64,000 nucleotides of DNA from Ruminococcus sp. FC2018 (GTDB lineage Bacteria > Bacillota > Clostridia > Oscillospirales > Ruminococcaceae). The first letter of the stretch is position 1, and each line of letters opens with the position of its first letter. The stretch spans positions 62,001 to 126,000 of the forward strand of contig NZ_JHXH01000002.1 of assembly GCF_000621805.1 (NCBI RefSeq), in the 5' to 3' direction. The notes beneath the pieces are model-generated. The model was not told where the DNA came from and searched no databases. It was given only the letters and a program-made list of their open reading frames with translations. Below are positions 1 to 64,000 of this stretch, one piece after another. The position numbers and the translations under genes are program-made.

Positions 1-101
1 GGCAGTGGCTTGAGCTTATGCAGAGCGTAAGGCAGAACAATATCTCACAGGATGATGATAACAATACGGCGATTGCCATAATGAAACAAAGGGAGGGATA
101 A
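1..101 (+). CDS. C-terminal end of a probable PP2C-type Ser/Thr phosphatase (partial)
   Basis: An open frame runs in from the window edge (reading codons from base 3) to a TAA at 99-101, four bases before the kinase start. The last 32 residues include SQDDDNNTAIAI, which resembles the final strand of PP2C phosphatases, where a DN pair binds metal and is followed by hydrophobic residues (DNIT-V-V). PP2C phosphatases are very often encoded just upstream of bacterial eukaryotic-like kinases, and the position here fits that. Only the tail is visible, so the assignment rests on one short motif plus context. Confidence 0.5.
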   Translation, partial: QWLELMQSVRQNNISQDDDNNTAIAIMKQREG

Positions 102-104
102 GCG

Positions 105-2966
105 ATGCTGTGTATGTACTGTATGAAGGATATGGAGCAGACTGCACAGGTGTGCCCGCATTGCGGCAGCAGCAGGAGCTATTCGGTGCCTCCCCACAGA
201 CTTATCCCGGGTACAATGCTTGCCCAAAGATATATCGTGGGCGTGGCAAAGGGCGAGGGCGGCTTCGGTATAACCTATGCAGGCAAGGATACACGCCTTG
301 ACAGGATAGTTGCTGTAAAGGAATATTTCCCCTCGGGACTTGTGAACAGAAATGCCACAGTCTCTCCCGTGGTGACAAGGACAACGGAGGAAAACGGCGC
401 TGATGCCTTTGAAAGGGGCAGAGAAAGATTCCTTAACGAGGCAAAGACCCTTGCTAAATTTTCCGGGGAACTGGGCGTTGTACATATCCTTGACTTCTTT
501 GAGGAAAATGATACCGCATACATAGTTATGGAATACCTTGACGGAATGAGTCTGGGGGAGTACCTTAAAGTCAACGGCACAATGACAGCGGCGGACACGA
601 TAACCATACTTATGCCCGTTATGCTGTCCTTGAAAAAGATACACAAGCAGGGACTTATCCACAGGGATATAAGCCCGTCAAACATAATGGTGCTTAAAAA
701 CACCGTCAAGCTCATAGATTTCGGTGCGGCAAGACACGCCACAGGAAGCGGCAACAAGAGCATTTCGCTTATGCTCAAGCCCGGCTATGCCCCCGAGGAG
801 CAGTACCGCAGCAAGGGAGTTCAGGGTCCCTGGACAGATGTTTATGCCCTTTGCGCCACCATTTACAAGTGCATTACAGGCGTTACTCCCGACGAGGCAA
901 ATGACAGACTGCACTGTGATGAGTTAAAGACACCGTCACAGCTTGGAATAAACGTTGCTCCGTCCTTTGAAGCTGCGCTTATGAAGGGTATGAGCGTCCT
1001 GCAGCAGGACAGGTATCAGACTGTGGATGAGCTGCTTGAGGCTCTTACCGGCTTTGAAATATCCGACGACCCCAAGACGCTTGTGGGAGCTTCCGCAGGC
1101 AAAAAGGCATATGACCCCGAGGACGATAACCGCACCACCATGGTCTCTCAGCTTTCAAGCGAGGACAATGTTACACGCTTTGTCCCAAGGGAGCAGGCAG
1201 TGCAGCAGCAGGCTTACAGAGCACCTGTGCAGCCGCCGCAGTTTGCCCCCGAGCCGTCCTTCCCCGGAGCTGTGCAGGGATTTGCCCCCGGCAAGGAAAA
1301 CTCCGAGCTGGATAACAAGGTTGCCGACAGGATAAAAAAGCGCAGGCAGAAAAAGGCGCTTATGGCGTTTTTTATCATACTGCTGATAGTTATAATTGCG
1401 CTGGTGGTAATGGTGCTGGTGAAAAACTCCTCGGGCAAAACGGGAGGCTCTGACAGCAGCGGAAAGACGGTTACAAACAAAGACGGCGTTGCCATTACAA
1501 ACAGCAAGGTGGATATGGACCTGGAGTCAAGGTACGTGAACTTCTATAAAACAGCCGTTACCGTGGACAGCATAAAGGAAGTCAAAAACAACAGCAGCAT
1601 ACAAAGCATCTATATAAGTCAGTGCGAGGTCACCCAGGGTGCTATTGACGAGATAGGAGAGCTGGGGGATAGGATAAAGACACTGAGCATTGAGGAGAGC
1701 AAGGGCTTTGATGACCTTACCCCTGTTTCAAAGCTCACCAATCTTTACAGCCTTTCCATAAAAATGTGCGGACTGAAAAACGACGACTTCAAAAAGATAG
1801 ACACAAGCGCAATGAAGGGACTGGGATATGTTGACCTTACAGGCAACCCGGACCTTTCGGACATAAGCTTTTTGAAGGGCGGAGAAAAATCAATATATAC
1901 CCTGGGCATATCCTACACCGCCGTAAGCGACCTTTCTCAGATATCCGGCTTTGAAAAGCTCAGCAGGCTCACTGCGGAAAAGTGCAGGATATCCGATATA
2001 TCTGCTCTTAAAAACAAAAGGATAGGCTTTCTGACGCTTACGGATAACAGCATAAAGGATCTTTCTCCCCTCAGCGGCAACACGGCCATAACCAATCTTG
2101 ACCTGGCAGGCAACCAGTTGGAAAGTCTTACTGCGCTGGAGGACTGCACCAACATAAAAAATCTTAATGTAAACCACAATAAGATAAAAAGCCTTGCAGG
2201 ACTTGAAAAGCTTATAAGGCTGGAAAAGCTGGAGTGTGCCGACAACCGGATAAGCGACATCGGCGGCATCATCAACTGTACTGTGCTTTCCTATGTGAAT
2301 ATAAGCCAGAACCAGATCAGCGACATAAGCCTTCTGAGCAAAAGCAGCCAGGCGCTGAAGAGCCTCTTTGCAGACGAAAACCGGATAAGCGACCTGTCCC
2401 CTGTGAGCAAGGCGACCGGGCTGAAAGCCATCAGCTTTAACAGCAACAAGGTATCCTCCCTTGACCCGCTCAAGGACTGCACCAAGCTTGCCGCCATATC
2501 AGGCGATAACAACACCATACAGTCCCTTGAGCCGATAAAGAATATGTCGGGGCTTACTCTGATAAGCTTTGCCCACAACAAGATAAGCGATATGTCCCCG
2601 GTGGAAAAAATATCTTCCTCCAGAATGTATGTGCTTGACCTGAGCAACAACAACATAAGCACCCTTTCCCTTGCCTCGGGAAAGACCTATGAGAGCGTGC
2701 TGGTGTACAGCAACCCCATAAATTCTCTTGACAACGTGAAAAACATAAGGGGTCTGACCATTGCCATTTCCTATTTTGAAGGCATCAAGCTCAAGGAGCT
2801 GAAGGAAGGATACCTGAAGCTTTCCATTGTGGATTGTCCCCTTGACAAGCAGGTGGCTATCGAAAAGGAAGTGGGAAGATACTCCGTAAGCTTTGTCAGC
2901 GCAGAGGAAAAGGAAAAAGAGACCAATGAGAAGAAACAATCTGTTTTCAAGCAGATAAATTCGTGA
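105..2966 (+). CDS. Transmembrane eukaryotic-like Ser/Thr kinase with N-terminal zinc ribbon and extracellular leucine-rich repeats
   Basis: 953 aa. Residues 3-20 form a C4 zinc ribbon (CMYC...CPHC). A protein kinase domain follows at about 40-315: glycine loop GEGGFG, ATP-binding Lys72 in VAVKEYFP, catalytic HRDISPSN at 186-193, DFGAAR at 205-210 and a GYAPEEQY activation segment. The catalytic loop has Ser where HRDLKPEN kinases have Lys. A basic stretch and one membrane helix at about 418-439 follow, then an external domain of internalin-like leucine-rich repeats (about 510-920) with many copies of N-x-I-x-D/S-x-x-x-L. The juxtamembrane region carries Thr-rich DPKTLVG- and NRTTMV-like sites that could be autophosphorylated and bound by FHA domains (inference). 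It lies between the phosphatase tail and the FHA-ABC gene, so it probably controls that transporter. The ATG start follows an AGGGAGGG site that overlaps the upstream gene end. Confidence 0.9.
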   Translation: MLCMYCMKDMEQTAQVCPHCGSSRSYSVPPHRLIPGTMLAQRYIVGVAKGEGGFGITYAGKDTRLDRIVAVKEYFPSGLVNRNATVSPVVTRTTEENGADAFERGRERFLNEAKTLAKFSGELGVVHILDFFEENDTAYIVMEYLDGMSLGEYLKVNGTMTAADTITILMPVMLSLKKIHKQGLIHRDISPSNIMVLKNTVKLIDFGAARHATGSGNKSISLMLKPGYAPEEQYRSKGVQGPWTDVYALCATIYKCITGVTPDEANDRLHCDELKTPSQLGINVAPSFEAALMKGMSVLQQDRYQTVDELLEALTGFEISDDPKTLVGASAGKKAYDPEDDNRTTMVSQLSSEDNVTRFVPREQAVQQQAYRAPVQPPQFAPEPSFPGAVQGFAPGKENSELDNKVADRIKKRRQKKALMAFFIILLIVIIALVVMVLVKNSSGKTGGSDSSGKTVTNKDGVAITNSKVDMDLESRYVNFYKTAVTVDSIKEVKNNSSIQSIYISQCEVTQGAIDEIGELGDRIKTLSIEESKGFDDLTPVSKLTNLYSLSIKMCGLKNDDFKKIDTSAMKGLGYVDLTGNPDLSDISFLKGGEKSIYTLGISYTAVSDLSQISGFEKLSRLTAEKCRISDISALKNKRIGFLTLTDNSIKDLSPLSGNTAITNLDLAGNQLESLTALEDCTNIKNLNVNHNKIKSLAGLEKLIRLEKLECADNRISDIGGIINCTVLSYVNISQNQISDISLLSKSSQALKSLFADENRISDLSPVSKATGLKAISFNSNKVSSLDPLKDCTKLAAISGDNNTIQSLEPIKNMSGLTLISFAHNKISDMSPVEKISSSRMYVLDLSNNNISTLSLASGKTYESVLVYSNPINSLDNVKNIRGLTIAISYFEGIKLKELKEGYLKLSIVDCPLDKQVAIEKEVGRYSVSFVSAEEKEKETNEKKQSVFKQINS

Positions 2967-2993
2967 TAACGGCACAAACAGGGAGTTGGGAAA

Positions 2994-4472
2994 ATGGCGA
3001 ACACAGTCTATTACAGCGAAAAATATAAAGGACCGCAGCTGCTTGTGGTGTGGCAGGGTACCATAAGAGCGGTGAGCCTGGGGGGAGAGATGACCCTGGG
3101 CAGGCGCACCCCTGAAAACGTGGTGGATATACCTGTTGATGCGGACTTTGTTTCACGCTCTCACGGAAAGTTCATCTGTGACGAGCAGGGCTGCTTCTAC
3201 GTGGACACCAAAAGCATGAACGGTACATATTACAACGGCTGCGCCGTTTATCCGGATAACCCATACCGGCTGGTGAACGGTGACGTGCTGCATATTTATA
3301 ACGGCGAGCCAAAAAGCGGCAGCGATGTGGTGACACTTATCTTTATGTTTGACCACCCCCAGAGCTTTACCGCCCAGACCATAATGCTTGACGGGCAGAC
3401 TGCGGAAATAAATATCGGCAGAAGCTTTGATAAGGACGTTACCGTGGGTTCCCAGGCGGTATCTTCCGACCATGCGGCATTTTTTGCGGATATGTACGGC
3501 TGGGCTGTGGCGGACCACGCAAGCGTAAACGGAGTGTTCCTTAACAACAGCAGGATAACCTCCCCACTTTATCTGAAAGTAGGTGACTGCGTAAGGATAG
3601 TGGACACCAACTTTGTATACCTGGGAGACAGGATAGTTTATCAAAGCTTTAAAAGTGAGGACAATACAGGCGTGGGCACCACTCTTGAGGTTCATATCGC
3701 TAAAAGGACTATCCGCAGCCTTTTCAGCGTCCATGCACTTCTCAGAGATATAAACGTGACCTTCCACAGCGGAGAGATGATACTTATCCTCGGGGGTTCC
3801 GGAGCGGGAAAAACCACCCTTGTCAACGCAATTCTTGGATACGAGAAGGCGGACGGCAAGATAACCTATAACGGCATTGACCTTTATACCGACGAAACAG
3901 GCTTACAGCAGAAAATAAGCTTTGTGCCCCAGTCGGACCTTATGAGGGATTTTGACAGCGTATATTATACCCTGCGCAATGCAGCGGATATGAAGCTCCC
4001 TGACAATATGTCCGATGAGGAGATAGAGAAAAAGGTGATCGAAACCCTGCGGCTGTTCAACCTTGACAAGGTGGAGGACAGCCTGGTGAAAAAGCTTTCC
4101 GGCGGTGAACGCAAAAGGCTCAGCGTTGCCATTGAATATATCGCCGACCCGGAGGTGTTCTTCCTTGACGAGCCGGACAGCGGTATCGACGGACATTACA
4201 CTATCCAGCTTATGAGCATATTGCGAAAAATAGCCGACAGAGGCAAGATAATCGTTATCATCTCCCACAGCGCAAACCGTATCGCCGAGAACTTCGACAA
4301 GGTCCTTGTGCTGGCAAAAAGCAAGCAGGATCAGTGCGGATACGTATCCTTTTTCGGGACTAAGGAGGACGCATACACCTTCTTTGATACCGACAATCTT
4401 GAGGATATAGTGGGCAGAGTAAACGACCAGCCCGATCATTATATTCACAAATTCAACAGCCTTTACAGGTAA
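2994..4472 (+). CDS. Double-FHA-domain ABC transporter ATPase (ABCG/Rv1747-like)
   Basis: 492 aa. FHA domain 1 lies at about 25-100 (LGRR, SRSH and MNGTYYNG motifs for phosphothreonine binding), FHA domain 2 at about 130-210 (IGRS, SSDH, VNGVFLNN). The ABC ATPase follows: Walker A GGSGAGKTT at 267-275, signature LSGGERKR at 368-375, Walker B VFFLDEPDSGID near 388-399. The ABC part resembles the ABCG/white family. Mycobacterial Rv1747 joins FHA, ABCG ATPase and permease in one chain and is controlled by Ser/Thr kinases. Here the permease is the next gene, 12 bases downstream. The ATG lies 27 bases after the kinase stop behind GGGAG. FHA1 has the better-preserved RxxS/H and N residues, so it is the likelier phosphopeptide reader. 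Confidence 0.92.
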   Translation: MANTVYYSEKYKGPQLLVVWQGTIRAVSLGGEMTLGRRTPENVVDIPVDADFVSRSHGKFICDEQGCFYVDTKSMNGTYYNGCAVYPDNPYRLVNGDVLHIYNGEPKSGSDVVTLIFMFDHPQSFTAQTIMLDGQTAEINIGRSFDKDVTVGSQAVSSDHAAFFADMYGWAVADHASVNGVFLNNSRITSPLYLKVGDCVRIVDTNFVYLGDRIVYQSFKSEDNTGVGTTLEVHIAKRTIRSLFSVHALLRDINVTFHSGEMILILGGSGAGKTTLVNAILGYEKADGKITYNGIDLYTDETGLQQKISFVPQSDLMRDFDSVYYTLRNAADMKLPDNMSDEEIEKKVIETLRLFNLDKVEDSLVKKLSGGERKRLSVAIEYIADPEVFFLDEPDSGIDGHYTIQLMSILRKIADRGKIIVIISHSANRIAENFDKVLVLAKSKQDQCGYVSFFGTKEDAYTFFDTDNLEDIVGRVNDQPDHYIHKFNSLYR

Positions 4473-4484
4473 AGGAGAATATAT

Positions 4485-5282
4485 ATGCAGTCATCAAGGG
4501 GAGAACAGATAAAGGTATACTTCGGCAAATGCTGGAGAATATTCAAAAACGAGAACGGCTGGAAGGTGTTTATCAGCTCCGCAATAATCACCTTTCTCAT
4601 AAGCCTTGTTACCGGAGCGGATATGTTCAAGGGCTACCGTGCCACACGAAACGGAGCCTTTGCCATGGTGTGCGCCTGTATCTGGATAGGCATTTTCAAC
4701 TCTATCCAGTCGGTGTGCAAGGAAAGGGATATCATCAAGCGTGAGCACCGCTCGGGCATGAGCATTTTTTCCTATGTGAACGCCCACGCACTTTTTGAGC
4801 TTATACAGTGCTTCCTTGAAGCGGTGATAGTAACGGTGATGACCCTTATCTTCAACAGCGATACCGTTCCCTCTGCGGGAGCGATAATGCCTGTGGCGCT
4901 GGAGCTGACGGTATCGTTTTTTGTTATCATCTTCAGCTCGGATATGCTTGGACTGATGATATCCTGCATAGTCAAAACACCCCAGACAGCCATGACGGTC
5001 ATGCCCTTTGTGCTTATCCTGCAGCTGATAATGTCCGGCATGATATTTGAGCTCAAGGGATTTACCGACAAGCTTTCCAACCTTATGATATCAAAGTGGG
5101 GTCTTAACTCCATATGCATAAGCGCAAATGTCAACGCAATGGCAGGCGCACCCGGGGACGAAAGCTATAAATTTGAAGCTTTGAACCTGCTGAAAATGTG
5201 GGGATTGCCAATGCTTTTTGCACTGGTCTATATCCTTGTGGGGATAATGTTTTTGTCCCTGGTGGACAGAGATAAGAGATAA
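4485..5282 (+). CDS. ABC-2 type membrane permease, partner of the FHA-ABC ATPase
   Basis: 265 aa with about six hydrophobic segments (around 27-45, 58-75, 105-125, 140-165, 170-190 and 240-260), the layout of ABCG/ABC-2 half-transporter permeases. It starts 12 bases after the ATPase stop behind AAAGGAG, so the two are surely co-translated. The substrate cannot be read from sequence; lipids, peptides or cell-envelope components are typical for exporters of this type. It ends the kinase-transporter operon: the next gene has its own promoter at 5322. Confidence 0.82.
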   Translation: MQSSRGEQIKVYFGKCWRIFKNENGWKVFISSAIITFLISLVTGADMFKGYRATRNGAFAMVCACIWIGIFNSIQSVCKERDIIKREHRSGMSIFSYVNAHALFELIQCFLEAVIVTVMTLIFNSDTVPSAGAIMPVALELTVSFFVIIFSSDMLGLMISCIVKTPQTAMTVMPFVLILQLIMSGMIFELKGFTDKLSNLMISKWGLNSICISANVNAMAGAPGDESYKFEALNLLKMWGLPMLFALVYILVGIMFLSLVDRDKR

Positions 5283-5321
5283 AACGGGCGCAACAGGTTA
5301 AAAATACCCGGTGACAGGTGA

Positions 5322-5350
5322 TTGATTTTTGTGAAAAGATAATGTATAAT
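5322..5350 (+). promoter_or_regulatory. Sigma-A type promoter for the gene at 5384
   Basis: TTGATT (5322-5327), a 17-base spacer and TATAAT (5345-5350), about 34 bases before the ATG. Confidence 0.7.
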
Positions 5351-5383
5351 GTAACAAAACAAGGTAAGGGGAGATGAAGCGCT

Positions 5384-6073
5384 ATGGCATACAAACGTTA
5401 TAAAATGAAGAAAAACCCCACTTTTTTTGATGCAGCTGTGCTTGCGGTGTTCATCCTCTGCCTTATATTTGTGGCAGGCTACTTTTTACAGCGCTTCATT
5501 CACAGCGGTACACGCAATTCCATAAAAGGTCTGAAAGAACCGGTACAGCGTGAAGTTGAAGGCGGCACGGTGTATATGGATAAAGGCGGTTTCGATATTA
5601 CTGTAACCTTTAAGTGCTCCTATGATATTGAGGCACTGGTGGTGCATACCAAGGATTACCGTGGGGACGACAATATGGCGGACGCTATCTCACCTGTGGA
5701 CCTGGGACTTGCCTGGGGCAGAGTTGCCGCGCTTAACGAAAAAGTGGATTTCCAGTGGGACCAGGCTAACAGGCGGTGCTACTGTGAGGTCAATAGCCAG
5801 GAAGATATGTATCTTGTCGGCGGCATGGATTATCTGAGCCAGAACTTTTCAAACAACCATATCATACCCGCCGAGGAGAATGTGAGAAAGGATATCGAGC
5901 GTGTACGCCGGGGCGACCACATCCGGCTGCGGGGATATCTGGTAAATGTGGACGGCGTGGAAAAGAAAACCGGTCAGGGAGGATATTACTGGTACAGCAG
6001 TACCACAAGGACTGATACCGGTGACGGTGCCTGCGAGATCATATATGTCACCAACGTTGACTGGATAGACTGA
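5384..6073 (+). CDS. Single-pass membrane-anchored protein of unknown function
   Basis: 229 aa. A short basic N-terminus (KRYKMKKNP) is followed by one membrane helix at about 15-37; the rest (about 40-229) is probably outside the membrane. The C-terminal half has regular beta-prone segments such as GDHIRLRGYLVNVDG and ends in a region rich in Tyr, Ser and Thr. I do not recognise the family. It has its own promoter and an AGGGGAGATG ribosome site and is a single gene between the exporter operon and the STAS gene. Confidence 0.7.
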   Translation: MAYKRYKMKKNPTFFDAAVLAVFILCLIFVAGYFLQRFIHSGTRNSIKGLKEPVQREVEGGTVYMDKGGFDITVTFKCSYDIEALVVHTKDYRGDDNMADAISPVDLGLAWGRVAALNEKVDFQWDQANRRCYCEVNSQEDMYLVGGMDYLSQNFSNNHIIPAEENVRKDIERVRRGDHIRLRGYLVNVDGVEKKTGQGGYYWYSSTTRTDTGDGACEIIYVTNVDWID

Positions 6074-6111
6074 ATGCAGGAGAAAAAATAGCAGGGAGAT
6101 CGTATATCTGC

Positions 6112-6141
6112 TTGACTTTTGCAATGCAGATGTGATATACT
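6112..6141 (+). promoter_or_regulatory. Promoter for the STAS/HATPase operon
   Basis: TTGACT (6112-6117), an 18-base spacer and TATACT (6136-6141), 40 bases before the STAS start. Confidence 0.6.
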
Positions 6142-6180
6142 GAAAGCGGAACCAATGAATGTCAGGAAAGGAGATTTGTT

Positions 6181-6477
6181 ATGACTATCAATAAAGAATC
6201 AAAAGGAAGCAAACTTACAATGGCTATCCAGGGAAGGGTGGATACTACTACCGCCCCTGAGCTGGACAAGCAGCTGAGAGAATCTATCGACGGGGTCACA
6301 GACCTGATACTGGATTTTACAAAAGTTGAGTATGTATCTTCCGCCGGACTCAGAGTCCTGCTGTCGGCACAGAAGATCATGAACAAGCAGGGTCAGATGA
6401 AGCTGATCGGCGTCAGCGACGATATAAAGGAGATATTTGACATCACGGGATTTTCCGAGATACTTACCTTTGAATGA
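6181..6477 (+). CDS. STAS-domain anti-sigma factor antagonist (SpoIIAA/RsbV-like)
   Basis: 98 aa, the usual length of a stand-alone STAS protein. The central VEYVSSAGLRVLLSAQK carries the conserved Ser-Ser-Ala-Gly-Leu-Arg site whose Ser is phosphorylated by the partner kinase in SpoIIAA/RsbV. The start has a strong AAAGGAG site. The next gene is a HATPase-domain protein of the RsbW/SpoIIAB type, giving a partner-switch pair. No sigma factor gene is adjacent, so the target cannot be read here. Confidence 0.9.
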   Translation: MTINKESKGSKLTMAIQGRVDTTTAPELDKQLRESIDGVTDLILDFTKVEYVSSAGLRVLLSAQKIMNKQGQMKLIGVSDDIKEIFDITGFSEILTFE

Positions 6478-6505
6478 TCCCCTTGCAGAGCATAAAGGAG
6501 AAAAA

Positions 6506-6916
6506 ATGAAGGAAATAGATATTACTGCTGTGGTGGAAAATTTGTCCACGGTCATTGATTTTGTCGATGAGCAGCTTCAGGCGGCAAACTGTCCCATGAA
6601 GATACAGATGCAGATAGATGTGGCAGTTGAAGAGATATTTGTGAATATTTCCAACTATGCCTACGGCCCCGATGTAGGACCTGCCACGGTGAGAGTCAGC
6701 ATTACTGACCAGCCTCCCATGGTGGACATCACGTTTATCGACAACGGCGTGCCTTATGACCCCCTGAAAAGAGAGGATCCTGATATTTCCCTGTCTGCGG
6801 AGCAGAGGGGGATAGGCGGTCTGGGGATATTTATTGTGAAAAAGAGCATGGACGATGTCAAGTACGAGTACCGTGACGGGCATAATATCCTTACGCTTAA
6901 AAAAGGACTTAACTGA
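6506..6916 (+). CDS. ATP-binding anti-sigma factor / serine kinase (RsbW/SpoIIAB-like HATPase)
   Basis: 136 aa. GHKL ATPase motifs are visible: N-box VEEIFVNISNYAYG, G1 box DNGVPYDP and the glycine-rich QRGIGGLGIFIVKK. In this family the protein binds its target and phosphorylates the Ser of the STAS partner. I chose the ATG at 6506, behind AAAGGAG, rather than the upstream in-frame start at 6437, because only 6506 has a ribosome site and the upstream stretch overlaps the STAS gene. It is co-transcribed with the STAS gene (28-base gap). Confidence 0.88.
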   Translation: MKEIDITAVVENLSTVIDFVDEQLQAANCPMKIQMQIDVAVEEIFVNISNYAYGPDVGPATVRVSITDQPPMVDITFIDNGVPYDPLKREDPDISLSAEQRGIGGLGIFIVKKSMDDVKYEYRDGHNILTLKKGLN

Positions 6917-6980
6917 AAATAATTATGTGAAAGCAGGACGGGAGACCGCCTCTGCTTTCTTCTTTAGGAGGATGTATATA

Positions 6981-7679
6981 ATGGCATTTACGGTGAAGAC
7001 ACTGGAATTCCTCGATGAAAACTATGTGCGCAACGACAGAGAGTGGTTCAAGCAGAATAAACAAAGATATGAGCGGGAGGTCATCGCTCCCTTTGTGCAG
7101 CTGCTGGAAAAGCTTGCCCCGGTCATTGAGAAAACGGACAGCGAGCTTATTTGTTCTCCCAAATGTATCGCACGTCTGTACCGTGACGCAAGACGTGTTA
7201 AGGGCGGTGCGATCTTCAGAGATTCCCTGTGGTGTTCTGTGAAAAAGAAAAAAGCGAGCGCATATGACTGCGTTGCGGAGTTTTATTTCTATGTCTCCAC
7301 CCGTGGTTTCGGATACGGCTGCGGTTATTATATAACCCCTACCGCCGTTATGGAACAGCTGCGAAAAGCAGCAATAGACGGCGATAAGCTCTTCAAAGCT
7401 GCAAAGAGAGCCTATGAAAAGCAGGACAGATTCTATCTCTCGGGGGAAATGTATAAGAAAAATCATTTTCCCGACCAAAAGCCCGATATCCTGGATTGGA
7501 TAAACCGGCGCAGCATCTGTTTGTGCTACGACAGTCAGGACCCCAGCGAGCTCTTTGACGAGAACCTGTTTGACCGGGTGGCACAGGACTTTGAGGCTAT
7601 CTCACCCGCCTATAAGTTTTTCAGCGAAATGGAAAAACGTGCCCGTGGAGAATCCCGGAAGCCCCATAACATTAAATAG
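6981..7679 (+). CDS. DUF2461 family protein
   Basis: 232 aa from the ATG at 6981 behind TTTAGGAGG. The N-terminus, TLEFLDENYVRNDREWFKQN, is the hallmark FL-x-L-x-x-NNREWF-type opening of DUF2461/TIGR02453 proteins, and ARLYRDARRV and FYFYVSTRGFGYGCGYY match later family blocks. The biochemical role of the family is not established. A longer frame starting at 6855 is rejected because it overlaps the HATPase gene. Confidence 0.85.
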   Translation: MAFTVKTLEFLDENYVRNDREWFKQNKQRYEREVIAPFVQLLEKLAPVIEKTDSELICSPKCIARLYRDARRVKGGAIFRDSLWCSVKKKKASAYDCVAEFYFYVSTRGFGYGCGYYITPTAVMEQLRKAAIDGDKLFKAAKRAYEKQDRFYLSGEMYKKNHFPDQKPDILDWINRRSICLCYDSQDPSELFDENLFDRVAQDFEAISPAYKFFSEMEKRARGESRKPHNIK

Positions 7680-7709
7680 TCAAAGTTTATTTTTGTGGAA
7701 AAACACAAC

Positions 7710-7738
7710 ATGACATCCTGCCTCTGATGTGGTATAAT
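7710..7738 (+). promoter_or_regulatory. Promoter for veg
   Basis: ATGACA (7710-7715), a 17-base spacer and a perfect TATAAT (7733-7738). The start would leave a leader of about 140 bases before the Veg gene. Confidence 0.6.
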
Positions 7739-7881
7739 AATAACGGGTACATATTATCCCCAAGCAGCACTCCCGATGCGGCGGCAAGGCAGCGGGCAGA
7801 CAGATGCTGCGCTTGTGAGGGTAAGTTTTCAGGTCATTCGCATATGCCGCAGTGCGTTGCCCTTTGTTTAGGAGGCGTGGA

Positions 7882-8133
7882 ATGAATCCGCTGGAGACAA
7901 TAAGAGAAAAAGTCAGAGTGTTAAGGGACAGTGACCCGAATATCCATGTGAATGTGACCATTGCCCGACCGAAGATAAAACTGGACAACTGTCCGGCACA
8001 GATACTTGAGATCTATCCCAATGTGTTCAGACTCAGAGATATAGGTCAGGATAAGCTTTATACAGTAAAATACTCCGACATTCTCACAGGACAGGTGGAG
8101 ATAGTTGAGCTGGTAAGGAAAACCGGTGCGTGA
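7882..8133 (+). CDS. veg: Veg family protein
   Basis: 83 aa, the typical Veg length (about 85). NPLETIREKV...GKRV-type spacing is followed by a conserved core (AQILEIYPNVFRLRD, YTVKYSDILTGQVEIV) matching B. subtilis Veg (ETYPAVF..., SYSYADVLT-TVEL). In Bacillus, Veg is a strongly expressed small protein that promotes biofilm matrix production. I chose the ATG at 7882 (behind TTAGGAGG) over an in-frame ATG at 7852. A perfect terminator follows. Confidence 0.88.
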   Translation: MNPLETIREKVRVLRDSDPNIHVNVTIARPKIKLDNCPAQILEIYPNVFRLRDIGQDKLYTVKYSDILTGQVEIVELVRKTGA

Positions 8134-8140
8134 ATTGCAA

Positions 8141-8168
8141 AAAGCCGCTTCGATAAAGAAGCGGCTTT
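8141..8168. terminator. Bidirectional intrinsic terminator between veg and trpB2
   Basis: An 11-bp perfect stem (8141-8151 with 8158-8168), a 6-base loop, and A/T runs on both sides. It can end transcription of both convergent genes. Confidence 0.88.
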
Positions 8169-8203
8169 AATTTTATTATGGGAAGGAAATTATTGTTTTA
8201 ACA

Positions 8204-9580
8204 TCAGTCAACCTTGGGCATTTTAGCAACGCTTTTTGCGATCTCCTCATCGGTGGGGATATAGTCGCTCATTTTGCCGTCGTTGAACGCCTCATAGGCA
8301 TACATATCGAAATAGCCTGTGCCGGTGAGACCGAAGAGGATAGTCTTTTCCTCGCCTGTTTCCTTGCACTTGAGAGCCTCGTCGATAGCGACTTTGATAG
8401 CATGGCTGCTTTCGGGAGCAGGAAGGATACCCTCGGTCCTTGCGAACTGTTCTGCGGCAGCAAAAACGCTGGTCTGCTCCACAGAGCGAGCCTCCATAAG
8501 ACCGTCAGCGTAAAGCTGTGAAAGTACGCTGCTCATGCCGTGGTAGCGAAGTCCGCCTGCGTGGTTGGGGGAAGGCATGAAGGTGCTTCCAAGGGTGTAC
8601 ATCTTAGCCAGAGGGCAGACAGCACCTGTGTCGCAGAAATCGTAGCCGTAGGTACCTCTTGTAAGAGAAGGGCAGGATGCAGGCTCAACAGCGATAAACC
8701 GGTAGTCAGCCTCACCTCTGAGCTTTTCGCCCATGAACGGGGAGATAAGTCCGCCAAGGTTGGAACCGCCGCCTGCGCAGCCGATTATCATATCCGGCTT
8801 GATGCCGTATTTGTCCATTGCTATCTTCGATTCAAGACCGATCACCGACTGGTGCAGCAGTACCTGTGAAAGCACCGAGCCGAGAACGTATCTGTAACCC
8901 TCCTGTGTCGTCGCAGCCTCAACAGCTTCGGAGATAGCGCAGCCCAGGGAGCCGTTTGTGCCCGGGAATTCAGCGTTTATCTTTCTGCCGACATTTGTTG
9001 TCATTGACGGCGACGGAGTAACGTTTGCACCGTAGGTACGCATGACCTCACGTCTGAACGGCTTTTGCTCATAGGATACCTTTACCATATACACCTGGCA
9101 GTCAAGACCCAGATAAGCGCACGCCATTGAAAGAGCGGTGCCCCACTGCCCTGCGCCTGTCTCGGTGGTAACGCCTTTAAGACCCTGGTTTTTAGCGTAA
9201 TAAGCCTGTGCGATGGCACTGTTGAGCTTGTGGCTTCCGGAGGTATTGTTGCCCTCAAATTTGTAATATATCTTTGCAGGTGTTCCAAGAGCTTTTTCCA
9301 GGCAGTACGCCCTCACCAGAGGAGAGGGTCTGTACATTTTGTAAAAGTCCAGTATCTCCTGTGGTATGTCGATATATGCAGTTGTGTCGTCCAGCTCCTG
9401 TTTTGCAAGCTCTGTGCAGAACACATGGCTCAGCTCCTCAAGGGTGCAGGGCTGATGTGTTGCCGGGTTGAGCAAAGGGGCAGGCTTGTTTTTCATATCT
9501 GCACGTACATTGTACCATTGCTTGGGCATTTCATTTTCTTCAAGATAGATCTTGTAAGGGATTGTTTTTTCGTTGTTCAT
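8204..9580 (-). CDS. trpB2: Tryptophan synthase beta-like protein, TrpB2 type
   Basis: 458 aa, matching the longer TrpB2 branch (about 420-460 aa) rather than TrpB1 (about 400). It is PLP-dependent: NNTSGSHKLNSA contains the Schiff-base Lys, TGAGQWGTALS is the substrate-ammonia loop, GCAGGGSNLGG the phosphate-binding glycine motif. It converts indole and serine to tryptophan. No trpA is nearby, which is common for TrpB2 and suggests indole salvage. I chose the ATG at 9580 because AAAGGA sits 8 bases upstream; an ATG nine bases earlier would overlap that site. A T-box leader with a UGG specifier lies directly upstream, so it is induced when Trp-tRNA is uncharged. Confidence 0.93.
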   Translation of the reverse strand: MNNEKTIPYKIYLEENEMPKQWYNVRADMKNKPAPLLNPATHQPCTLEELSHVFCTELAKQELDDTTAYIDIPQEILDFYKMYRPSPLVRAYCLEKALGTPAKIYYKFEGNNTSGSHKLNSAIAQAYYAKNQGLKGVTTETGAGQWGTALSMACAYLGLDCQVYMVKVSYEQKPFRREVMRTYGANVTPSPSMTTNVGRKINAEFPGTNGSLGCAISEAVEAATTQEGYRYVLGSVLSQVLLHQSVIGLESKIAMDKYGIKPDMIIGCAGGGSNLGGLISPFMGEKLRGEADYRFIAVEPASCPSLTRGTYGYDFCDTGAVCPLAKMYTLGSTFMPSPNHAGGLRYHGMSSVLSQLYADGLMEARSVEQTSVFAAAEQFARTEGILPAPESSHAIKVAIDEALKCKETGEEKTILFGLTGTGYFDMYAYEAFNDGKMSDYIPTDEEIAKSVAKMPKVD

Positions 9581-9620
9581 AGCACTCATCCTTTCTGTAA
9601 TTGCGGGAGACAAGGGAAAT

Positions 9621-9890
9621 AAAAAACCTGCCCCATTCTTATAATGGGACAGGATATTTTTTCCTGCTGTGCCACCCAATATCAGCATTTCGCTGCTGTT
9701 AACGTACCAACATACGCCTCACCCTTAACGCAGGTTCTACGTCTTACCTAATTCAGCTTGCGCCTTTTCAGCTTGCCCTCACGAGTCCATTCTCAATATG
9801 TCCGAATACCGTGATCCCACCGTCCACGGCTCTCTTTGAAACGGGTGCATAAAGTTACTTACTCTCGATCAATGGTTTGTGGCTGTTATT
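9621..9890 (-). promoter_or_regulatory. T-box riboswitch, tryptophan specifier (UGG)
   Basis: Reading the minus strand: AGAGAGC and GGTGGGA stem-I elements, a specifier loop with GAATGGACTC (TGG at 9789-9787), the T-box core TGGGTGGCACAGCAGG (9678-9663), and a terminator hairpin with a T run (about 9660-9621). Uncharged tRNA-Trp would pair with the UGG and the T-box and favour the antiterminator. The gene it controls is a tryptophan synthase, which agrees with the specifier. It fills most of the 373-base gap between trpB2 and the anti-sigma gene. Confidence 0.92.
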
Positions 9891-9904
9891 CATTTGGTGT
9901 TGCC

Positions 9905-9933
9905 ATAATAGCACATTATTTTTTGTTTGTCAA
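9905..9933 (-). promoter_or_regulatory. Promoter of the trpB2 T-box leader
   Basis: On the minus strand, TTGACA (9933-9928), a 17-base spacer and TATTAT (9910-9905), just upstream of the T-box. Confidence 0.75.
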
Positions 9934-9953
9934 GGGGTTGTGGAAAAATTTTT

Positions 9954-10613
9954 TTACCTGAGCATGATAACTTTCAGATTTTCCTCGCTCAGTTTAAGCT
10001 CTATTCTGTCGCCCGAATCCTTCTTTTTCAGCACATATTCGCTTATCTCGCCCTTTTCCTTGAGCTGCTTTGCCAGGTCTTCCACCAGCTTCAGTTTATT
10101 CTCACGGTCTGAATTTGTATACTCCGGCGTGAGCATCAGTTCTTTGAATTTAAGGCTTATGTCGGAGGCTGCACTGCCCGAAGGTGAAGCGGTACGTTCC
10201 TTAGGGCCGTCAAAGGTATTTTCCTCTGCTTTTGCGGCTTTGTTGGTATTTTCCTCCGCCGGCTGAGCCATATCCTGTTTCCCCTCCATTTGCTTCATAT
10301 CAACGGTGCTGCTTGTTTGGACAGCCACTGCTTTTTCGCTGTCGGTGGAGACCTTATCCTGCTTTGAGCTCATAAAAACAACCGTTCCTGCCACAACTGC
10401 CACAAGGCAGGCTGCGGCGGCAGCGTATTTTACAAAGCTTATGCCCTTGCGTTTTGTTTCAGGCTGCTCAGACTGCACGATCTGCTCAGTCTGCACCGGC
10501 TTGACCGGCTGCTGCGGGTCTATATGCTGCTGTATTTTTGCCCACATTTTATCCATATCGGGAGAGTTTTGCTCCATATGGCTGCGGTAGCCGTCTTGTA
10601 TTCTGTTAGCCAT
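9954..10613 (-). CDS. Membrane-bound anti-sigma factor-like protein
   Basis: 219 aa. An N-terminal cytoplasmic part (about 1-65) with DKMWAKIQQHIDP is followed by one membrane helix (about 70-90, KYAAAAACLVAVVAGTVVFM) and an external Lys/Glu/Ala/Gln-rich domain. It overlaps the end of the sigma gene by eight bases, the usual layout of an ECF sigma with its membrane anti-sigma. I chose the ATG at 10613, with AAGGAGG about nine bases upstream; a GTG at 10622 is an alternative. No zinc-binding HxxxCxxC motif of ZAS anti-sigmas is seen, so the mechanism is inferred from context. Confidence 0.75.
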   Translation of the reverse strand: MANRIQDGYRSHMEQNSPDMDKMWAKIQQHIDPQQPVKPVQTEQIVQSEQPETKRKGISFVKYAAAAACLVAVVAGTVVFMSSKQDKVSTDSEKAVAVQTSSTVDMKQMEGKQDMAQPAEENTNKAAKAEENTFDGPKERTASPSGSAASDISLKFKELMLTPEYTNSDRENKLKLVEDLAKQLKEKGEISEYVLKKKDSGDRIELKLSEENLKVIMLR

Positions 10614-11154
10614 AAGTTCCACCCTCCTTGTAGATCTTTTTAAGCTTTTCTATTGCCGTTCGGTAATTCCAGGACACCGTTCCCATCGGCATCTCAAGAG
10701 CCAGGCTTATCTCCTTCAGAGTCATCTCCATACCGATATGCATATCCACCACCATGCGCTGGTTGGGGTTAAGGTGTTCAAGAGCCTGTGAAAAGCTCAT
10801 TTCACCTGTTACCTCTTTTTCAATGTCCCCCGTGTCGGGGATAATGTATTCATTTTCGCCTGCATCTATTTCAAAGCTTTGCCGCCCCGCCTTTCTCAGA
10901 AAGTCAAGGGCGAGATTTTTTGCCATGACCGTGAGGTAGCGCTTGTGACCGCTCCCCGGGCGGTACAAAGAGGCGTTGTCCCAAAGCTTGATAAAAAGGT
11001 CCGCCGTCAGGTCCTCAGAATCATGGGGGTTTTTCACAATGCCGTATATGACCTGATATATTCGTTTTGCATAAGCATCATAAATGCTTTTCAGACCGCT
11101 TTTGTCTCCTGCCGTGACAAGTGCTATGGCACTGTCAAATTCCGCATCGGTCAT
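10606..11154 (-). CDS. ECF-type RNA polymerase sigma factor
   Basis: 182 aa with sigma region 2 (IYQVIYGIVKNPHDSEDLTADLFIKLW; the DSEDLT-x-x-F-x-K-x-W block is diagnostic) and region 4 with its helix-turn-helix (MTLKEISLALEMPMGTVSWNYRTAIEKLK), without regions 1 and 3 as is usual for ECF factors. The start is the ATG at 11154 behind AAAGGGGG. It is translationally coupled to the anti-sigma gene. The signal it answers is unknown. Confidence 0.92.
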   Translation of the reverse strand: MTDAEFDSAIALVTAGDKSGLKSIYDAYAKRIYQVIYGIVKNPHDSEDLTADLFIKLWDNASLYRPGSGHKRYLTVMAKNLALDFLRKAGRQSFEIDAGENEYIIPDTGDIEKEVTGEMSFSQALEHLNPNQRMVVDMHIGMEMTLKEISLALEMPMGTVSWNYRTAIEKLKKIYKEGGTYG

Positions 11155-11213
11155 TGTTATCCCCCTTTATCATTTTATTATACGTTTGTGCGGGCAAGGA
11201 TTTATGGTTAAAA

Positions 11214-11247
11214 GCTGCACAAATTTTAGTCCGCTGATTTGTGCAGC
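11214..11247. repeat. Perfect 11-bp inverted repeat upstream of the sigma gene
   Basis: GCTGCACAAAT (11214-11224) and its exact complement (11237-11247) flank a 12-base loop. On the minus strand the stem is followed by TTTT, so it could be a terminator or a leader hairpin ahead of the sigma gene; an operator role is also possible. Confidence 0.6.
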
Positions 11248-11334
11248 CTGTAAAATCACATACCGCTCGTCCACATTATACAACATATTCCCCCACATTG
11301 CAAGCAGGTCGGCAAGAAAACCGCAAACAAAAAA

Positions 11335-11366
11335 ATCCCCTTCCCGCCTTTGAGCAGGAAAGGGAT
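11335..11366 (-). terminator. Terminator after proS
   Basis: A 10-bp stem with one mismatch (11335-11344 with 11357-11366) is followed on the minus strand by a T run (11335-11329). Confidence 0.78.
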
Positions 11367-11380
11367 ATGGATAATTGATC

Positions 11381-12859
11381 TTAGTATGCCTTGCCCCACA
11401 GGACCATGCACTTTGCAGGCTTTCCGCAGCACACGCAGGTGTCGCTTATATGCTCCTGTTCGTCGGGGATACATCTTGAGCCTACGCCGGTAACTTCCTT
11501 GACCTTGTCCTCGCAGGCTTCATCTCCGCACCACATTGCCTTGACAAAGCCGTCGCCGCCTGCTTCAAGAGCCTTGGCTATCTCGTCCATGTCCTTGCAG
11601 GTATATGTGCGCTTTGTGCGGTTTTCCAGAGCTCTCTCATACAGCCCGTCGTGAACAGCCTGCAAACGCTCTTTCACAGCCTCTGCAAAGCCTTTGAGTC
11701 CCCCGTTCAGGGTGATGAAGGTCTTTTCTCTGTTATGTCTTGTTACTGCAACGCACTGACCGTTGTCGATATCCTTGGGACCTATCTCGATACGGACGGG
11801 AACGCCCTTCATTTCATACTCTGCAAACTTCCAGCCGGGCGAGTTGTCGCTGTCGTCAAGCTTTACTCTTACCCCTGCGTCTTTGAGGCAGTCTGCAAGC
11901 TCCTTTGCCTTGTCCAGAACGCCCTCTTTGTGGAAAGCAATAGGAACGATGACCACCTGGATAGGTGCCACTGCCGGCGGCAGAGCAAGTCCGTTGTCGT
12001 CGCCGTGGGTCATTATTATGCCGCCGATAAGTCTTGTGGACACGCCCCATGATGTCTGGTGGGGATACTGGAGCTTATTTTCTCTGTTGGTGAACTGTAT
12101 GCCGAAAGCTCTTGCAAAGCCGTCTCCGAAATAGTGGGAAGTGCCTGCCTGGAGAGCCTTTCCGTCGTGCATAAGAGCCTCGATAGCGTAGGTGGACTCT
12201 GCGCCTGCGAACTTGTCGCTCTCGGTCTTCTGACCCTTTACCACAGGTATAGCCAGGGATTCAACGCAAAAATCCGCATAGCAGTCCAGCATACGTCTTG
12301 TTTCCTCGATAGCCTCCTGCGGTGTCTCGTGGATAGTGTGACCCTCCTGCCACAGGAACTCTCTTGAGCGCAGGAAAGGTCTTGTGGTCTTTTCCCAGCG
12401 CACTACCGATACCCACTGGTTATACAGCTTTGGCAGGTCACGGTATGAGTGAACTATATTTGCGTAATGCTCGCAGAACAGCGTTTCCGAGGTAGGTCTT
12501 ACGCACAGCCTGTCCTCCAGCTTTTCGTTTCCCCCGTGAGTGACCCATGCCACCTCGGGAGCAAAGCCTTCAACGTGATCCTTTTCCTTCTGCAAAAGGC
12601 TTTCCGGGATAAACATAGGCATACAAACATTCTCATGCCCCAGAGCCTTGAAGCGTGCGTCCAGATCCTTCTGGATATTTTCCCAGATAGCGTAGCCGTA
12701 AGGTCTGATAACAAGGCAGCCCTTAACGCTGGTGTATTCCACAAGCTCAGCTTTTTTGCATATGTCGGTGTACCACTTTGCAAAATCCTCGTCCATTGAT
12801 GTGATGGCATCAACCATCTTTTCGTTTTTGTTTTTTCCCATGTTTGAAATCAACTCCAT
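11381..12859 (-). CDS. proS: Prolyl-tRNA synthetase (type without editing insertion)
   Basis: 492 aa, the length of the eukaryote/archaeal-like ProRS found in many Firmicutes and lacking the bacterial editing insert. Class II motifs are visible: [14 protein letters not shown] (motif 1 region), [23 protein letters not shown] (motif 2) and [15 protein letters not shown] (motif 3 region). The C-terminal zinc-type domain has paired cysteines (CGDEAC...[10 protein letters not shown]) and ends in Tyr, as the family does. I chose the ATG at 12859 behind AAGGA; the ATG at 12841 is also possible. A small membrane-protein frame overlaps the 5' end. Confidence 0.95.
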
Positions 12860-13112
12860 ATATATCCTTGTTATAAATTTTGTAGTTAAGATCGTACTCC
12901 TCCAGCTTCTGGGGATCGAAAGGTCCCGAAACGGTGTAGTTCTCAGGGTCTGTGCCCGTGGGGGCATCGTCACCCTCCTCACCGCTGCTGCGGTTTTGGT
13001 CGATCTTACGGGCGATCTTAGGCGTAAGCAGGCAGGCAAGCAGGATAAGTCCCATTACTATGACTATGCCGCCCATATATTTCAGCAGCAGCACCACAAG
13101 CTCCCTGTTCAC
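12810..13112 (-). CDS. Small single-pass membrane protein upstream of proS
   Basis: 100 aa from a GTG at 13112 preceded by GAGGTGA. One membrane helix (about 8-28, [20 protein letters not shown]) is followed by a charged tail with [23 protein letters not shown]. It overlaps proS by about 50 bases, which is long for a real gene pair. In favour are the good ribosome site, a sensible membrane helix and neighbours on the same strand. Its function is unknown. Confidence 0.5.
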
Positions 13113-13229
13113 CCATATCACCTCACAAAATACATACAAAAGGATTATAACACACAATATATGAAATTGCAAGAACTTTTATATTAACAAATCCCCCGCA
13201 GCGCACAGGCGCAGTGGGGGAGTGCAGTA

Positions 13230-13721
13230 TCAGTTGAGATAATATATCCCTGCGTTGAGATAGCAGGCAAATGCCACCCACAAAGCATAGGGTATCTGTA
13301 AATATGCGGCGACGGGAGAAATGCGCCTGAAGGCAGCTATCATGATGATGATAAGGATAAGCAGCCCCACAAGCCATATCAGCGACACCAGGAAGGTTTC
13401 CATTACAAAGAAAAATACATTCCAGCACAGGTTGAATACCAGCTGGATACCATAGATCCCCAGAGCCTCCTTGGTGTAGGAAGAGTCCTCGTTCCACACA
13501 AGGTAGCTGGAGATGCCCATGAGTCCGAAAAGAATGGTCCACACCACGGGGAACAGCCACGAGGGGGGAGAAAGGGGCGGGATGTTCACACGGTCGTAGA
13601 TGTCCATTGAGCCTTTGGTTATGAAATAGCTGAGCAGCTGAACTGCGAAGGGAATGGCAAGAAAGATAACAAATGGTTTGAATTTAAGCTCGTTTATAAA
13701 TTTTTTGATACTCAGTTCCAA
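13230..13721 (-). CDS. tspO: TspO/MBR family membrane protein
   Basis: 163 aa with five membrane helices. The block IPPLSPPSWLFPVVWTILFGLMGISSYLVW is the family signature (PPxWxFxxVWTxLY), and NLCWNVFFF and WVAFACYLN match later helices. TspO proteins bind porphyrins and other hydrophobic ligands and are linked to stress responses. The ATG at 13721 follows GAGGTGAT. It appears to be a stand-alone gene; a weak GC stem at 13193-13220 may end it. Confidence 0.92.
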   Translation of the reverse strand: MELSIKKFINELKFKPFVIFLAIPFAVQLLSYFITKGSMDIYDRVNIPPLSPPSWLFPVVWTILFGLMGISSYLVWNEDSSYTKEALGIYGIQLVFNLCWNVFFFVMETFLVSLIWLVGLLILIIIMIAAFRRISPVAAYLQIPYALWVAFACYLNAGIYYLN

Positions 13722-13804
13722 AATACATCACCTCACAATATATTATGCGAGGCGCAGCTGTCATTATTCATAAACAGCTTAAACAAAGCAAAAAAACACC
13801 GCAG

Positions 13805-13981
13805 CTATTTTTCAAACGGCACACCGTATTTTTCGTAAAAAGCTTTTATGTCCCTGTCGCTGCGTACCAGCTCGCTGTATTTCAGCTCACGGGTCTTTGT
13901 ATCGTAAAATCCTATGGTCCTTTCCCCTGTGCAGGTGCTGGACATAACTTTTATCTTCAAGCCCTCACAGTCTTTGGGCAC
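13805..13981 (-). CDS. Small 58-aa protein, unknown
   Basis: A GTG at 13981 lies 8 bases after AAAAGGAAGG and opens a 58-codon frame to TAG at 13807-13805. The product (PKDCEGLKIKV...STCTGE..IGFYD) has two Cys and a compact, well-charged C-terminus, DRDIKAFYEKYGVPFEK, that looks like real protein rather than random frame. It begins about 35 bases after the FliB-like stop on the same strand, so it is probably its operon partner. I do not recognise a function. Confidence 0.6.
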   Translation of the reverse strand: MPKDCEGLKIKVMSSTCTGERTIGFYDTKTRELKYSELVRSDRDIKAFYEKYGVPFEK

Positions 13982-14014
13982 GCCAAGAGCCTTCCTTTTC
14001 AGAAATTTCGTTTT

Positions 14015-15130
14015 TCACACCTCCGAGATCAGCTTTATATTCTCCGCACTCAGCCTGCTGTCGGTGTAAACGCCCTCCCACAGCCGGTCTGTGTTGTCTG
14101 AATATTCCACTTCCTTTGAGTATTCCTTGACCGCCGGTATCTGCCCGTCAAAGTCAAACTTTCCCTCCAGCCACAGCAGTATATCCCACATTCTCACAAA
14201 CCATACGTTGAGTATGCAGCCTGCAAGAATAGCCATGCAGTCTGCGCCTCTGGCACATTGGATAACATACCTGTATATGTTGTATACCGCCACGGCGCAA
14301 AGCTGCCGCTCAGCCTCGGGGTGCGCCCTGTCAAAGGCGTCTGCGGCGGATAGTATATCTTCAAGGCGAAGTCTGATCCTGTCAATGACCCCGGGCAGCA
14401 GATCTTTCATATATTCAAGCTCCTCAAAGCACCCCATCACCTCAGCGCAGGCTTTAAGCCTGTCCGCCTCCGAGCCGTCCGCCCCCAGCTGTGAAACCAG
14501 CCGGCTCAGGTATTGCTTGTCCGAGAAAGCCTGTGCAAGCTCGTTGAAACAGTCTGCGATCTCCCCGTCATCGGCTTGCTGTGCGTTGAGCCCGAAGATA
14601 AGCAGTGCCTTCAGCTTCCGGGAAAGTGAAAGCCCCTGTTGCTGCATAAGGTCGATAAGTACCTTTCTGGCTTTAAGTACCGCATCTAAGCTTTGGCTGT
14701 CAAATTCAAGGTCATCCTCCTGCTCACAGGTCTGATATGCGCAGAATTCAATGTGTCCTGCGTGCTCCAGCCATAGCCTTGCGGACTCCTCACAGCAAAG
14801 CCCCGTGCCGGCTTCCTTGTACTCGCCGAACCATTGGTAGAACCGTGGGTGCTGGGCGCATATCTCGGAAATGTGCTCCTGGCCGTATTCAAGCAAAACA
14901 GAGCAAAGTCCTTCCCGGTTCAGGAAAGGACATTGCCCGTTCTCCTGTTTGATGTAGTATTCCCCGCCTTGTGAGGTAATATGGCTGCATATCCCGTTGT
15001 CAAGGGACTTGTAGTAGTTGTATGTATCAGGGTCTATCTCGATGTCCCACCCCATGCGGCAGCAGTTGTCCTTGCATTGGGAGCCAAGGCAGCGGAAATC
15101 CTTGAAAAAAACAGGGCTGAAAACCTCCAT
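14015..15130 (-). CDS. FliB-like (flagellin lysine-N-methylase family) cysteine-rich protein
   Basis: 371 aa. The N-terminus, FRCLGSQCKDNCCRMGWDIEID, followed by CPFLNREGLCSV, EICAQHPRF and GLCCEESARLWL, gives the ordered cysteines of FliB-family proteins. Salmonella FliB methylates flagellin lysines through a metal-dependent reaction. No flagellar gene is visible in this window, and family members occur in non-motile Clostridia, so the actual substrate is open. The ATG at 15130 follows AAGGAG. Confidence 0.83.
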   Translation of the reverse strand: MEVFSPVFFKDFRCLGSQCKDNCCRMGWDIEIDPDTYNYYKSLDNGICSHITSQGGEYYIKQENGQCPFLNREGLCSVLLEYGQEHISEICAQHPRFYQWFGEYKEAGTGLCCEESARLWLEHAGHIEFCAYQTCEQEDDLEFDSQSLDAVLKARKVLIDLMQQQGLSLSRKLKALLIFGLNAQQADDGEIADCFNELAQAFSDKQYLSRLVSQLGADGSEADRLKACAEVMGCFEELEYMKDLLPGVIDRIRLRLEDILSAADAFDRAHPEAERQLCAVAVYNIYRYVIQCARGADCMAILAGCILNVWFVRMWDILLWLEGKFDFDGQIPAVKEYSKEVEYSDNTDRLWEGVYTDSRLSAENIKLISEV

Positions 15131-15194
15131 AATAGTAACTCCTTGATGTTTTATGCCAATATTATATTACACTTTCCGCCCTGTTGTCAATGAG

Positions 15195-15662
15195 TTATTT
15201 GTCTTTGTTTTTAAGCCCCTGCATGAAACCGTCAAGCTGTGTGGAGCACACGTCGCCGCCGATAAGCTTGTTGTCGCATATCATAAGGTTGCATACCACA
15301 TCGCCCTTGTCCTCGTGGTCCTTGTAGTTGTTTATCTTGTAGGTGTAAATGTCGCACTCCTTGCCCTTGTAAGGCGTAAGGTCAAAGCCCTGCTGCTTCT
15401 GAAGCTCGTTGTAGCTTTCGTACACCTCGTTGAACTCCTGCGGGATGGTCACCTTTTTGCAGTCGGAAAACTCTTTTTCCGTCTCCCAGCCCATCTCCTT
15501 GATGAACTCCTGGCGCTGCTGTTCGCTGCCGAGCTCATAGCTTTTTTTGCGTGTGAACTTGTAAGCCGTAAGCCCCACTATCACCACAAGGCAGACTATT
15601 GCCGCCACCAGCGCAGCTGCCAGATAATTGGGTTTTTTTAACTTTATGGTCTTTATAAACAT
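15195..15662 (-). CDS. DUF4830 domain membrane-anchored protein
   Basis: 155 aa. One membrane helix at about 12-32 is followed by a DUF4830 domain: EFIKEMGWETE, KVTIPQEFNEVYESYNELQKQQGFDLTPYKG and NLMICDNKLIGGDVCSTQLDGFMQGL match the family core as I know it. It is probably an external or forespore-type membrane protein of unknown role. I chose the ATG at 15662, with GGAGG seven bases upstream, over a longer frame that lacks a ribosome site. Confidence 0.85.
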   Translation of the reverse strand: MFIKTIKLKKPNYLAAALVAAIVCLVVIVGLTAYKFTRKKSYELGSEQQRQEFIKEMGWETEKEFSDCKKVTIPQEFNEVYESYNELQKQQGFDLTPYKGKECDIYTYKINNYKDHEDKGDVVCNLMICDNKLIGGDVCSTQLDGFMQGLKNKDK

Positions 15663-15872
15663 CTTGCTTCCTCCGTTCTTGTCAGGTTTGTACATATATA
15701 TGTCCCGGCGGAGAAAATATTACACAAGGCGAAAAAAGCCCGTGACTTGTAAGAATTTGTTAATAAACACGTGGTTTTGACATAATGCGAACACCATATG
15801 TTGAAAAGTGTTTTAACAGCGTTGTGCATATTTACTAAAAGATAAAAGGCAAATTAATAGTAAATAACGATT

Positions 15873-15889
15873 TTACACTTTTTGTGTAA
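15873..15889. promoter_or_regulatory. Possible operator upstream of the MinD-like promoter
   Basis: A perfect 6-bp inverted repeat (TTACAC / GTGTAA) with a 5-base spacer ends 8 bases before the -35 box at 15897. Confidence 0.35.
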
Positions 15890-15896
15890 TTTTGCT

Positions 15897-15924
15897 TTGA
15901 CAATTTCAAAATATGTGCTAAAAT
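15897..15924 (+). promoter_or_regulatory. Promoter of the MinD-like/mgsA operon
   Basis: TTGACA (15897-15902), a 16-base spacer and TAAAAT (15919-15924). Confidence 0.7.
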
Positions 15925-16054
15925 AGAATGTAGGTAACACTAGAAATATGTGCTCCGGCAGAGCGGGAGTTAATCAACGGTTTTTCGTAGATATCCAAAC
16001 AAAGCATAAGGTCGGGTACTTATATATTTGCCATTTGAAAGGAGTAATAGGTCG

Positions 16055-16792
16055 ATGTCAAAAATTATAGCAGTTACTTCAGGAAAGGGCGGCACAGGTA
16101 AATCTTCGATCAGTGCGTGTCTCGGTTATGCTCTTGCAAAGCAGGGCAACAGAACTCTTATTATAGAGCTTGACTTTGGTCTGAGATGCATGGACATCAT
16201 GCTTGGAATGCAGGGAAACATCACATATGACCTGGGAGATGTGCTTGAGGGCACCTGTGATGTGAACAAGGCAACCACCACAGTAAGGCTGGCTTCAAAC
16301 CTCAGTGTGCTGTGTGCACCTTCGGATCCTTTTGTTCAGCTCAAGGCTGAGGATATCGAGAGGATCACTCAGGAAATGAGAAAGTATTTTGAATATATCC
16401 TTATAGATACCTCTGCGGGTATCAACGGTTCGGTATTTGACATTGTTACTAACTCAGATCTTATTCTTATAGTTACAACTCCCGACCCTGTATGCGTAAG
16501 AGACGCACAGATGATGAGCGACGAGTTCTATAAGAGAGGCAACCAGAAGCAGAGACTTGTTATCAACAAGGCAAACAAGAGAATATTCGAGTTTGATGAG
16601 ATGGACGATCTGGACGCTATCATAGATACCGTAGGAGTTCAGCTCCTGGGAGTTATCCCGGAGGATTCGGCAATACCTCTTGCAACAGGAAAGGGTGTTC
16701 CGCTTTCATCCAGCTCGATGGGATTTCTGGCATTCTCCGCAATATCCCGAAGGATAAAGGGCGAGCATATACCGCTGTCCATAAAGATGTAA
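16055..16792 (+). CDS. MinD/ParA-type ATPase
   Basis: 245 aa. The deviant Walker A motif, SGKGGTGKSS, has the signature Lys at its start, followed by LIIELDFGLRCMDIMLG (MinD-like A' region) and ILIDTSAGIN (switch II). Overall it resembles MinD, which binds the membrane and directs MinC to block division at the poles. A typical MinD C-terminal amphipathic helix is not obvious, and no minC or minE is adjacent. The next gene is mgsA, which in many Clostridia ends the minCDE-rodA cluster, so this may be a reduced version of that locus. I chose the ATG at 16055 (GAAAGGAG upstream). Confidence 0.82.
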   Translation: MSKIIAVTSGKGGTGKSSISACLGYALAKQGNRTLIIELDFGLRCMDIMLGMQGNITYDLGDVLEGTCDVNKATTTVRLASNLSVLCAPSDPFVQLKAEDIERITQEMRKYFEYILIDTSAGINGSVFDIVTNSDLILIVTTPDPVCVRDAQMMSDEFYKRGNQKQRLVINKANKRIFEFDEMDDLDAIIDTVGVQLLGVIPEDSAIPLATGKGVPLSSSSMGFLAFSAISRRIKGEHIPLSIKM

Positions 16793-16840
16793 GGATAAAA
16801 AATCCGGATGTAAAAATGAAGAAGAAACGGAGGGTTTTGG

Positions 16841-17248
16841 TTGAATATAGCGCTTATTGCACATGACTCCAAGAAAGAACTGATGGTGCAGTTCTGCATT
16901 GCATACTGCGGCATACTCAGCAAGCATCGCCTCTGTGCAACGGGAACCACAGGCAAACAGGTCTCCGAAGCCACCGGATTGTCTATCCAGTGTTATCTCA
17001 GCGGATCTCAGGGCGGAGATCAGCAGATAGCTGCAAGGATATCCTGCAACGAGATAGACCTTCTGATGTTTTTCAGAGATCCTATATCTGCCAAGCCCCA
17101 CGAGCCCAGCGAGGCAAACCTGCTCAGGCTTTGTGACGTTCACGATATACCCGTAGCCACGAACCTTGCTACAGCTGAGGCATTGATACACGCTCTTGAA
17201 AGAGGAGATCTTGACTGGCGTGATATCGTTAATCCAACAAATCATTGA
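16841..17248 (+). CDS. mgsA: Methylglyoxal synthase
   Basis: 135 aa, close to the usual 130-150. Motifs are intact: [18 protein letters not shown] (phosphate binding), [12 protein letters not shown] with the catalytic Asp, and DLLMFFRDP. The enzyme turns dihydroxyacetone phosphate into methylglyoxal and phosphate, a bypass that relieves sugar-phosphate stress. The start is TTG at 16841 behind ACGGAGGG; no ATG is available in this frame. It lies 48 bases after the MinD-like gene and is probably co-transcribed. Confidence 0.94.
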
Positions 17249-17249
17249 C

Positions 17250-17497
17250 AATAAAAAATCAGCATATGTGCGGTGAACGGGAGAGTAACCGAAGATGCAG
17301 CGGCATAGCGAGGACCGTATGGTGAAAGGGTCTGCGCACGTCAAGGCGAAGGACACCCGGGAGCATTCCGATCGATAAAAAGACCGGGCGTATGATCTGC
17401 GTTAAGGATCTCAGAGTGACAAAGATGCTGCGTGCAGCTTTGTAATTAGGGTGGTATCACGATCACGGTCGTCCCTTTGGGGTGACCGTGTTTTTTG
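17250..17497 (+). promoter_or_regulatory. T-box riboswitch, histidine specifier
   Basis: The leader has a stem-I AGCGAGG bulge, a GGTGAAAG loop, a specifier region GAAGGACACCCGGGAG (CAC at 17354-17356, a His codon), a stem III (CAAAG...CTTTG), the T-box AGGGTGGTATCAC (17448-17460) and a terminator hairpin (17464-17490) with a T run. It precedes hisS, in agreement with the specifier. A TTGACA at 17245 overlaps the mgsA stop but has no good -10, so the promoter is unclear. It fills the 327-base gap. Confidence 0.92.
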
Positions 17498-17575
17498 TTT
17501 GCGGTTGACTAAAATGAGAAAATAGGTTATTATTAGTTATTGCAGATAAGCGATCGAAAGGAAAGGTTGAATAAA

Positions 17576-18907
17576 ATGGCTTTGTTAGCAAAAAAACCAA
17601 AGGGAACGGCTGATGTGGTGCCGGGAAAGTCTTATATGTGGCACACGGTGGAAAAGATAGTCTCCGAGACCGCACAGCAGTACGGATTTAAAGAGATACG
17701 CATACCTACCTTCGAGGATACTGGACTGTTTGTCCGTTCCGTGGGGGAGACCACCGATGTGGTGCAGAAGGAAATGTATACCGTTTCCGCAGCAGGTGAC
17801 TCAAAGTTCACCCTGCGCCCCGAGGGGACGGCAGGCACAATGCGTGCAATGCTGGAAAACGGCATTATGAACGAGGGATTTCCCCAGAAGGTGTATTATA
17901 TCCTCTCCTGCTTCCGACATGAAAATGTCCAGGCAGGCAGACTCAGAGAGTTCCACCAGTTCGGCTGCGAAATGGTGGGAAGCGCAAGCCCCAGAGCTGA
18001 TTCAGAGGTCATTGCCCTTGCAAAAAGCGTGCTGGACAGAGTGGGCTTGCAGAATATCGAGCTGAATATAAATTCTATCGGCTGCCCCCAGTGCAGGGAA
18101 AAGTACAGACAGGCTCTTCGTGAGTACTTTGAACCGTATAAGGACAAGCTCTGCCATACCTGCCGGGACAGGCTGGACAAGAACCCAATGAGGATACTGG
18201 ACTGCAAATCCCCCGAGGATCAGGCTATTGCCAAGGACGCTCCGGTGATACTTGACTATCTGTGCGACGATTGCAGACAGCACTTTGAAAAGCTCAAGCA
18301 GTACCTTGGAGAGATGAAGATAGAGTTTAGCGTAAACCCACGGATAGTAAGAGGTCTTGACTATTATACCAGAACAGTGTTTGAGTTTATCACCACCGAG
18401 ATAGGCGCACAGGGCACAGTCTGCGGCGGCGGAAGATACGACGGCCTTATCGGTGAGCTTGGCGGCGCACAAACACCTGCCCTGGGCTTTGGAATGGGAC
18501 TGGAAAGACTGCTGCTTGTTATGCAGAAGCAGGGCTGCGACTTTATCGAGGAAAAGACCTGCGACCTGTATTTTGCCACAATGGGCGAAAATGCCGTAGG
18601 CAAAGCTCTGGAGCTGACAACACAGCTGCGTGACGAGGGGTATTTCGTGGAGTATGACCTGGTGGAAAGAGGCTTGAAGCCACAGATGAAATACGCCGAT
18701 AAGATAGGCGCAAAGTTCGTGGTGGTGCTGGGTGACAACGAGATAGATTCCGGCAATGCAAAGCTTAAAAATATGGCAAGCGGCGAGCAGACGGATATAA
18801 AGCTTGACGCAAGCTTTGTGGACACGTTTTCACAGGCTGTTATCGGAGAGATGTTCAGCGGACTTGAAGCTGAAGTGGGAAATCTGTTTGGAAAGGACGA
18901 AAACTAA
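17576..18907 (+). CDS. hisS: Histidyl-tRNA synthetase
   Basis: 443 aa. Class II motifs: SCFRHENVQAGRLREFHQ (motif 2), the histidine-specific RGLDYYTRTVFEF, and GFGMGLERLLL (motif 3), followed by an anticodon-binding domain (KQLRDEGYFVEYDL...). The ATG at 17576 follows GAAAGG; an in-frame TTG at 17540 lacks a site. The gene is under T-box control and is the first of a run hisS-unknown-unknown-aspS with start/stop overlaps. Confidence 0.97.
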   Translation: MALLAKKPKGTADVVPGKSYMWHTVEKIVSETAQQYGFKEIRIPTFEDTGLFVRSVGETTDVVQKEMYTVSAAGDSKFTLRPEGTAGTMRAMLENGIMNEGFPQKVYYILSCFRHENVQAGRLREFHQFGCEMVGSASPRADSEVIALAKSVLDRVGLQNIELNINSIGCPQCREKYRQALREYFEPYKDKLCHTCRDRLDKNPMRILDCKSPEDQAIAKDAPVILDYLCDDCRQHFEKLKQYLGEMKIEFSVNPRIVRGLDYYTRTVFEFITTEIGAQGTVCGGGRYDGLIGELGGAQTPALGFGMGLERLLLVMQKQGCDFIEEKTCDLYFATMGENAVGKALELTTQLRDEGYFVEYDLVERGLKPQMKYADKIGAKFVVVLGDNEIDSGNAKLKNMASGEQTDIKLDASFVDTFSQAVIGEMFSGLEAEVGNLFGKDEN

Positions 18908-19224
18908 TGAGTAAAAGATGCCAGCAGTGTGATATGATACCTATCGCACAGATACACAACCCCCAGGAGTATATGATATGCATAGATTCCTTCGGAAGAA
19001 TGGTGGAAAAGGGAGAAATGGAGCTTGTTTACGCTACCTGCCCCCTTGACACGGTGATAGACGAGCAGGGAAGATTCTATTCCAGAAAGCTGTTCCACCA
19101 GTTCAGATGTACAAGCTGCGGAACTGTCTACGGAATGTATGTGGATGCCACCCAGGGGGGCGAGATAAAGATAAACGACAAGGTCTTTGACCCGGACGAG
19201 TACGAAGCAAAGGACGAGGACTAA
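18907..19224 (+). CDS. Small zinc-ribbon-like protein, unknown
   Basis: 105 aa. CQQCDM at the N-terminus, a single Cys at about 49 and CTSCGTVYGMY near 75 suggest a zinc-binding fold, followed by an acidic tail (DPDEYEAKDED). Its ATG overlaps the hisS stop (TAATG), so it is translationally coupled to hisS. I do not recognise the family. Confidence 0.75.
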   Translation: MSKRCQQCDMIPIAQIHNPQEYMICIDSFGRMVEKGEMELVYATCPLDTVIDEQGRFYSRKLFHQFRCTSCGTVYGMYVDATQGGEIKINDKVFDPDEYEAKDED

Positions 19225-19745
19225 TGCTTATCATCATTCCACGGAAGTACCGGTTTGAGACGACCCTTGTCCCAAAGCGTGTGGCAAGAAAGCTTGACGG
19301 GGAGCTCACCGAGTTCAGACCCAGCCTCAACGTCCTTGCCACGGGAAAGTTCATGAAGTCACACAAGTTTGAAAACGTGTACTACGGCAGGCGTGAGGGG
19401 CAGCAGTTCAGGGTGTTTTACCACAGGTTCAAAAAGCGTGACGGAGGGGAGACGGGATTTTTCGGGAAGTATGAAAAGTCCGAACACGGCACGCTTATAA
19501 CAGGAACATTCCGCAAGGGCGTATCCACCTATATTTTCGGTATCATCTGGGCGGTGCTGACCCTGCTCAGCGGGCTTGTCTGCCTGTCGCTGAAACAGGA
19601 GTACGGAGCTGTCGCCTGCGCTGTGCTGTTTGTGGCAGGAATGTTCTTTCTTTTCTGGGACAACAAGATAAAGTATCTTTACAGCTATCTTGACGGATTC
19701 CCAAGATACGAGGAGAAGAACGACGCACCAAGTGTGAGTGAGTAA
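19224..19745 (+). CDS. Two-helix membrane protein, unknown
   Basis: 173 aa. A basic N-terminal half (about 1-105) with RYRFETTLVPKRVARKLDGELTEFRPS is followed by two adjacent membrane helices at about 108-127 and 132-150 and a short tail. Its ATG overlaps the preceding stop (TAATG). It is the third gene of the hisS run. The family is not recognised. Confidence 0.72.
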   Translation: MLIIIPRKYRFETTLVPKRVARKLDGELTEFRPSLNVLATGKFMKSHKFENVYYGRREGQQFRVFYHRFKKRDGGETGFFGKYEKSEHGTLITGTFRKGVSTYIFGIIWAVLTLLSGLVCLSLKQEYGAVACAVLFVAGMFFLFWDNKIKYLYSYLDGFPRYEEKNDAPSVSE

Positions 19746-19749
19746 TAAT

Positions 19750-19976
19750 AACAGGTTTTTCGATCAAGCCTTTTCTCGTAAAAAAGGCTTGCGGGTCGAG
19801 GGCAGAGCCCTCGTCGCTCTCCGCAGAGAGCGAAATCCCCTTACGTCAGGCGCACGGAAAAGGGTGAATTTCAAAACAGTCCGGTGGACTGTTTTGAGAG
19901 AGGGAAAGCCCTGCAAGAGAGGGCTTTCCCTAATGAGAGTATTGTACTATTTATCCTCAAGCCTACAGGCTTGACG
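19750..19976 (+). repeat. Mosaic hairpin element, copy A
   Basis: Six perfect or near-perfect hairpins in a row: AAGCCTTTT (19766-19774/19782-19790), GAGGGC (19798-19803/19807-19812), CGCTCTC (19815-19821/19826-19832), TCAAAACAGTCC (19871-19882/19886-19897), AGGGAAAGCCCT (19901-19912/19920-19931) and TCAAGCC (19957-19963/19968-19974). Copies B and C have the same order with different stem sequences that still pair. It fills the gap between the membrane-protein gene and aspS. There is no coding potential of note. Confidence 0.9.
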
Positions 19977-20014
19977 GAGAAGATGAAAAAATAAGGAAAA
20001 AGGAAGTAATCAAA

Positions 20015-21790
20015 ATGCTTGACACAATGAAAGGTCTGCGCAGGACACATTACTGCGCCAAGGTGCCACAGGAGGAGGGCAGCGAGGTCGTGGTATGCGG
20101 CTTTGCAGACAGGGTGAGAGACATCGGAAACCTGCTGTTTATAAATCTGCGTGACCGCACAGGACTTTTGCAGCTTGCTTTCAACGACAACACCGACAAG
20201 GAGATATTTGAAAAGGCAAGAACCGTCAGAGCCGAGGACGTGCTGCTGGCAAGGGGCGTTATAAGACCCAGAGAGAGCATAAATCCAAAGCTCCCCACAG
20301 GTCTTATCGAGGTGGACGTAAAGGAGCTGCGTATACTTGCAGCTGCGGAAACAACGCCGTTTGAGGTCACAAATTCCGACAAGGTAAGGGACGAGCTGAA
20401 GCTGAAATACAGATACCTTGACCTTAGAAATCCAAGGCTCCAGAACAACATCATCACCCGTCACAGAATAGCTAAGGTGGTAAGGGATTATTTCTACGAG
20501 AACGATTTTCTTGAGATAGAGACCCCCATGATGATGCGTTCCACCCCGGAGGGAGCAAGAGATTACCTGGTGCCTTCAAGGGTCCATCCGGGCAAGTTCT
20601 ATGCCCTGCCCCAGTCTCCCCAGATATATAAGCAGCTGCTTATGATAGCCGGATACGACAGGTATATCCAGCTTGCAAGGTGTTTCCGTGACGAGGACCT
20701 TCGTGCGGACAGACAGCCGGAGTTTACCCAGATAGACCTTGAAATGTCCTTTGTTGACGTTGAGGATATCCTGGTAATGGCTGAGGGCATGGTGCAAAGA
20801 CTGTTCAAGGAGATACTGGATATAGATATCCCCCTGCCGCTGCCAAGAATGACCTTTGCCGACGCTATGAACAAGTACGGCTCGGATAAGCCGGATACAC
20901 GCTTTGATATGCAGATACAGGACATTACCGATACCGTTAAGGATATAGATTTTGTTGTGTTCAAAAGTGCTGTGGAAAACGGCGGCTCGGTAAGAGCTAT
21001 CGTTGCAAAGGGCGGCGCAGAAACATACACAAGAAAAGAAATAGATAAGCTGGTGGAGCACGCAAAGGGCATCGGCGCAAAGGGTCTTGCGTACATACGC
21101 TGGGCTGACGAGCCGAACTGCTCCTTCAAGAAGTTCCTGGGGGAGGGCGACCTTGACAGGATACTCTCTGCCGTGGGCGCAGAAAAGGGCGACCTGGTGC
21201 TTATCTGTGCAGACAGAAACAAGGTCGTGCTCAATACCCTTGGCGCAATAAGACTTATCTGCGGCAAACGCCTCGGGCTTGTAAAGGAAGGCTACAACTT
21301 CCTGTGGATAACCGAAATGCCGTTCTTTGAGCAGGACGATGAAACAGGGGAGTGGGTCGCTGCTCACCACCCGTTCACAATGCCTCTTGAGGAGTGTATC
21401 GAGTTCCTTGACAGCGACCCCGCAAAGGTAAGAGCAAAGGCATTCGACCTGGTGCTCAACGGCACCGAGCTTTCGTCGGGTTCAATGAGAATTACCGACC
21501 CGGCATTGCAGAAGAAAATGTTTGAATCCCTGGGCATGACCGATGAGGAAATAGATGCCAAGTTCGGATTCCTGGTGGATGCTTACCGCTACGCTTCACC
21601 TCCCCACGGCGGAATGGGTATCGGCCTTGACAGACTTGCCATGATAATCTGCGGCGCAGACTCTCTGCGTGACGTGGTTGCCTTCCCTAAGGTACAAAAC
21701 GCAAGCGAGCTTATGAGTGCCTGCCCTGCCGAGGTGGACGAAAAACAGCTTGAGGAGCTTTACATTAAAACCGTCGCACCCGAAGAATAG
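20015..21790 (+). CDS. aspS: Aspartyl-tRNA synthetase
   Basis: 591 aa, bacterial-type length. An N-terminal OB anticodon-binding domain (about 15-110), class II core with RDEDLRADRQPEFTQIDLE (motif 2), a GAD insertion (about 290-420) and GMGIGLDRLAMIICG (motif 3) are all visible. The ATG at 20015 follows AAAAAGGAAG. No T-box was found in its leader; instead the hairpin element lies directly upstream, so it may be expressed by read-through from hisS. Confidence 0.97.
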   Translation: MLDTMKGLRRTHYCAKVPQEEGSEVVVCGFADRVRDIGNLLFINLRDRTGLLQLAFNDNTDKEIFEKARTVRAEDVLLARGVIRPRESINPKLPTGLIEVDVKELRILAAAETTPFEVTNSDKVRDELKLKYRYLDLRNPRLQNNIITRHRIAKVVRDYFYENDFLEIETPMMMRSTPEGARDYLVPSRVHPGKFYALPQSPQIYKQLLMIAGYDRYIQLARCFRDEDLRADRQPEFTQIDLEMSFVDVEDILVMAEGMVQRLFKEILDIDIPLPLPRMTFADAMNKYGSDKPDTRFDMQIQDITDTVKDIDFVVFKSAVENGGSVRAIVAKGGAETYTRKEIDKLVEHAKGIGAKGLAYIRWADEPNCSFKKFLGEGDLDRILSAVGAEKGDLVLICADRNKVVLNTLGAIRLICGKRLGLVKEGYNFLWITEMPFFEQDDETGEWVAAHHPFTMPLEECIEFLDSDPAKVRAKAFDLVLNGTELSSGSMRITDPALQKKMFESLGMTDEEIDAKFGFLVDAYRYASPPHGGMGIGLDRLAMIICGADSLRDVVAFPKVQNASELMSACPAEVDEKQLEELYIKTVAPEE

Positions 21791-21798
21791 TATCTATT

Positions 21799-21830
21799 CA
21801 GGGGAACTCTTTTTGAAAAGGGTTCCCCTG
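21799..21830 (+). terminator. Terminator after aspS
   Basis: A 9-bp perfect stem (21799-21807 with 21822-21830) is followed by TTTCTT. Confidence 0.82.
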
Positions 21831-21965
21831 TTTCTTATCTGAAATGCCTTTTTATGACGCAAAAAGTAATTGTTTTGTGCGGATTTACAGAATTGTAATG
21901 CAATGTTTGTGGAAATATGCTACAATGAAACGGTCAGTTATCATAAAACGCAAGGAAGTGTAATT

Positions 21966-23342
21966 TTGGAAAATATACAGGAAAATAAAATGGGTACCCA
22001 GCCTGTGGGCAGGCTTATGATCTCAATGTCTCTGCCAATAATGGTCTCCATGCTGGTGCAGGCTCTTTACAATATCGTTGACAGCGTCTTTGTGGCAAAG
22101 CTGGATCAGGACGCCCTTACCGCAGTTTCTCTCGCTTTTCCCATACAGACCCTTATGATCGCCCTGGGAGCAGGCACAGGTGTGGGAATAAACGCCCTTT
22201 TGTCACGCTCGTTGGGAGAAAAGGAATTTGACAGGGCGAATAAAGCCGCAAACAACGGCTTATTCCTGGCTTTCGTCAACTTTCTTATCTTCGTGGTGGT
22301 GGGACTTACCGTCACCGATGCTTTTTACCGTGCCCAGACAGACTCTTCTGTGATACAGTCCTACGGCAAGGATTATCTTTATATCGTCACCGTGGCAAGC
22401 CTGGGTCTTTTTATGCAGATGACTCTGGAAAAGCTTTTGCAGTCCACAGGAAAGACCATATATTCCATGTATACCCAGGGGCTTGGCGCAATAGTGAATA
22501 TGATACTTGACCCGTGCCTTATCTTCGGTCTGGGACCATTCCCGAAAATGGGTGTGGCAGGCGCCGCCGTGGCAACCTGTATCGGTCAGTTCTTAGCCGC
22601 CCTTCTGGGACTTTTCCTCAACATTAAAGTCAACAAGGAGATAAAACTCAGCCTGCGCAGATACCCCCCCGAGATAAAGACCTTAAAGCGTATCTACGCC
22701 GTGGGCCTGCCCTCCATAATTATGCAGTCCATAAGCTCGGTGATGACCTATTGCCTCAACAAGATACTTATCGGCTATTCAAGCACCGCCGTTTCGGTGC
22801 TGGGAGTCTATTTCAAGCTCCAGAGCTTTATCTTTATGCCCGTGTTCGGACTTAATAACGGCTATATACCTATTGTGGCATATAACTTTGGCGCAAGAAA
22901 GAAAAAGCGTATCCTTCAGGCTTTCAGATACGGCTCGGTGTATGCCGTTTCCATAATGGCAGTGGGAATGGTCTTGTTCCTTACTATCCCCGAAATATTG
23001 CTGGGCTTTTTCGATGCCGGGGACGAGATGCTGGAAATAGGCGTGCCTGCCCTGAGGATAATATGTACCCACTTTGTCATCGCAGCTTTCAGCATTATGA
23101 TGATATCCACCCTTCAAGCCCTTGGCAGAGGCGTGGACTCTATGATAGTTTCCTTCTGCCGCCAGCTGATAGTGCTGCTGCCTGCGGCATATCTGCTGTC
23201 AAAATTCTTCGGACTGAATGCTATCTGGTGGGCGTTCCCCATTGCAGAGGTGGTTTCCCTTTCTCTTTGTACGCTGTTCGTCGTAAGGACCTATAACAAA
23301 ATGGTCAAACCTATGGAGGACGAAACACAGGAAAATGGGTGA
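21966..23342 (+). CDS. MATE family multidrug/cation efflux protein
   Basis: 458 aa with about 12 membrane helices. The N-terminus, MGTQPVGRLMISMSLPIMVSMLVQALYNIVDSVFVAKL, and AGAAVATCIGQFLAALLGL in the middle are typical of MATE proteins, which export drugs or metabolites in exchange for Na+ or H+. I chose TTG at 21966 with AAGGAAG seven bases upstream; the ATG at 21990 is an alternative. The substrate is unknown. Its end overlaps the pseudouridine synthase gene by eight bases. Confidence 0.92.
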   Translation: MENIQENKMGTQPVGRLMISMSLPIMVSMLVQALYNIVDSVFVAKLDQDALTAVSLAFPIQTLMIALGAGTGVGINALLSRSLGEKEFDRANKAANNGLFLAFVNFLIFVVVGLTVTDAFYRAQTDSSVIQSYGKDYLYIVTVASLGLFMQMTLEKLLQSTGKTIYSMYTQGLGAIVNMILDPCLIFGLGPFPKMGVAGAAVATCIGQFLAALLGLFLNIKVNKEIKLSLRRYPPEIKTLKRIYAVGLPSIIMQSISSVMTYCLNKILIGYSSTAVSVLGVYFKLQSFIFMPVFGLNNGYIPIVAYNFGARKKKRILQAFRYGSVYAVSIMAVGMVLFLTIPEILLGFFDAGDEMLEIGVPALRIICTHFVIAAFSIMMISTLQALGRGVDSMIVSFCRQLIVLLPAAYLLSKFFGLNAIWWAFPIAEVVSLSLCTLFVVRTYNKMVKPMEDETQENG

Positions 23343-24054
23343 GCAGATTAGACTTGACAGACTTGTGGCTTCACAGCTGCCGGAGGTGTCACGGGCAGGA
23401 GTGAAAAAGCTCTGTCTGAAATGTAAAATAACCGTCAACGGCAAAACCGTCCGCCGCAGCGATATACGGGTGGATACAGATGACGAGATAATCGTGGACG
23501 GCAAAAGAATAGCGTATAAAAAGCATATCTATATCATGCTCAATAAGCCACAGGGGGTGGTGTGCTCCACAAAGGAGGGAGAAAGCACCACCGTGCTTGA
23601 CCTTGTCCCGGAAGAAATGCGCAGAAGCGGTCTTTTCCCCGCAGGACGACTGGATAAGGACACCCTGGGATTTGTTCTTATCACCGACGACGGAGAGCTT
23701 TCACACAAAATGCTTTCGCCCAGAAGCCATGTGCCGAAAACCTACCTTGTTCAGCTTGAAAAGCCCTGGGAAAAGGAATATGAAAGCATTATGGCGCAGG
23801 GCATGACTATCGACGGCGGGGAAAGGTGCCTGCCGGCGGAATTCAAAGGTCATGATGACGACCCGTGTATGTGCGAGCTGGTGCTGCATGAGGGAAAATT
23901 CCACCAGGTGAAAAGGATGTTCTCCGCTTTGGGAAATAAAGTTGTGATGCTAAAGCGCATAGCTATCGGAGGACTGCCGCTGGACCCTGAATTGGCTTTG
24001 GGACGGTGTTTGGAGATAATGCACAAAGATGTTGAAAGATTATTGACAAAGTGA
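23335..24054 (+). CDS. RsuA-family 16S rRNA pseudouridine synthase
   Basis: 239 aa. An N-terminal S4 RNA-binding domain (about 1-60, RLDRLVASQLPEVSRAGVKKL) is followed by the catalytic domain with GRLDKDTLGFVLITDDGE, whose Asp is the nucleophile, and HQVKRMFSALG. RsuA-type enzymes modify one uridine in 16S rRNA (U516 in E. coli). It overlaps the MATE gene end, so the two are co-translated, though the functions are not obviously linked. Confidence 0.93.
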   Translation: MGEQIRLDRLVASQLPEVSRAGVKKLCLKCKITVNGKTVRRSDIRVDTDDEIIVDGKRIAYKKHIYIMLNKPQGVVCSTKEGESTTVLDLVPEEMRRSGLFPAGRLDKDTLGFVLITDDGELSHKMLSPRSHVPKTYLVQLEKPWEKEYESIMAQGMTIDGGERCLPAEFKGHDDDPCMCELVLHEGKFHQVKRMFSALGNKVVMLKRIAIGGLPLDPELALGRCLEIMHKDVERLLTK

Positions 24055-24141
24055 CTGAGCGACTGTAAAAATATGTAAATCGTATGTGAAATTTCGTCAA
24101 TATTCATAGTATAGTATATTAAAGTTTAGTAAAAAAAACCC

Positions 24142-24170
24142 TTGAAGATACGCATGAAATTTGGTACAAT
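24142..24170 (+). promoter_or_regulatory. Promoter of the MsmK-type ATPase gene
   Basis: TTGAAG (24142-24147), a 17-base spacer and TACAAT (24165-24170), 57 bases before the ATG. Confidence 0.7.
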
Positions 24171-24226
24171 ATGTTCGTAGCTAATGCGTATATTAGTAAA
24201 TCTTTATTATAGGAGGTCCTCTTAAT

Positions 24227-25369
24227 ATGGCAAGTGTATCATTGAGAGAAGTCTACAAAAAATACTCCGGAGGAGTTATTGCTGTATCCGATTTTAATAT
24301 CGAGATCCAGGATAAGGAGTTCATTATTCTGGTAGGTCCTTCCGGCTGCGGAAAGTCCACCACACTGAGAATGATCGCAGGTCTTGAGGAGATCAGCGAG
24401 GGTGAGCTTTACATCGGCGACAGACTTGTAAATGACGTTGCACCTAAGGACAGAGATATTGCAATGGTATTCCAGAGCTACGCTCTGTATCCACACATGA
24501 CAGTATTTGAGAACATGGCATTCGGACTTAAGCTGAGAAAGGTTCCAAAGGACGAGATCGCAAGAAAGGTTGAAGAGGCTGCAAGAATCCTTGACATCGC
24601 TCACCTTCTTGACAGAAAGCCTAAGGCTCTTTCCGGTGGACAGAGACAGCGTGTTGCTCTTGGTAGAGCTATCGTTCGTAACCCACAGGTATTCCTTCTC
24701 GACGAGCCTTTGTCCAACCTGGACGCTAAGCTGAGAGCACAGATGAGAACTGAGATCTCCAAGCTGCACCAGAAGCTGGGTACAACATTTATCTATGTAA
24801 CACATGACCAGACAGAGGCTATGACAATGGGTGACCGTATCGTTGTTATGAAGGACGGTTACATCCAGCAGATCGACACACCAACAAACCTCTATCAGAA
24901 CCCTGTTAACCAGTTCGTTGCAGGATTCATCGGTTCACCTCAGATGAACTTTGTTGATTCTGTACTGCGTAAGTATGGCGACAAGTACGTTGTAGAGTTC
25001 GGCAGAACCGCTACAAGAAACGAAGAGGGCGTAACTTATTCTGTTGAGATCCCTGAGGGCAAGGTTGACGAGGAGGCACTTTCTCCGCTGGTTGACCAGG
25101 AGGTTGTTCTGGGTATCAGACCTGAGTGCATCCATGACGAGCCTGCATTCCTTGCACAGGCAACAACAGGCGTTGTTGATGCAAACGTAGAAGTTACAGA
25201 AATGATGGGTGCAGAGACATATCTGTATCTCAACTGTGTAGATATTCCTCTCACAGCAAGAGTTTCACCTCGTACAACTGCTCGTACAGGCGACAATATC
25301 AAGGTTGCTCTTGATCCTAACAGGATCCACATCTTTGATAAGGAAACCGAAAAGGCAGTTGTAAACTGA
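24227..25369 (+). CDS. msmK: Shared sugar ABC transporter ATPase (MsmK/MsmX/UgpC type)
   Basis: 380 aa. Walker [11 protein letters not shown]-loop [16 protein letters not shown], signature LSGGQRQR, Walker [13 protein letters not shown], switch His in [10 protein letters not shown], and a C-terminal TOBE-type regulatory domain (about 240-375). It is a carbohydrate-importer ATPase (CUT1 type). No permease or binding-protein gene is adjacent, as with B. subtilis MsmX, which serves several sugar transporters. Its codon choice (many GTT/GCA/ACA, AGA) and strong AGGAGG site differ from its neighbours and suggest high expression. Confidence 0.93.
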
Positions 25370-25385
25370 TAACTTGATAATTTTT

Positions 25386-25418
25386 AGGGACACGGTTGAT
25401 CCGTGTCCCTTTTTTTTC
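25386..25418 (+). terminator. Terminator after msmK
   Basis: A 10-bp perfect stem, AGGGACACGG (25386-25395) with 25401-25410, is followed by eight T. Confidence 0.93.
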
Positions 25419-25523
25419 TGGGGGTTTCTTGACAATTCGTTAAAAGCGTGATACCCTATTACTTAAAAGTAAAAGGTCGTCGTGTTTTTCACAAGCGCAG
25501 TGTGCATTCGGGGGCGTTTTTTA

Positions 25524-25551
25524 ACCTGTTGGGTCCTAAAAATCACCTGTT
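25524..25551 (+). promoter_or_regulatory. LytTR-type direct repeat upstream of the LytTR gene
   Basis: ACCTGTT occurs at 25524-25530 and again at 25545-25551, start-to-start 21 bases, or two helical turns. LytTR regulators bind such direct repeats upstream of promoters. The second copy ends 12 bases before the -35 box of the promoter at 25564, which suits activation. It is probably an autoregulatory site. Confidence 0.6.
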
Positions 25552-25563
25552 AGCGAAAAACTA

Positions 25564-25592
25564 TTTACAAATCAAAGGCATTGTATTACAAT
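25564..25592 (+). promoter_or_regulatory. Promoter of the LytTR operon
   Basis: TTTACA (25564-25569), a 17-base spacer and TACAAT (25587-25592), 21 bases before the GTG start. A second possible -35 (TTGACA, 25429) lies further upstream without a good -10. Confidence 0.72.
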
Positions 25593-25613
25593 GGCCATAG
25601 TGGAGGTGGAGAT

Positions 25614-26069
25614 GTGAAAGTAAGGATAGAGATAGACGACAGCGTTACAGAGGACGAGGTCGTTATCCGATGTCATAGCTTTGACAGCAACACCGCCCGT
25701 ATACAGCAAGCCCTTACAGAGCTTACCGACAGTACACAGCTCACTTTCTTCAAGGACAATGCCGAGTATTATATGCCCATAGACAGGATACTGTTTTTTG
25801 AAACATCCTCCGGTGGCATAGACGCACATACCGCTGACGATGTCTTTACTATCAAGAAAAAGCTTTATGAGCTTGAGGAGATATTGCCAAGGTCGTTTAT
25901 GAGAGTGTCCAAATCGGCGATCCTTAATCTGAATATGGTGTACTCGGTGGAGAAAAATATAACCGCCTCAAGTCTGGTGAGATTTATGGGCACCGATAAG
26001 CTGGTCTATGTTTCAAGGATATATTATAAGGCAATGAAACAAAGACTTGATGAGAGAAGGCACCTCTGA
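25614..26069 (+). CDS. Stand-alone LytTR-family transcription regulator
   Basis: 151 aa. There is no receiver domain. The N-terminal 50 residues (KVRIEIDDSVTEDEVVIRC...) match the short leader of LytTR-only regulators, and the LytTR DNA-binding domain covers about 52-150 (ILFFETSSGGIDAHT, LPRSFMRVSKSAILNLNMV, LVYVSRIYYKAMKQRL). I chose GTG at 25614 with GGAGGTGG upstream. The following DUF3781 and LiaF-like genes form a probable operon, in line with LytTR regulators that control neighbouring membrane proteins. Confidence 0.9.
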   Translation: MKVRIEIDDSVTEDEVVIRCHSFDSNTARIQQALTELTDSTQLTFFKDNAEYYMPIDRILFFETSSGGIDAHTADDVFTIKKKLYELEEILPRSFMRVSKSAILNLNMVYSVEKNITASSLVRFMGTDKLVYVSRIYYKAMKQRLDERRHL

Positions 26070-26129
26070 CGGCGTAGAAAAAGAGAAGTCGTTAAGTGCA
26101 TATGCAATGGTAATTGCAAGGGAGATAAT

Positions 26130-26372
26130 ATGGGCAGCAGGATAATTCTTAACGACATTCACAGGCTCTGCGCCTTGGAGCCTGCACAGGAGAGGATAAG
26201 AGAAAATCTGAACCTGGGAGATGCTGATGTGGTGGAATACTGCAAAGGTATGCTGTCAAGGGAAGATTGCAGGATAATGGGTAAAGGCGAAAATATACTG
26301 TGTATGATAGGAAATATAATAATTTCCGTAAACAGTGCAACTCATATGATAATCTCGGCGCATAAGCTTTAA
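26130..26372 (+). CDS. DUF3781-like small protein
   Basis: 80 aa. RIRENLNLGDADVVEYCKGML, CRIMGKGENILC and IISVNSATHMIISAHK follow the spacing of DUF3781 proteins (N-L-x-x-DVVEYCK...KGKNWY...VNA-x-SYTIITAHK). Its role is unknown. The ATG follows AAGGGAG. It sits between the LytTR regulator and the LiaF-like protein, so it may belong to that response. Confidence 0.72.
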   Translation: MGSRIILNDIHRLCALEPAQERIRENLNLGDADVVEYCKGMLSREDCRIMGKGENILCMIGNIIISVNSATHMIISAHKL

Positions 26373-26411
26373 CGCCGAGCGTGGAATTTTATCGAAAGGG
26401 AGGACACGAAA

Positions 26412-27161
26412 TTGAAAAAGTTTACCATCAAAAATGTGCTTTGGGGATTCCTTTTCATAGGCATAGCAACTATGATAATCTGCCGTGCAGCAGGACTGCT
26501 TCCTGATTTTGATACGGTGAATATCTGGTCGCTGCTTCTGGCGGCACTTCTTATCCCGCTTTTCGTTGTGGGATGTATGCACCTTGTGTTCAGCGCAATA
26601 TTCTTCCCCATGGCTATCTGGGCAATTATATTCAGCGAACAGCTGGGGATACAGAAATTCACTCCGTGGCCCGTGCTGGGTGCGGCACTGTTTTTAAGCA
26701 TAGGCTGCGCACTTCTTGTTCCCAGAAACGTAAAGTGGTTCAAGAATGTCTGGGACGGTGACGATGCCTTTTCAAAGCACGAGGACAGCGAGCATTGGAC
26801 AGACGAAAATGTTGCCGGAGGCGGAAACGGCGACCTTAAAATGAACACCAGCTTCGCAGGCTCCAGCAAGTATATCAACAGCGAGGATTTCAGAGGCTGC
26901 GATATAAACTGCTCCTTTGGCGGAACAAAGGTGTACTTTGATAAGGCAGTTATACAAGGCAGATCCGCTACCATCAACCTGAAGGCAGAGTTCTCGGGAG
27001 TCGAGCTGTATGTGCCCAAGGAGTGGACGGTGAAAAATATGCTGCGCACCAAAATGGGCGGCGTGGAGGAAAAGGGAGCCAAGGATGCTGCCAAGAGCGG
27101 CAAGTTCGTAGTGCTTACAGGAGACACTTCGTTCAGTGGGGTAACAATACATTATTGCTGA
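26412..27161 (+). CDS. LiaF-like membrane protein
   Basis: 249 aa. Several membrane helices fill the first 105 residues. A C-terminal domain (about 135-249) follows, with LKMNTSFAGSSKYINSEDFRGCDINCSFGGTKVYF and TINLKAEFSGVELYVPKEWTV, the beta-helix-like pattern of the LiaF/polymer-forming (cell wall-active antibiotics response) domain. The start is TTG at 26412 behind GGGAGGA. In Bacillus, LiaF inhibits the envelope-stress kinase LiaS; here the linked regulator is LytTR instead. The link to envelope stress is inference. Confidence 0.8.
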   Translation: MKKFTIKNVLWGFLFIGIATMIICRAAGLLPDFDTVNIWSLLLAALLIPLFVVGCMHLVFSAIFFPMAIWAIIFSEQLGIQKFTPWPVLGAALFLSIGCALLVPRNVKWFKNVWDGDDAFSKHEDSEHWTDENVAGGGNGDLKMNTSFAGSSKYINSEDFRGCDINCSFGGTKVYFDKAVIQGRSATINLKAEFSGVELYVPKEWTVKNMLRTKMGGVEEKGAKDAAKSGKFVVLTGDTSFSGVTIHYC

Positions 27162-27216
27162 TACTCACACAGCGGGAAACTGAACAAAGCAGATCAATTA
27201 TGTGGGAGAGCAAAAG

Positions 27217-27244
27217 ATCCGGCGATGATCCGCCGGATTTTTTG
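27217..27244 (+). terminator. Terminator after the LytTR operon
   Basis: A 7-bp stem, ATCCGGC (27217-27223) with 27232-27238, is followed by TTTTTT. Confidence 0.82.
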
Positions 27245-27247
27245 TGC

Positions 27248-27276
27248 TTTACAAACCCGGATAAATGTAGTATAAT
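27248..27276 (+). promoter_or_regulatory. Promoter of the gene at 27308
   Basis: TTTACA (27248-27253), a 17-base spacer and TATAAT (27271-27276). Confidence 0.75.
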
Positions 27277-27307
27277 GTCTGTAAATAAAAAAAGGGGGAG
27301 TGGCATT

Positions 27308-28168
27308 ATGCCAAAAGGAAGTAATAAGATGAAAATTGCAGGACTGATAGCCTGCATAAGTGCCGGCTTTGTTGCCGGATTGTGTATCTATACCATGATA
27401 CAGCTGTCAAATATGTCGTCCAGCTATATCTTTTATCAAGCGGGCGTGGACAGCTCGTCTGTCTACGGTGTGCTTGCAGCGTTTATCATCGTGCATATTT
27501 ACAGAGCTATCGCAGGAGCATATGCCGTCAGCAAAGCGGAAAAGCCGCAAAAAGCCGGAGGAGCAATGGCAAACGCCATTATCGCTCTGATTTTCAGTGC
27601 CATCTGGATGATGCTTATGATCTACTCTGCAAACCGAACAGCATCACTGAATGCTCTGGGAGTTATACTTCTTGTGCTGTCCATTGCCGATGTTGTAATG
27701 TTTATCGTAGTGATCGTTGGCACAGTTCAGAACGGCAACAAGGTGATCGTCAACAGCTGGGGACCAAGCCCCTACGGCGGCTATAACCAGATGCCCGGCG
27801 GTATGCCCGGACAGTATCCGCAGCAGCCGCAGCAGCCATACGGATATCAGAACGATCCCTACGCAAACCGGCAGCAGTATACCCCCTTCGGGTATCAGCA
27901 GCCTTACGGTGCACCGCAGCAGGGAGGATTTACCGACCCACGCTTTGCACAGCAGCCGTATCAACAGCAGTATAACAACCCCTACGGCGCACAGCCTCAG
28001 CAGGGCGGGTACTATCAGCAGCCTATGCAGCCCCAGTATCAGCAGCAGCCTTATCAGTCACAGCAGCCACAGCAAGCCCAGCCTGTTAATGCTGCTGCAT
28101 CGACCGAGCACCCACAGTCGCCCCACAGCGAGCCTGTGACTGCCGACTCGCCGACACAGGGAGAATAA
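27308..28168 (+). CDS. Four-helix membrane protein with a Gln/Pro/Gly/Tyr-rich tail
   Basis: 286 aa. Four membrane helices lie at about 8-30, 48-70, 83-103 and 112-132. The C-terminal 140 residues are low complexity (repeated PYG, QQPY, QQP), like tails of some Gram-positive membrane proteins. I chose the ATG at 27308, with GGGGGAG upstream and a promoter at 27248; the longer upstream frame crosses a terminator and promoter and is rejected. The function is unknown. Confidence 0.78.
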   Translation: MPKGSNKMKIAGLIACISAGFVAGLCIYTMIQLSNMSSSYIFYQAGVDSSSVYGVLAAFIIVHIYRAIAGAYAVSKAEKPQKAGGAMANAIIALIFSAIWMMLMIYSANRTASLNALGVILLVLSIADVVMFIVVIVGTVQNGNKVIVNSWGPSPYGGYNQMPGGMPGQYPQQPQQPYGYQNDPYANRQQYTPFGYQQPYGAPQQGGFTDPRFAQQPYQQQYNNPYGAQPQQGGYYQQPMQPQYQQQPYQSQQPQQAQPVNAAASTEHPQSPHSEPVTADSPTQGE

Positions 28169-28177
28169 AAAACAAAA

Positions 28178-28206
28178 AAAGAGCTGTTAAAACAACAGCT
28201 CTTTTC
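28178..28206. terminator. Bidirectional terminator between the Gln-rich protein gene and secF
   Basis: An 8-bp stem GAGCTGTT (28181-28188) with 28194-28201 is extended by A/T pairs, with A and T runs on either side; it serves both convergent genes. Confidence 0.85.
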
Positions 28207-28219
28207 TTTATGCTTGTTT

Positions 28220-29197
28220 TTATCTTCTCTGGGATCTCTTTTCTTTCTTTGCAGCCTTGCCCTTGCCCTTCTTGGCTTTGTGCTTTTCCCACATTACCCA
28301 GAGTGTAGGAGCGATGCAGTTGGATGAGTAAACACCTGCGATCATACCTATGATAAGAGGGAATGCAAAGCTGATGATGGAAGAAACGCCTGCGATAAAG
28401 CATACCATGCATACAGTAGCCATAGCCAGCACTGTTGTAACTGTGGTGTGGATGGAACGTCCCATTGTCTGTGTAATGGAAAGGTTGACCAGCTGGTCAA
28501 GCTCGTACTTGCTGCCCACAAGCTTCTCGTTCTCTCTGATACGGTCATAAATAATGATCGTAGCGTTGATAGAGTAGCCCAGGATAGTAAGCAGTACAGC
28601 CATGAAGTTTGCGTTGATGTCAAACCTGCAAATAACGAAGCAGCCGTAAACCATACACATATCGTGTATAAGTGCCACTACCGAGAACACACCTGCGGAT
28701 ATACCGCCGATCTTTCTGAATCTGAAGCCGATGTAGATTATGGTGATGACTGCGGCAAATGCGCAGGCAACCAGACATTTCAGGAAAAAGTCAAGACCGT
28801 TTGAAGCGGCAACGTCGGTGGACTCCAGAAGCTTGACGTCGTTGTCCTTGAATTTCTCTGTGAGCGCAGTCTTGATGGAGTTCTGCTTGTCATCGCTGAT
28901 GCCCTCCTTGGAGGAGAACTGTATCTTTATCGTTTTGGAATCGGATGCGGTGTCCTCGCCTAAGGTTATGGTGCATTTATCGTCCACCGTATCGCTTACA
29001 ACCTTCTCGATGTCCTCGGTCTTAAGCTCGCCTGTGTATGAATATGTGAGGATAGTACCGCCCTTGAACTCGATAGCCACATTGAGCTTGATGACCAGCG
29101 TCAGCACGATGAAAGTCACGATAAGCAGACAGGAGATCGCATAGAATATCTTGCGCTTTTCATAGACCTTTAAGATCTTTGGTTCTTTTTTATCCAT
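28220..29197 (-). CDS. secF: Protein translocase subunit SecF
   Basis: 325 aa. An N-terminal helix is followed by an external domain beginning with VAIEFKGGTILTYSYTGE (the family's FKGG motif), then five helices, including IIYDRIREN and TLGYSINATIIIYDR-type segments typical of SecF. With SecD it forms the proton-driven complex that pulls secreted proteins out of the SecYEG channel. Its ATG overlaps the end of secD by eight bases. Confidence 0.95.
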   Translation of the reverse strand: MDKKEPKILKVYEKRKIFYAISCLLIVTFIVLTLVIKLNVAIEFKGGTILTYSYTGELKTEDIEKVVSDTVDDKCTITLGEDTASDSKTIKIQFSSKEGISDDKQNSIKTALTEKFKDNDVKLLESTDVAASNGLDFFLKCLVACAFAAVITIIYIGFRFRKIGGISAGVFSVVALIHDMCMVYGCFVICRFDINANFMAVLLTILGYSINATIIIYDRIRENEKLVGSKYELDQLVNLSITQTMGRSIHTTVTTVLAMATVCMVCFIAGVSSIISFAFPLIIGMIAGVYSSNCIAPTLWVMWEKHKAKKGKGKAAKKEKRSQRR

Positions 29198-30596
29198 CTA
29201 TCTTAGCACCTCCATACAGCTTGCGGTTTCTGAGGAACTTGAACTTGGAAAGAGATGCCAGCATAAGTCTTGAACAGAAAATACCGAATACAAAGTTAAG
29301 AATGATACCCACCAGCAGGGTGTAGCCCAGCGAGTAGATAGTACCTGCTGTGGATGCGCCGAAAGCAGCGAACAGCGGGCTGAGCAGGGTGCCGAACACG
29401 CTGTCGGTAGGTCCGAAAGCACCCATAAGTATAATTGCTACGAACACGACTGTGATGTTTCCGTCGAACACAGCGCTCCACGCTCTCTTGTAGCCAAGCT
29501 CGATAGCGCCGTTAAGGGTCTTGCCGTTGTTAAGCTCTTCCTTGATACGCTCTGCGGTGATAACGTTTGCGTCAACGCCCATACCGATAGCAAGAATGAT
29601 ACCTGCGATACCGGGAATGGTGAGTGTAAAGGAAGAAATATTCCCGAAGAATCCGGAAATGCAGGCGATGGTACCTACGACCTGTCCGAAAAGAGCGATA
29701 GAAGCCACAAATCCCGGCAGACGGTAGAAGATCATCATGTAAACTGCAATGATGCAGAAGGCTATAACTCCTGCAAGGAGCATTGCGCTAAGTGCGCCCT
29801 CACCCAGAGATGCGGAAATGATGTTTGTGCTTGTGGTGGAAAGCTTGAACGGAAGCGCACCTGCGTTTATCTTGTTTGCAAGGCTGCTTGCCTCGTTCCA
29901 TGTAAAGTTACCTGTGATGCGGCAGCTGCCGTCTCTTATAGGCTCGTTTACTCTCGGAGCGGAGATGCAGTTATCGTCCATCCATATGGAGATCTGACCG
30001 CCTGTTCCGGAAAGCTCGGTGGTAGCGTTTGCAAATGCCTCCTTGCCGCTTTCGTTAAGCTCAAGGCTTACTGCAAATCCGGAATTGCCGTCGGAAGTAT
30101 CCGAATAAGCTGTTGCCTTTTTAACGTCCTTACCTGTGAGTACCTGTTCTCCCGAAGCCTCGGAACCCTTGCGGAAGGTAAGCAGTGCAGTTTCGCCCAG
30201 CTCTGCCACAGCAGCCTCAGGGTCGAAATCAGATTCCCCTGCCTGCCACGGGAAGGATACGATAACTCTCTTTTTGGAGTAGTCCACATAGACCTCACTG
30301 TCTGTGATATTAAGTCCTACAAGTCTCTGCTCGATAATAGCCTTTGCAGCGTCCATGTCGTCGTTGGTAATGTCCTCCACCTTCGGCTGATCGCTGCCCT
30401 CAGCAGGAGCTGCGGGTTCAAAGGTAGCGTTTACACCGCCCTGGATATCTATACCCCAGCGGATCTCCTCAGCACCTTTGATATAGGTGTGTTTGGTGTC
30501 TCCATAGTAGGTGTGCACTCCGAAGAATGTGAGATAAGCAAAAGCCAGAATGCATATCACAACGATGAAAAACACCGGTTTTTTAACTTTTTTCAC
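29190..30596 (-). CDS. secD: Protein translocase subunit SecD
   Basis: 468 aa. RWGIDIQGGVNATFEP matches the SecD D1 motif (GLDL-x-GG-x), a large external domain follows, and then a five-helix region with GIAGIILAIGMGVDANVITAERIKEEL, the most conserved SecD block. I chose GTG at 30596 because AGGAGG lies seven bases upstream; earlier in-frame ATGs have no ribosome site. It is transcribed with secF from the promoter at 30739. Confidence 0.95.
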   Translation of the reverse strand: MKKVKKPVFFIVVICILAFAYLTFFGVHTYYGDTKHTYIKGAEEIRWGIDIQGGVNATFEPAAPAEGSDQPKVEDITNDDMDAAKAIIEQRLVGLNITDSEVYVDYSKKRVIVSFPWQAGESDFDPEAAVAELGETALLTFRKGSEASGEQVLTGKDVKKATAYSDTSDGNSGFAVSLELNESGKEAFANATTELSGTGGQISIWMDDNCISAPRVNEPIRDGSCRITGNFTWNEASSLANKINAGALPFKLSTTSTNIISASLGEGALSAMLLAGVIAFCIIAVYMMIFYRLPGFVASIALFGQVVGTIACISGFFGNISSFTLTIPGIAGIILAIGMGVDANVITAERIKEELNNGKTLNGAIELGYKRAWSAVFDGNITVVFVAIILMGAFGPTDSVFGTLLSPLFAAFGASTAGTIYSLGYTLLVGIILNFVFGIFCSRLMLASLSKFKFLRNRKLYGGAKIDG

Positions 30597-30710
30597 CTTT
30601 TTTCCTCCTATTTTCATGTTCCGCACAAGCGGAGCTGTATACTTCATCACCGAGGGCATAAGCCGAAAGCTTTGATGCCGTCAGATATACACATATACAT
30701 TGGCTATTAA

Positions 30711-30739
30711 ATTATATTACTTTTTTTCCGAAAAGTCAA
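30711..30739 (-). promoter_or_regulatory. Promoter of secDF
   Basis: On the minus strand, TTGACT (30739-30734), a 17-base spacer and TATAAT (30716-30711). It is divergent from the tex promoter 60 bases away. Confidence 0.82.
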
Positions 30740-30800
30740 GTGTATGCGCCCATTCTTTTACATTCACCGGGGCATTTTGCGCATATTGTACACAACGGTT

Positions 30801-30829
30801 TTGACTTTTAAGGGAAAATGTGTTATAAT
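30801..30829 (+). promoter_or_regulatory. Promoter of tex
   Basis: TTGACT (30801-30806), a 17-base spacer and TATAAT (30824-30829). Confidence 0.82.
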
Positions 30830-30884
30830 ATTCATGCAAAATTAACCCCTTATAGGGGGAAAACTGAAACGGAGAATTACACAA

Positions 30885-33032
30885 ATGGACATTAACGCTA
30901 CCCTTGCAAAGGAATTTGGTCTGAAACAGGAGCAGGTGGACAACACCGTTGCTCTTATAGATGACGATAAGACGATACCCTTTATCGCCCGGTACAGAAA
31001 AGAGGTCACAGGCTCTCTTGACGACCAGGTGCTGCGTGAGCTGAATGATCGCCTTACATATCTTCGCAATCTTGAAAAGCGCAAGGAGGAGGTCCGTGGG
31101 TCTATCACCGAGCAGGAGAAAATGACCGACGAGCTTGACAAAGCCATAACCGATGCCATGACGCTTGTGGAGGTAGAGGACATCTACCGCCCGTATAAGC
31201 CCAAGAGAAAGACCAGAGCAAGCATTGCAAGAGAAAAGGGACTTGAGGGACTGGCTGAATTTCTGCTGGAACAGACAGATACCGCCGATCCCGAGGCTCA
31301 GGGTGCAAAATATATTGATGAGGAAAAGGGCGTGGCAAATGCTCAGGACGCACTGCAGGGCGCAATGGATATTATTGCGGAGGATGTTTCCGATTCTGCG
31401 GAGCTGAGAAAATATCTGCGTACCCTTTTCTCCCAGATAGGAAAGGTAAATGCCTGTGCGTCAGGCGAGGACGCAGATGCGGTGTATCAGAACTACTTTG
31501 AATTCTCCGAGGGAGTTTCAAGGATCGCAGGACACCGTATACTTGCCATTGACAGAGGCGAAAAAGAGGGTGCGCTTAAAGTCAGCGTTGACGTTCCCGA
31601 GGGAGCAGGGGAAAGAGCGGTCACCTCACGCTATGTTAAAAACCAGTCCCCCTGCGGCAAGCTTGTGGAGGCTGCCTGTGTTGACAGCTATAAAAGGCTT
31701 ATTTACCCCTCTATCGAGCGTGAGATACGCTCCGAGCTTTCTCAGAATGCCCAGGAGGGCGCAATAAAAGTGTTCTCCTCCAACCTTCGCCAGCTGCTTA
31801 TGGCACCCCCCGTAAAGGGCACCGTAACCCTGGGACTTGACCCGGGATATGCTCACGGCTGTAAAATTGCCGTTGTGGACGAAACGGGCAAGGTGCTTGA
31901 CACAAGCATAGTTTACCTTACTCCCCCCAGGAAAGAGACAGAAAAGGCTAAGAGAATAATCTCCCGTATGATCGAAAAATGCGGCGTTACCACCATTGCC
32001 ATAGGCAACGGCACCGCATCAAGGGAGTCGGAGCAGTTTGTGGCGGAGCTGCTTAAAGAGATACCGCAGAAGGTTTCCTATATGGTGGTATCGGAAGCGG
32101 GAGCGTCGGTTTATTCCGCCTCAAAGCTTGCCGCCGAGGAGTTCCCGGACTACGACGTTTCTCTGCGAAGCGCAGTTTCCATCGCCAGAAGAATGCAGGA
32201 CCCTCTTGCGGAGCTTGTAAAGATAGACCCTAAGGCTATCGGCGTGGGACAGTATCAGCACGATATGCCCAAAGCCCGTATGGACGAGGCGCTCAGAGGC
32301 GTTGTTGAGGACTGTGTGAACTCGGTGGGGGTCGACCTTAACACAGCGTCCTATTCGCTTTTGTCCTACATTTCCGGAATAAACAGCACCGTTGCAAAAA
32401 ACATCGTTGCGTACCGTGAGGAAAACGGCGCATTTACAGACAGGAAGCAGCTTATGAAAGTTGCCAAGCTGGGAGCAAAGGCGTTTGAGCAGTGCGCAGG
32501 ATTTCTGCGTGTGCCGGGAGCCAAAAACCCCCTTGACAATACAGGCGTGCACCCCGAGTCCTACGGTGCGGCAAATGCCCTTATTGAAAAATGCGGCTTC
32601 TCTGTGGCGGATATGGGCAATAAGGAGCTTATCGAAAGCAAGGTAAAAAAAGAGGGTATAAGCACCCTTGCAGCCTCTATCGGCGTGGGTATCCCCACCC
32701 TTGAGGACATTGTGAAAGAGCTGGAAAAGCCGGGACGTGACCCCCGTGACGAGCTGCCCCCTCCTCTTATGAGAAGCGGCGACGTTATGGAGCTGTCCGA
32801 CCTTAAAGAGGGCATGGAGCTTATGGGCACCGTGCGCAACGTAATAGATTTCGGAGCCTTTGTGGATATAGGTGTCCATGAGGACGGTCTGGTGCATATC
32901 TCCCAGATGTGCAATAAATTCATCAAGCACCCCCTTGAAGTGGTCAAGGTCGGTGACGTGGTAAAGGTGTGGGTGCTTGGGGTGGACCTCAAGCGCAAGC
33001 GTATATCCCTCACCATGAAACAGCCCAGATAA
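30885..33032 (+). CDS. tex: Tex-family RNA-binding transcription accessory protein
   Basis: 715 aa, full length. The N-terminal Tex helical domain, IPFIARYRKEVTGSLDDQVLREL, is highly conserved. A YqgF/RNase H-like domain starts near GLDPGYAHGCKIAVVDE, then come a helix-hairpin-helix pair (LNTASYSLLSYISGI, GAKAFEQCAGFLRV) and a C-terminal S1 domain (about 645-715, GTVRNVIDFGAFVDIGVHEDGLVHISQM). Tex proteins bind RNA and affect transcription and stress tolerance. It is a single-gene unit. Confidence 0.96.
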   Translation: MDINATLAKEFGLKQEQVDNTVALIDDDKTIPFIARYRKEVTGSLDDQVLRELNDRLTYLRNLEKRKEEVRGSITEQEKMTDELDKAITDAMTLVEVEDIYRPYKPKRKTRASIAREKGLEGLAEFLLEQTDTADPEAQGAKYIDEEKGVANAQDALQGAMDIIAEDVSDSAELRKYLRTLFSQIGKVNACASGEDADAVYQNYFEFSEGVSRIAGHRILAIDRGEKEGALKVSVDVPEGAGERAVTSRYVKNQSPCGKLVEAACVDSYKRLIYPSIEREIRSELSQNAQEGAIKVFSSNLRQLLMAPPVKGTVTLGLDPGYAHGCKIAVVDETGKVLDTSIVYLTPPRKETEKAKRIISRMIEKCGVTTIAIGNGTASRESEQFVAELLKEIPQKVSYMVVSEAGASVYSASKLAAEEFPDYDVSLRSAVSIARRMQDPLAELVKIDPKAIGVGQYQHDMPKARMDEALRGVVEDCVNSVGVDLNTASYSLLSYISGINSTVAKNIVAYREENGAFTDRKQLMKVAKLGAKAFEQCAGFLRVPGAKNPLDNTGVHPESYGAANALIEKCGFSVADMGNKELIESKVKKEGISTLAASIGVGIPTLEDIVKELEKPGRDPRDELPPPLMRSGDVMELSDLKEGMELMGTVRNVIDFGAFVDIGVHEDGLVHISQMCNKFIKHPLEVVKVGDVVKVWVLGVDLKRKRISLTMKQPR

Positions 33033-33040
33033 AATAATAT

Positions 33041-33081
33041 CACCCGGGAAACGCCATCAAAAAGCTTTCCCGGGTGTTTTT
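33041..33081. terminator. Terminator between tex and the nitroreductase
   Basis: An 11-bp perfect stem, CACCCGGGAAA (33041-33051) with 33066-33076, is followed by TTTTT. Confidence 0.88.
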
Positions 33082-33098
33082 GTCATTCGCCCCTGTTG

Positions 33099-33617
33099 TC
33101 AGTCAACGTAGTAGACCCTGTTGTCCCTGCGTGGTGCAGGCTCTTTCTGCTGGGTGCTGCGCCCCAAGATACAAAATCCTACGCCGATAAGGTCTCCCTG
33201 TACGCCCCATTTTTCAAGAAGCTCCTTGCCCTTGGGCGTTTCAAAAACCTGTCTGCACCTGTGTATCCAGCATGACCCCAGACCAAGGGAATGGGCTGCA
33301 AGGCACATATTTCCCAGAGCAAGACTGCCATCCTCCACAGCGGTGCTCCTTTGTGCGTCCGCCAGTACGCAGATAACGCAGGGTGCGCCGTAGAAAGGGT
33401 CCTCCCCCGAGCCCATGACTTCAGCGTTGAGCTTTGAGAGCAGGTCTCTTGTCTGCTTGTCCCTCACCGCCACAAACACCGGTGCCTGCGCACTTCTGCC
33501 GTTGGGAGCATAAAGTCCGCATTTTATTATCTGCTCAAGCTCCTCATCTGTCACTTGCTCGCCTGTATACTGTTTAATGCTTCGCCTTTGGAGTATAGCC
33601 TCAATTACGCTGTTCAT
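33099..33617 (-). CDS. Nitroreductase-family FMN-dependent oxidoreductase
   Basis: 172 aa. IEAILQRRSIKQYTGEQVTDEELEQIIKCGLYAPNGRSAQAP holds the FMN phosphate-binding RRS and the family's first block, and LGLGSCWIH the later one. It is short, as in the smaller single-domain subgroup. I chose the ATG at 33617 behind GGAGGAAAA; it overlaps the end of the upstream HTH gene by 17 bases, so the two are one operon. The substrate is unknown. Confidence 0.9.
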   Translation of the reverse strand: MNSVIEAILQRRSIKQYTGEQVTDEELEQIIKCGLYAPNGRSAQAPVFVAVRDKQTRDLLSKLNAEVMGSGEDPFYGAPCVICVLADAQRSTAVEDGSLALGNMCLAAHSLGLGSCWIHRCRQVFETPKGKELLEKWGVQGDLIGVGFCILGRSTQQKEPAPRRDNRVYYVD

Positions 33618-34221
33618 CTTTGTTTTCCTCCTTATCCATCTCTCTGCGTATTTCAAGCACCTTTCCCATAACGATTATGTCGCTGTGATAGTCGTCAAGA
33701 TAAATGGTGGGTGCGGTGTTCTCTGCGCTGAGAACAAGCACGCTGCCGTTGAATCTGTGAGTGCGGAAGGTTATTTTCCCGTCCTTTCTTATGGCATAGG
33801 TACAGCCTTCCTGCTGAAAGTCGGCGCACTTTTGCACCAGGATCATGTCCCCCTGCTTGATGTGAGGGAAATTATCCCTGTCGGTGCAAAGATAAAAAGT
33901 AAGCTTGCTGCTGTCGGTGGCACCGCTGTATATTACCGGGCGGTGAGCGACCACCTTTCCGCTGTGGTCCTTAACGGGTATCTTTGCCACCTTGCTTGGG
34001 TCATAGCTGTATTTTGCCGAGTTTTCGTACCCCATAAGCCAGCCCTCGGATACCCCCAGAGCTTTGGAGATCGCCGAAAGCTTGTCAGCCTTGGGTGAGA
34101 AACGTCCTGCCAGATAGGAGCTTATAAAGGATTTTGATATGCCCGTCATCTCGCACAGCTGGTGCTGTCGCAGATTTTTTTCTTTCATCACGCTTTCAAG
34201 CCGCTGGGAAAAAATGCTCAT
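33601..34221 (-). CDS. HTH repressor with S24/LexA-like domain, probably without protease activity
   Basis: 206 aa. An XRE-type helix-turn-helix (about 5-60, LRQHQLCEMTGISKSFISSYLAGR) is followed by a C-terminal S24/LexA-like fold (about 85-195). In the expected Ser position (GDSM-x-P-x-I-x-x-GD) the sequence reads DRDNFPHIKQGD, and the Lys position reads FRTH. The Ser-Lys pair therefore seems absent, so self-cleavage is unlikely. It is the first gene of an operon with the nitroreductase and has its own promoter. Confidence 0.87.
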   Translation of the reverse strand: MSIFSQRLESVMKEKNLRQHQLCEMTGISKSFISSYLAGRFSPKADKLSAISKALGVSEGWLMGYENSAKYSYDPSKVAKIPVKDHSGKVVAHRPVIYSGATDSSKLTFYLCTDRDNFPHIKQGDMILVQKCADFQQEGCTYAIRKDGKITFRTHRFNGSVLVLSAENTAPTIYLDDYHSDIIVMGKVLEIRREMDKEENKDEQRN

Positions 34222-34255
34222 ACAGTCTCCGCCTTTACCTTAGGTTTATGATAGG

Positions 34256-34284
34256 ATTATACCACATCTGCGCCCTTTTGTAAA
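34256..34284 (-). promoter_or_regulatory. Promoter of the HTH-nitroreductase operon
   Basis: On the minus strand, TTTACA (34284-34279), a 17-base spacer and TATAAT (34261-34256). Confidence 0.75.
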
Positions 34285-34327
34285 GCAAAAGTTTTGAAAA
34301 CAACACCTCTGTGAGCCGATGTCTTTC

Positions 34328-36403
34328 TCACATCGTTATCTCCAGACTTGCGCAAGCGCAGCCACAGAGCTTTTCGCTGAGCGCATCGGGCTGGCACACC
34401 CCGGCATAAAGGGTAAAATCCTTTGAGTAGACCGCTTTTTCGCCCTTTTCGTTTACCGCCGTAAACATATCCTTGTCAAGGGCAAGACTTACTCTCTTTT
34501 TCTCCCCGGGCATAAGGCGGACTCTTTCAAAGCCGCAAAGCTTGTGGTTAGGCACAGCGTGCTCGCAGCGGTCCTTGATGTACACCTGCACCACCTCCTG
34601 CACCTCAAAGCTGCCGGTGTTTTCTATATCCACCTCTGCGGTAAAGTCCGAGTATGCAAGATCACCGCAGCGCACCTTGGAATATGTCAGACCGTAGCCG
34701 AATGGATATAGCACATTTCCCGAAACGTAACGGTATGTGCGGTTTTTCATGGAGTAGTCCTCGTAATCCGGGAGAGCGTCAGCGTCCTCGTAGAATGTAA
34801 CGGGCAGCTTTCCCGAGGGGGAGATGTCTCCGAAAAGGATCTGCGCAAGGGCTTTTCCGCCCTCTGAACCGCTGTACCAGACGTGTATCAGAGCGTCGGA
34901 GTCAACAAGGGTGTTTATTGCGCTTCCTGCGGCGCACACCACGATAAGGGGCTTGCCTGTGGCTTTGAGCTTTTCAAGGAGCGTCCTCTGGCTCAGCGGC
35001 AGCATAAGGTCAGTCTTGTCACCCGAGCCGTATTCATTTCCTGCATCTCCCTGCTCACCCTCAATGGTTGCGTCCAGTCCCACACAGGCAACCACCACGT
35101 CGGAATTCTCCGCAGCAGCCATGGCTTCGGCATATCTGTCACCTGCATGGCTTATCTGGGAAACTCTGTCCTTGTAAAGGTGGCAGCCCTCTGCGAATAT
35201 CACACGTCCGCCGAACCTGTCCTGTATTCCTGCGGCAAAGGTGGTGTATCTGTCTGCTTTAGGGGTGTAGTTGCCCTCAAGAGCCATTGTGCTGTCCCCG
35301 TGAGGACCGATGACCGCAACGGTCTGTATCTTGTTTTCGTCAAGGGGCAGCAGGCCGTTGTTTTTTAGAAGTACCATTGACTTCTGCGCCGCCTCAAGGG
35401 AAGCCTCTTTGTGCTGTTTGCAGCAAACAGCGGTGTAGGGAATGTCAAAGTGCTGTGTGCTGTCCAGCATACCAAGCCGTATCCTTGTCCTCATGGCGTG
35501 AACGCAGGCTTTTTTTATTGCCTCCTCGTCCACAAGGTCTCTCTCGTAAGCCTCCAGCAGATGCTCGTAGGTGCAGCCGCAGTTCACATCGCACCCTGCG
35601 TTTATCGCAAGAGCGGCGGATTCCATGGGTGAGGAGGTTATCTTGTGGGCTTCGTGGAAGTCTCTTATCGCCCAGCAGTCGGAAACAAAGTATCCGTCAA
35701 AGCCCCACTCCTTCAGCTTGTCCATAAGATAAGGGCTGGCGCAGGAAGGCTCGCCGTTGACAGCGTTGTATGCGCCCATTACCCCCTCCACCTTAGCTTC
35801 CTTTACCAGTCTTTCAAAGGCAGGAAGATACGTCTCGTTAAGGTCCTTTTCGCTGACCTGTGCGTTAAAGCCGTGGCGTGTCTCCTCGGGTCCGCTGTGA
35901 GCAGCAAAATGCTTTGCGCAGGCTGCCGCAAGCATGGTCTTTTCCTCTCCCTGAATGCCCTTTACATACTGTATACCCAGCTCGGCGGTGAGATAAGGGT
36001 CCTCGCCGTAGGTCTCCTGTCCCCGTCCCCAGCGTGGGTCACGAAAGATGTTGATGTTGGGAGCCCATAGGGTTATGCCCTTGAATTTATCCACGTCCCC
36101 GTATTTTGAATACCACTTGAATTTTGCCCGTGCCTCGGTGCCTGTTACCCTGCCTGCAAGGCGCAGCAGCTTGCGGTCAAAGGTCGCCGCAAGCCCGATA
36201 GCCTGAGGGAAAAGTGTGGAGATGCCGGAACGGGAAAAGCCGTGCAGTCCCTCTCCCCACCAGTTGTATGCCTTTATCCCAAGACGCTTGACCTCATCGG
36301 ATTCGTATTTCAGTAAGCCTGCCATTTCCTCCACGGTAAGCTCCTGGACCAGAGCCTCGGCTCTTTCCTGCGGTGAAAGGGTCTCATCAAGATATTTTTT
36401 CAT
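34328..36403 (-). CDS. Glycoside hydrolase family 3 (beta-glucosidase/beta-xylosidase), intracellular
   Basis: 691 aa. The GH3 N-terminal barrel starts at about 15 (NWWGEGLHGFSRSG, ITLWAPNINIFRDPRWGRGQETYGEDP). The nucleophile Asp is in VSDCWAIRD, where most members have SDW, and the C-terminal alpha/beta domain carries ATIEGEQGDAGNEY with the likely acid/base Glu. A fibronectin-III-like domain ends the protein. No signal peptide is present, so it acts on imported oligosaccharides. The overall look is of the xylosidase-like subgroup; the exact sugar is not certain. The ATG at 36403 follows CAGGAGG. Confidence 0.92.
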   Translation of the reverse strand: MKKYLDETLSPQERAEALVQELTVEEMAGLLKYESDEVKRLGIKAYNWWGEGLHGFSRSGISTLFPQAIGLAATFDRKLLRLAGRVTGTEARAKFKWYSKYGDVDKFKGITLWAPNINIFRDPRWGRGQETYGEDPYLTAELGIQYVKGIQGEEKTMLAAACAKHFAAHSGPEETRHGFNAQVSEKDLNETYLPAFERLVKEAKVEGVMGAYNAVNGEPSCASPYLMDKLKEWGFDGYFVSDCWAIRDFHEAHKITSSPMESAALAINAGCDVNCGCTYEHLLEAYERDLVDEEAIKKACVHAMRTRIRLGMLDSTQHFDIPYTAVCCKQHKEASLEAAQKSMVLLKNNGLLPLDENKIQTVAVIGPHGDSTMALEGNYTPKADRYTTFAAGIQDRFGGRVIFAEGCHLYKDRVSQISHAGDRYAEAMAAAENSDVVVACVGLDATIEGEQGDAGNEYGSGDKTDLMLPLSQRTLLEKLKATGKPLIVVCAAGSAINTLVDSDALIHVWYSGSEGGKALAQILFGDISPSGKLPVTFYEDADALPDYEDYSMKNRTYRYVSGNVLYPFGYGLTYSKVRCGDLAYSDFTAEVDIENTGSFEVQEVVQVYIKDRCEHAVPNHKLCGFERVRLMPGEKKRVSLALDKDMFTAVNEKGEKAVYSKDFTLYAGVCQPDALSEKLCGCACASLEITM

Positions 36404-36441
36404 GATATTCCTCCTGTTGCGGTTAAATTTTCCTTACTTAG

Positions 36442-36470
36442 ATTATAACCTTTTTTCACGGTAAAATCAA
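36442..36470 (-). promoter_or_regulatory. Promoter of the GH3 gene
   Basis: On the minus strand, TTGATT (36470-36465), a 17-base spacer and TATAAT (36447-36442). Confidence 0.75.
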
Positions 36471-36627
36471 CCGAAATCTGAATTTTGTTCCGGTGCACAC
36501 CGCATTTTCTCCGCCCGGTGTACTGCCCCGGCTTTTCTCTTTTGAGCATAGGTGCATAAATGTGAAGCCGGCAGCAGAAAAGTTTTGTAGAAAATGAAGG
36601 ATTGTAAACCGAAAGATGCAAAAATGA

Positions 36628-36656
36628 TTGACTTTTGAAGCGACTTGCATTATAAT
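36628..36656 (+). promoter_or_regulatory. Promoter facing asnB
   Basis: TTGACT (36628-36633), a 17-base spacer and TATAAT (36651-36656). If it drives asnB, the leader is about 400 bases and contains the hairpin element at 36786-36960. Confidence 0.72.
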
Positions 36657-36785
36657 CATATAGGTGATAATCGGGAAGTATAATGTTTTTTTGTCCGGTG
36701 CTCCCGATGCAAAGAATTTGAACATTTCGGTGGAAGAGGCCGACAAACTTTCATTTTTAGATTTATTATAAATCAGAATCTACCG

Positions 36786-36960
36786 CAGTACCCTTGCGTG
36801 GCAGCCGGGGGAAACCCTTTTGGAGAGAGGGTCGAAGAACGGCATAGCCGTTCTTCAGAGTAACCGTGGTAACGGTTACTCTATCCCGTCCAGACCCCCT
36901 TCCTAAACCTTTTATAGATTTTCGGCAATCGGGAGCCACACCTCCCGATCACCGAAAATG
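36786..36960 (-). repeat. Mosaic hairpin element, variant copy D
   Basis: Hairpins in this 665-base gap: GAAGAACGGC (36834-36843/36847-36856), AGAGTAACCGT (36857-36867/36872-36882), and a nested pair, ATTTTCGG (36918-36925/36952-36959) around ATCGGGAG (36928-36935/36942-36949). Read on the minus strand, the AGTAACCG hairpin with loop TACC and the following hairpin have the same order as the start of copy C, and the second differs by a paired change (GAACGGC versus GAATGGC). The rest of the gap holds only the two promoters noted. Confidence 0.8.
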
Positions 36961-37068
36961 TGTAGAAGTTCAAGAGGAGAGTTTGAGGAAAAACTTTTTT
37001 CCAAGAGAATATCCCCAACTACTATGTAAGGATAATGTGATAAATTCTGAATTGACGAGGTGACACAG

Positions 37069-38952
37069 ATGTGTGGGATAGTAGGCTTTACAAACAAGAT
37101 AAAAGAAGCGGATGAAGTGATAGGCAGGATGATGGACAGGATAAAGCACCGTGGACCTGATGCGTATGGGAAATACGTAGATGACGGTGTTGCATTGGGT
37201 CACCGCAGGCTTAGCATCATAGACATAACGTCCCAGGGGGACCAGCCCATATTCAACGAAGACAGGAGCATGGTGCTGGTGTTCAACGGCGAGATATACA
37301 ACTACCGTGACATTCGTAAGGAGCTTGCAGCGGCAGGCCATACATTTGCCACAAACACCGATTCCGAGGTGCTGATACATGGCTATGAGGAATACGGAGC
37401 TAAGCTTCTTGGCAAGCTAAGAGGGATGTTTGCCTTTGTTATCTGGGACAGTAAGAACAAGGAGCTTTTCGGTGCAAGGGACTTTTTTGGCATCAAGCCT
37501 ATGTATTACGCAGTTATGGGCGATACGTTCATGTTCGGCTCGGAAATAAAGAGCTTTTTGGAGCACCCCGATTTCAAAAAAGAGCTTAACGAGCGTGCGC
37601 TTGAAAATTATCTCACATTCCAGTATTCCCCCACACAGGAGACCTTTTTCAAAAATGTTTATAAGCTTATGCCTGCCCACTATTTCAGATATAGCAGCGG
37701 GGAGCTGGAGGTAAAGCGTTATTGGGACATCACCTTTGAAGAGGATAAGAGCAAGAGCCTTAAAGACTGGGTGGACAGCATATCCGACACATTCAGGGAT
37801 TCTGTGACAGCTCATAAGATAGCGGACGTAGAGGTGGGCTCGTTTCTTTCCAGCGGAGTGGATTCAAGCACAGTTGCGGCAGTAGCCGATGTTGACAAGA
37901 CATTTACCGTTGGATTCGGGACAGATGAAAAGTACAACGAGATAGGCTTTGCCAAGGAGTTTTCAAAAGCTATCGGCAAGGATAATTACAGCAAGGTGAT
38001 AAGCCCCGAGGAGTATTGGGGAAGCCTTGAAAAGATACAGTACCATATGGACGAGCCGCTGGCGGATCCATCGGCGGTAGCCCTTTATTTCGTGTGCAAT
38101 ATCGCATCCCGGAAGGTCAAGGTGGCACTTTCCGGCGAGGGCGCAGACGAGATATTCGGCGGATACAATGTATACAGCGACCCGGGCGGAACGTTCTACG
38201 ACAGGCTGCCGGGATTTTTCAAAAGAGGGGTGGGCAAGTTAGCTTCAAAGCTGCCTGCAAAGCGTGGAGTAAACTTTTTTGTGCGAAAGGGAAAAACGGT
38301 AGAGGAAAGATTTATCGGCAACGCATATATGTTTACACCCAAGCAGCGCAAAGAGCTTTTGAAAATAACCACCGATGCGCCCGACCCAATGAAGATAACA
38401 GGGCATTATTACAAGCGGGTGAAAAAAGCGGACGACGTTACGAAGATGCAGTATCTTGACCTGCATTTGTGGCTGTCGGGAGATATCCTTCTGAAAGCGG
38501 ACAAGATGAGCATGGCAAACTCCCTGGAGGTAAGGGTGCCTTTCCTGGATAAAAAGGTCATGAAGCTTGCCCAGGGGATACCCACAAAGTACAGGGTCAC
38601 CCGAAAGGAAAAGACACAGCAGACAAAATACATCACAAAATATGCGATGAGGCTTGCGGCGAAAAAGAACACTCCCAAAGAAACGGAAAAGACCTCGGAA
38701 AAGAAAAAGCTGGGATTTCCCGTGCCCATAAGGGTGTGGCTGCGGGAGGACAAATACTGCGCCATTGTTAAAAAGGCGTTTGAGAGCCAAAGCTCGGAAA
38801 AGTTTTTTAACACAGCGGTGCTTGAAAAGCTGCTTGAGGACCACAAGGCTGGCAAGGCCGATAACAGCAGGAAGATATGGACGGTGTTCACCTTCCTTGT
38901 GTGGTACAGAGTATATTTTGAAAACAACGGAAAATATTGCCGGGCGGTGTGA
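37069..38952 (+). CDS. asnB: Glutamine-hydrolysing asparagine synthetase
   Basis: 627 aa. The mature N-terminus is MCGIVGF, with Cys2 as the glutaminase nucleophile, so the ATG at 37069 (behind GAGGTGA) is the start rather than the GTG nine bases earlier. KHRGPDA and NGEIYNY are class II amidotransferase motifs. The synthetase domain has SFLSSGVDSSTVAA (PP-loop for ATP) and LSGEGADEIFGGYNVY. It makes asparagine from aspartate, glutamine and ATP. It is followed by carAB, which also uses glutamine, but carA has its own promoter. Confidence 0.96.
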   Translation: MCGIVGFTNKIKEADEVIGRMMDRIKHRGPDAYGKYVDDGVALGHRRLSIIDITSQGDQPIFNEDRSMVLVFNGEIYNYRDIRKELAAAGHTFATNTDSEVLIHGYEEYGAKLLGKLRGMFAFVIWDSKNKELFGARDFFGIKPMYYAVMGDTFMFGSEIKSFLEHPDFKKELNERALENYLTFQYSPTQETFFKNVYKLMPAHYFRYSSGELEVKRYWDITFEEDKSKSLKDWVDSISDTFRDSVTAHKIADVEVGSFLSSGVDSSTVAAVADVDKTFTVGFGTDEKYNEIGFAKEFSKAIGKDNYSKVISPEEYWGSLEKIQYHMDEPLADPSAVALYFVCNIASRKVKVALSGEGADEIFGGYNVYSDPGGTFYDRLPGFFKRGVGKLASKLPAKRGVNFFVRKGKTVEERFIGNAYMFTPKQRKELLKITTDAPDPMKITGHYYKRVKKADDVTKMQYLDLHLWLSGDILLKADKMSMANSLEVRVPFLDKKVMKLAQGIPTKYRVTRKEKTQQTKYITKYAMRLAAKKNTPKETEKTSEKKKLGFPVPIRVWLREDKYCAIVKKAFESQSSEKFFNTAVLEKLLEDHKAGKADNSRKIWTVFTFLVWYRVYFENNGKYCRAV

Positions 38953-38959
38953 AAGTGTC

Positions 38960-38988
38960 TTGACAATCCGGGCACTTGGATGTATAAT
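38960..38988 (+). promoter_or_regulatory. Promoter of carAB
   Basis: Perfect TTGACA (38960-38965), a 17-base spacer and perfect TATAAT (38983-38988), about 80 bases before carA. Confidence 0.88.
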
Positions 38989-39005
38989 GTTAGGTTAGAG
39001 ATATT

Positions 39006-39039
39006 GCGTCCTTAGTGTCACACATTAGGGACGCTTTTT
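39006..39039 (+). terminator. Terminator-like hairpin in the carA leader (candidate attenuator)
   Basis: A stem of 13 pairs (39006-39018 with 39022-39034, two of them G-U) with a 3-base loop is followed by TTTTT. It lies between the carA promoter and the gene, so transcription must pass it. No PyrR-binding consensus or alternative antiterminator was recognised. Confidence 0.7.
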
Positions 39040-39067
39040 CAAGGTAAAACTGTAAGGAGTCGAGGTT

Positions 39068-40159
39068 ATGGATTATAACAGAAAGCTTATTCTGGAGGAC
39101 GGACAGGAGTATTACGGCTACGGATTCGGTGCAGACTGCGACAAGGTGTGCGAGATAGTTTTCAACACCTCAATGGTGGGTTATCAGGAGATAATCTCCG
39201 ACCCGTCGTATACATATCAGGCTGTGGTCATGACATATCCCCTTATTGGCAACTACGGCATGGCTGATGACGATTACGAAACAAAGATACCGACTATCGG
39301 TGCGCTGGTGGTAAGGGAGTATAACGACGAGCCGTCGAATTTCCGGTGCAGTAAGACTCTTTCACAGGTGATGAAGGAGTACAACGTTCCGGGTATCTAT
39401 GGCGTCGACACCAGAAAGATAAACCGCTCCATAAGAGATCTGGGAAGCCGAAAAGCCCTTATCACAGGGGCAGACACCCGGTTGGAGTGGGGCATGAAGA
39501 TCCTGGAGCAGACCACTATCCCCACAGATGCAGTCAGAAAGGTGAGCTGTAAGGAGCCCTGGCTGTCAAGAACAGAGCATGAACGGTACACCGTTGTGGC
39601 AATCGACTGCGGAATGAAAATGAATATCGTGCGCTCGCTGAACAAGCGGGGCTGCAAGGTCATAATCGTGCCCTGGGATACCACAGCCAAGGAGATAGAA
39701 AGCTATAAGCCCGACGGCGTGTTTATTTCCAACGGACCGGGAGACCCCACCGATGTACCGCCGGTGATCGAAACTATAAAACAGCTCCGTGGAAAGCACG
39801 TTATCTTCGGCATCTGCCTCGGACACCAGATCATTTCCCTGGCGTACGGAGCAAAAACCTATAAGCTTAAATTCGGACACAGAGGGGGAAACCACCCTGT
39901 CAGGAACCTTAAAACAGGCAAGATAGAAATAACCTCGCAAAACCACTCCTATGCGGTGGATATGGAAAGTCTGAAAGATACAGACCTTACAGCGACACAT
40001 ATAAATCTGCTTGACAACACCATCGAGGGCGTTGAGTGCAAGGCGGACAAGGTGTTCAGCGTCCAGTACCACCCCGAAAGCGCACCCGGTCCACAGGACA
40101 GTGCATATCTGTTTGACAGATTTGTTGAGCTTATGAAGGAGGTCAGGGGAAATGCCTAA
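39068..40159 (+). CDS. carA: Carbamoyl-phosphate synthase small (glutaminase) subunit
   Basis: 363 aa. The N-terminal domain ([18 protein letters not shown]) is followed by a class I amidotransferase with FGICLGHQ (nucleophile Cys) and YHPESAPGP (catalytic His and Glu). It releases ammonia from glutamine and passes it to CarB for arginine and pyrimidine synthesis. The ATG follows AAGGAG; its end overlaps carB by eight bases. Confidence 0.97.
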
Positions 40160-43100
40160 GAGAACGGATATAAAAAAGATACTGGTCATAGGCTCCGGTC
40201 CTATCGTAATCGGTCAGGCTGCGGAGTTCGACTATGCAGGCACCCAGGCTTGCCTTGCCCTTAAAGAGGAGGGCTACGAGGTAATACTGTGCAACTCCAA
40301 CCCAGCCACCATAATGACCGACACCGCCATTGCGGACAAGGTGTATATGGAGCCGCTGACGCTGGAATACTGCGCAAAGATAATAAGATACGAGCGTCCT
40401 GATGCAATACTGCCCAATATCGGCGGACAGACGGGGCTCAATATCGCCATGCGCCTTGAAAAGAAAGGTGTTTTGAAGGAGTGCGGCGTGGAGCTTCTGG
40501 GTACAAAGAGCGACTGTATAGAAAAAGCAGAGGACAGAGAGCTGTTCAAGGAGCTGTGTACACAGCTTGGCGAGCCTGTGCTTCCCTCGGATATCGCAAA
40601 CACCATGGAGCAGGGACTTGAGGTGGCAGAAAAAATAGGCTACCCCGTGGTGCTTCGCCCTGCATTTACCCTCGGAGGAACAGGAGGCGGATTTGCCGAC
40701 AACGAGCAGGAGTTCCGCACGGTAATGAAAAACGCCCTTGCCCTTTCCCCTGTCCACCAGGTGCTTATCGAAAAGAGCATAAAGGGCTATAAAGAGATAG
40801 AGTACGAGGTGATGCGTGACTCAAACGACACCGCCCTTACTATCTGTAACATGGAAAATCTTGACCCTGTGGGAATACATACAGGTGACTCTATCGTTGT
40901 GTGCCCGTCCCAGACTCTGACCAATAAAGAGTACCATATGCTGCGTGACAGTGCGCTGAAGCTTATCCGGGCACTTCAGGTCAACGGCGGCTGCAACGTC
41001 CAGTTTGCCCTTGACCCGGACTCATTCCAGTATTACCTTATCGAGGTAAACCCGAGAGTTTCCCGCTCTTCCGCACTTGCCTCAAAGGCAAGCGGATATC
41101 CTATCGCAAGAGTTTCCGCAAAGATAGGCGTGGGAATGACCCTTGACGAGATACAGATAGCAAACACCCCCGCATCCTTCGAGCCTGCCCTTGACTATGT
41201 GGTAACAAAGATGCCAAGGTTCCCCTTTGATAAATTTGCCGATGCAAATAACTCCCTGAGCACCCAGATGAAAGCCACAGGCGAGGTAATGAGCGTGGGC
41301 AGGACTATTGAGGAGAGCCTGCTGAAAGCCATAAGGTCACTGGAGATAGGACTTTTCCACCTGGAGCATAAACGCTTTGAGTATATGAAAAAGGACGGAT
41401 TGCTTGAGTATATAAAGATAGGCACCGACGACCGTATCTACGCTATCGCACAGCTTTTAAGGCTTGGGGTGGGCGAGGAAGAGATCGCACAGGCTACAAA
41501 AATAGATCCTTTCTTTATCCGCAAGCTGAAAAATATAACAGACGAGGAAGAAAAGCTGAGGGCACGCAAGGGCGACCGTGACGAGCTTTACACAGCAAAG
41601 AGAATGGGCTTTTCCGACAGGGAGATCGCAGTGCTTTGGGATATGACCGAAACACAGGTCTTTGAGCTTCGCAGCAAGCTGGGTATCACCCCTGTGTATA
41701 AGATGATAGATACCTGTGCGTCGGAGTTTGAGAGCTATATTCCGTACTTCTATTCCACATACGAGCAGGAAAACGAGTCTATCGTTTCCGACAAGAAAAA
41801 GATAATCGTCCTTGGCTCCGGTCCTATACGTATCGGACAGGGCGTGGAGTTTGACTATTCCACCGTCCATGCCGTAAAGACTATCAAGTCCGCAGGCTAT
41901 GAGGCTATAATAATAAACAATAACCCCGAAACGGTATCCACCGACTATACCTGCTCGGACAAGCTGTATTTCGAGCCTCTGTGCGTCGAGGACGTTATGA
42001 ACGTTATCCGGCTGGAAAAGCCGGAGGGTGTTATTGCCACTCTGGGCGGTCAGACGGCTATCAACCTTGCCCAGCCTCTGGCGGATATGGGAGTAAGGAT
42101 AATCGGCACCGACTGCGCCGCCATCGACAGGGCGGAAAACAGGGATAGCTTTGAAAAGCTGCTTATCGACCTTAATATACCCCAGCCAAAGGGACAGGCA
42201 GTAACAAATATCGAAGCAGGCATTAAGGCAGCCGAAGAGATAGGCTACCCTGTGCTTGTGCGCCCGAGCTTCGTGCTTGGCGGCAGAGCCATGCAGATAG
42301 TTGCCAAGGAAGAGGCACTGCGCCACTACCTTAAAACCGCCGTTGAGATAGACGAGGACAAACCTGTGCTGGTGGATAAGTATATCCGAGGCAAGGAAGT
42401 GGAGGTGGACGCTATCTGCGACGGCGAGCAGGTGTTTGTGCCGGGAATAATGGAGCTTGTCGAAAGAACAGGCGTACACTCCGGCGACTCTATCAGCGTG
42501 TATCCGTCGTTCAGCATCTCAAAGAAGGTCAAGGATACCATACTTGAGTACACAAGAAAGCTGGGCCTTGGCATAGGTATAATCGGTCTGTTCAATATCC
42601 AGTTCATCGTTGATTCACAGGAAAATGTCTACATCATCGAGGTAAACCCCCGCTCGTCAAGAACGGTGCCGTTTTTGTCAAAGGCAACCGGCTATTCGCT
42701 GGCTGACATCGCAACCCTTGTCAACCTGGGCAAGAGCCTGAAGGAGCAGGGCATAACCGAGATATACCCCAAGGAAAAGGAACGCTACTATGTTAAGGTG
42801 CCTGCGTTCTCGTTCTCAAAGCTCAGCGGTATGGACGCATATCTATCCCCTGAGATGAAGTCCACAGGTGAGGCGATAGGCTACGACAAAAAGCTCCACA
42901 GAGCAATGTACAAGGCGCTTATCGCATCGGGCGTGCATATGCAGAACTACGGAACGGTGGTCGTTACCCTTGCCGACGAGGACAAGCAGGAGGCTTTGCC
43001 GCTGGTCAAGAGATTTTATAACATGGGCTTTAACATCGAGGCGACTATCGGAACGGCTAATTTCCTCAAAGAGCATGGCATAAAGACCCGTGTCCGCCGC

Positions 43101-43334
43101 AAGATAAGCGAGGGCAGCAAGGATATTCTGGATTCTATCCGCTCGGGATATGTAAGCTATGTGCTCAACACAAGGGCGATCCTTTCGGGCGTGCACTACG
43201 AGGACGGTGTGCAGATACGCCGCTGCGCTATCCAGAACAACGTCACGATGCTCACCTCGCTGGATACGGTGAGAGTGCTGCTTGATGTGCTTGAAGAAAT
43301 GACAATGGGTATTTCGACAATAGATGCCGAATAA
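40152..43334 (+). CDS. carB: Carbamoyl-phosphate synthase large subunit
   Basis: 1060 aa, full length, with the expected internal duplication. Each half opens with a GSGPI-I/RIGQ motif (residues near 14 and 556) and has an ATP-grasp domain ending in EVNPR(V/S)SRSSA / [15 protein letters not shown]. The allosteric MGS-like domain forms the last 130 residues ([23 protein letters not shown]). It makes carbamoyl phosphate from bicarbonate, ammonia and two ATP. Confidence 0.98.
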
Positions 43335-43340
43335 AAAAAG

Positions 43341-43374
43341 ACCGATGAGAGCGTTATGCTTTCATCGGTTTTTT
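43341..43374 (+). terminator. Terminator after carB
   Basis: A 12-bp stem with a G-U/U-G pair (43341-43352 with 43358-43369), a 5-base loop, and a T run. Confidence 0.9.
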
Positions 43375-43430
43375 GTTATTGCGACAAATTAGAGTTTGTA
43401 CTATTATCAAATCAGTAGAGGTATGCCCGA

Positions 43431-43713
43431 AGGGGTTTTAGGGGGCGATCGGAAAGCCCCCTAAACAAGAGCCATTCAATCCGCCTTTTTGCAGGCGGAT
43501 TGCGGAAAAAAGTGAGTGTATTCTCCGTAGGGGCACGCCCTCTCTTGCAGGGCGTCCCCTCTTTCAAACAGTCCACAGGACTGTTTGAAATTCACCCCTT
43601 GCCGAGCGCGCGAAGCGTCAGGGTATTCCGCCGTCTGCGGACGGCGGCAAGGGCGCCGCCCTTGACCCGCCAGCCTTTTTTACGAGAAAAGGCTGGACCG
43701 AAAAACCTGTCTT
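43431..43713 (-). repeat. Mosaic hairpin element, copy B (inverted)
   Basis: The same module order as copy A when read on the minus strand. Stems, by plus coordinates: CAGCCTTTT (43671-43679/43687-43695), AAGGGC (43649-43654/43658-43663), CCGCCGTC (43628-43635/43640-43647), TTTCAAACAGTCC (43562-43574/43578-43590), GGGGCACGCCCT (43530-43541/43549-43559, one mismatch), CAATCCGCCT (43477-43486/43493-43502), and an extra GGGGGC-type hairpin near 43441-43463. It fills most of the 425-base gap between carB and the next gene. Confidence 0.9.
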
Positions 43714-43759
43714 GTCTTTGGCAAGCCCTTATAGGTCGTTCAGACCCACAAATACTGAT

Positions 43760-44119
43760 TTATGCCTTTACTATTCTGAAGAAATGGAACACCTCAAATC
43801 CGTCTGCTGTCGGGGCAGCTTCCTCCCAGCCGTCGTCGCCCTCGGTGAAGAGCTTTCCGTCCTCCTCTTTCCATTTTCCGACGTGACCGACAACGAAATT
43901 GTCATCAAACGGCTCGCCCTCGTCGCCGACTATAGCCTTTGGCATAAGCTGCTTGAATGTTCCGTCCTGCTCAAACAGGTAGGCAGCCTGTGCCATGACC
44001 TTCTGCATCGGGTGGATACTGTCGTCGGCAGCGACCTGTTCTGCGGTTTTCCAAGTCTGCTTGAAGTCCTTATCCATTACGTTGACCTGTGCGATCTTCC
44101 ACATACCAAGAATGTCCAT
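43760..44119 (-). CDS. Lipocalin-like or beta-barrel small protein, unknown
   Basis: 119 aa. It starts with ILGMWKIAQVNVMDKDF, a short Trp-containing strand pattern like that of small lipocalin-type proteins, and continues with alternating beta-prone segments (VGHVGKWKEEDGKLFTEGDDGWEEA). No signal peptide or membrane helix is present. It follows the phosphoribosyltransferase gene with a 23-base gap and an AAGGAG site, so it is in its operon. The function is not known. Confidence 0.68.
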   Translation of the reverse strand: MDILGMWKIAQVNVMDKDFKQTWKTAEQVAADDSIHPMQKVMAQAAYLFEQDGTFKQLMPKAIVGDEGEPFDDNFVVGHVGKWKEEDGKLFTEGDDGWEEAAPTADGFEVFHFFRIVKA

Positions 44120-44142
44120 AGTTACAACTCCTTTATAGTCAA

Positions 44143-44679
44143 TTACTGCGGGAACAGCGGCAGCTTTTCAAGGAACACGATATCCTCTCTGTCTGCTGCC
44201 TCGCCCTCTGCAAGTACAGCGGATCTGCAGGCGATAACTCCCCCTGCCTCCTCGCACAGCTTTTCAAGTGCGGTGAGGGATTCGCCGGTGCTGATAACGT
44301 CGTCTGCGATAAGTACCTTTTTGCCTTTAAGCCGTGCAGCGTCCTCTTTGGACAGGTACAAAGTCTGCACACCCAGGGTGGTTATAGACTTCACGTTTAC
44401 CGATATGGGGTCGGACATATACAGCTTTACGCTCTTTCTGCCGACTACATAGTTCTTGCCGCTTTGTCTTGCAAGCTCAAAAGCCAGGGGTATCCCCTTT
44501 GACTCAGCAGTGAGGATAACGTCAAAATCCCCCACCTTTTTGAGAAGCTCCCTTGCGCAGGCAACTGTCAGCTCCACATCGGAGAACATAACGAATGCAG
44601 CTATGCTGAGCTTTTCGTTGACCGGAAGAATAGGCAGCTCTCTTTCAAGTCCTGCAACTTTGAGTGTATAGGTTTGCAT
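44143..44679 (-). CDS. Purine phosphoribosyltransferase (Apt-like)
   Basis: 178 aa. The PRPP-binding motif VLIADDVISTGESL is intact, with ILTAESKGIPLAFELARQSG upstream, as in type I adenine/xanthine phosphoribosyltransferases. The N-terminal YTLKVAGLERELPILPV matches the Apt-like subgroup of Firmicutes of this length. It joins a purine base to PRPP; the base is not certain. It has its own promoter at 44743-44715 and a 16-base palindrome in its leader. Confidence 0.87.
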   Translation of the reverse strand: MQTYTLKVAGLERELPILPVNEKLSIAAFVMFSDVELTVACARELLKKVGDFDVILTAESKGIPLAFELARQSGKNYVVGRKSVKLYMSDPISVNVKSITTLGVQTLYLSKEDAARLKGKKVLIADDVISTGESLTALEKLCEEAGGVIACRSAVLAEGEAADREDIVFLEKLPLFPQ

Positions 44680-44691
44680 AATTATCAGTCC

Positions 44692-44707
44692 TTAAAATAT
44701 ATTTTAA
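44692..44707. promoter_or_regulatory. 16-bp perfect palindrome in the phosphoribosyltransferase leader
   Basis: TTAAAATATATTTTAA is self-complementary and lies between the -10 (44715) and the ATG (44679). It could be an operator, though AT-rich palindromes also arise by chance. Confidence 0.3.
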
Positions 44708-44714
44708 CAACATT

Positions 44715-44743
44715 ATTTTAACACCGCAGGCAGGGTTTGTCAA
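44715..44743 (-). promoter_or_regulatory. Promoter of the phosphoribosyltransferase operon
   Basis: On the minus strand, TTGACA (44743-44738), a 17-base spacer and TAAAAT (44720-44715). Confidence 0.72.
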
Positions 44744-44803
44744 CACCGCATAGCTGCAAATCTACCTGTTAAGGGCATTTTTTCACCTGTGACACCTACC
44801 CCC

Positions 44804-44832
44804 TTGAAAAAGCCGGGAGTATGTGTTATCAT
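44804..44832 (+). promoter_or_regulatory. Promoter of the zinc-ribbon gene at 44869
   Basis: TTGAAA (44804-44809), a 17-base spacer and TATCAT (44827-44832). Confidence 0.65.
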
Positions 44833-44868
44833 GTGTAGGATGAAACAGGTGAGAAAAGGGGTGAGAGT

Positions 44869-45771
44869 ATGAGCGCAGATGTGAGGGAGTATCAGTGCCC
44901 CAGCTGCGGTGCGGACCTGCATTTTGCCGAGGACCGGTTTATGATAACCTGCAGCTACTGCGGGGCAAGAGTTGAAAGAGAGCTTGACCGAAGCGAGCAT
45001 GATAAGGTCAGCGCAAGAAAACAGCTGAAAACGGTAAAAAAATACTATGACGATACACTCACGCTCCACAAGCTACAAAAGGAACGTGACCGTGCAAAGC
45101 AACGGGTGAAGCTGTGCTCGGAAAACTCCCTGGCAGAGCTTACACTGCTTGAAAAGCACCCGTATATAGTGTTCGCAGCGGCTTTTGTGCTGTCCGTTGC
45201 AGTGTTTTTGTTTGACCCCCGTTCTGTGGGATTGCGGGTGGTGAGCCTGCTTATCCTGCTTGCGTCGCTGCCGGTGTTTGTTGTGCAGTTCAAAAAGGGC
45301 AGAGATAAAAAACAGCTTATCGACCAGTCTGCCCGGCGGCTGGATATAACTCAAAAGGAGTTTGTGAAAGCAGGGGACGAGCTGGAGAAGTTTGAGAAAA
45401 GCTTTGATATAAGCGTAATACCCCACGGGTACAGGGATATAAAAACCCTGGAGTATATGATCCATGTCTTTGAAACCTACCAGGCAGCTACCATGGGGGA
45501 GTGTCTGAAGCTGTGTGACGAGTATCTTGCGCAGCAGCGTATGGAGGATCTGAAAAGGCAGCAGCTTGCAAGGGTCATGATGATCTCCCAGTCGCTGAAA
45601 AGAGAGCGTGAAAGCAACGCCGTTTCCTCTGACGGGATCCCGCTTATGAAAAGAGGCTCCTTTGCGGAGATAGTGATGGCAAAGAAAAAAGCTGAGTCCG
45701 GCAGGGACGCAGGAGCAGATCTGATGATGGCTCTTGCCAGAGCAAGCGCAGAGGGGAAAAATAAGGAATAA
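44869..45771 (+). CDS. Zinc-ribbon membrane protein, unknown
   Basis: 300 aa. A C4 zinc ribbon at about 10-31 (CPSCGADLHF...CSYCGARVE) is followed by a basic alpha-helical stretch, two membrane helices (about 101-140) and a long charged helical C-terminus (about 145-300) with LDITQKEFVKAGDELEKF and QQLARVMMISQSLKRE, likely coiled coil. It looks cytoplasm-facing. It forms an operon with the next gene (12-base gap). I do not recognise the family. Confidence 0.75.
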   Translation: MSADVREYQCPSCGADLHFAEDRFMITCSYCGARVERELDRSEHDKVSARKQLKTVKKYYDDTLTLHKLQKERDRAKQRVKLCSENSLAELTLLEKHPYIVFAAAFVLSVAVFLFDPRSVGLRVVSLLILLASLPVFVVQFKKGRDKKQLIDQSARRLDITQKEFVKAGDELEKFEKSFDISVIPHGYRDIKTLEYMIHVFETYQAATMGECLKLCDEYLAQQRMEDLKRQQLARVMMISQSLKRERESNAVSSDGIPLMKRGSFAEIVMAKKKAESGRDAGADLMMALARASAEGKNKE

Positions 45772-45783
45772 GGAGAACGCATC

Positions 45784-46500
45784 GTGGAGGGCATATATAA
45801 CGACGTGAAGTGCCGTACGGGCGAACAGCGCATTAACGGCGAATGGGTAAAAGCGCTTATATACGACACCGAGCTTGACGGAGAGAACGAACAGGCTCTT
45901 GTGAAAGCAGGCTTTACCGACCTTGAAAACGGATTGTGGGCAAAGGTGCTGACAAACGAGCAGTACCGTGAGATAAACAAGGCGTTTGAGCAGCAGCGTG
46001 AAAAGCGTGAAAAACAGCAGCTCAGACAAAAGAAGCAGCAAAATGAGAAGGATATAAACTTTGAAACGAGGCGGCAGGCGTATAACAGCAAAATGGCATC
46101 ACGCAGAGCAAAAATGAGAACGCTGAAGCTGGACTTTGCGGGAATATCCATATTTGCCGAGATAATCAGCTTTGCGCTGATTGTAATATCGGTGCTGTAC
46201 AGGTCAGACAGGGAGCTGAGATATCTTGCCCTGCCCATGTGGGTAAGCCTGTCGTTCATGCCGCTGTCGATAGTCGGTGTGGCTCTGGCGGCGTATAAAA
46301 AAGCCCCTGAGTTTTATATCGTTCTGGCAGGAATAATGGTCATAGCCGCAGTGGCAGTCCACGATATGGCGTCTTTGACCCTTGGGATAATAGCAGCAGC
46401 TTATGTGGCCTTTTACCTGCTCACCCACAGCATAACCAATATGAAAAGCGAGCCGGAATATCCCGATTACTTTGATAAAAGCCCCGGGGAGTTCAGATAA
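45784..46500 (+). CDS. Membrane protein with coiled-coil segment, unknown
   Basis: 238 aa from a GTG at 45784 behind AGGAGAAC. A cytoplasmic N-terminus with a strongly charged helix (about 60-105, EQQREKREKQQLRQKKQQNEKD) is followed by four membrane helices (about 118-215). The last 20 residues are acidic (SEPEYPDYFDKSPGEF). It is the operon partner of the zinc-ribbon membrane protein. The function is unknown. Confidence 0.72.
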   Translation: MEGIYNDVKCRTGEQRINGEWVKALIYDTELDGENEQALVKAGFTDLENGLWAKVLTNEQYREINKAFEQQREKREKQQLRQKKQQNEKDINFETRRQAYNSKMASRRAKMRTLKLDFAGISIFAEIISFALIVISVLYRSDRELRYLALPMWVSLSFMPLSIVGVALAAYKKAPEFYIVLAGIMVIAAVAVHDMASLTLGIIAAAYVAFYLLTHSITNMKSEPEYPDYFDKSPGEFR

Positions 46501-46561
46501 GGCTGCCGCCACAAGGAGCAAATGGCACTTTCACACAAGAATAAATAACTGCAATAATGCG

Positions 46562-46597
46562 GGACCGCTGCAAAATTATGGGCGGTCCTGCTTTTTT
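46562..46597 (+). terminator. Terminator before the HD-GYP sensor gene
   Basis: A 7-bp stem, GGACCGC (46562-46568) with 46582-46588, extended by GC on both sides, is followed by TTTTTT. Confidence 0.8.
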
Positions 46598-46628
46598 GTT
46601 CCCGGGACTTAAAAATGTGCCTGAAAGG

Positions 46629-46657
46629 TTGAAAACTATCAAAATATATGATATAAT
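46629..46657 (+). promoter_or_regulatory. Promoter of the HD-GYP sensor operon
   Basis: TTGAAA (46629-46634), a 17-base spacer and TATAAT (46652-46657). The 75-base leader contains a short hairpin, AGCCCC/GGGGCT (near 46675-46692). Confidence 0.75.
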
Positions 46658-46732
46658 ACAACTAAGTATATGCAGCCCCAAAGCAAGGGGCTTGGGATAG
46701 GATATTACCAATATCGGCAAGGGGGACATTTT

Positions 46733-49700
46733 GTGGAGAAGAAAGGCTCGAAAAGACAGTTTATACACGCCGTGATAGTGGCTTTAGTGTGCATTATAGT
46801 CAACTGTATCGGACGTGAGCTGGCAACAAAATACCAGCTGCCGGGCTGGTTGGATACATTCGGAACGTTTTTCAGCGCATACACCCTGGGACCTGTTCCC
46901 GGAGCAATAGTCGGTCTGTCAGGCAATGTGATACTTGGCTTTTGGACACGTTCTGTGCTGGCATATTCTGTTGTAAGTATATTTATAGGTCTGACCGTAG
47001 GCTTTATGGCACGCAAACGGTATTTTGATACCCTGTTCCATACAATGACCGTTGCAGGCTTTACAAGTATAGGAGCCGTGGTCATATCCACCGTGATAAA
47101 CCTTATCATCGCCGACGGAAATACCGGCAATATATGGGGCAACGGCGTAAAGGATATGTTTATGGAAAGCGGCTGGAACAAGTACATTTCCTCGTTTGTG
47201 GGCGAGCTTTATCTTGAGTTCCCCGACAAGCTTTTTGCGGCGCTGTGTATGTATGTAATGGTAAAGCTTGTCCGCAGGGTGAGCCAAAAGGGAAGTAAGG
47301 ATGCCGCAAGAGCATCTGCCGCCACGACCGCTGCCGTAGCAGTTCTGCTCAGTGCGGTGATAGCCCCTGTGGGCATACAGGCTCAGGCTGCCGATGCAAA
47401 GCAAACCGGTGAAGGTGAAACCGGCAGGGATTCCTATATACAGACCGTGTTCAACGGCACAAACGGACTTGCCTGCGGTCACGCAAATGCAGTAGCGCAG
47501 ACCAACGACGGCGTTATGTGGATCGGTACATATGCCGGACTTTACAGATATAACGGAACCGAGTTCAAGCATATGATCGAGTTTGAAGAGATAAAAAACG
47601 TAAACTATCTTTATGTTGACGGCGAAGGAAGACTCTGGGTAGGTACAAACGATAACGGCGTGGTCATTGTCATAAACGAAAAGGTGACAAACGTTATAAA
47701 GCAGGAAAATGGGCTCCCCTCAAACTCTATCCGCTCAATAGTCCAGAGCGCAAGCGGCGAGTATTATGTGGGCACTGCCAGCGGCGTGGTCTCCATCGAG
47801 CTGAAAATGGGTATCACGGTAAAGAAAGAGATACCCGACGTGGGCTATGTAAACAGCATAAGCGCAGATACCACCGGCTATGTCGCAGCGGTAAGCAGCG
47901 AGGGCGGGCTGTTCATAATGAAGGACAATGAGGTGACAGCCAGGTTTGAGAACGGAGCCCTGGGTTCCGAGCTTGCAAGCTGTAACTTTGCCGCTGACGG
48001 GTCACTTTATGCCGGAACAGCCGACGGCAAGATACTTGTTATAAAACTGGGCGCAAACAAAGCCACTGTGGAAAAAACATATACCTGTAAAGATATCGTG
48101 AGGATAAACGGAGTTTACCCCGACATCGACGGGCGTGTATGGATATGTGCCGACAACGGTATCGGCTTTGTGGACGCAAGCGGAAGCTTCACAAAGCAGG
48201 AAACGGGTGATTTTGACCAGTCCATAAAAAATATGATGGTGGACTACCAGGGCAACCTGTGGTTTGCATCTCTCAGACTGGGACTTCTGCGTCTTTCCGG
48301 GTCATCCTTTACAGACCTGTTTGCCGACTGCGGCATACAGCCCAGCGTGGTGAATACCACCGCCATTGACAGAGACCTGCTTTATGCGGGGGCAGACAAC
48401 GGTCTTATCATGCTTAACCTGAAAACACACAAGCGTGTGCTCAATGGGCTTACCGACCATTATAAGGGGGTAAGGATACGCTGTATATGCAAAGACAAAA
48501 ACAATAACGTCTGGATAAGCACCTTCGGCAAGGGTCTTGCCGTGGTAGACAGACAGGGCACCATAACCGACTATACCGAGAAATTCCCGGAAATAGGCGA
48601 CTGGATAAGGACCACACTTGAGCTTGACGACGGCACCATAGCTGTCAGTGCCTCCGACGGCATCTTCTTTATGAAAAACGGCAGCATCAGCTCAAAGATA
48701 GCCTATGATGATAAATTCGGACTGGCGCAGGCACTTTGCTTCCTCCAGACTCCCGACGGAACACTTTATGCAGGCACCGACGGAAACGGAATAGCCGTGA
48801 TAAAGGACGGCAAGGCGCAAAAGCATATCACCCGTGAGGACGGACTTACCTCAGAGGTCATCCTGCGTCTGGTACACGACCCGCAGGATAACAGAGTCTA
48901 TATCGTTACCTCCAACAGCATATGCACCATGTCCGACGACGGCAAGGTGTCACAGGTCAAAGCCTTCCCCTATTCCAATAACTATGACGTTATGATAGAC
49001 AATAGCGGAGACCTGCTCGTGACCGGAAGCGCAGGTATATATGTTGTAAACAAGAAAGCATTGCTTGAGGGCAAGGACCCCGAGTATACCATACTGGATT
49101 CCCGATCGGGACTGGTGGGCTCGCTGACAGCAAATTCGTGGAATTCCGCCGACAGCAGCAGGAATGTATACCTTTCCTCTGACCGTGGCGTTTTCGTGAT
49201 GAACCTTGACAACTATCTTCTCAGACAGAGATCCTTCAGAATAATGCTCACCGAGATGCGTCTGGACGATAAGACCGGCAGTATAGACCGTGATACCGAC
49301 CTTGCCATCGACCGTGATGTGCATAAGATCGAATTTTTCCCCGAGATAATCAATTATACCCACGATGACCCCACGGTCTCCTACTACCTTGAAGGCTTTG
49401 AAAAGGACTGGACTAACGTCCGCCGCAGCGAGCTGATCTCGGTACAGTACACAAACCTTGATCCGGGAAATTATACCTTCCACCTTGCCATAAGGGACGA
49501 CGGCGGCAATATCGTTGAGGAGAGCCAGTTCAGGTTCCATAAGCAAAAAGCTATCTACGACAACGGCTGGTTCATGATCTATGTTATCGGCGTAGCAGGC
49601 GTGTTTGTAGGCTGGCTCACATGGTTCGTCACAAGAACAAGGATCCAAAGAACTCTGGAGCTTCAGCAGACAAAGCTGTCCATGGCTTTGCAGCAGGTAC

Positions 49701-50317
49701 AGATGGGCAACGAAACGATCCTTGCCATCGCAAAAACAGTCGACGCCAAGGACCTTCGTACAAGTAAGCATTCCCAGAGGGTGTCGGAGTATTCCGCAAT
49801 GATAGCCCATGAGTACGGCTTCACAGACGACGAAGTCGAAAATCTGCGAAAGGCAGCACTGCTGCACGATATCGGTAAGATAGGTATACCCGATTCGGTG
49901 CTCAATAAGCCTGCAAGGCTCACCGATGAGGAGTATGCCGTAATGAAGACCCACGTTACAAGAGGAGCGGAAATACTCAAAGACTTTACCCTTATCGACC
50001 ACGTCGTGGAAGGTGCAAGATTCCACCACGAGCGATATGACGGAAGAGGCTATCCCGACGGTCTGAAGGGTGAGGAGATACCTCTGTACGGAAGGATAAT
50101 CGCCATTGCCGATGCCTTTGATGCCATGACCGCAAACAGAGTCTACCGTAAGCGACAGGATTTTGATTATGTCATGGGCGAGCTGCATAAGGGCAGGGGA
50201 ACACAGTTTGACCCGCAGCTGCTTGACATTTTCCTCAAGCTTATCGACGACAAGAAGATAGATATCGACGCTCTCTATAAGGGCGAACACCAGAAGGATG
50301 AGGAGGAGCAGCAATGA
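46733..50317 (+). CDS. Multi-domain membrane sensor: ECF-S-like domain, beta-propeller, Y_Y_Y and HD-GYP phosphodiesterase
   Basis: 1194 aa from GTG 46733 (GGGGGAC upstream). The first 205 residues form about five membrane helices with LPGWLDTFGTFFSAYTLGPVPGAIVGLSGN, resembling substrate-binding S components of ECF vitamin transporters. A hydrophobic segment at about 220-240 leads to an external domain (about 255-830) of repeated two-component-regulator propeller blades (DGVMWIGTYAGLYRYNG, GRLWVGTNDNGVVI, NVWISTFGKGLAVV). A Y_Y_Y-type domain follows (about 870-950), then a last membrane helix (near 960-980) and a C-terminal HD-GYP domain with HDIGK at 1045-1049, HHERYDGRGYP and GYP at about 1105-1107. 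HD-GYP enzymes degrade c-di-GMP; all core metal residues are present. Its stop overlaps the next gene by four bases, linking it to a binding protein. Confidence 0.9.
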   Translation: MEKKGSKRQFIHAVIVALVCIIVNCIGRELATKYQLPGWLDTFGTFFSAYTLGPVPGAIVGLSGNVILGFWTRSVLAYSVVSIFIGLTVGFMARKRYFDTLFHTMTVAGFTSIGAVVISTVINLIIADGNTGNIWGNGVKDMFMESGWNKYISSFVGELYLEFPDKLFAALCMYVMVKLVRRVSQKGSKDAARASAATTAAVAVLLSAVIAPVGIQAQAADAKQTGEGETGRDSYIQTVFNGTNGLACGHANAVAQTNDGVMWIGTYAGLYRYNGTEFKHMIEFEEIKNVNYLYVDGEGRLWVGTNDNGVVIVINEKVTNVIKQENGLPSNSIRSIVQSASGEYYVGTASGVVSIELKMGITVKKEIPDVGYVNSISADTTGYVAAVSSEGGLFIMKDNEVTARFENGALGSELASCNFAADGSLYAGTADGKILVIKLGANKATVEKTYTCKDIVRINGVYPDIDGRVWICADNGIGFVDASGSFTKQETGDFDQSIKNMMVDYQGNLWFASLRLGLLRLSGSSFTDLFADCGIQPSVVNTTAIDRDLLYAGADNGLIMLNLKTHKRVLNGLTDHYKGVRIRCICKDKNNNVWISTFGKGLAVVDRQGTITDYTEKFPEIGDWIRTTLELDDGTIAVSASDGIFFMKNGSISSKIAYDDKFGLAQALCFLQTPDGTLYAGTDGNGIAVIKDGKAQKHITREDGLTSEVILRLVHDPQDNRVYIVTSNSICTMSDDGKVSQVKAFPYSNNYDVMIDNSGDLLVTGSAGIYVVNKKALLEGKDPEYTILDSRSGLVGSLTANSWNSADSSRNVYLSSDRGVFVMNLDNYLLRQRSFRIMLTEMRLDDKTGSIDRDTDLAIDRDVHKIEFFPEIINYTHDDPTVSYYLEGFEKDWTNVRRSELISVQYTNLDPGNYTFHLAIRDDGGNIVEESQFRFHKQKAIYDNGWFMIYVIGVAGVFVGWLTWFVTRTRIQRTLELQQTKLSMALQQVQMGNETILAIAKTVDAKDLRTSKHSQRVSEYSAMIAHEYGFTDDEVENLRKAALLHDIGKIGIPDSVLNKPARLTDEEYAVMKTHVTRGAEILKDFTLIDHVVEGARFHHERYDGRGYPDGLKGEEIPLYGRIIAIADAFDAMTANRVYRKRQDFDYVMGELHKGRGTQFDPQLLDIFLKLIDDKKIDIDALYKGEHQKDEEEQQ

Positions 50318-51522
50318 CAAAGGGAATGAAGAATATAATTGCCGCCCTCATTGCCGGGGTGATGTCCATAGCCGTTTTTTACGGGGTGTACCGATTTGAG
50401 CAGTCACACAGCAGGAAGAATAAGGACATCAAAGCCGGGTTTATCTTTGACGGCGATGCCAGCACCCCCTATACCGCCAATTTTATCAAAGCGGTCAACC
50501 AGATAAAGACTACCTACGGCGATAAAGTGGAGGCAGTTGAAAAATACAACGTGCCCTATGAAGATGCCGAGGAAGTGATGACCCAAATGGCTGACGACGG
50601 GTGCGCTATTATCTTCACCAATTCCTACGGGTACGGAGAAACCGCAAAGAAAATGGCGGAGAAATACCCCGAAATACAGTTTTGCGAGGCGACCTGCGAC
50701 AACGCAAATTCCGAGCCGCAGCTTAAAAACTACCATAACTTCATGGGCGAGATATATCAGGCAAGATATGCCAGCGGCGTAGTTGCCGGGGCAAAGCTCA
50801 AGGAAATGATAGAAAAGGGCGTTATCACCAAAGACCAGGCAGTTGTTGGCTTTGTGGCAGCCTACCCGGTGGCGGAGGTGATCTCGGGATATACCGCCTT
50901 TCTTATGGGCGTGCGCTCACAGTGTGAAAACGCCGTGATGAAGGTAAAGTATATAAACACCTGGACAAATTACGCACTTGAAAAGAATGTGGCGCAGCAG
51001 CTTATAGACGAGGGCTGCGTGATAATATCCCACCACTCCAACACCATAGGCTCGGCGATAGCCTGTGAGAATGCCGGCAAGAGCTATCCTGTGTACCACG
51101 TGGGATACAACCAGGACATGATGAACGTTGCCCCCAGGACTGCCCTTACCAGCTGCCGCATAGACTGGGAGCCGTATATGTCAGCCGCCATTGAAGCGGT
51201 GATAAACGACCGTGACATTGAGAGCAATTCAGAGGGCAGAAAGAACGGAAGAGATGTAAGCGGCGGATTCAAAGAGGGGTGGGTAAAGCTTCTTGAAATA
51301 AACTCCGCCCTTGCCTCCGAGGATATCAAAAAGCTTGCGCAGGATACAATAAAGGACTTTGAAAAGGGAAAGATACACGTTTTCAAAGGGGATTATACAG
51401 GAGTTGACCCCAACGATCCCAACGATACATACGACCTGAATAAGGAGTATGTGGAAAATGAAAAGTCCTCTGCCCCCACCTTCCATTACGTCCTGAAGGA
51501 TATAATCACCGTTGTGGAATAA
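50314..51522 (+). CDS. BMP-family (PnrA-like) substrate-binding protein, membrane-anchored
   Basis: 402 aa. An N-terminal membrane helix (about 8-25) without a lipobox Cys is followed by a BMP fold: IKAGFIFDGDASTPYTANFIKAV, DDGCAIIFTNSYGYGETAKKMAEKYPEIQF, ARYASGVVAGAKLKEM, VVGFVAAYPVAEVISGYTAFLMGVRS and IDEGCVIISHHSNTIG. BMP/PnrA proteins bind nucleosides for ABC import, but no ATPase or permease lies next to it. Start and stop of the two genes overlap (ATGA), so it is made together with the sensor and probably presents a ligand to it (inference). Confidence 0.85.
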   Translation: MTKGMKNIIAALIAGVMSIAVFYGVYRFEQSHSRKNKDIKAGFIFDGDASTPYTANFIKAVNQIKTTYGDKVEAVEKYNVPYEDAEEVMTQMADDGCAIIFTNSYGYGETAKKMAEKYPEIQFCEATCDNANSEPQLKNYHNFMGEIYQARYASGVVAGAKLKEMIEKGVITKDQAVVGFVAAYPVAEVISGYTAFLMGVRSQCENAVMKVKYINTWTNYALEKNVAQQLIDEGCVIISHHSNTIGSAIACENAGKSYPVYHVGYNQDMMNVAPRTALTSCRIDWEPYMSAAIEAVINDRDIESNSEGRKNGRDVSGGFKEGWVKLLEINSALASEDIKKLAQDTIKDFEKGKIHVFKGDYTGVDPNDPNDTYDLNKEYVENEKSSAPTFHYVLKDIITVVE

Positions 51523-51565
51523 AAAAACCTCCCGGCAGGAAGAAAAGATACCCATATAGAAGTTT

Positions 51566-51607
51566 TGCCCCTGAGCATTTCAAAGTGCTCGGGGGCATTG
51601 TGTTTTT
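51566..51607 (+). terminator. Terminator after the sensor operon
   Basis: A 12-pair stem (51566-51577 with 51586-51597, one G-U) is followed by TTGTGTTTTT. Confidence 0.85.
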
Positions 51608-51668
51608 CGGCTTCTAAGAAAAATCAGAATTTAGAAGACAACGCAGTATTTAAGACCTGCCAAGGATA

Positions 51669-51955
51669 AAACAGGTTTTTTGATCCCAGAGTAACCGTTA
51701 CCACGGTTACTCCCAAGAGAATGGCAAAGCCATTCTCGGAGCCTTCTTTCTCGTAAAAAAAGCTTGCGGGTCGAGGGCAGAGCCATCGTCGCTGTCCGCA
51801 GACAGCGAAATCCCCATACAGCGTGCGCTCCGCAAGGGATGAATTTCAAAACAGTCCGGTGGACTGTTTTGAAAGAGGGGACGCCCTGCAAGAGAGGGCG
51901 TCCCCTTTGAAAAGTCTTAAACTGTTTTTCCTCAAGCCGCTTGCGGCTTGACGGT
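51669..51955 (+). repeat. Mosaic hairpin element, copy C (longest)
   Basis: Eight modules: GAGTAACCGT (51689-51698/51703-51712), GAGAATGGC (51717-51725/51729-51737), a degenerate AGCCTT/AAAGCTT hairpin, GGGC/GCC, CGCTGTC (51790-51796/51801-51807), TTTCAAAACAGTCC (51844-51857/51861-51874), GGGGACGCCCT (51877-51887/51895-51905) and TCAAGCCGC (51932-51940/51943-51951). The first two are shared with copy D and the others with copies A and B. It fills the 447-base gap together with the terminator at 51566. Confidence 0.9.
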
Positions 51956-51969
51956 GGGAGTTTTTATTA

Positions 51970-53001
51970 TCATATGATCTTGTTCACGTAGGGTATAAAC
52001 TTCAAAAGCCGTACAATGATGTATGATGCTATAAGTACCCCTATGGAAATGCCCGTTACGGTAAGTGCGCCGCCGCTTGCGAAAGGATCCACCTTCCATA
52101 CCACAAACACCAGCTTCAGCGCAGCCATGTGAATAAGATAAATGCCGAAGGAGCACTTTTCAAGCTCGGCGGCTATCATGTCGATGATCTTCACAGGCTT
52201 GTTTTCCGTCAGCTTCACAAGTCCGAATACACCTGCCGAAAACAGCACTGTAACAATGAATGAATAGTTGCCCAGCAATGCGTTTACTTTGGGAGCACTG
52301 TTTCCGCCTGCCGACCAGATGCTAAGTCCGGTCACTGCCGCTGCGCCCGCAAGGGTAAGGATCACGCAAAGGGGCACATTGAGCCTGATGATCCCGTTGT
52401 GTATCGCATACCCCAGAAACAGGTATAAGGGGTATACGCTGGCTGTGCAGATGTAAAACGCAAGGTCTTTCCCCGTCAGCCCCTCAATGGTCGGCAGTAC
52501 AGACAGGAAAACTGTGTACACCGCAAGGATGTAAATAATGTCCTTTGACTGTGCCGATCTTGTTATAAGCTTGTAAGCGGGCAAAAGAAGATAAAGCGCT
52601 ATCATAAGGTAAAGATACCACATATGCTTCCAGCCGCCGCCGTAAAGCACCTGCCGCAAGCCCTGGGTAAAGGATTTTGCACCAAAGTCTTTTGTTACAA
52701 GCAACCCGTCAAAGCAGGAAAACAGCACCGAGAAAACCACAAGCGCTATTGCCATCCGCAAAATAAGCCTGCCGAATAGTTTTTTGTAAGTCAGCTCTCT
52801 GTTTTTGTCAAGCAGCAGAGCACCGCTTACCATAACAAAACATGGGACCGCCCACATCATCAGATTTCTGACCGTGAGCATGGCAGCCATATCGCCTTTG
52901 GTCTTTGAAAAGGCCGCAGCCGCATAAAAGGTGTGCAGAAACACCACCGCAGCGCAGGCAATGGCTTTTATCCTGCTGAAATAGATTATCCTCTGCTTCA
53001 A
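51970..53001 (-). CDS. Acyltransferase family 3 membrane protein
   Basis: 343 aa with about ten membrane helices. Near the N-terminus, RIKAIACAAVVFLHT has the catalytic-type His and Arg pattern of acyltransferase-3 proteins (R-x-x-A...V-x-x-H), which add acetyl or succinyl groups to sugars of the cell envelope. The start is TTG at 53001, overlapping the stop of the upstream lipoprotein (TTGA). It is last in a three-gene operon with the lipoprotein and the transglutaminase-like protein. Confidence 0.88.
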   Translation of the reverse strand: MKQRIIYFSRIKAIACAAVVFLHTFYAAAAFSKTKGDMAAMLTVRNLMMWAVPCFVMVSGALLLDKNRELTYKKLFGRLILRMAIALVVFSVLFSCFDGLLVTKDFGAKSFTQGLRQVLYGGGWKHMWYLYLMIALYLLLPAYKLITRSAQSKDIIYILAVYTVFLSVLPTIEGLTGKDLAFYICTASVYPLYLFLGYAIHNGIIRLNVPLCVILTLAGAAAVTGLSIWSAGGNSAPKVNALLGNYSFIVTVLFSAGVFGLVKLTENKPVKIIDMIAAELEKCSFGIYLIHMAALKLVFVVWKVDPFASGGALTVTGISIGVLIASYIIVRLLKFIPYVNKII

Positions 53002-53378
53002 TTAAACAGCCCTCCGCCGCCGATGCAGCCCTCGTCCGGGTCTGCCGTGGTCGCAGCCGTAGTTGCAGCTGTGGTAGTCGTGGTTGTCGTGGTGGTTTTC
53101 GCCTTAGTCGTTGTAGCTACGGCAGGCGCAGGCTTCTGTGTCTCCTGTGCGGTGGTCGTGGTCGCTTCGGTGGTAGTGGTGGTCGTTGTCGTTTCCTCCG
53201 TAGCAGCAGTAGTTGTGGTCGTAGTTGTCTCGGAGGTGGTGGCGGTAGTTTCCGTCTGCGATGAGCTGTCCTTTGCGGACGAACTTTCCGACTTTGAACT
53301 TGAGCTGTCCCCTCCGCAGCCGGTGAGAAGCAGTGCCGCAAAAGCAGCTGCAATAATTATCCTTTTCAATTCAAACAT
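52998..53378 (-). CDS. Small Thr-rich lipoprotein
   Basis: 126 aa. A signal peptide with lipobox LLLTGCGG (Cys at about 21) is followed by a Ser-rich and then a Thr-rich region in which long runs of Thr alternate with Ala, Glu and Lys, ending in DPDEGCIGGGGLFN. Such Thr-rich tracts are often flexible, sometimes glycosylated, linkers on the cell surface. The ATG at 53378 follows AAGGAAAGGG. It is coupled to the acyltransferase. Confidence 0.82.
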   Translation of the reverse strand: MFELKRIIIAAAFAALLLTGCGGDSSSSKSESSSAKDSSSQTETTATTSETTTTTTTAATEETTTTTTTTEATTTTAQETQKPAPAVATTTKAKTTTTTTTTTAATTAATTADPDEGCIGGGGLFN

Positions 53379-53386
53379 CCCTTTCC

Positions 53387-54745
53387 TTAGCTCATTACCT
53401 TTGTCTTTTCGTATCTCCATGTCCATTTCTGTCCGTAGTTTATAAGGTAACCGTTGAGTCCTGTTTCTGCCTGGAAATCCGGGTCGCAAACATATACCTT
53501 ACCGCCCACGGTTATCTCCACCCAGGAGTGAGGACCGTAGCCGCCTATTCTCAGCGGTACCTTTCCGGAGATCTGTTCGCACTTGTATCCAAGGGTTCTT
53601 GCCATTTCGCAGAACATTGCCGCCATGGCGTAGCAGTTGCCCTTGTTGTTTGTAAATGCGTAGTTTGCATACCACTCTGTTGTGTGGTCAGCGTCCTTTG
53701 GCATATCCCTGTAATATTTGATACATGATGCCTGGAAAGCCTTTTTAAGGTCCCAGCCCACCTGGTCCAGCTTTGCTGCCGCCAGAGGGTACTTGTAGTA
53801 TTTTTTGAATGTGAAACGCCATTTAACTCCGCCGCTTGCATACTGCTGATACTGTGACCTGTCAAATGCAGCCTGTATCAGGTTGGTGGAGCTTACCTTT
53901 TCTGCATTGGGCAGCTCGTTTCTGTCAATGTCAATGGTAGTCACCTTGCTGCCGGGAGCACAGGAAGCTTTCCTGAATGCCAGCTCACAGGTCCTTCCTG
54001 CCGCCTGGGCAACAGTATTCAGGGCAAGCACCTTGGACTTAAAGAAGCTCTCAGGGTATATCGCAAGATATTTTTCAACTATTGCCTGCTGGTAGTGGTA
54101 GGACATATATCCCTTGAAGTCTGCAAAGCTTGTGGCAACGTACTCCTTCGGATAAGCCTTTTCCGGCGCAGGCTGTGGAGTGGGCTCCGGAGCAGGCTCT
54201 GCAGAGCTGCTGTCCTGGGACTTATCGTCCTCAGCCTTGCTTTCGTCAGCCTTGCTCTGGTCGGCATTGCTGCTGTCCTGCTGTGCCTGCTGCTGTGCCT
54301 GCTGAGCTTTTTTAGCCGCCTCGGCTGCCTCGGCTGCCCTGTCTCTCAGACCTGAGAACAGCTGGTCTATCCTCACACTTGGCTTGAGTTCAACATCCGC
54401 AGCTTTTGTAGTAGCCTTGGTAGTCACCTTTGTGGTGGCTCTTGTGGTAGCCCTTGTGGTAACAGCGCCGCCGTTAAGCTCAAATGCCTGACCGTATCCC
54501 TTGCCCGGGTCGTTGCCGGGAGGGGGAGCCAGCTTCTCGGTGGTGGTAGCTTTTTTTGTGGTGGTCGCCTTAGTGGTCGTTGTAGTCTTAGTGGTTGTTG
54601 TGGCATATGTGGTTGTCGTTGTGGTAGTGCCCGAGGTGGTAGTGGTAACTACCTCGAAGCTATCGTTATCCTCTGTTTCTGTTGAGCCGCAGGCGGTAAG
54701 AGCGGCAGCTGCACAAAGCAGCCCTATAAGAAACAGCCTTTTCAT
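53387..54745 (-). CDS. Lipoprotein with Thr-rich linker and transglutaminase-like domain
   Basis: 452 aa. The signal peptide ends in lipobox LTACGS (Cys19). Residues 30-118 are Thr-rich, 135-200 are Ala/Gln/Ser/Glu-rich, and a transglutaminase-like domain follows (about 355-430): KGNCYAMAAMFCEMARTLG with Cys371, GPHSWVEI with His406 and VCDPDFQ with Asp421 form the expected catalytic triad. The family includes peptidases and cross-linking enzymes. I chose the ATG at 54745; the upstream in-frame ATG lacks a ribosome site. Confidence 0.88.
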   Translation of the reverse strand: MKRLFLIGLLCAAAALTACGSTETEDNDSFEVVTTTTSGTTTTTTTYATTTTKTTTTTKATTTKKATTTEKLAPPPGNDPGKGYGQAFELNGGAVTTRATTRATTKVTTKATTKAADVELKPSVRIDQLFSGLRDRAAEAAEAAKKAQQAQQQAQQDSSNADQSKADESKAEDDKSQDSSSAEPAPEPTPQPAPEKAYPKEYVATSFADFKGYMSYHYQQAIVEKYLAIYPESFFKSKVLALNTVAQAAGRTCELAFRKASCAPGSKVTTIDIDRNELPNAEKVSSTNLIQAAFDRSQYQQYASGGVKWRFTFKKYYKYPLAAAKLDQVGWDLKKAFQASCIKYYRDMPKDADHTTEWYANYAFTNNKGNCYAMAAMFCEMARTLGYKCEQISGKVPLRIGGYGPHSWVEITVGGKVYVCDPDFQAETGLNGYLINYGQKWTWRYEKTKVMS

Positions 54746-54784
54746 TTTATCACCCTTTTTCCATTTAATTGTAATAACAAAACA

Positions 54785-54813
54785 ATTATACCACTTTTTC
54801 GACACTATGTCAA
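54785..54813 (-). promoter_or_regulatory. Promoter of the transglutaminase-like/acyltransferase operon
   Basis: On the minus strand, TTGACA (54813-54808), a 17-base spacer and TATAAT (54790-54785). Confidence 0.82.
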
Positions 54814-54831
54814 ATACACACAACAGGAAAA

Positions 54832-54865
54832 ATCGGGCAAGAGCCTTTTACAGCTCCAGCCCGAT
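54832..54865 (-). terminator. Terminator after the ABC exporter operon
   Basis: A 7-bp outer stem (54832-54838 with 54859-54865) with an inner GAGC/GCTC pair is followed on the minus strand by TTTTT. Confidence 0.78.
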
Positions 54866-54878
54866 ATGTTTTGATATC

Positions 54879-55649
54879 TTACCCCAGGTCAGTGCGCATT
54901 TTCTTTGAGAACGCAAAGCAGCTAAGCGACATAAGCACCACAGCGCACAGAACAACTATTGCAAGGGGTATCATAAAGCTGTCTGCACCAAAGTCAAGTG
55001 CCATAGCTGCCCTTGCGGATTTGGTACAGTAGAAAAACGGAGTACATTTGCTTATTTTCAGCATCACACCGCCTGTGCCCTGGGCATCGAACCAGATGCC
55101 GCCGAAGAACGAGCCAAGTGATATGATTATCGAGCAAAGCCCCGGGGCGGATTTTTCGTTGAACAGCACACCGAATATCAGCCCGAAACCGATAAACATC
55201 AGCGCCGATGGGATAAGCGTTATCATGCAAATAAATATGCCGCCGATATTCAGCCCGCTTCCCACAATGACAGAGATAATAAAAGCAACTGTAAATGTGA
55301 TTGCTGCCTGTACCATTGAGATGATAAGCATAGGGATAATGTAGCCTGCGGTGAGATCAGATGCAGTCATTGGTGTTGCGTAAAGCCGCATAAGGAACGT
55401 GCCCGAGCGGTCGGTGGAAACGTTCAGAGCCGTGAACAGCATAATAAACATCTGCCCGAAGACTGCAACCCCCGGCGCAAGGTTTTCAATGTGGAAAACC
55501 GTCATATTTGCCTTTGGCGGAATGCTGCGGTCAACGATCGTCATAATGATAAGCATTATCAGCGGAAACCCCAGACAGAAGATGTACCCCAGAGGGTCAC
55601 GCAAAAGCTCCCTGATGTTTCTGCCTGTAAAAGCAAAGGCTCTTTTCAT
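54879..55649 (-). CDS. ABC-2 type transporter permease
   Basis: 256 aa with about six membrane helices and the ABC-2 opening, NIRELLRDPLGYIFCLGFPLIMLIIMT. GTFLMRLYATPMTASDLTAGYIIPMLI is the conserved block of exporter permeases of this family. Its start overlaps the ATPase stop (TAATG). With the ATPase and the HTH-AbrB regulator it forms an exporter operon; the substrate is unknown. Confidence 0.9.
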   Translation of the reverse strand: MKRAFAFTGRNIRELLRDPLGYIFCLGFPLIMLIIMTIVDRSIPPKANMTVFHIENLAPGVAVFGQMFIMLFTALNVSTDRSGTFLMRLYATPMTASDLTAGYIIPMLIISMVQAAITFTVAFIISVIVGSGLNIGGIFICMITLIPSALMFIGFGLIFGVLFNEKSAPGLCSIIISLGSFFGGIWFDAQGTGGVMLKISKCTPFFYCTKSARAAMALDFGADSFMIPLAIVVLCAVVLMSLSCFAFSKKMRTDLG

Positions 55650-56377
55650 TACTGCGCACCCCCTTCTGCGATGGCTACAAATGCGTTTTCAAGTCCCGTA
55701 GTGCCCGTTTGTTTTTCTAACTCTGAAAGTGTGCCCAGCGCAGCGAGCCTGCCCTCTATCATTATTCCGATGCGGTCGGAGAGCTGCTGGGCTTCCTCCA
55801 TGTAATGGGTGGTGAGTATTATGGTCAGCTTGCCCTTGAGGGACTGTATCTCACGCCATAGCTCACGCCTTGCCAGCACGTCAAGTCCAAGGGTCGGCTC
55901 GTCAAGGAACAGCACCTGTGGCTCACCTATAAGTGCCATAGCTATGGACAGCTTTCTTTTCCAGCCCCCCGAGAGGGTCTTTGCACGGCTGTCCGCAACC
56001 TTTTGCATACCGAATGTGTCAATAAGCTCAGCTGTGCGGTCCCGGCTTTTTTGCTTGTCAAAGCCGTACACACGGCACATGAATAAAAGGTTCTCCCTTA
56101 CCGTGAGCCTCTCGGCAACGGCAGTGTCCTGGGGCGAAATGCCGATCATGGACTTTACCGCCGTCTTGTCGCTGTCACAGTTTTTACCCATTACCCAAGC
56201 CTCACCCGAGGTGGCTTTCGCAAGGCAGCACAGCATTCTTATGGTGGTGGTCTTGCCTGCACCGTTCACCCCAAGCAGCGAGAACAGCTCCCCCTGCTCC
56301 ACCTCCAGGTCAAGACTGTCAACCGCAGTCAGATCCTTGTATTTTTTAGTAAGTCCCTTTGTCTGAACAGCAAGCAT
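55649..56377 (-). CDS. ABC transporter ATP-binding protein
   Basis: 242 aa. Walker A LLGVNGAGKTTTIRML, Q-loop GISPQDTAVAERLTVREN, signature LSGGWKRKLSIAMAL, Walker B VLFLDEPTLGLD and switch His TTHYMEEAQQL are intact. The glutamate-type Q-loop and LSGGWKR place it among drug/antibiotic exporter ATPases (DrrA/CcmA-like). It lies four bases from the regulator stop. Confidence 0.94.
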   Translation of the reverse strand: MLAVQTKGLTKKYKDLTAVDSLDLEVEQGELFSLLGVNGAGKTTTIRMLCCLAKATSGEAWVMGKNCDSDKTAVKSMIGISPQDTAVAERLTVRENLLFMCRVYGFDKQKSRDRTAELIDTFGMQKVADSRAKTLSGGWKRKLSIAMALIGEPQVLFLDEPTLGLDVLARRELWREIQSLKGKLTIILTTHYMEEAQQLSDRIGIMIEGRLAALGTLSELEKQTGTTGLENAFVAIAEGGAQ

Positions 56378-56381
56378 ATTA

Positions 56382-56807
56382 TCACTCCTTATCCTTGTGT
56401 ATGAGCTTTTCCAGGTCGTCCATGAATCCGCCCATTTTTACCATGGCGATACCGCCCTTTTCCTCGTCCCCCAGGACCAGCATAACGTCTCCGGGCTTTA
56501 TATCAAAAACCTTGCGGCAGCTTGAAGGCAGGGTGACCTGTCCCTTTGAGTTTACACGGGAAAGTCCGAAAATATGCTTTCCGTCCCCTGTGTGCTCCTG
56601 CTTTCCGAAGCTGCGCACCAGCATATCCACTGTCGTTCCGTATATGTCCGCCAGCTTCATGCAGCTGTCAATGTCGGGTACAGATTCTCCCCGTTCCCAC
56701 TTTGCCACCGCCTGGCGTGAGACCCCCACCTTTTCCGCAAGCTCCTCCTGGGTCAATCCGCTTTGGGTGCGGTATCTTTTAAGTCTTGAAAAATCAATAT
56801 TGCTCAT
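56382..56807 (-). CDS. XRE helix-turn-helix regulator fused to an AbrB-like domain
   Basis: 141 aa. The N-terminal helix-turn-helix covers about 8-65 (SGLTQEELAEKVGVSRQAVAKWERGESVPD), and the C-terminal part (about 80-125) is SpoVT/AbrB-like (RVNSKGQVTLPSSCRKVFDIKPGDVMLVLG). AbrB-type domains normally bind DNA themselves. It is the first gene of the exporter operon and likely controls it. The promoter at 56862-56834 and a 13-bp inverted repeat further upstream are candidate control sites. Confidence 0.9.
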   Translation of the reverse strand: MSNIDFSRLKRYRTQSGLTQEELAEKVGVSRQAVAKWERGESVPDIDSCMKLADIYGTTVDMLVRSFGKQEHTGDGKHIFGLSRVNSKGQVTLPSSCRKVFDIKPGDVMLVLGDEEKGGIAMVKMGGFMDDLEKLIHKDKE

Positions 56808-56833
56808 ATACAGCCCCCCTTGTTTTCGTATTT

Positions 56834-56862
56834 AGTATACAGCACCTAAAATGTTAAGTCAA
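56834..56862 (-). promoter_or_regulatory. Promoter of the HTH-AbrB/ABC exporter operon
   Basis: On the minus strand, TTGACT (56862-56857), a 17-base spacer and TATACT (56839-56834). Confidence 0.75.
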
Positions 56863-56899
56863 CATATCTTTTTATACATCAATGTTATGATTTGTAGCA

Positions 56900-56938
56900 T
56901 TGTGGTAAAATGTTATCCGGGAAAGCATTTTACCACAA
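56900..56938. promoter_or_regulatory. 13-bp perfect inverted repeat upstream of the HTH-AbrB gene
   Basis: TTGTGGTAAAATG (56900-56912) and its complement (56926-56938) flank 13 bases. It lies 38 bases upstream of the -35 box. It may be an operator for the adjacent regulator or an accessory terminator. Confidence 0.5.
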
Positions 56939-56944
56939 AATAAA

Positions 56945-56966
56945 AAAGCCCCGTGTAAGGGGCTTT
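56945..56966 (-). terminator. Terminator after the HAD gene
   Basis: An 8-bp perfect stem (56945-56952 with 56959-56966) continues on the minus strand into a T run. Confidence 0.85.
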
Positions 56967-56969
56967 GAG

Positions 56970-57560
56970 CTATCCGAGTATCTGCTTTAAAAGGGTATCC
57001 ATATCCTGTCCCGTGTAGTGTATCCCTCTCATTCCCAGAGCTTTGGCTGCCTCCACGTTTCTCGGAGTGTCATCTATAAAAACGCACTCCGACGGCACAA
57101 GACCGTATCTGTCACAAAGCAGCCTGTATATCTGTGCATCCGGCTTTGTCATTTTTACAGTGCATGAAAAAATGCCTCCGTCCATATATCGGGTAAAATC
57201 CAGAGCCTCGGGAGCGGTGTGCATAAGAAAATAAAAATAGTTTGAAAGGAAATATACCTTGTGTCCCCCGGCTTTCAGAGCCTGTATGATAGGTATGGTG
57301 CTCTGCCGTTTTCCGGGACATTGAGCTATCTTGGAAAATACCAGTCTTATCTCCTTCTCGTACTGTGGCGCATGGTCGATGAACCGCAAAAGCACCTCCT
57401 CGTCCGAAAGCACTCCCCGGTCAAGCTCGTTCCAGTCGCCGCTGTTCCACATGGCGTCGATGACCGCCTGTGCAGCAGCTTCATCCCCAAGTACCCTGTG
57501 TACAAAGCCTTCAAAGTCAAAGTCAATAAGCACCTTTCCTATGTCAAAAATAACGTTCAT
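56970..57560 (-). CDS. HAD-superfamily hydrolase (YihX-like)
   Basis: 196 aa. Motif I is FDIGKVLIDFD, motif II VYFLSNYF, with a Lys in VKMTKPDAQIY, and motif III FIDDTPRNVEAAKALG. The start with D-x-G-K-VL resembles YihX-type sugar-phosphate phosphatases rather than the usual DxD. The C1 cap region spans about 17-75. I chose the ATG at 57560 behind AGAGGAG. The substrate is unknown. Confidence 0.87.
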   Translation of the reverse strand: MNVIFDIGKVLIDFDFEGFVHRVLGDEAAAQAVIDAMWNSGDWNELDRGVLSDEEVLLRFIDHAPQYEKEIRLVFSKIAQCPGKRQSTIPIIQALKAGGHKVYFLSNYFYFLMHTAPEALDFTRYMDGGIFSCTVKMTKPDAQIYRLLCDRYGLVPSECVFIDDTPRNVEAAKALGMRGIHYTGQDMDTLLKQILG

Positions 57561-57583
57561 TTTTTCTCCTCTAAGATAAGCGG

Positions 57584-58300
57584 TTAAAGTACCGCAAATT
57601 TTATGTTGGCGGTCTTGCGCAGAGTACCCTTGTGCAGGTATGTTACCTCCACACCGTCCTTTGTCCATTTAAGCTTGTACCTGCCCTCGTTTCTCAGACC
57701 GTCCTGCGTGGTGAACTCACCTATTTTCACCGCACGCTGATCCTTTATCTGAAAGACATCTGCGTACCCGTCGGAACCTCTTGACCGTTCACAGATAACT
57801 ATGCTGTGTCCCTTGTCGGGGGAGTCGTAGCGGTAGAATTTCGGGTCGTATTTGTCCCCCAGCTTGCTCTGATAATTTGTAACGATGATAATAAGTCCGA
57901 TGATAAATACCGTAACGCACATTATAAGCGATACCAGCAGGTTTCTTCCACGGCTTCTTGCTGCCGTTGCACCTGCGCTGTCAAGCACCATTGAGGCAGC
58001 TATAAGCAGGATAGCCACAATGAACATAATGAAAAACACCGTGTCAAAATTGCCGTAGGAGCTGCTCTCTATAATAACTCCGTTTTTGTACGAGTAGGTT
58101 ATTATCTCCTTTTTAACGTGCACAGCCACATAAAGCCCCGCAGCCGAAACCACCACCAGGAAAGACAGCACCCTTAACAGACAGGCGCAGCGCAGAGCCA
58201 TTTTAAGGTGCTTGCGGCGCAAAGCGACAGCGGAAACGTATGTACCGTACAGATAATACAGCACCAGCACCGCAAAAAGTATTATCAGCAATGTCTCCAT
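57584..58300 (-). CDS. Membrane protein, unknown
   Basis: 238 aa with membrane helices at about 2-22, 37-58, 82-103 and 115-138. A soluble C-terminal domain (about 155-238) has SIVICERSRGSDGYADVFQIKDQRAVKIGEF and YKLKWTKDGVEVTYLHKG, a beta-rich pattern. I chose the ATG at 58300 behind GAGAGGTGA. It lies 23 bases upstream of the HAD gene on the same strand. The family is not recognised. Confidence 0.72.
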   Translation of the reverse strand: METLLIILFAVLVLYYLYGTYVSAVALRRKHLKMALRCACLLRVLSFLVVVSAAGLYVAVHVKKEIITYSYKNGVIIESSSYGNFDTVFFIMFIVAILLIAASMVLDSAGATAARSRGRNLLVSLIMCVTVFIIGLIIIVTNYQSKLGDKYDPKFYRYDSPDKGHSIVICERSRGSDGYADVFQIKDQRAVKIGEFTTQDGLRNEGRYKLKWTKDGVEVTYLHKGTLRKTANIKFAVL

Positions 58301-58330
58301 GCGCCTCACCTCTCTTTGCGCAGTATTTTG

Positions 58331-59179
58331 TTACCCAACGTCACCTATATAGTAAGTTTTGTACTTTTCATAGTAGTCGGCGATAAACTTCTTTTCGCCG
58401 TTTTCGGTGGTAAAATAGTACACCTTTTTCTTTATGTGACCGGTCTTTTCGCTGTAATTCTGAAGCTTTGTGATGCCGGGTATATCTCTTGTGACCATCT
58501 CCTCGGTGCGCTCATAAATGCACTTTACGCCCAGCTGATTTTCGGCGAAGTCCATAAAGCGGTATGCCTGCCACAGTTCTCGCTCGCCCGTTTTGCCGTC
58601 TTTGAAGCGGTAGAAAGCATAGAATGTTCCGTACTTCTCCGAGGCGGGTTCAACTCGCATATCAAATTCTGTGAATTTTTCACATACATCTGCTTTGCGT
58701 ATCAGTTCTCCGAGTTTGGTCAAACCGTCTTTCAGCTCCTCATAAGGCTTGTCGCTTTTGAGCCGAATAAGCACGCGCTGTGGCATATATTTTTCTCTTT
58801 CATAGGTCATAGCATATTCTTTGCATATCTTGTCGGCTCCGTCTTGTACGCAGTCAAGCACATAGTTGTAATATGCAAAGCCCCAGCCGTTTACAGTTTT
58901 CTCCTCGTAGCCTGCCTTTGAGCCGTCAAAGTGTACTGTGGTCACCTCGCTGGAAACGGGGAACTCAAAGCCGCACTTATCATCGGTAAAGTATGCAGTA
59001 TGCTTGTACTGCTCTTTTTCATACCGCACAAAAGTGCAGTCGGGACAGTTTTCCTTGGCATATTTTTTCAGGCTGCTTTCGTTTTTGAGGCTTACTGCGT
59101 CTTTGGACATATGGCAGGCTGTCAGAAACAGCACCGACAGCAAACCGAGCAGTAAGATCACCTTGTATGGCTTTTTCAT
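58331..59179 (-). CDS. Lipoprotein, unknown
   Basis: 282 aa. The signal peptide ends in lipobox LFLTACH. The exported part has ENCPDCTFVRYEKEQYKHTAYFTDDKCGFEFPVSSEV and a C-terminal IPGITKLQNYSEKTGHIKKKVYYF. It is the first gene of a run with the membrane protein and HAD genes and has its own promoter. No family was recognised. Confidence 0.78.
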   Translation of the reverse strand: MKKPYKVILLLGLLSVLFLTACHMSKDAVSLKNESSLKKYAKENCPDCTFVRYEKEQYKHTAYFTDDKCGFEFPVSSEVTTVHFDGSKAGYEEKTVNGWGFAYYNYVLDCVQDGADKICKEYAMTYEREKYMPQRVLIRLKSDKPYEELKDGLTKLGELIRKADVCEKFTEFDMRVEPASEKYGTFYAFYRFKDGKTGERELWQAYRFMDFAENQLGVKCIYERTEEMVTRDIPGITKLQNYSEKTGHIKKKVYYFTTENGEKKFIADYYEKYKTYYIGDVG

Positions 59180-59212
59180 TTTGTTCCCCCCTATTTTTAT
59201 ATTGGCAAGTAC

Positions 59213-59241
59213 AGTATATCACAACACCGCTGTTTCGTCAA
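59213..59241 (-). promoter_or_regulatory. Promoter of the lipoprotein gene at 59179
   Basis: On the minus strand, TTGACG (59241-59236), a 17-base spacer and TATACT (59218-59213). Confidence 0.7.
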
Positions 59242-59245
59242 CAAC

Positions 59246-59275
59246 AAAAAACCGCCCGCATTTCAATGCCGGCGG
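59246..59275 (-). terminator. Terminator after the serine hydrolase gene
   Basis: CCGCC (59252-59256) with GGCGG (59271-59275) and an inner GCATT/AATGC stem is followed on the minus strand by a T run (59251-59246). Confidence 0.82.
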
Positions 59276-59294
59276 CTGTGTTTATCCGGTGCTG

Positions 59295-60362
59295 TCAATA
59301 AGTTGGGACTGTGCCCTGTGTGCCGTTGAAATAGCTGTATGTGAGAGAAGAAAGCTCGATAAAGTGCATACCGTGCTTGCTTGCCAGATTTTCCTCCTCG
59401 CTAAGCACCACCAGAATATAATCGGAGTTTGGCGTGGAAACGATAGCGGCATCGTGTGACTGGTCTGTGGTGTCGCCTGTCTTGTTGGCGATAACGGTGT
59501 TGGGGCTGTATGGTATGCCATGGGGTATCTTTTCGGTGTAGTACTGCTGCTTGAGTATCTCGTACATCTTTTCCGATGCCTCTTTGGAAACGCAGTTGCC
59601 TCGGTAAATGTCCTCAAGCATATGCCCAACGTCGCTGGAGCAGGTGGCATTTGGCTTGTCCGAGGTGGTAAGTCCCTCTGCATTGTCCGAAGGCTCCAGC
59701 CCGTGATACTGGAAGGTGTGGCTGTATCCCATTGAAGCGCACCAGCGGTTGATATAAGTTGTCCCCATGGTGCGCACCATTTTGTTGAAGGAGCTGTTGT
59801 TGCTGTAAGCTGCCATGCTCACAATGGTGGGGTAGTAGGTCTGCTCGTCCATTCTTCCTTCCTCTATCTGCTGGTAGCAGGCACCCATCGCAAACAGCTT
59901 GATAACGCTGGCAGGGTAGAATTGCTTGTCGTTGATGGCGAACCAGTCGCCTGTGCGCAGGTCCTTGACATAAGCGGACCATTCTCCCGTATAGGTTTCA
60001 AACTTAGCCTCTATCGCCTCTTTAAGGTTGCCAAGGTTGCCCAGCTGCTCCGGCTCGGATCTGTCCTTTACAGGGTAGCTGGATTCTTCTTCGCTGCTGT
60101 CCTGCTGCTGTGCTGTTGAGGAGGACTGTTCCGGGGTGCTTTCCGAGGAGGATGAAACGGCGGAAGCAGGCTTCGGTTCCGATTCGTCGCCCGACTTGTC
60201 GATAGCCATAAAGATCACCATAAGGATCACAGCCGCCATGAAAACAGCAACAACGATATAAAAGGGCTTGAGGCTGTTTTTGTCGCTGTCGGGCATGAAA
60301 TCCTCAAAATCATCCTGCTTATCCGAGCTTTCATACTCTTCCCAATCCGGCAGTTCTTTCAC
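59295..60362 (-). CDS. Membrane-anchored serine hydrolase (class A beta-lactamase-like)
   Basis: 355 aa. A cytoplasmic acidic N-terminus (1-32), a membrane helix at about 33-54, a Ser-rich linker (about 65-100) and then the beta-lactamase/transpeptidase-like domain: SVIK (Ser152-Lys155) as the SxxK site, SNN (186-188) at the SDN position and NKTGD (KTG 293-295). All three active-site elements are present. It may act on peptidoglycan or be a related hydrolase; resistance cannot be inferred from sequence. It has its own promoter. Confidence 0.88.
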   Translation of the reverse strand: MKELPDWEEYESSDKQDDFEDFMPDSDKNSLKPFYIVVAVFMAAVILMVIFMAIDKSGDESEPKPASAVSSSSESTPEQSSSTAQQQDSSEEESSYPVKDRSEPEQLGNLGNLKEAIEAKFETYTGEWSAYVKDLRTGDWFAINDKQFYPASVIKLFAMGACYQQIEEGRMDEQTYYPTIVSMAAYSNNSSFNKMVRTMGTTYINRWCASMGYSHTFQYHGLEPSDNAEGLTTSDKPNATCSSDVGHMLEDIYRGNCVSKEASEKMYEILKQQYYTEKIPHGIPYSPNTVIANKTGDTTDQSHDAAIVSTPNSDYILVVLSEEENLASKHGMHFIELSSLTYSYFNGTQGTVPTY

Positions 60363-60400
60363 GGTGCCCCCCTCCTTTCCTGTCGAAATACGCTGTTTAT

Positions 60401-60429
60401 ATTATATAATAGCTTTCAAAAAAAGTCAA
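60401..60429 (-). promoter_or_regulatory. Promoter of the serine hydrolase gene
   Basis: On the minus strand, TTGACT (60429-60424), a 17-base spacer and TATAAT (60406-60401). The transcript runs opposite to the YitT promoter. Confidence 0.78.
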
Positions 60430-60477
60430 TCGCCCCCGGATTATAAAATAACCGTAACTGACACAAACTATTTGTGG

Positions 60478-60506
60478 TTGAAATCATGGGGATTATGTGT
60501 TATACT
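60478..60506 (+). promoter_or_regulatory. Promoter of the YitT/AGCS operon
   Basis: TTGAAA (60478-60483), a 17-base spacer and TATACT (60501-60506). Confidence 0.72.
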
Positions 60507-60572
60507 TGTTGATAACCTGTAATTGCGGTGTTGAACAAATCGGAACAGTATACACAAACGGAGGTGCTTCGG

Positions 60573-61433
60573 GTGAAAGAAAAATGGAAAAAGCCCTATA
60601 TCGTCATTCCTGTGGTGAGCATAGCTGCGTTTATAATGGCAGTAAACTATAAGACCTTTGTTGCCACCGGGGGACTTTACCCGGGAGGCGTATCGGGACT
60701 TACCATTCTGCTCACCAGGCTTTTCAAGTCTGCCTTCGGAATAAATGTTCCCTTCAGCGTGGTGAATATAGCCCTTAACGCCATACCCGTGTATATCGGC
60801 TTTAAGTTTATCGGCAGGAACTTCACATTGTATTCATGTCTGATGATACTTCTCAGCAGTATTTTTACCGACCTTATACCCACCTATGCTGTCACCGAGG
60901 ATATACTTCTTATCTCTGTCTTTGGCGGAATAATAAACGGTGCTGCGATATGTCTTTGTCTTAATGTGGGAGCAACTTCCGGAGGAACGGATTTTATCTC
61001 TGTTTTTCTCTCCGAGAAAAGCGGCATGGATTCGTTCAACATTATACTGGGATTCAATGCCTTTATCCTGTGTATCGCAGGTTTTATCTTCGGCTGGGAC
61101 AAAGCACTGTACTCTATTATCTTCCAGTATACCTGCACAGCGGTGATGCGGCTGCTTTATAAAAAGTTCCAGCAAAGCACCTTGTTTATCGTTACCAATA
61201 AGCCCAATGAAGTCTGCGCAGCGGTATACGAGCTTACCACCCACGGAGCGACTATACTTGAGGGTGAAGGCTCTTACGAGCATTGTGAAAGGAACGTTGT
61301 CTACTCCGTCGTTTCCGCCGCCCAGTCCAAAAAGGTCATCAAAGCGGTGAGAGAGGTGGACAAGGGAGCATTCATAAACGAAGTAAAGACACAAAAACTG
61401 CTGGGCAACTTTTTCCAGCCAAAGGAGGATTGA
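60573..61433 (+). CDS. YitT-family membrane protein
   Basis: 286 aa. About five membrane helices (VATGGLYPGGVSGLTILLTRLF, GATSGGTDFISVFLSEKSG and FILCIAGFIFGWDKALYSIIFQY are the YitT blocks) are followed by a C-terminal DUF2179 domain (about 205-286, IVTNKPNEVCAAVYELTTHGATILEGEGSY). The ligand is not established. I chose GTG at 60573 with GGAGGTG upstream. The AGCS symporter follows within seven bases. Confidence 0.92.
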   Translation: MKEKWKKPYIVIPVVSIAAFIMAVNYKTFVATGGLYPGGVSGLTILLTRLFKSAFGINVPFSVVNIALNAIPVYIGFKFIGRNFTLYSCLMILLSSIFTDLIPTYAVTEDILLISVFGGIINGAAICLCLNVGATSGGTDFISVFLSEKSGMDSFNIILGFNAFILCIAGFIFGWDKALYSIIFQYTCTAVMRLLYKKFQQSTLFIVTNKPNEVCAAVYELTTHGATILEGEGSYEHCERNVVYSVVSAAQSKKVIKAVREVDKGAFINEVKTQKLLGNFFQPKED

Positions 61434-61439
61434 CAGAGC

Positions 61440-62858
61440 TTGCTTGATAAAATAATGTCCCTGCTGAATAAAATAGATGACTTTATGTATTATCCCGTGC
61501 TGATAGTCGTCCTTGGTGCAGCAGGTCTTTACTTTTCCGTAAGAACAGGCTTTGTGCAGCTGCGTATGTTCAAGGAATCCTGCCGGCTAATAAGGGAAAA
61601 ACCAAAGGGAACAAAAGGCGTGTCATCCTTCCAGGCTCTGATAGTTTCCACCGCTTCACGAGTGGGTACGGGAAACATCGTGGGAGTCTCCACCGCTATC
61701 TGTATCGGCGGACCGGGTGCCTGCTTCTGGATGTGGCTGATGTGCATTATCGGAGCGTCCTCTGCGTTTGTTGAAAGTACCCTTGCGCAGATCTATAAGC
61801 GAAAAGGAAAGGACGGGAATTGCTACGGCGGTCCCGCCTATTATATCGAACAAGCCCTGGGCAAGCCTGTGGTATCGGTGCTTTTCTGCATTTTCCTTAT
61901 CGCTACATACGCCTTCGGATTTAATCTTCTGTGCTCCTTTAATCTCCAGTCATCCTTTGAGATCTACAGATTCTACGACCCCAAGGTAACTCCCGTTATC
62001 ATCGGTCTGATGCTTGCCGTACTGACAGCCTTCTGTCTTATGGGCGGCGGAAAGAGAATAATCAGGCTAAGCGAGAAGATAGTCCCCGTAATGGGCGTAG
62101 CGTACGTGCTGGTTTCGGTAATTATTATTATCAGCAACTATTCAAATATACCCCATATGTTTGCGGTCATCTTTGAGGATGCCTTTGATTTTCGTTCCAT
62201 ACTTGGCGGCTTCTCGGGGAGCTGTATGGTCCTTGGTATCAAAAGAGGACTGTATTCCAACGAGGCAGGTGTGGGATCTGCGCCTAATGCTTCTGCGTCT
62301 GCAAACGTCTCCCACCCCGTAAAGCAGGGACTGGTGCAGACAGTATCGGTGTATATCGACACCATTCTTCTTTGTACCGCAACAGCCTTTATGTGCCTCA
62401 GCACAGGGGTGGAGTATAACGATAAGGTCTCCGGGGCATTATATGTGCAAAATGCCATCTCCACCTTTTCCGAAAAAGGGGGACCTGTCTTTATAACCGT
62501 GTCAATGGTGCTGTTTGCCTTTACCACCCTTCTTGGCAACCTGTATTATGTGGATAATGCGCTTATTTATCTTAACGGCAAAAAAGAGCCCTCTAAAAAG
62601 TTCATGGGAGTGTTCTATGCTTTTTGCGTGGCAGTCATCTTCGGCGGCGCACTTATGAAAATGGAATTTGCATGGACCGTGGCGGATATAACCATGGGCT
62701 TTATGACGCTGATAAATATACCCTGCTGTCTGATGCTGTCGGGGCAGGTGATAAAGGCGCTGAAGGATTATGAAAAGCAGAAGAAAGCAGGTAAGGACCC
62801 GCATTTTGCCGCAAAGGATATAGGACTTGACGAGTCAAAGCTGAGTTATTGGAAATGA
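61440..62858 (+). CDS. Sodium:alanine/glycine symporter (AGCS family)
   Basis: 472 aa with about ten membrane helices. GVSSFQALIVSTASRVGTGNIVGVSTAICIGGPGACFWMW is the AGCS signature region, and ANVSHPVKQGLVQTVSVYIDTILLCTATAF matches a later helix. It imports alanine or glycine with Na+. The start is TTG at 61440, with AAAGGAGG 11 bases upstream; the ATG at 61455 is an alternative. It is co-transcribed with the YitT gene. Confidence 0.94.
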   Translation: MLDKIMSLLNKIDDFMYYPVLIVVLGAAGLYFSVRTGFVQLRMFKESCRLIREKPKGTKGVSSFQALIVSTASRVGTGNIVGVSTAICIGGPGACFWMWLMCIIGASSAFVESTLAQIYKRKGKDGNCYGGPAYYIEQALGKPVVSVLFCIFLIATYAFGFNLLCSFNLQSSFEIYRFYDPKVTPVIIGLMLAVLTAFCLMGGGKRIIRLSEKIVPVMGVAYVLVSVIIIISNYSNIPHMFAVIFEDAFDFRSILGGFSGSCMVLGIKRGLYSNEAGVGSAPNASASANVSHPVKQGLVQTVSVYIDTILLCTATAFMCLSTGVEYNDKVSGALYVQNAISTFSEKGGPVFITVSMVLFAFTTLLGNLYYVDNALIYLNGKKEPSKKFMGVFYAFCVAVIFGGALMKMEFAWTVADITMGFMTLINIPCCLMLSGQVIKALKDYEKQKKAGKDPHFAAKDIGLDESKLSYWK

Positions 62859-62929
62859 CCGCTGTGGGGCATGAGCCTTTTGGAGGGAGCGTGTGCCGTA
62901 AGGCTGCCCGGTAAAAGAAGAAAAAAGGC

Positions 62930-62958
62930 TTGACAATGTGGGATAACCGTGGTATAAT
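62930..62958 (+). promoter_or_regulatory. Promoter of tRNA-Arg
   Basis: Perfect TTGACA (62930-62935), a 17-base spacer and perfect TATAAT (62953-62958). Confidence 0.85.
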
Positions 62959-62973
62959 ATATGAGTTGAAAAT

Positions 62974-63047
62974 GCGCCGGTAGCTCAGCTGGATAGAGTA
63001 ACTGGCTACGAACCAGTAGGTCGGGGGTTCGAGTCCCTTCCGGCGCA
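62974..63047 (+). tRNA. tRNA-Arg (anticodon ACG)
   Basis: A full cloverleaf: acceptor GCGCCGG/CCGGCGC with discriminator A63047, D arm GCTCAGCTGGATAGAGT, anticodon loop CTACGAA (anticodon 63008-63010) and T arm GGGGGTTCGAGTCCCTTC. The ACG anticodon would be deaminated to ICG to read CGU, CGC and CGA. CCA is not encoded. Confidence 0.96.
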
Positions 63048-63075
63048 CTGAATACCATGCCGTAGTTGCGGCGAA

Positions 63076-63112
63076 AACCGTTTCTGACAGAAGTCGGGAA
63101 CGGTTTTTTTGT
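63076..63112 (+). terminator. Terminator after tRNA-Arg
   Basis: AACCGTTTC (63076-63084) pairs with GGGAACGGTT (63096-63105) and is followed by a T run. Confidence 0.82.
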
Positions 63113-63142
63113 TGTGCCGTAAAAAAATGTCCCCCCAAGCCC

Positions 63143-63171
63143 TTGACAAAACTACCGATTGGTAGTATAAT
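63143..63171 (+). promoter_or_regulatory. Promoter of the TetR gene
   Basis: TTGACA (63143-63148), a 17-base spacer and TATAAT (63166-63171). The first operator palindrome occupies nearly the whole spacer. Confidence 0.88.
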
Positions 63172-63188
63172 AAATACCGAACGGTAGT
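63151..63188. promoter_or_regulatory. Two TetR-type operator palindromes
   Basis: ACTACCGATTGGTAGT (63151-63166) and a related TACCGAACGGTA half-site pair (about 63174-63188) share the TACCGA/TCGGTA arms. The first fills the promoter spacer and the second lies downstream of the -10, so binding would block the promoter. They precede the regulator gene directly. Confidence 0.75.
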
Positions 63189-63219
63189 AAGCGGCATTTA
63201 TAAAAGAGGAGGCGCAAAG

Positions 63220-63816
63220 TTGGATAAGAAGGAAGAAATAATAATTGCAGCCCTTGACCTTGCCTCGGAAAAAGGACTGGGCAATGTTTCAATGGCGCAG
63301 ATCGCCGAAAAAGCAGGTATACGCAAAGCATCGCTGTATAATCATTTTGACTCAAAAGAGGAAATGATATCCCAGATGTATGTGTATCTCAGGGAAAATG
63401 CAAAAAATCAGCTTTCACCCGGGGATATTGATATAAGTGCCCTGGTCAGGGATAAAAGCGCATACGAGGTGCTGATGCTGGCGGTGAACAATTACGTCAA
63501 GCTCAACAGCGACGAAAGAATGCAGAAATTTTATAGGTTTATCTACTCTCAAAGACCTATCGACCCTGTGGCAGCAAGGATAATCACCGAGGAAACAAAT
63601 AAAATGATCGCAGCAACCAAGTCGCTGTTCTATGCCCTTGCCACACATAGGAAGATCTCCGACGACAATATAGATACAGCAGCAGTGTCTTTTGCAATGA
63701 CGATCCATTCTATGCTGGATCATAAGCTTGACTGCCGCAGCTGCGGTGAAAAGTTTGACAGCACAATGATACAGGATTATATACACTGGTTGTGTAAACA
63801 GTTGGGGGGGCAATGA
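63220..63816 (+). CDS. TetR-family transcription regulator
   Basis: 198 aa. The N-terminal helix-turn-helix (about 6-50) is KEEIIIAALDLASEKGLGNVSMAQIAEKAGIRKASLYNHFDSKEEMI. The start is TTG at 63220 with AGAGGAGG upstream. The two palindromes in its promoter make autorepression likely. The gene 1 base after the stop is a DUF998-like membrane protein and is probably its target. The ligand is unknown. Confidence 0.92.
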   Translation: MDKKEEIIIAALDLASEKGLGNVSMAQIAEKAGIRKASLYNHFDSKEEMISQMYVYLRENAKNQLSPGDIDISALVRDKSAYEVLMLAVNNYVKLNSDERMQKFYRFIYSQRPIDPVAARIITEETNKMIAATKSLFYALATHRKISDDNIDTAAVSFAMTIHSMLDHKLDCRSCGEKFDSTMIQDYIHWLCKQLGGQ

Positions 63817-63817
63817 A

Positions 63818-64000
63818 ATGAACAGGAAAACACTTGTTAATTATATGGGACTGCTGGGGGTGATAGCGTTTTTGTCTTACACCGCTGCGGTGGTCTTTAC
63901 ACCCCTTGCCTATCCCGGCTATAACCGCCTGGAGCAGGCGGTGAGCGACCTGAGCGCACAGAACGCACCCTCGAAAATGCTGTGGGATACGCTTAGTGCG
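63818..64000 (+). CDS. DUF998-like membrane protein (truncated by window end)
   Basis: The frame opens with an ATG at 63818, two bases past the TetR stop, and runs to the window edge (61 codons). A first membrane helix (about 8-27) is followed by PGYNRLEQAVSDLSAQNAPSKMLWD, the characteristic opening of DUF998 proteins. The rest lies outside the window. Confidence 0.78.
   Translation, partial: MNRKTLVNYMGLLGVIAFLSYTAAVVFTPLAYPGYNRLEQAVSDLSAQNAPSKMLWDTLSA

Follow-up and report, generated by a model that had tools for sequence, protein, structure and literature searches.

Three chains of short hairpins found in a window of the Ruminococcus sp. FC2018 genome (the window being the whole stretch of DNA analysed, 64,000 nucleotides) are copies of a dispersed repeat. 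The repeat is best explained, with a probability of about 0.6, as a non-autonomous mobile element that carries no gene and is under selection for its fold, either as single-stranded DNA or as RNA. The fold, the copies, vacant sites and doublets have all been observed; the single-strand step, the doublet as the complete unit and an enzyme from outside are inferred.

The hairpin chain

Each unit consists of hairpins A-B-C-D-E-F in a fixed order, often followed by G, and contains no gene. Three copies are present in the window, at 19750-19974 (+), 43440-43711 (-) and 51670-51951 (+). Copies 1 and 3 are 85% identical across 192 nt, and copy 2 matches copy 1 in inverse orientation (84% over 95 nt). 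With copy 1 as the query, the other two are recovered at E-values of 1.8e-58 and 2.5e-47; the covariance model, in whose building the copies themselves or their kin were used, gives the three copies 161, 140 and 154 bits. On these values the likeness is not due to chance, and the common hairpin order that an initial annotation had reported for the three copies is borne out. Their parts are arranged as follows.

19750..19974, plus strand: copy 1, comprising the left end and hairpins A to G; flanked by ORF 19224-19745 and an aspartyl-tRNA-synthetase-like gene (20015-21790)
19750..19765, plus strand: left end of copy 1, AACAGGTTTTTCGATC
19766..19790, plus strand: hairpin A of copy 1
19798..19812, plus strand: hairpin B of copy 1
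19815..19832, plus strand: hairpin C of copy 1, loop CGCA
19836..19864, plus strand: region D of copy 1, short outer stem CCC/GGG
19869..19899, plus strand: hairpin E of copy 1
19901..19931, plus strand: hairpin F of copy 1, loop TGCAAGAGA
19957..19974, plus strand: hairpin G of copy 1
43384..43762 (ends approximate), minus strand: inserted stretch of copy 2, missing from the vacant orthologous site of genome G021
43440..43711, minus strand: chain of copy 2 and one extra hairpin past G, between a carbamoyl-phosphate-synthase large-chain gene (40152-43334, plus) and ORF 43760-44119 (minus)
43696..43711, minus strand: left end of copy 2, GACAGGTTTTTCGGTC
43671..43695, minus strand: hairpin A of copy 2
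43648..43664, minus strand: hairpin B of copy 2
43628..43647, minus strand: hairpin C of copy 2
43594..43624, minus strand: region D of copy 2
43562..43590, minus strand: hairpin E of copy 2
43529..43560, minus strand: hairpin F of copy 2, with a one-base bulge
43477..43502, minus strand: hairpin G of copy 2
43440..43462, minus strand: extra hairpin of copy 2, AGGGGGC..GCCCCCT; a similar hairpin without a chain stands at the orthologous site in G015
51670..51951, plus strand: chain of copy 3, between a PnrA-like substrate-binding-protein gene (50314-51522, plus) with a terminator-like site and an acyltransferase gene (51970-53001, minus)
51688..51712, plus strand: extra hairpin 1 of copy 3, AGAGTAACCGTTACCACGGTTACTC, with a 94% inverse match at 36852-36882
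51717..51737, plus strand: extra hairpin 2 of copy 3, GAGAATGGCAAAGCCATTCTC, found too in the own-genome copies L008 and L009
51740..51764, plus strand: hairpin A of copy 3, imperfect, AGCCTTC../..AAAGCT
51773..51787, plus strand: hairpin B of copy 3, one broken pair, GAGGGC/GCCATC
51790..51807, plus strand: hairpin C of copy 3
51811..51839, plus strand: region D of copy 3
51844..51874, plus strand: hairpin E of copy 3
51876..51906, plus strand: hairpin F of copy 3
51932..51951, plus strand: hairpin G of copy 3

Stem letters vary from copy to copy and mostly remain paired, as had been annotated; the exceptions are the broken pairs in hairpins A and B of copy 3 and the bulge in hairpin F of copy 2. 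Other details needed correction. Copy 3 has two extra hairpins before A, and the text quoted for it reads GGATGAATTTCAAA, not GGGTGAATTTCAAA, and CTCGTAAAAAAAGCT. The extent given for copy 2 (43431-43713) contains the chain, but the inserted stretch, judged against a vacant orthologous site, is wider (about 43384-43762) and has imperfect inverted ends, AAATTAGAGTTTGT / ACAAATACTGATTT.

Two other structures in the window were noted in passing. The hairpin AGAGTAACCGT..ACGGTTACTC lies at 36852-36882, away from any chain copy found, and again, at 94% over 31 nt, inserted within copy 3 (51688-51718), as if single hairpins moved by themselves. A T-box leader (17264-17479, 95.3 bits) lies upstream of ORF 17540-18907.

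Distribution

The genome of origin contains nine full copies, all intergenic, and neither BLAST nor the covariance model found a further one in it; the remaining listed matches are short, four being hairpin E read backwards. The searched genomes have between none and 57 matches each; the highest number is that of a metagenome-assembled genome, and R. flavefaciens XPD3002 has 36. At an E-value of 0.001, model R1 matched at least 67 of 297 genomes and at least 34 of 126 genera in a sample of the family. In the order sample it matched at least 41 of 295 genomes and at least 31 of 149 genera. In the phylum sample at least 3 of 348 genomes matched, all three in the same order, and none outside it passed the strict filters. 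At most ten candidates were scored per genome, so that these counts, and the absences with them, are lower bounds.

Among the matches listed, contig titles name Ruminococcus, Oscillospiraceae, Clostridiales, Clostridia and one Alistipes, and many of the samples come from gut and rumen. The order is taken to be Oscillospirales. The contig titled Alistipes sp. (L328, JAMPAJ010000001.1) sits in the genome with 57 matches, and the family seems limited to one order of Clostridia; the title may be wrong, or the element may have been transferred.

A phage or plasmid origin was considered and rejected. The search of phages and plasmids gave one unannotated phage record over 32% of the query and no plasmid match, and the exact pattern had no match in viral contigs. 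A known RNA family was rejected as well. For the element no Rfam score exceeded the curated cut-off, either in the window or at 13 loci, and a search of 8 loci at an E-value of 5 gave 7 matches, all far below the cut-offs. The earlier remark that no named element has this layout stands in this respect, and in the open literature searched no title or abstract describes such an element.

Covariation of the stems

Evidence for a selected fold can be provided by comparing the paired positions of many copies. Alignment A1 was made with MAFFT, which is blind to structure, and comprises 56 cores; these represent 15 genomes in the genus. These are 56 of 69 fetched loci; the 13 left out (L009, L057, L059, L060, L062, L067, L077, L086, L091, L101, L107, L108 and L116) are interrupted, truncated, with inserts or near repeats of others. 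In hairpins B to F, 94.9% of stem cells are paired, vs 87.1% in shuffled alignments and at most 57.8% when the structure is slid, the latter comparison being flattered by a structure derived from A1 itself (RNAalifold, with region D added by hand). Covariation is 0.255 vs 0.121 in shuffles (sd 0.004), and 19 pairs are changed on both sides vs 13.8. The number of further pair types is barely above the shuffles, 17 of 500 reaching it. Only three pairs of region D hold well; its two inner pairs are formed in 33 of 51 rows and in 19 of 56.

Copies in three further families of the same order also have hairpins A, B and C. Alignment A4 has 34 rows from four taxonomic families, 19 of the rows being from these three. 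They are 19 of 26 order-level matches; L422 was omitted for its different A hairpin and L439 for its different left end, as were five further or second copies. For hairpins A to C, 96.7% of cells are paired vs 77.9% in shuffles, covariation is 0.529 vs 0.177 (sd 0.012), and 159 cells vs 44 are changed on both sides. Further pair types are not above the shuffles in A4 (119 of 500 reach them). The part from D to F is not kept in all order-level copies, for instance in L434 to L438.

The loops vary little. The CGCA loop of hairpin C is identical in 56 of 56 rows of A1 and 34 of 34 of A4, rows that were picked by similarity, and the loop of hairpin F is TGNRANAGA in most rows of A1.

Covariation above shuffled and slid controls fits a functional single-strand fold, and the collected copies thus support the initial suggestion that structure is selected. 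To our knowledge, covariation this strong is unusual in a mobile repeat found across a bacterial order.

The strand that probably folds

For hairpins C, E and F, the stems without gaps in 173 distinct copies comprise 4228 cells, of which 4130 are Watson-Crick, 42 G-T, 11 A-C and 45 other. The pattern by which these copies were collected demanded the CGCA loop in hairpin C and, in hairpin E, 8 or more Watson-Crick pairs out of 10. By hairpin, G-T and A-C number 30 vs 4 in E and 7 vs 3 in F; hairpin C alone has no asymmetry (5 vs 4). A MAFFT alignment of 128 copies gives 57 vs 22, and A1 with region D gives 80 vs 28. When each combination of position, type and genome is counted once in hairpins C and E, 24 vs 6 remain (a hand count, binomial p about 0.001 by hand, made on rows of genomes with G handles only, whose species, being of one genus, are not fully independent).

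Because G-T exceeds A-C, the plus strand seems to fold, as RNA or as single-stranded DNA, rather than the duplex extruding as a cruciform. On the earlier alternative of "RNA or DNA palindromes" the evidence is divided: the G-T excess favours one folded strand, but G-U pairs are rarer than in known RNAs: they make up 1% of the strict stem cells and 3.4% of A1 with region D, vs 8.2% (28 of 343) in 16 tRNAs of the same loci with pairs as drawn by ARAGORN's own rules. This scarcity speaks against selection on RNA alone; RNA and single-stranded DNA are both kept as readings.

The same counts bear on the main doubt about selection. The chain could be an ordinary MITE whose palindromes are kept by template switching between the arms, a mutational process described for RNA hairpins (PMC8794818), and not by selection. 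Such copying of one arm from the other suits stems that are almost purely Watson-Crick, and it suits the common swaps between C-G and G-C (15 and 14 rows at one pair of A4). It predicts equal numbers of G-T and A-C mismatches, however, where 42 and 11 are observed, and it permits inversions of the loop, whereas CGCA is the same in every row of the two alignments; this second point is weakened by the choice of rows by similarity and by the rarity of loop inversions that PMC8794818 gives for rRNA. The conserved order, loops and linkers across taxonomic families are also left unexplained. The G-T excess and the constant loops speak against arm-copying as the whole story, and as such it is an unlikely explanation.

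Insertion, vacant sites and doublets

The chain element inserts, as can be seen from vacant orthologous sites, although its ends there are approximate, the flanks having diverged. The site of copy 2 is vacant in G021 and nearly vacant in G015, where one hairpin of another repeat remains; G022 and G007 have a different, gene-sized stretch there. At the site of copy 3, G017 lacks the element and has about 160 bp of other sequence instead. Two copies of G190 are missing at orthologous places in G101. Genus g64 offers no clean vacant sites, its sites being nested pile-ups.

In G015 and G028 (L276, L282) the sites orthologous to window 43392-43760 lack the chain and have another hairpin repeat, CACCCGAAGGGG..AAAGCCCCC; a similar hairpin lies within copy 2.

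Larger units are found in G937, which has eight close convergent pairs of chains. The two chains are 149-154 bp apart in seven pairs and 96 bp in one, and the whole doublet measures 534-540 bp in seven and 480 bp in one, or about 536 bp. Each doublet consists of two inverted chains around a fixed spacer, and its ends match as inverted repeats starting near ACACCGGGTTTC. Read by eye, the two chains of a doublet (L450-L457) belong to different types, distinguished by their F stems (GAACGCCC and GGACGCTC), and some doublets have the spacer in the opposite orientation. Twelve single chains of G937 were read; 11 of them share one left end, and L465 and L469, at least, continue into spacer sequence (by eye). 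On these grounds the single chains are read as halves. The doublets suggest that the full mobile unit is the doublet, about 536 bp long in G937, and that single chains, such as the nine in the FC2018 genome, would be one-sided units or remnants.

Inverted pairs also occur in other genera (L171, L174, L175, L178, L208, L212, and L435, L440). None was found among the nine own-genome copies, all of which are single chains, and R. flavefaciens XPD3002 has no close inverted pair among its 36 matches. Since the outer ends vary from genus to genus, one mechanism for all is not established.

The initial annotation had named a known MITE or repeat with terminal repeats and target duplications as the finding that would count against a novel structured element. 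This applies in part. Inverted ends do exist in some copies: they are clear in the G937 doublets, partial in the copy 2 type and in L066, and not seen in the single copies of G190. No consistent direct repeat flanks the eight G937 doublets, and no RNA family with a name was matched. Direct repeats beside the G937 units average 4.6 bases vs 4.0 in swapped pairs, and the two longest of note, 7 and 9 bases, lie at differing distances. One G190 site, with GATTAG/GACTAG, is suggestive of a target duplication.

Gene context

The genes around 108 copies were called with a codon-trained caller. The copies comprise 85 from a set of 112 matches, from which the weakest and the short ones to hairpin E in reverse were dropped, and 23 from the 26 order-level matches; the two chains of one doublet are counted separately. 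Both neighbours lie on the copy's strand in 35 cases and on the opposite strand in 29; 28 copies are flanked by convergent genes and 6 by divergent ones, and for 10 a neighbour was not called. A cruder count of 85 copies gave 23, 26, 21 and 8, in the same order. The small number between divergent genes fits an element whose insertion is tolerated at a distance from promoters, a pattern also described in pneumococcal repeats (PMC3049150). Regulation in cis in one orientation is not supported, the orientations between tandem genes being nearly equal.

It may be asked whether the chain is instead a dispersed structured RNA that is useful to the host, as a small RNA or a 3'-UTR element, and spreads passively. 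Strong covariation, conserved loops and the excess of G-T over A-C would all be expected of it. Among order-level relatives, moreover, 21 copies have an upstream gene that was called, and in 18 of these it shares the strand of the copy, a count in which copies between convergent genes always fall on this side; this is a sign that the chain may have a role at 3' ends there. Against this stand the tandem-gene orientations (35 and 29), the range from none to 57 matches per genome and the low G-U content. The chains also contain no promoter-like or terminator-like sites; near copy 2 there is a single promoter-like site (43379), no more than expected by chance. A host RNA is considered quite improbable.

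Comparison with known elements and the search for an enzyme

The chain may be filed among the small mobile hairpin repeats, and it would work like a REPIN or a BOX element. BOX elements of S. pneumoniae are likewise modular small repeats with stable predicted RNA folds and optional middle modules. They are over-represented between convergent genes, are clustered with and inserted into other repeats, and are thought to be moved in trans by the enzyme of an IS (PMC3049150). Compared with the published layout of BOX elements, the hairpin chain differs in having six or seven ordered hairpins, in the free covariation of its stems throughout an order of bacteria, and in forming inverted doublets around a spacer.

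REPINs are alike in their inverted doublets with a spacer (seen here in G937 and others, but not in the FC2018 genome), in singlets read as remnants, in compensatory hairpin changes and in a proposed single-strand folding (PMC3116915). They differ in size, each half being about 170-200 nt with six hairpins here vs 20-40 bp for a REP (PMC3733652), and in their Y1 companion, with which the chain is not associated. Bacterial MITEs share with the chain a short, gene-less, multicopy and dispersed form, intergenic positions, inverted ends in some copies and predicted stable transcripts (PMC10969869). Unlike them, the chain has no consistent target duplication, and no parent IS with the same ends was found in the searches of the FC2018 genome or, by eye, between two distant chain pairs; its order and loops recur across many genera of one order.

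A Y1 transposase, of the RAYT or another type, was rejected as the mover because Y1_Tnp is not associated with the element: it occurs in 30 of 67 element genomes vs 97 of 230 others (p = 0.78). At an E-value of 1e-3 none was found in carriers with the maximum of 10 scored copies such as G091, G183, G250, G302, G033, G072, G175, G306 and G319, though drafts may miss genes at contig breaks. It is thus very unlikely that the chain is a REPIN-type element moved through single-stranded DNA by a REP-associated or IS200-type Y1 (HUH) transposase, even though the inverted doublets, single-strand hairpins, remnant singlets, compensatory changes and lack of a clear target duplication resemble one and the FC2018 genome has a multicopy Y1 gene; the window copies, which alternate in strand within 32 kb, also indicate no fixed replication-strand bias.

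The Y1 gene of the FC2018 genome (G000) is cut at several contig ends (L117-L123), and the flanks fetched there are free of the element. The search turned up no enzyme partner, and the ORFs between the distant chain pairs within L183 and within L185 include no transposase recognised by eye.

Proposed mechanism and significance

Under the preferred explanation, that of a gene-less mobile element selected to fold, copying or insertion would depend on one strand, whether single-stranded DNA or RNA, adopting the fold of the hairpin chain. The life cycle would then include a folded plus strand, and the need to fold would keep the stems paired. The moving enzyme would be encoded elsewhere, and would apparently not be a Y1 (IS200 or RAYT) transposase.

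A more specific form of this idea is speculative, and we would not expect it to hold: the chain might be a bacterial counterpart of SINEs, order-wide and gene-less, with a folded RNA or single-stranded DNA as its replication intermediate. The ordered hairpins would mark this intermediate for the enzyme that copies it, which either the host or another element would supply. On this view the recognition marks would be the conserved loops, and the covarying stems only a scaffold.

In several draft genomes copies lie at contig ends, and therefore the element may also break assemblies. The family provides a testable case for what keeps the hairpins of mobile DNA paired, whether selection on the fold or mutation by arm-copying, and it points to a putative new enzyme in gut bacteria.
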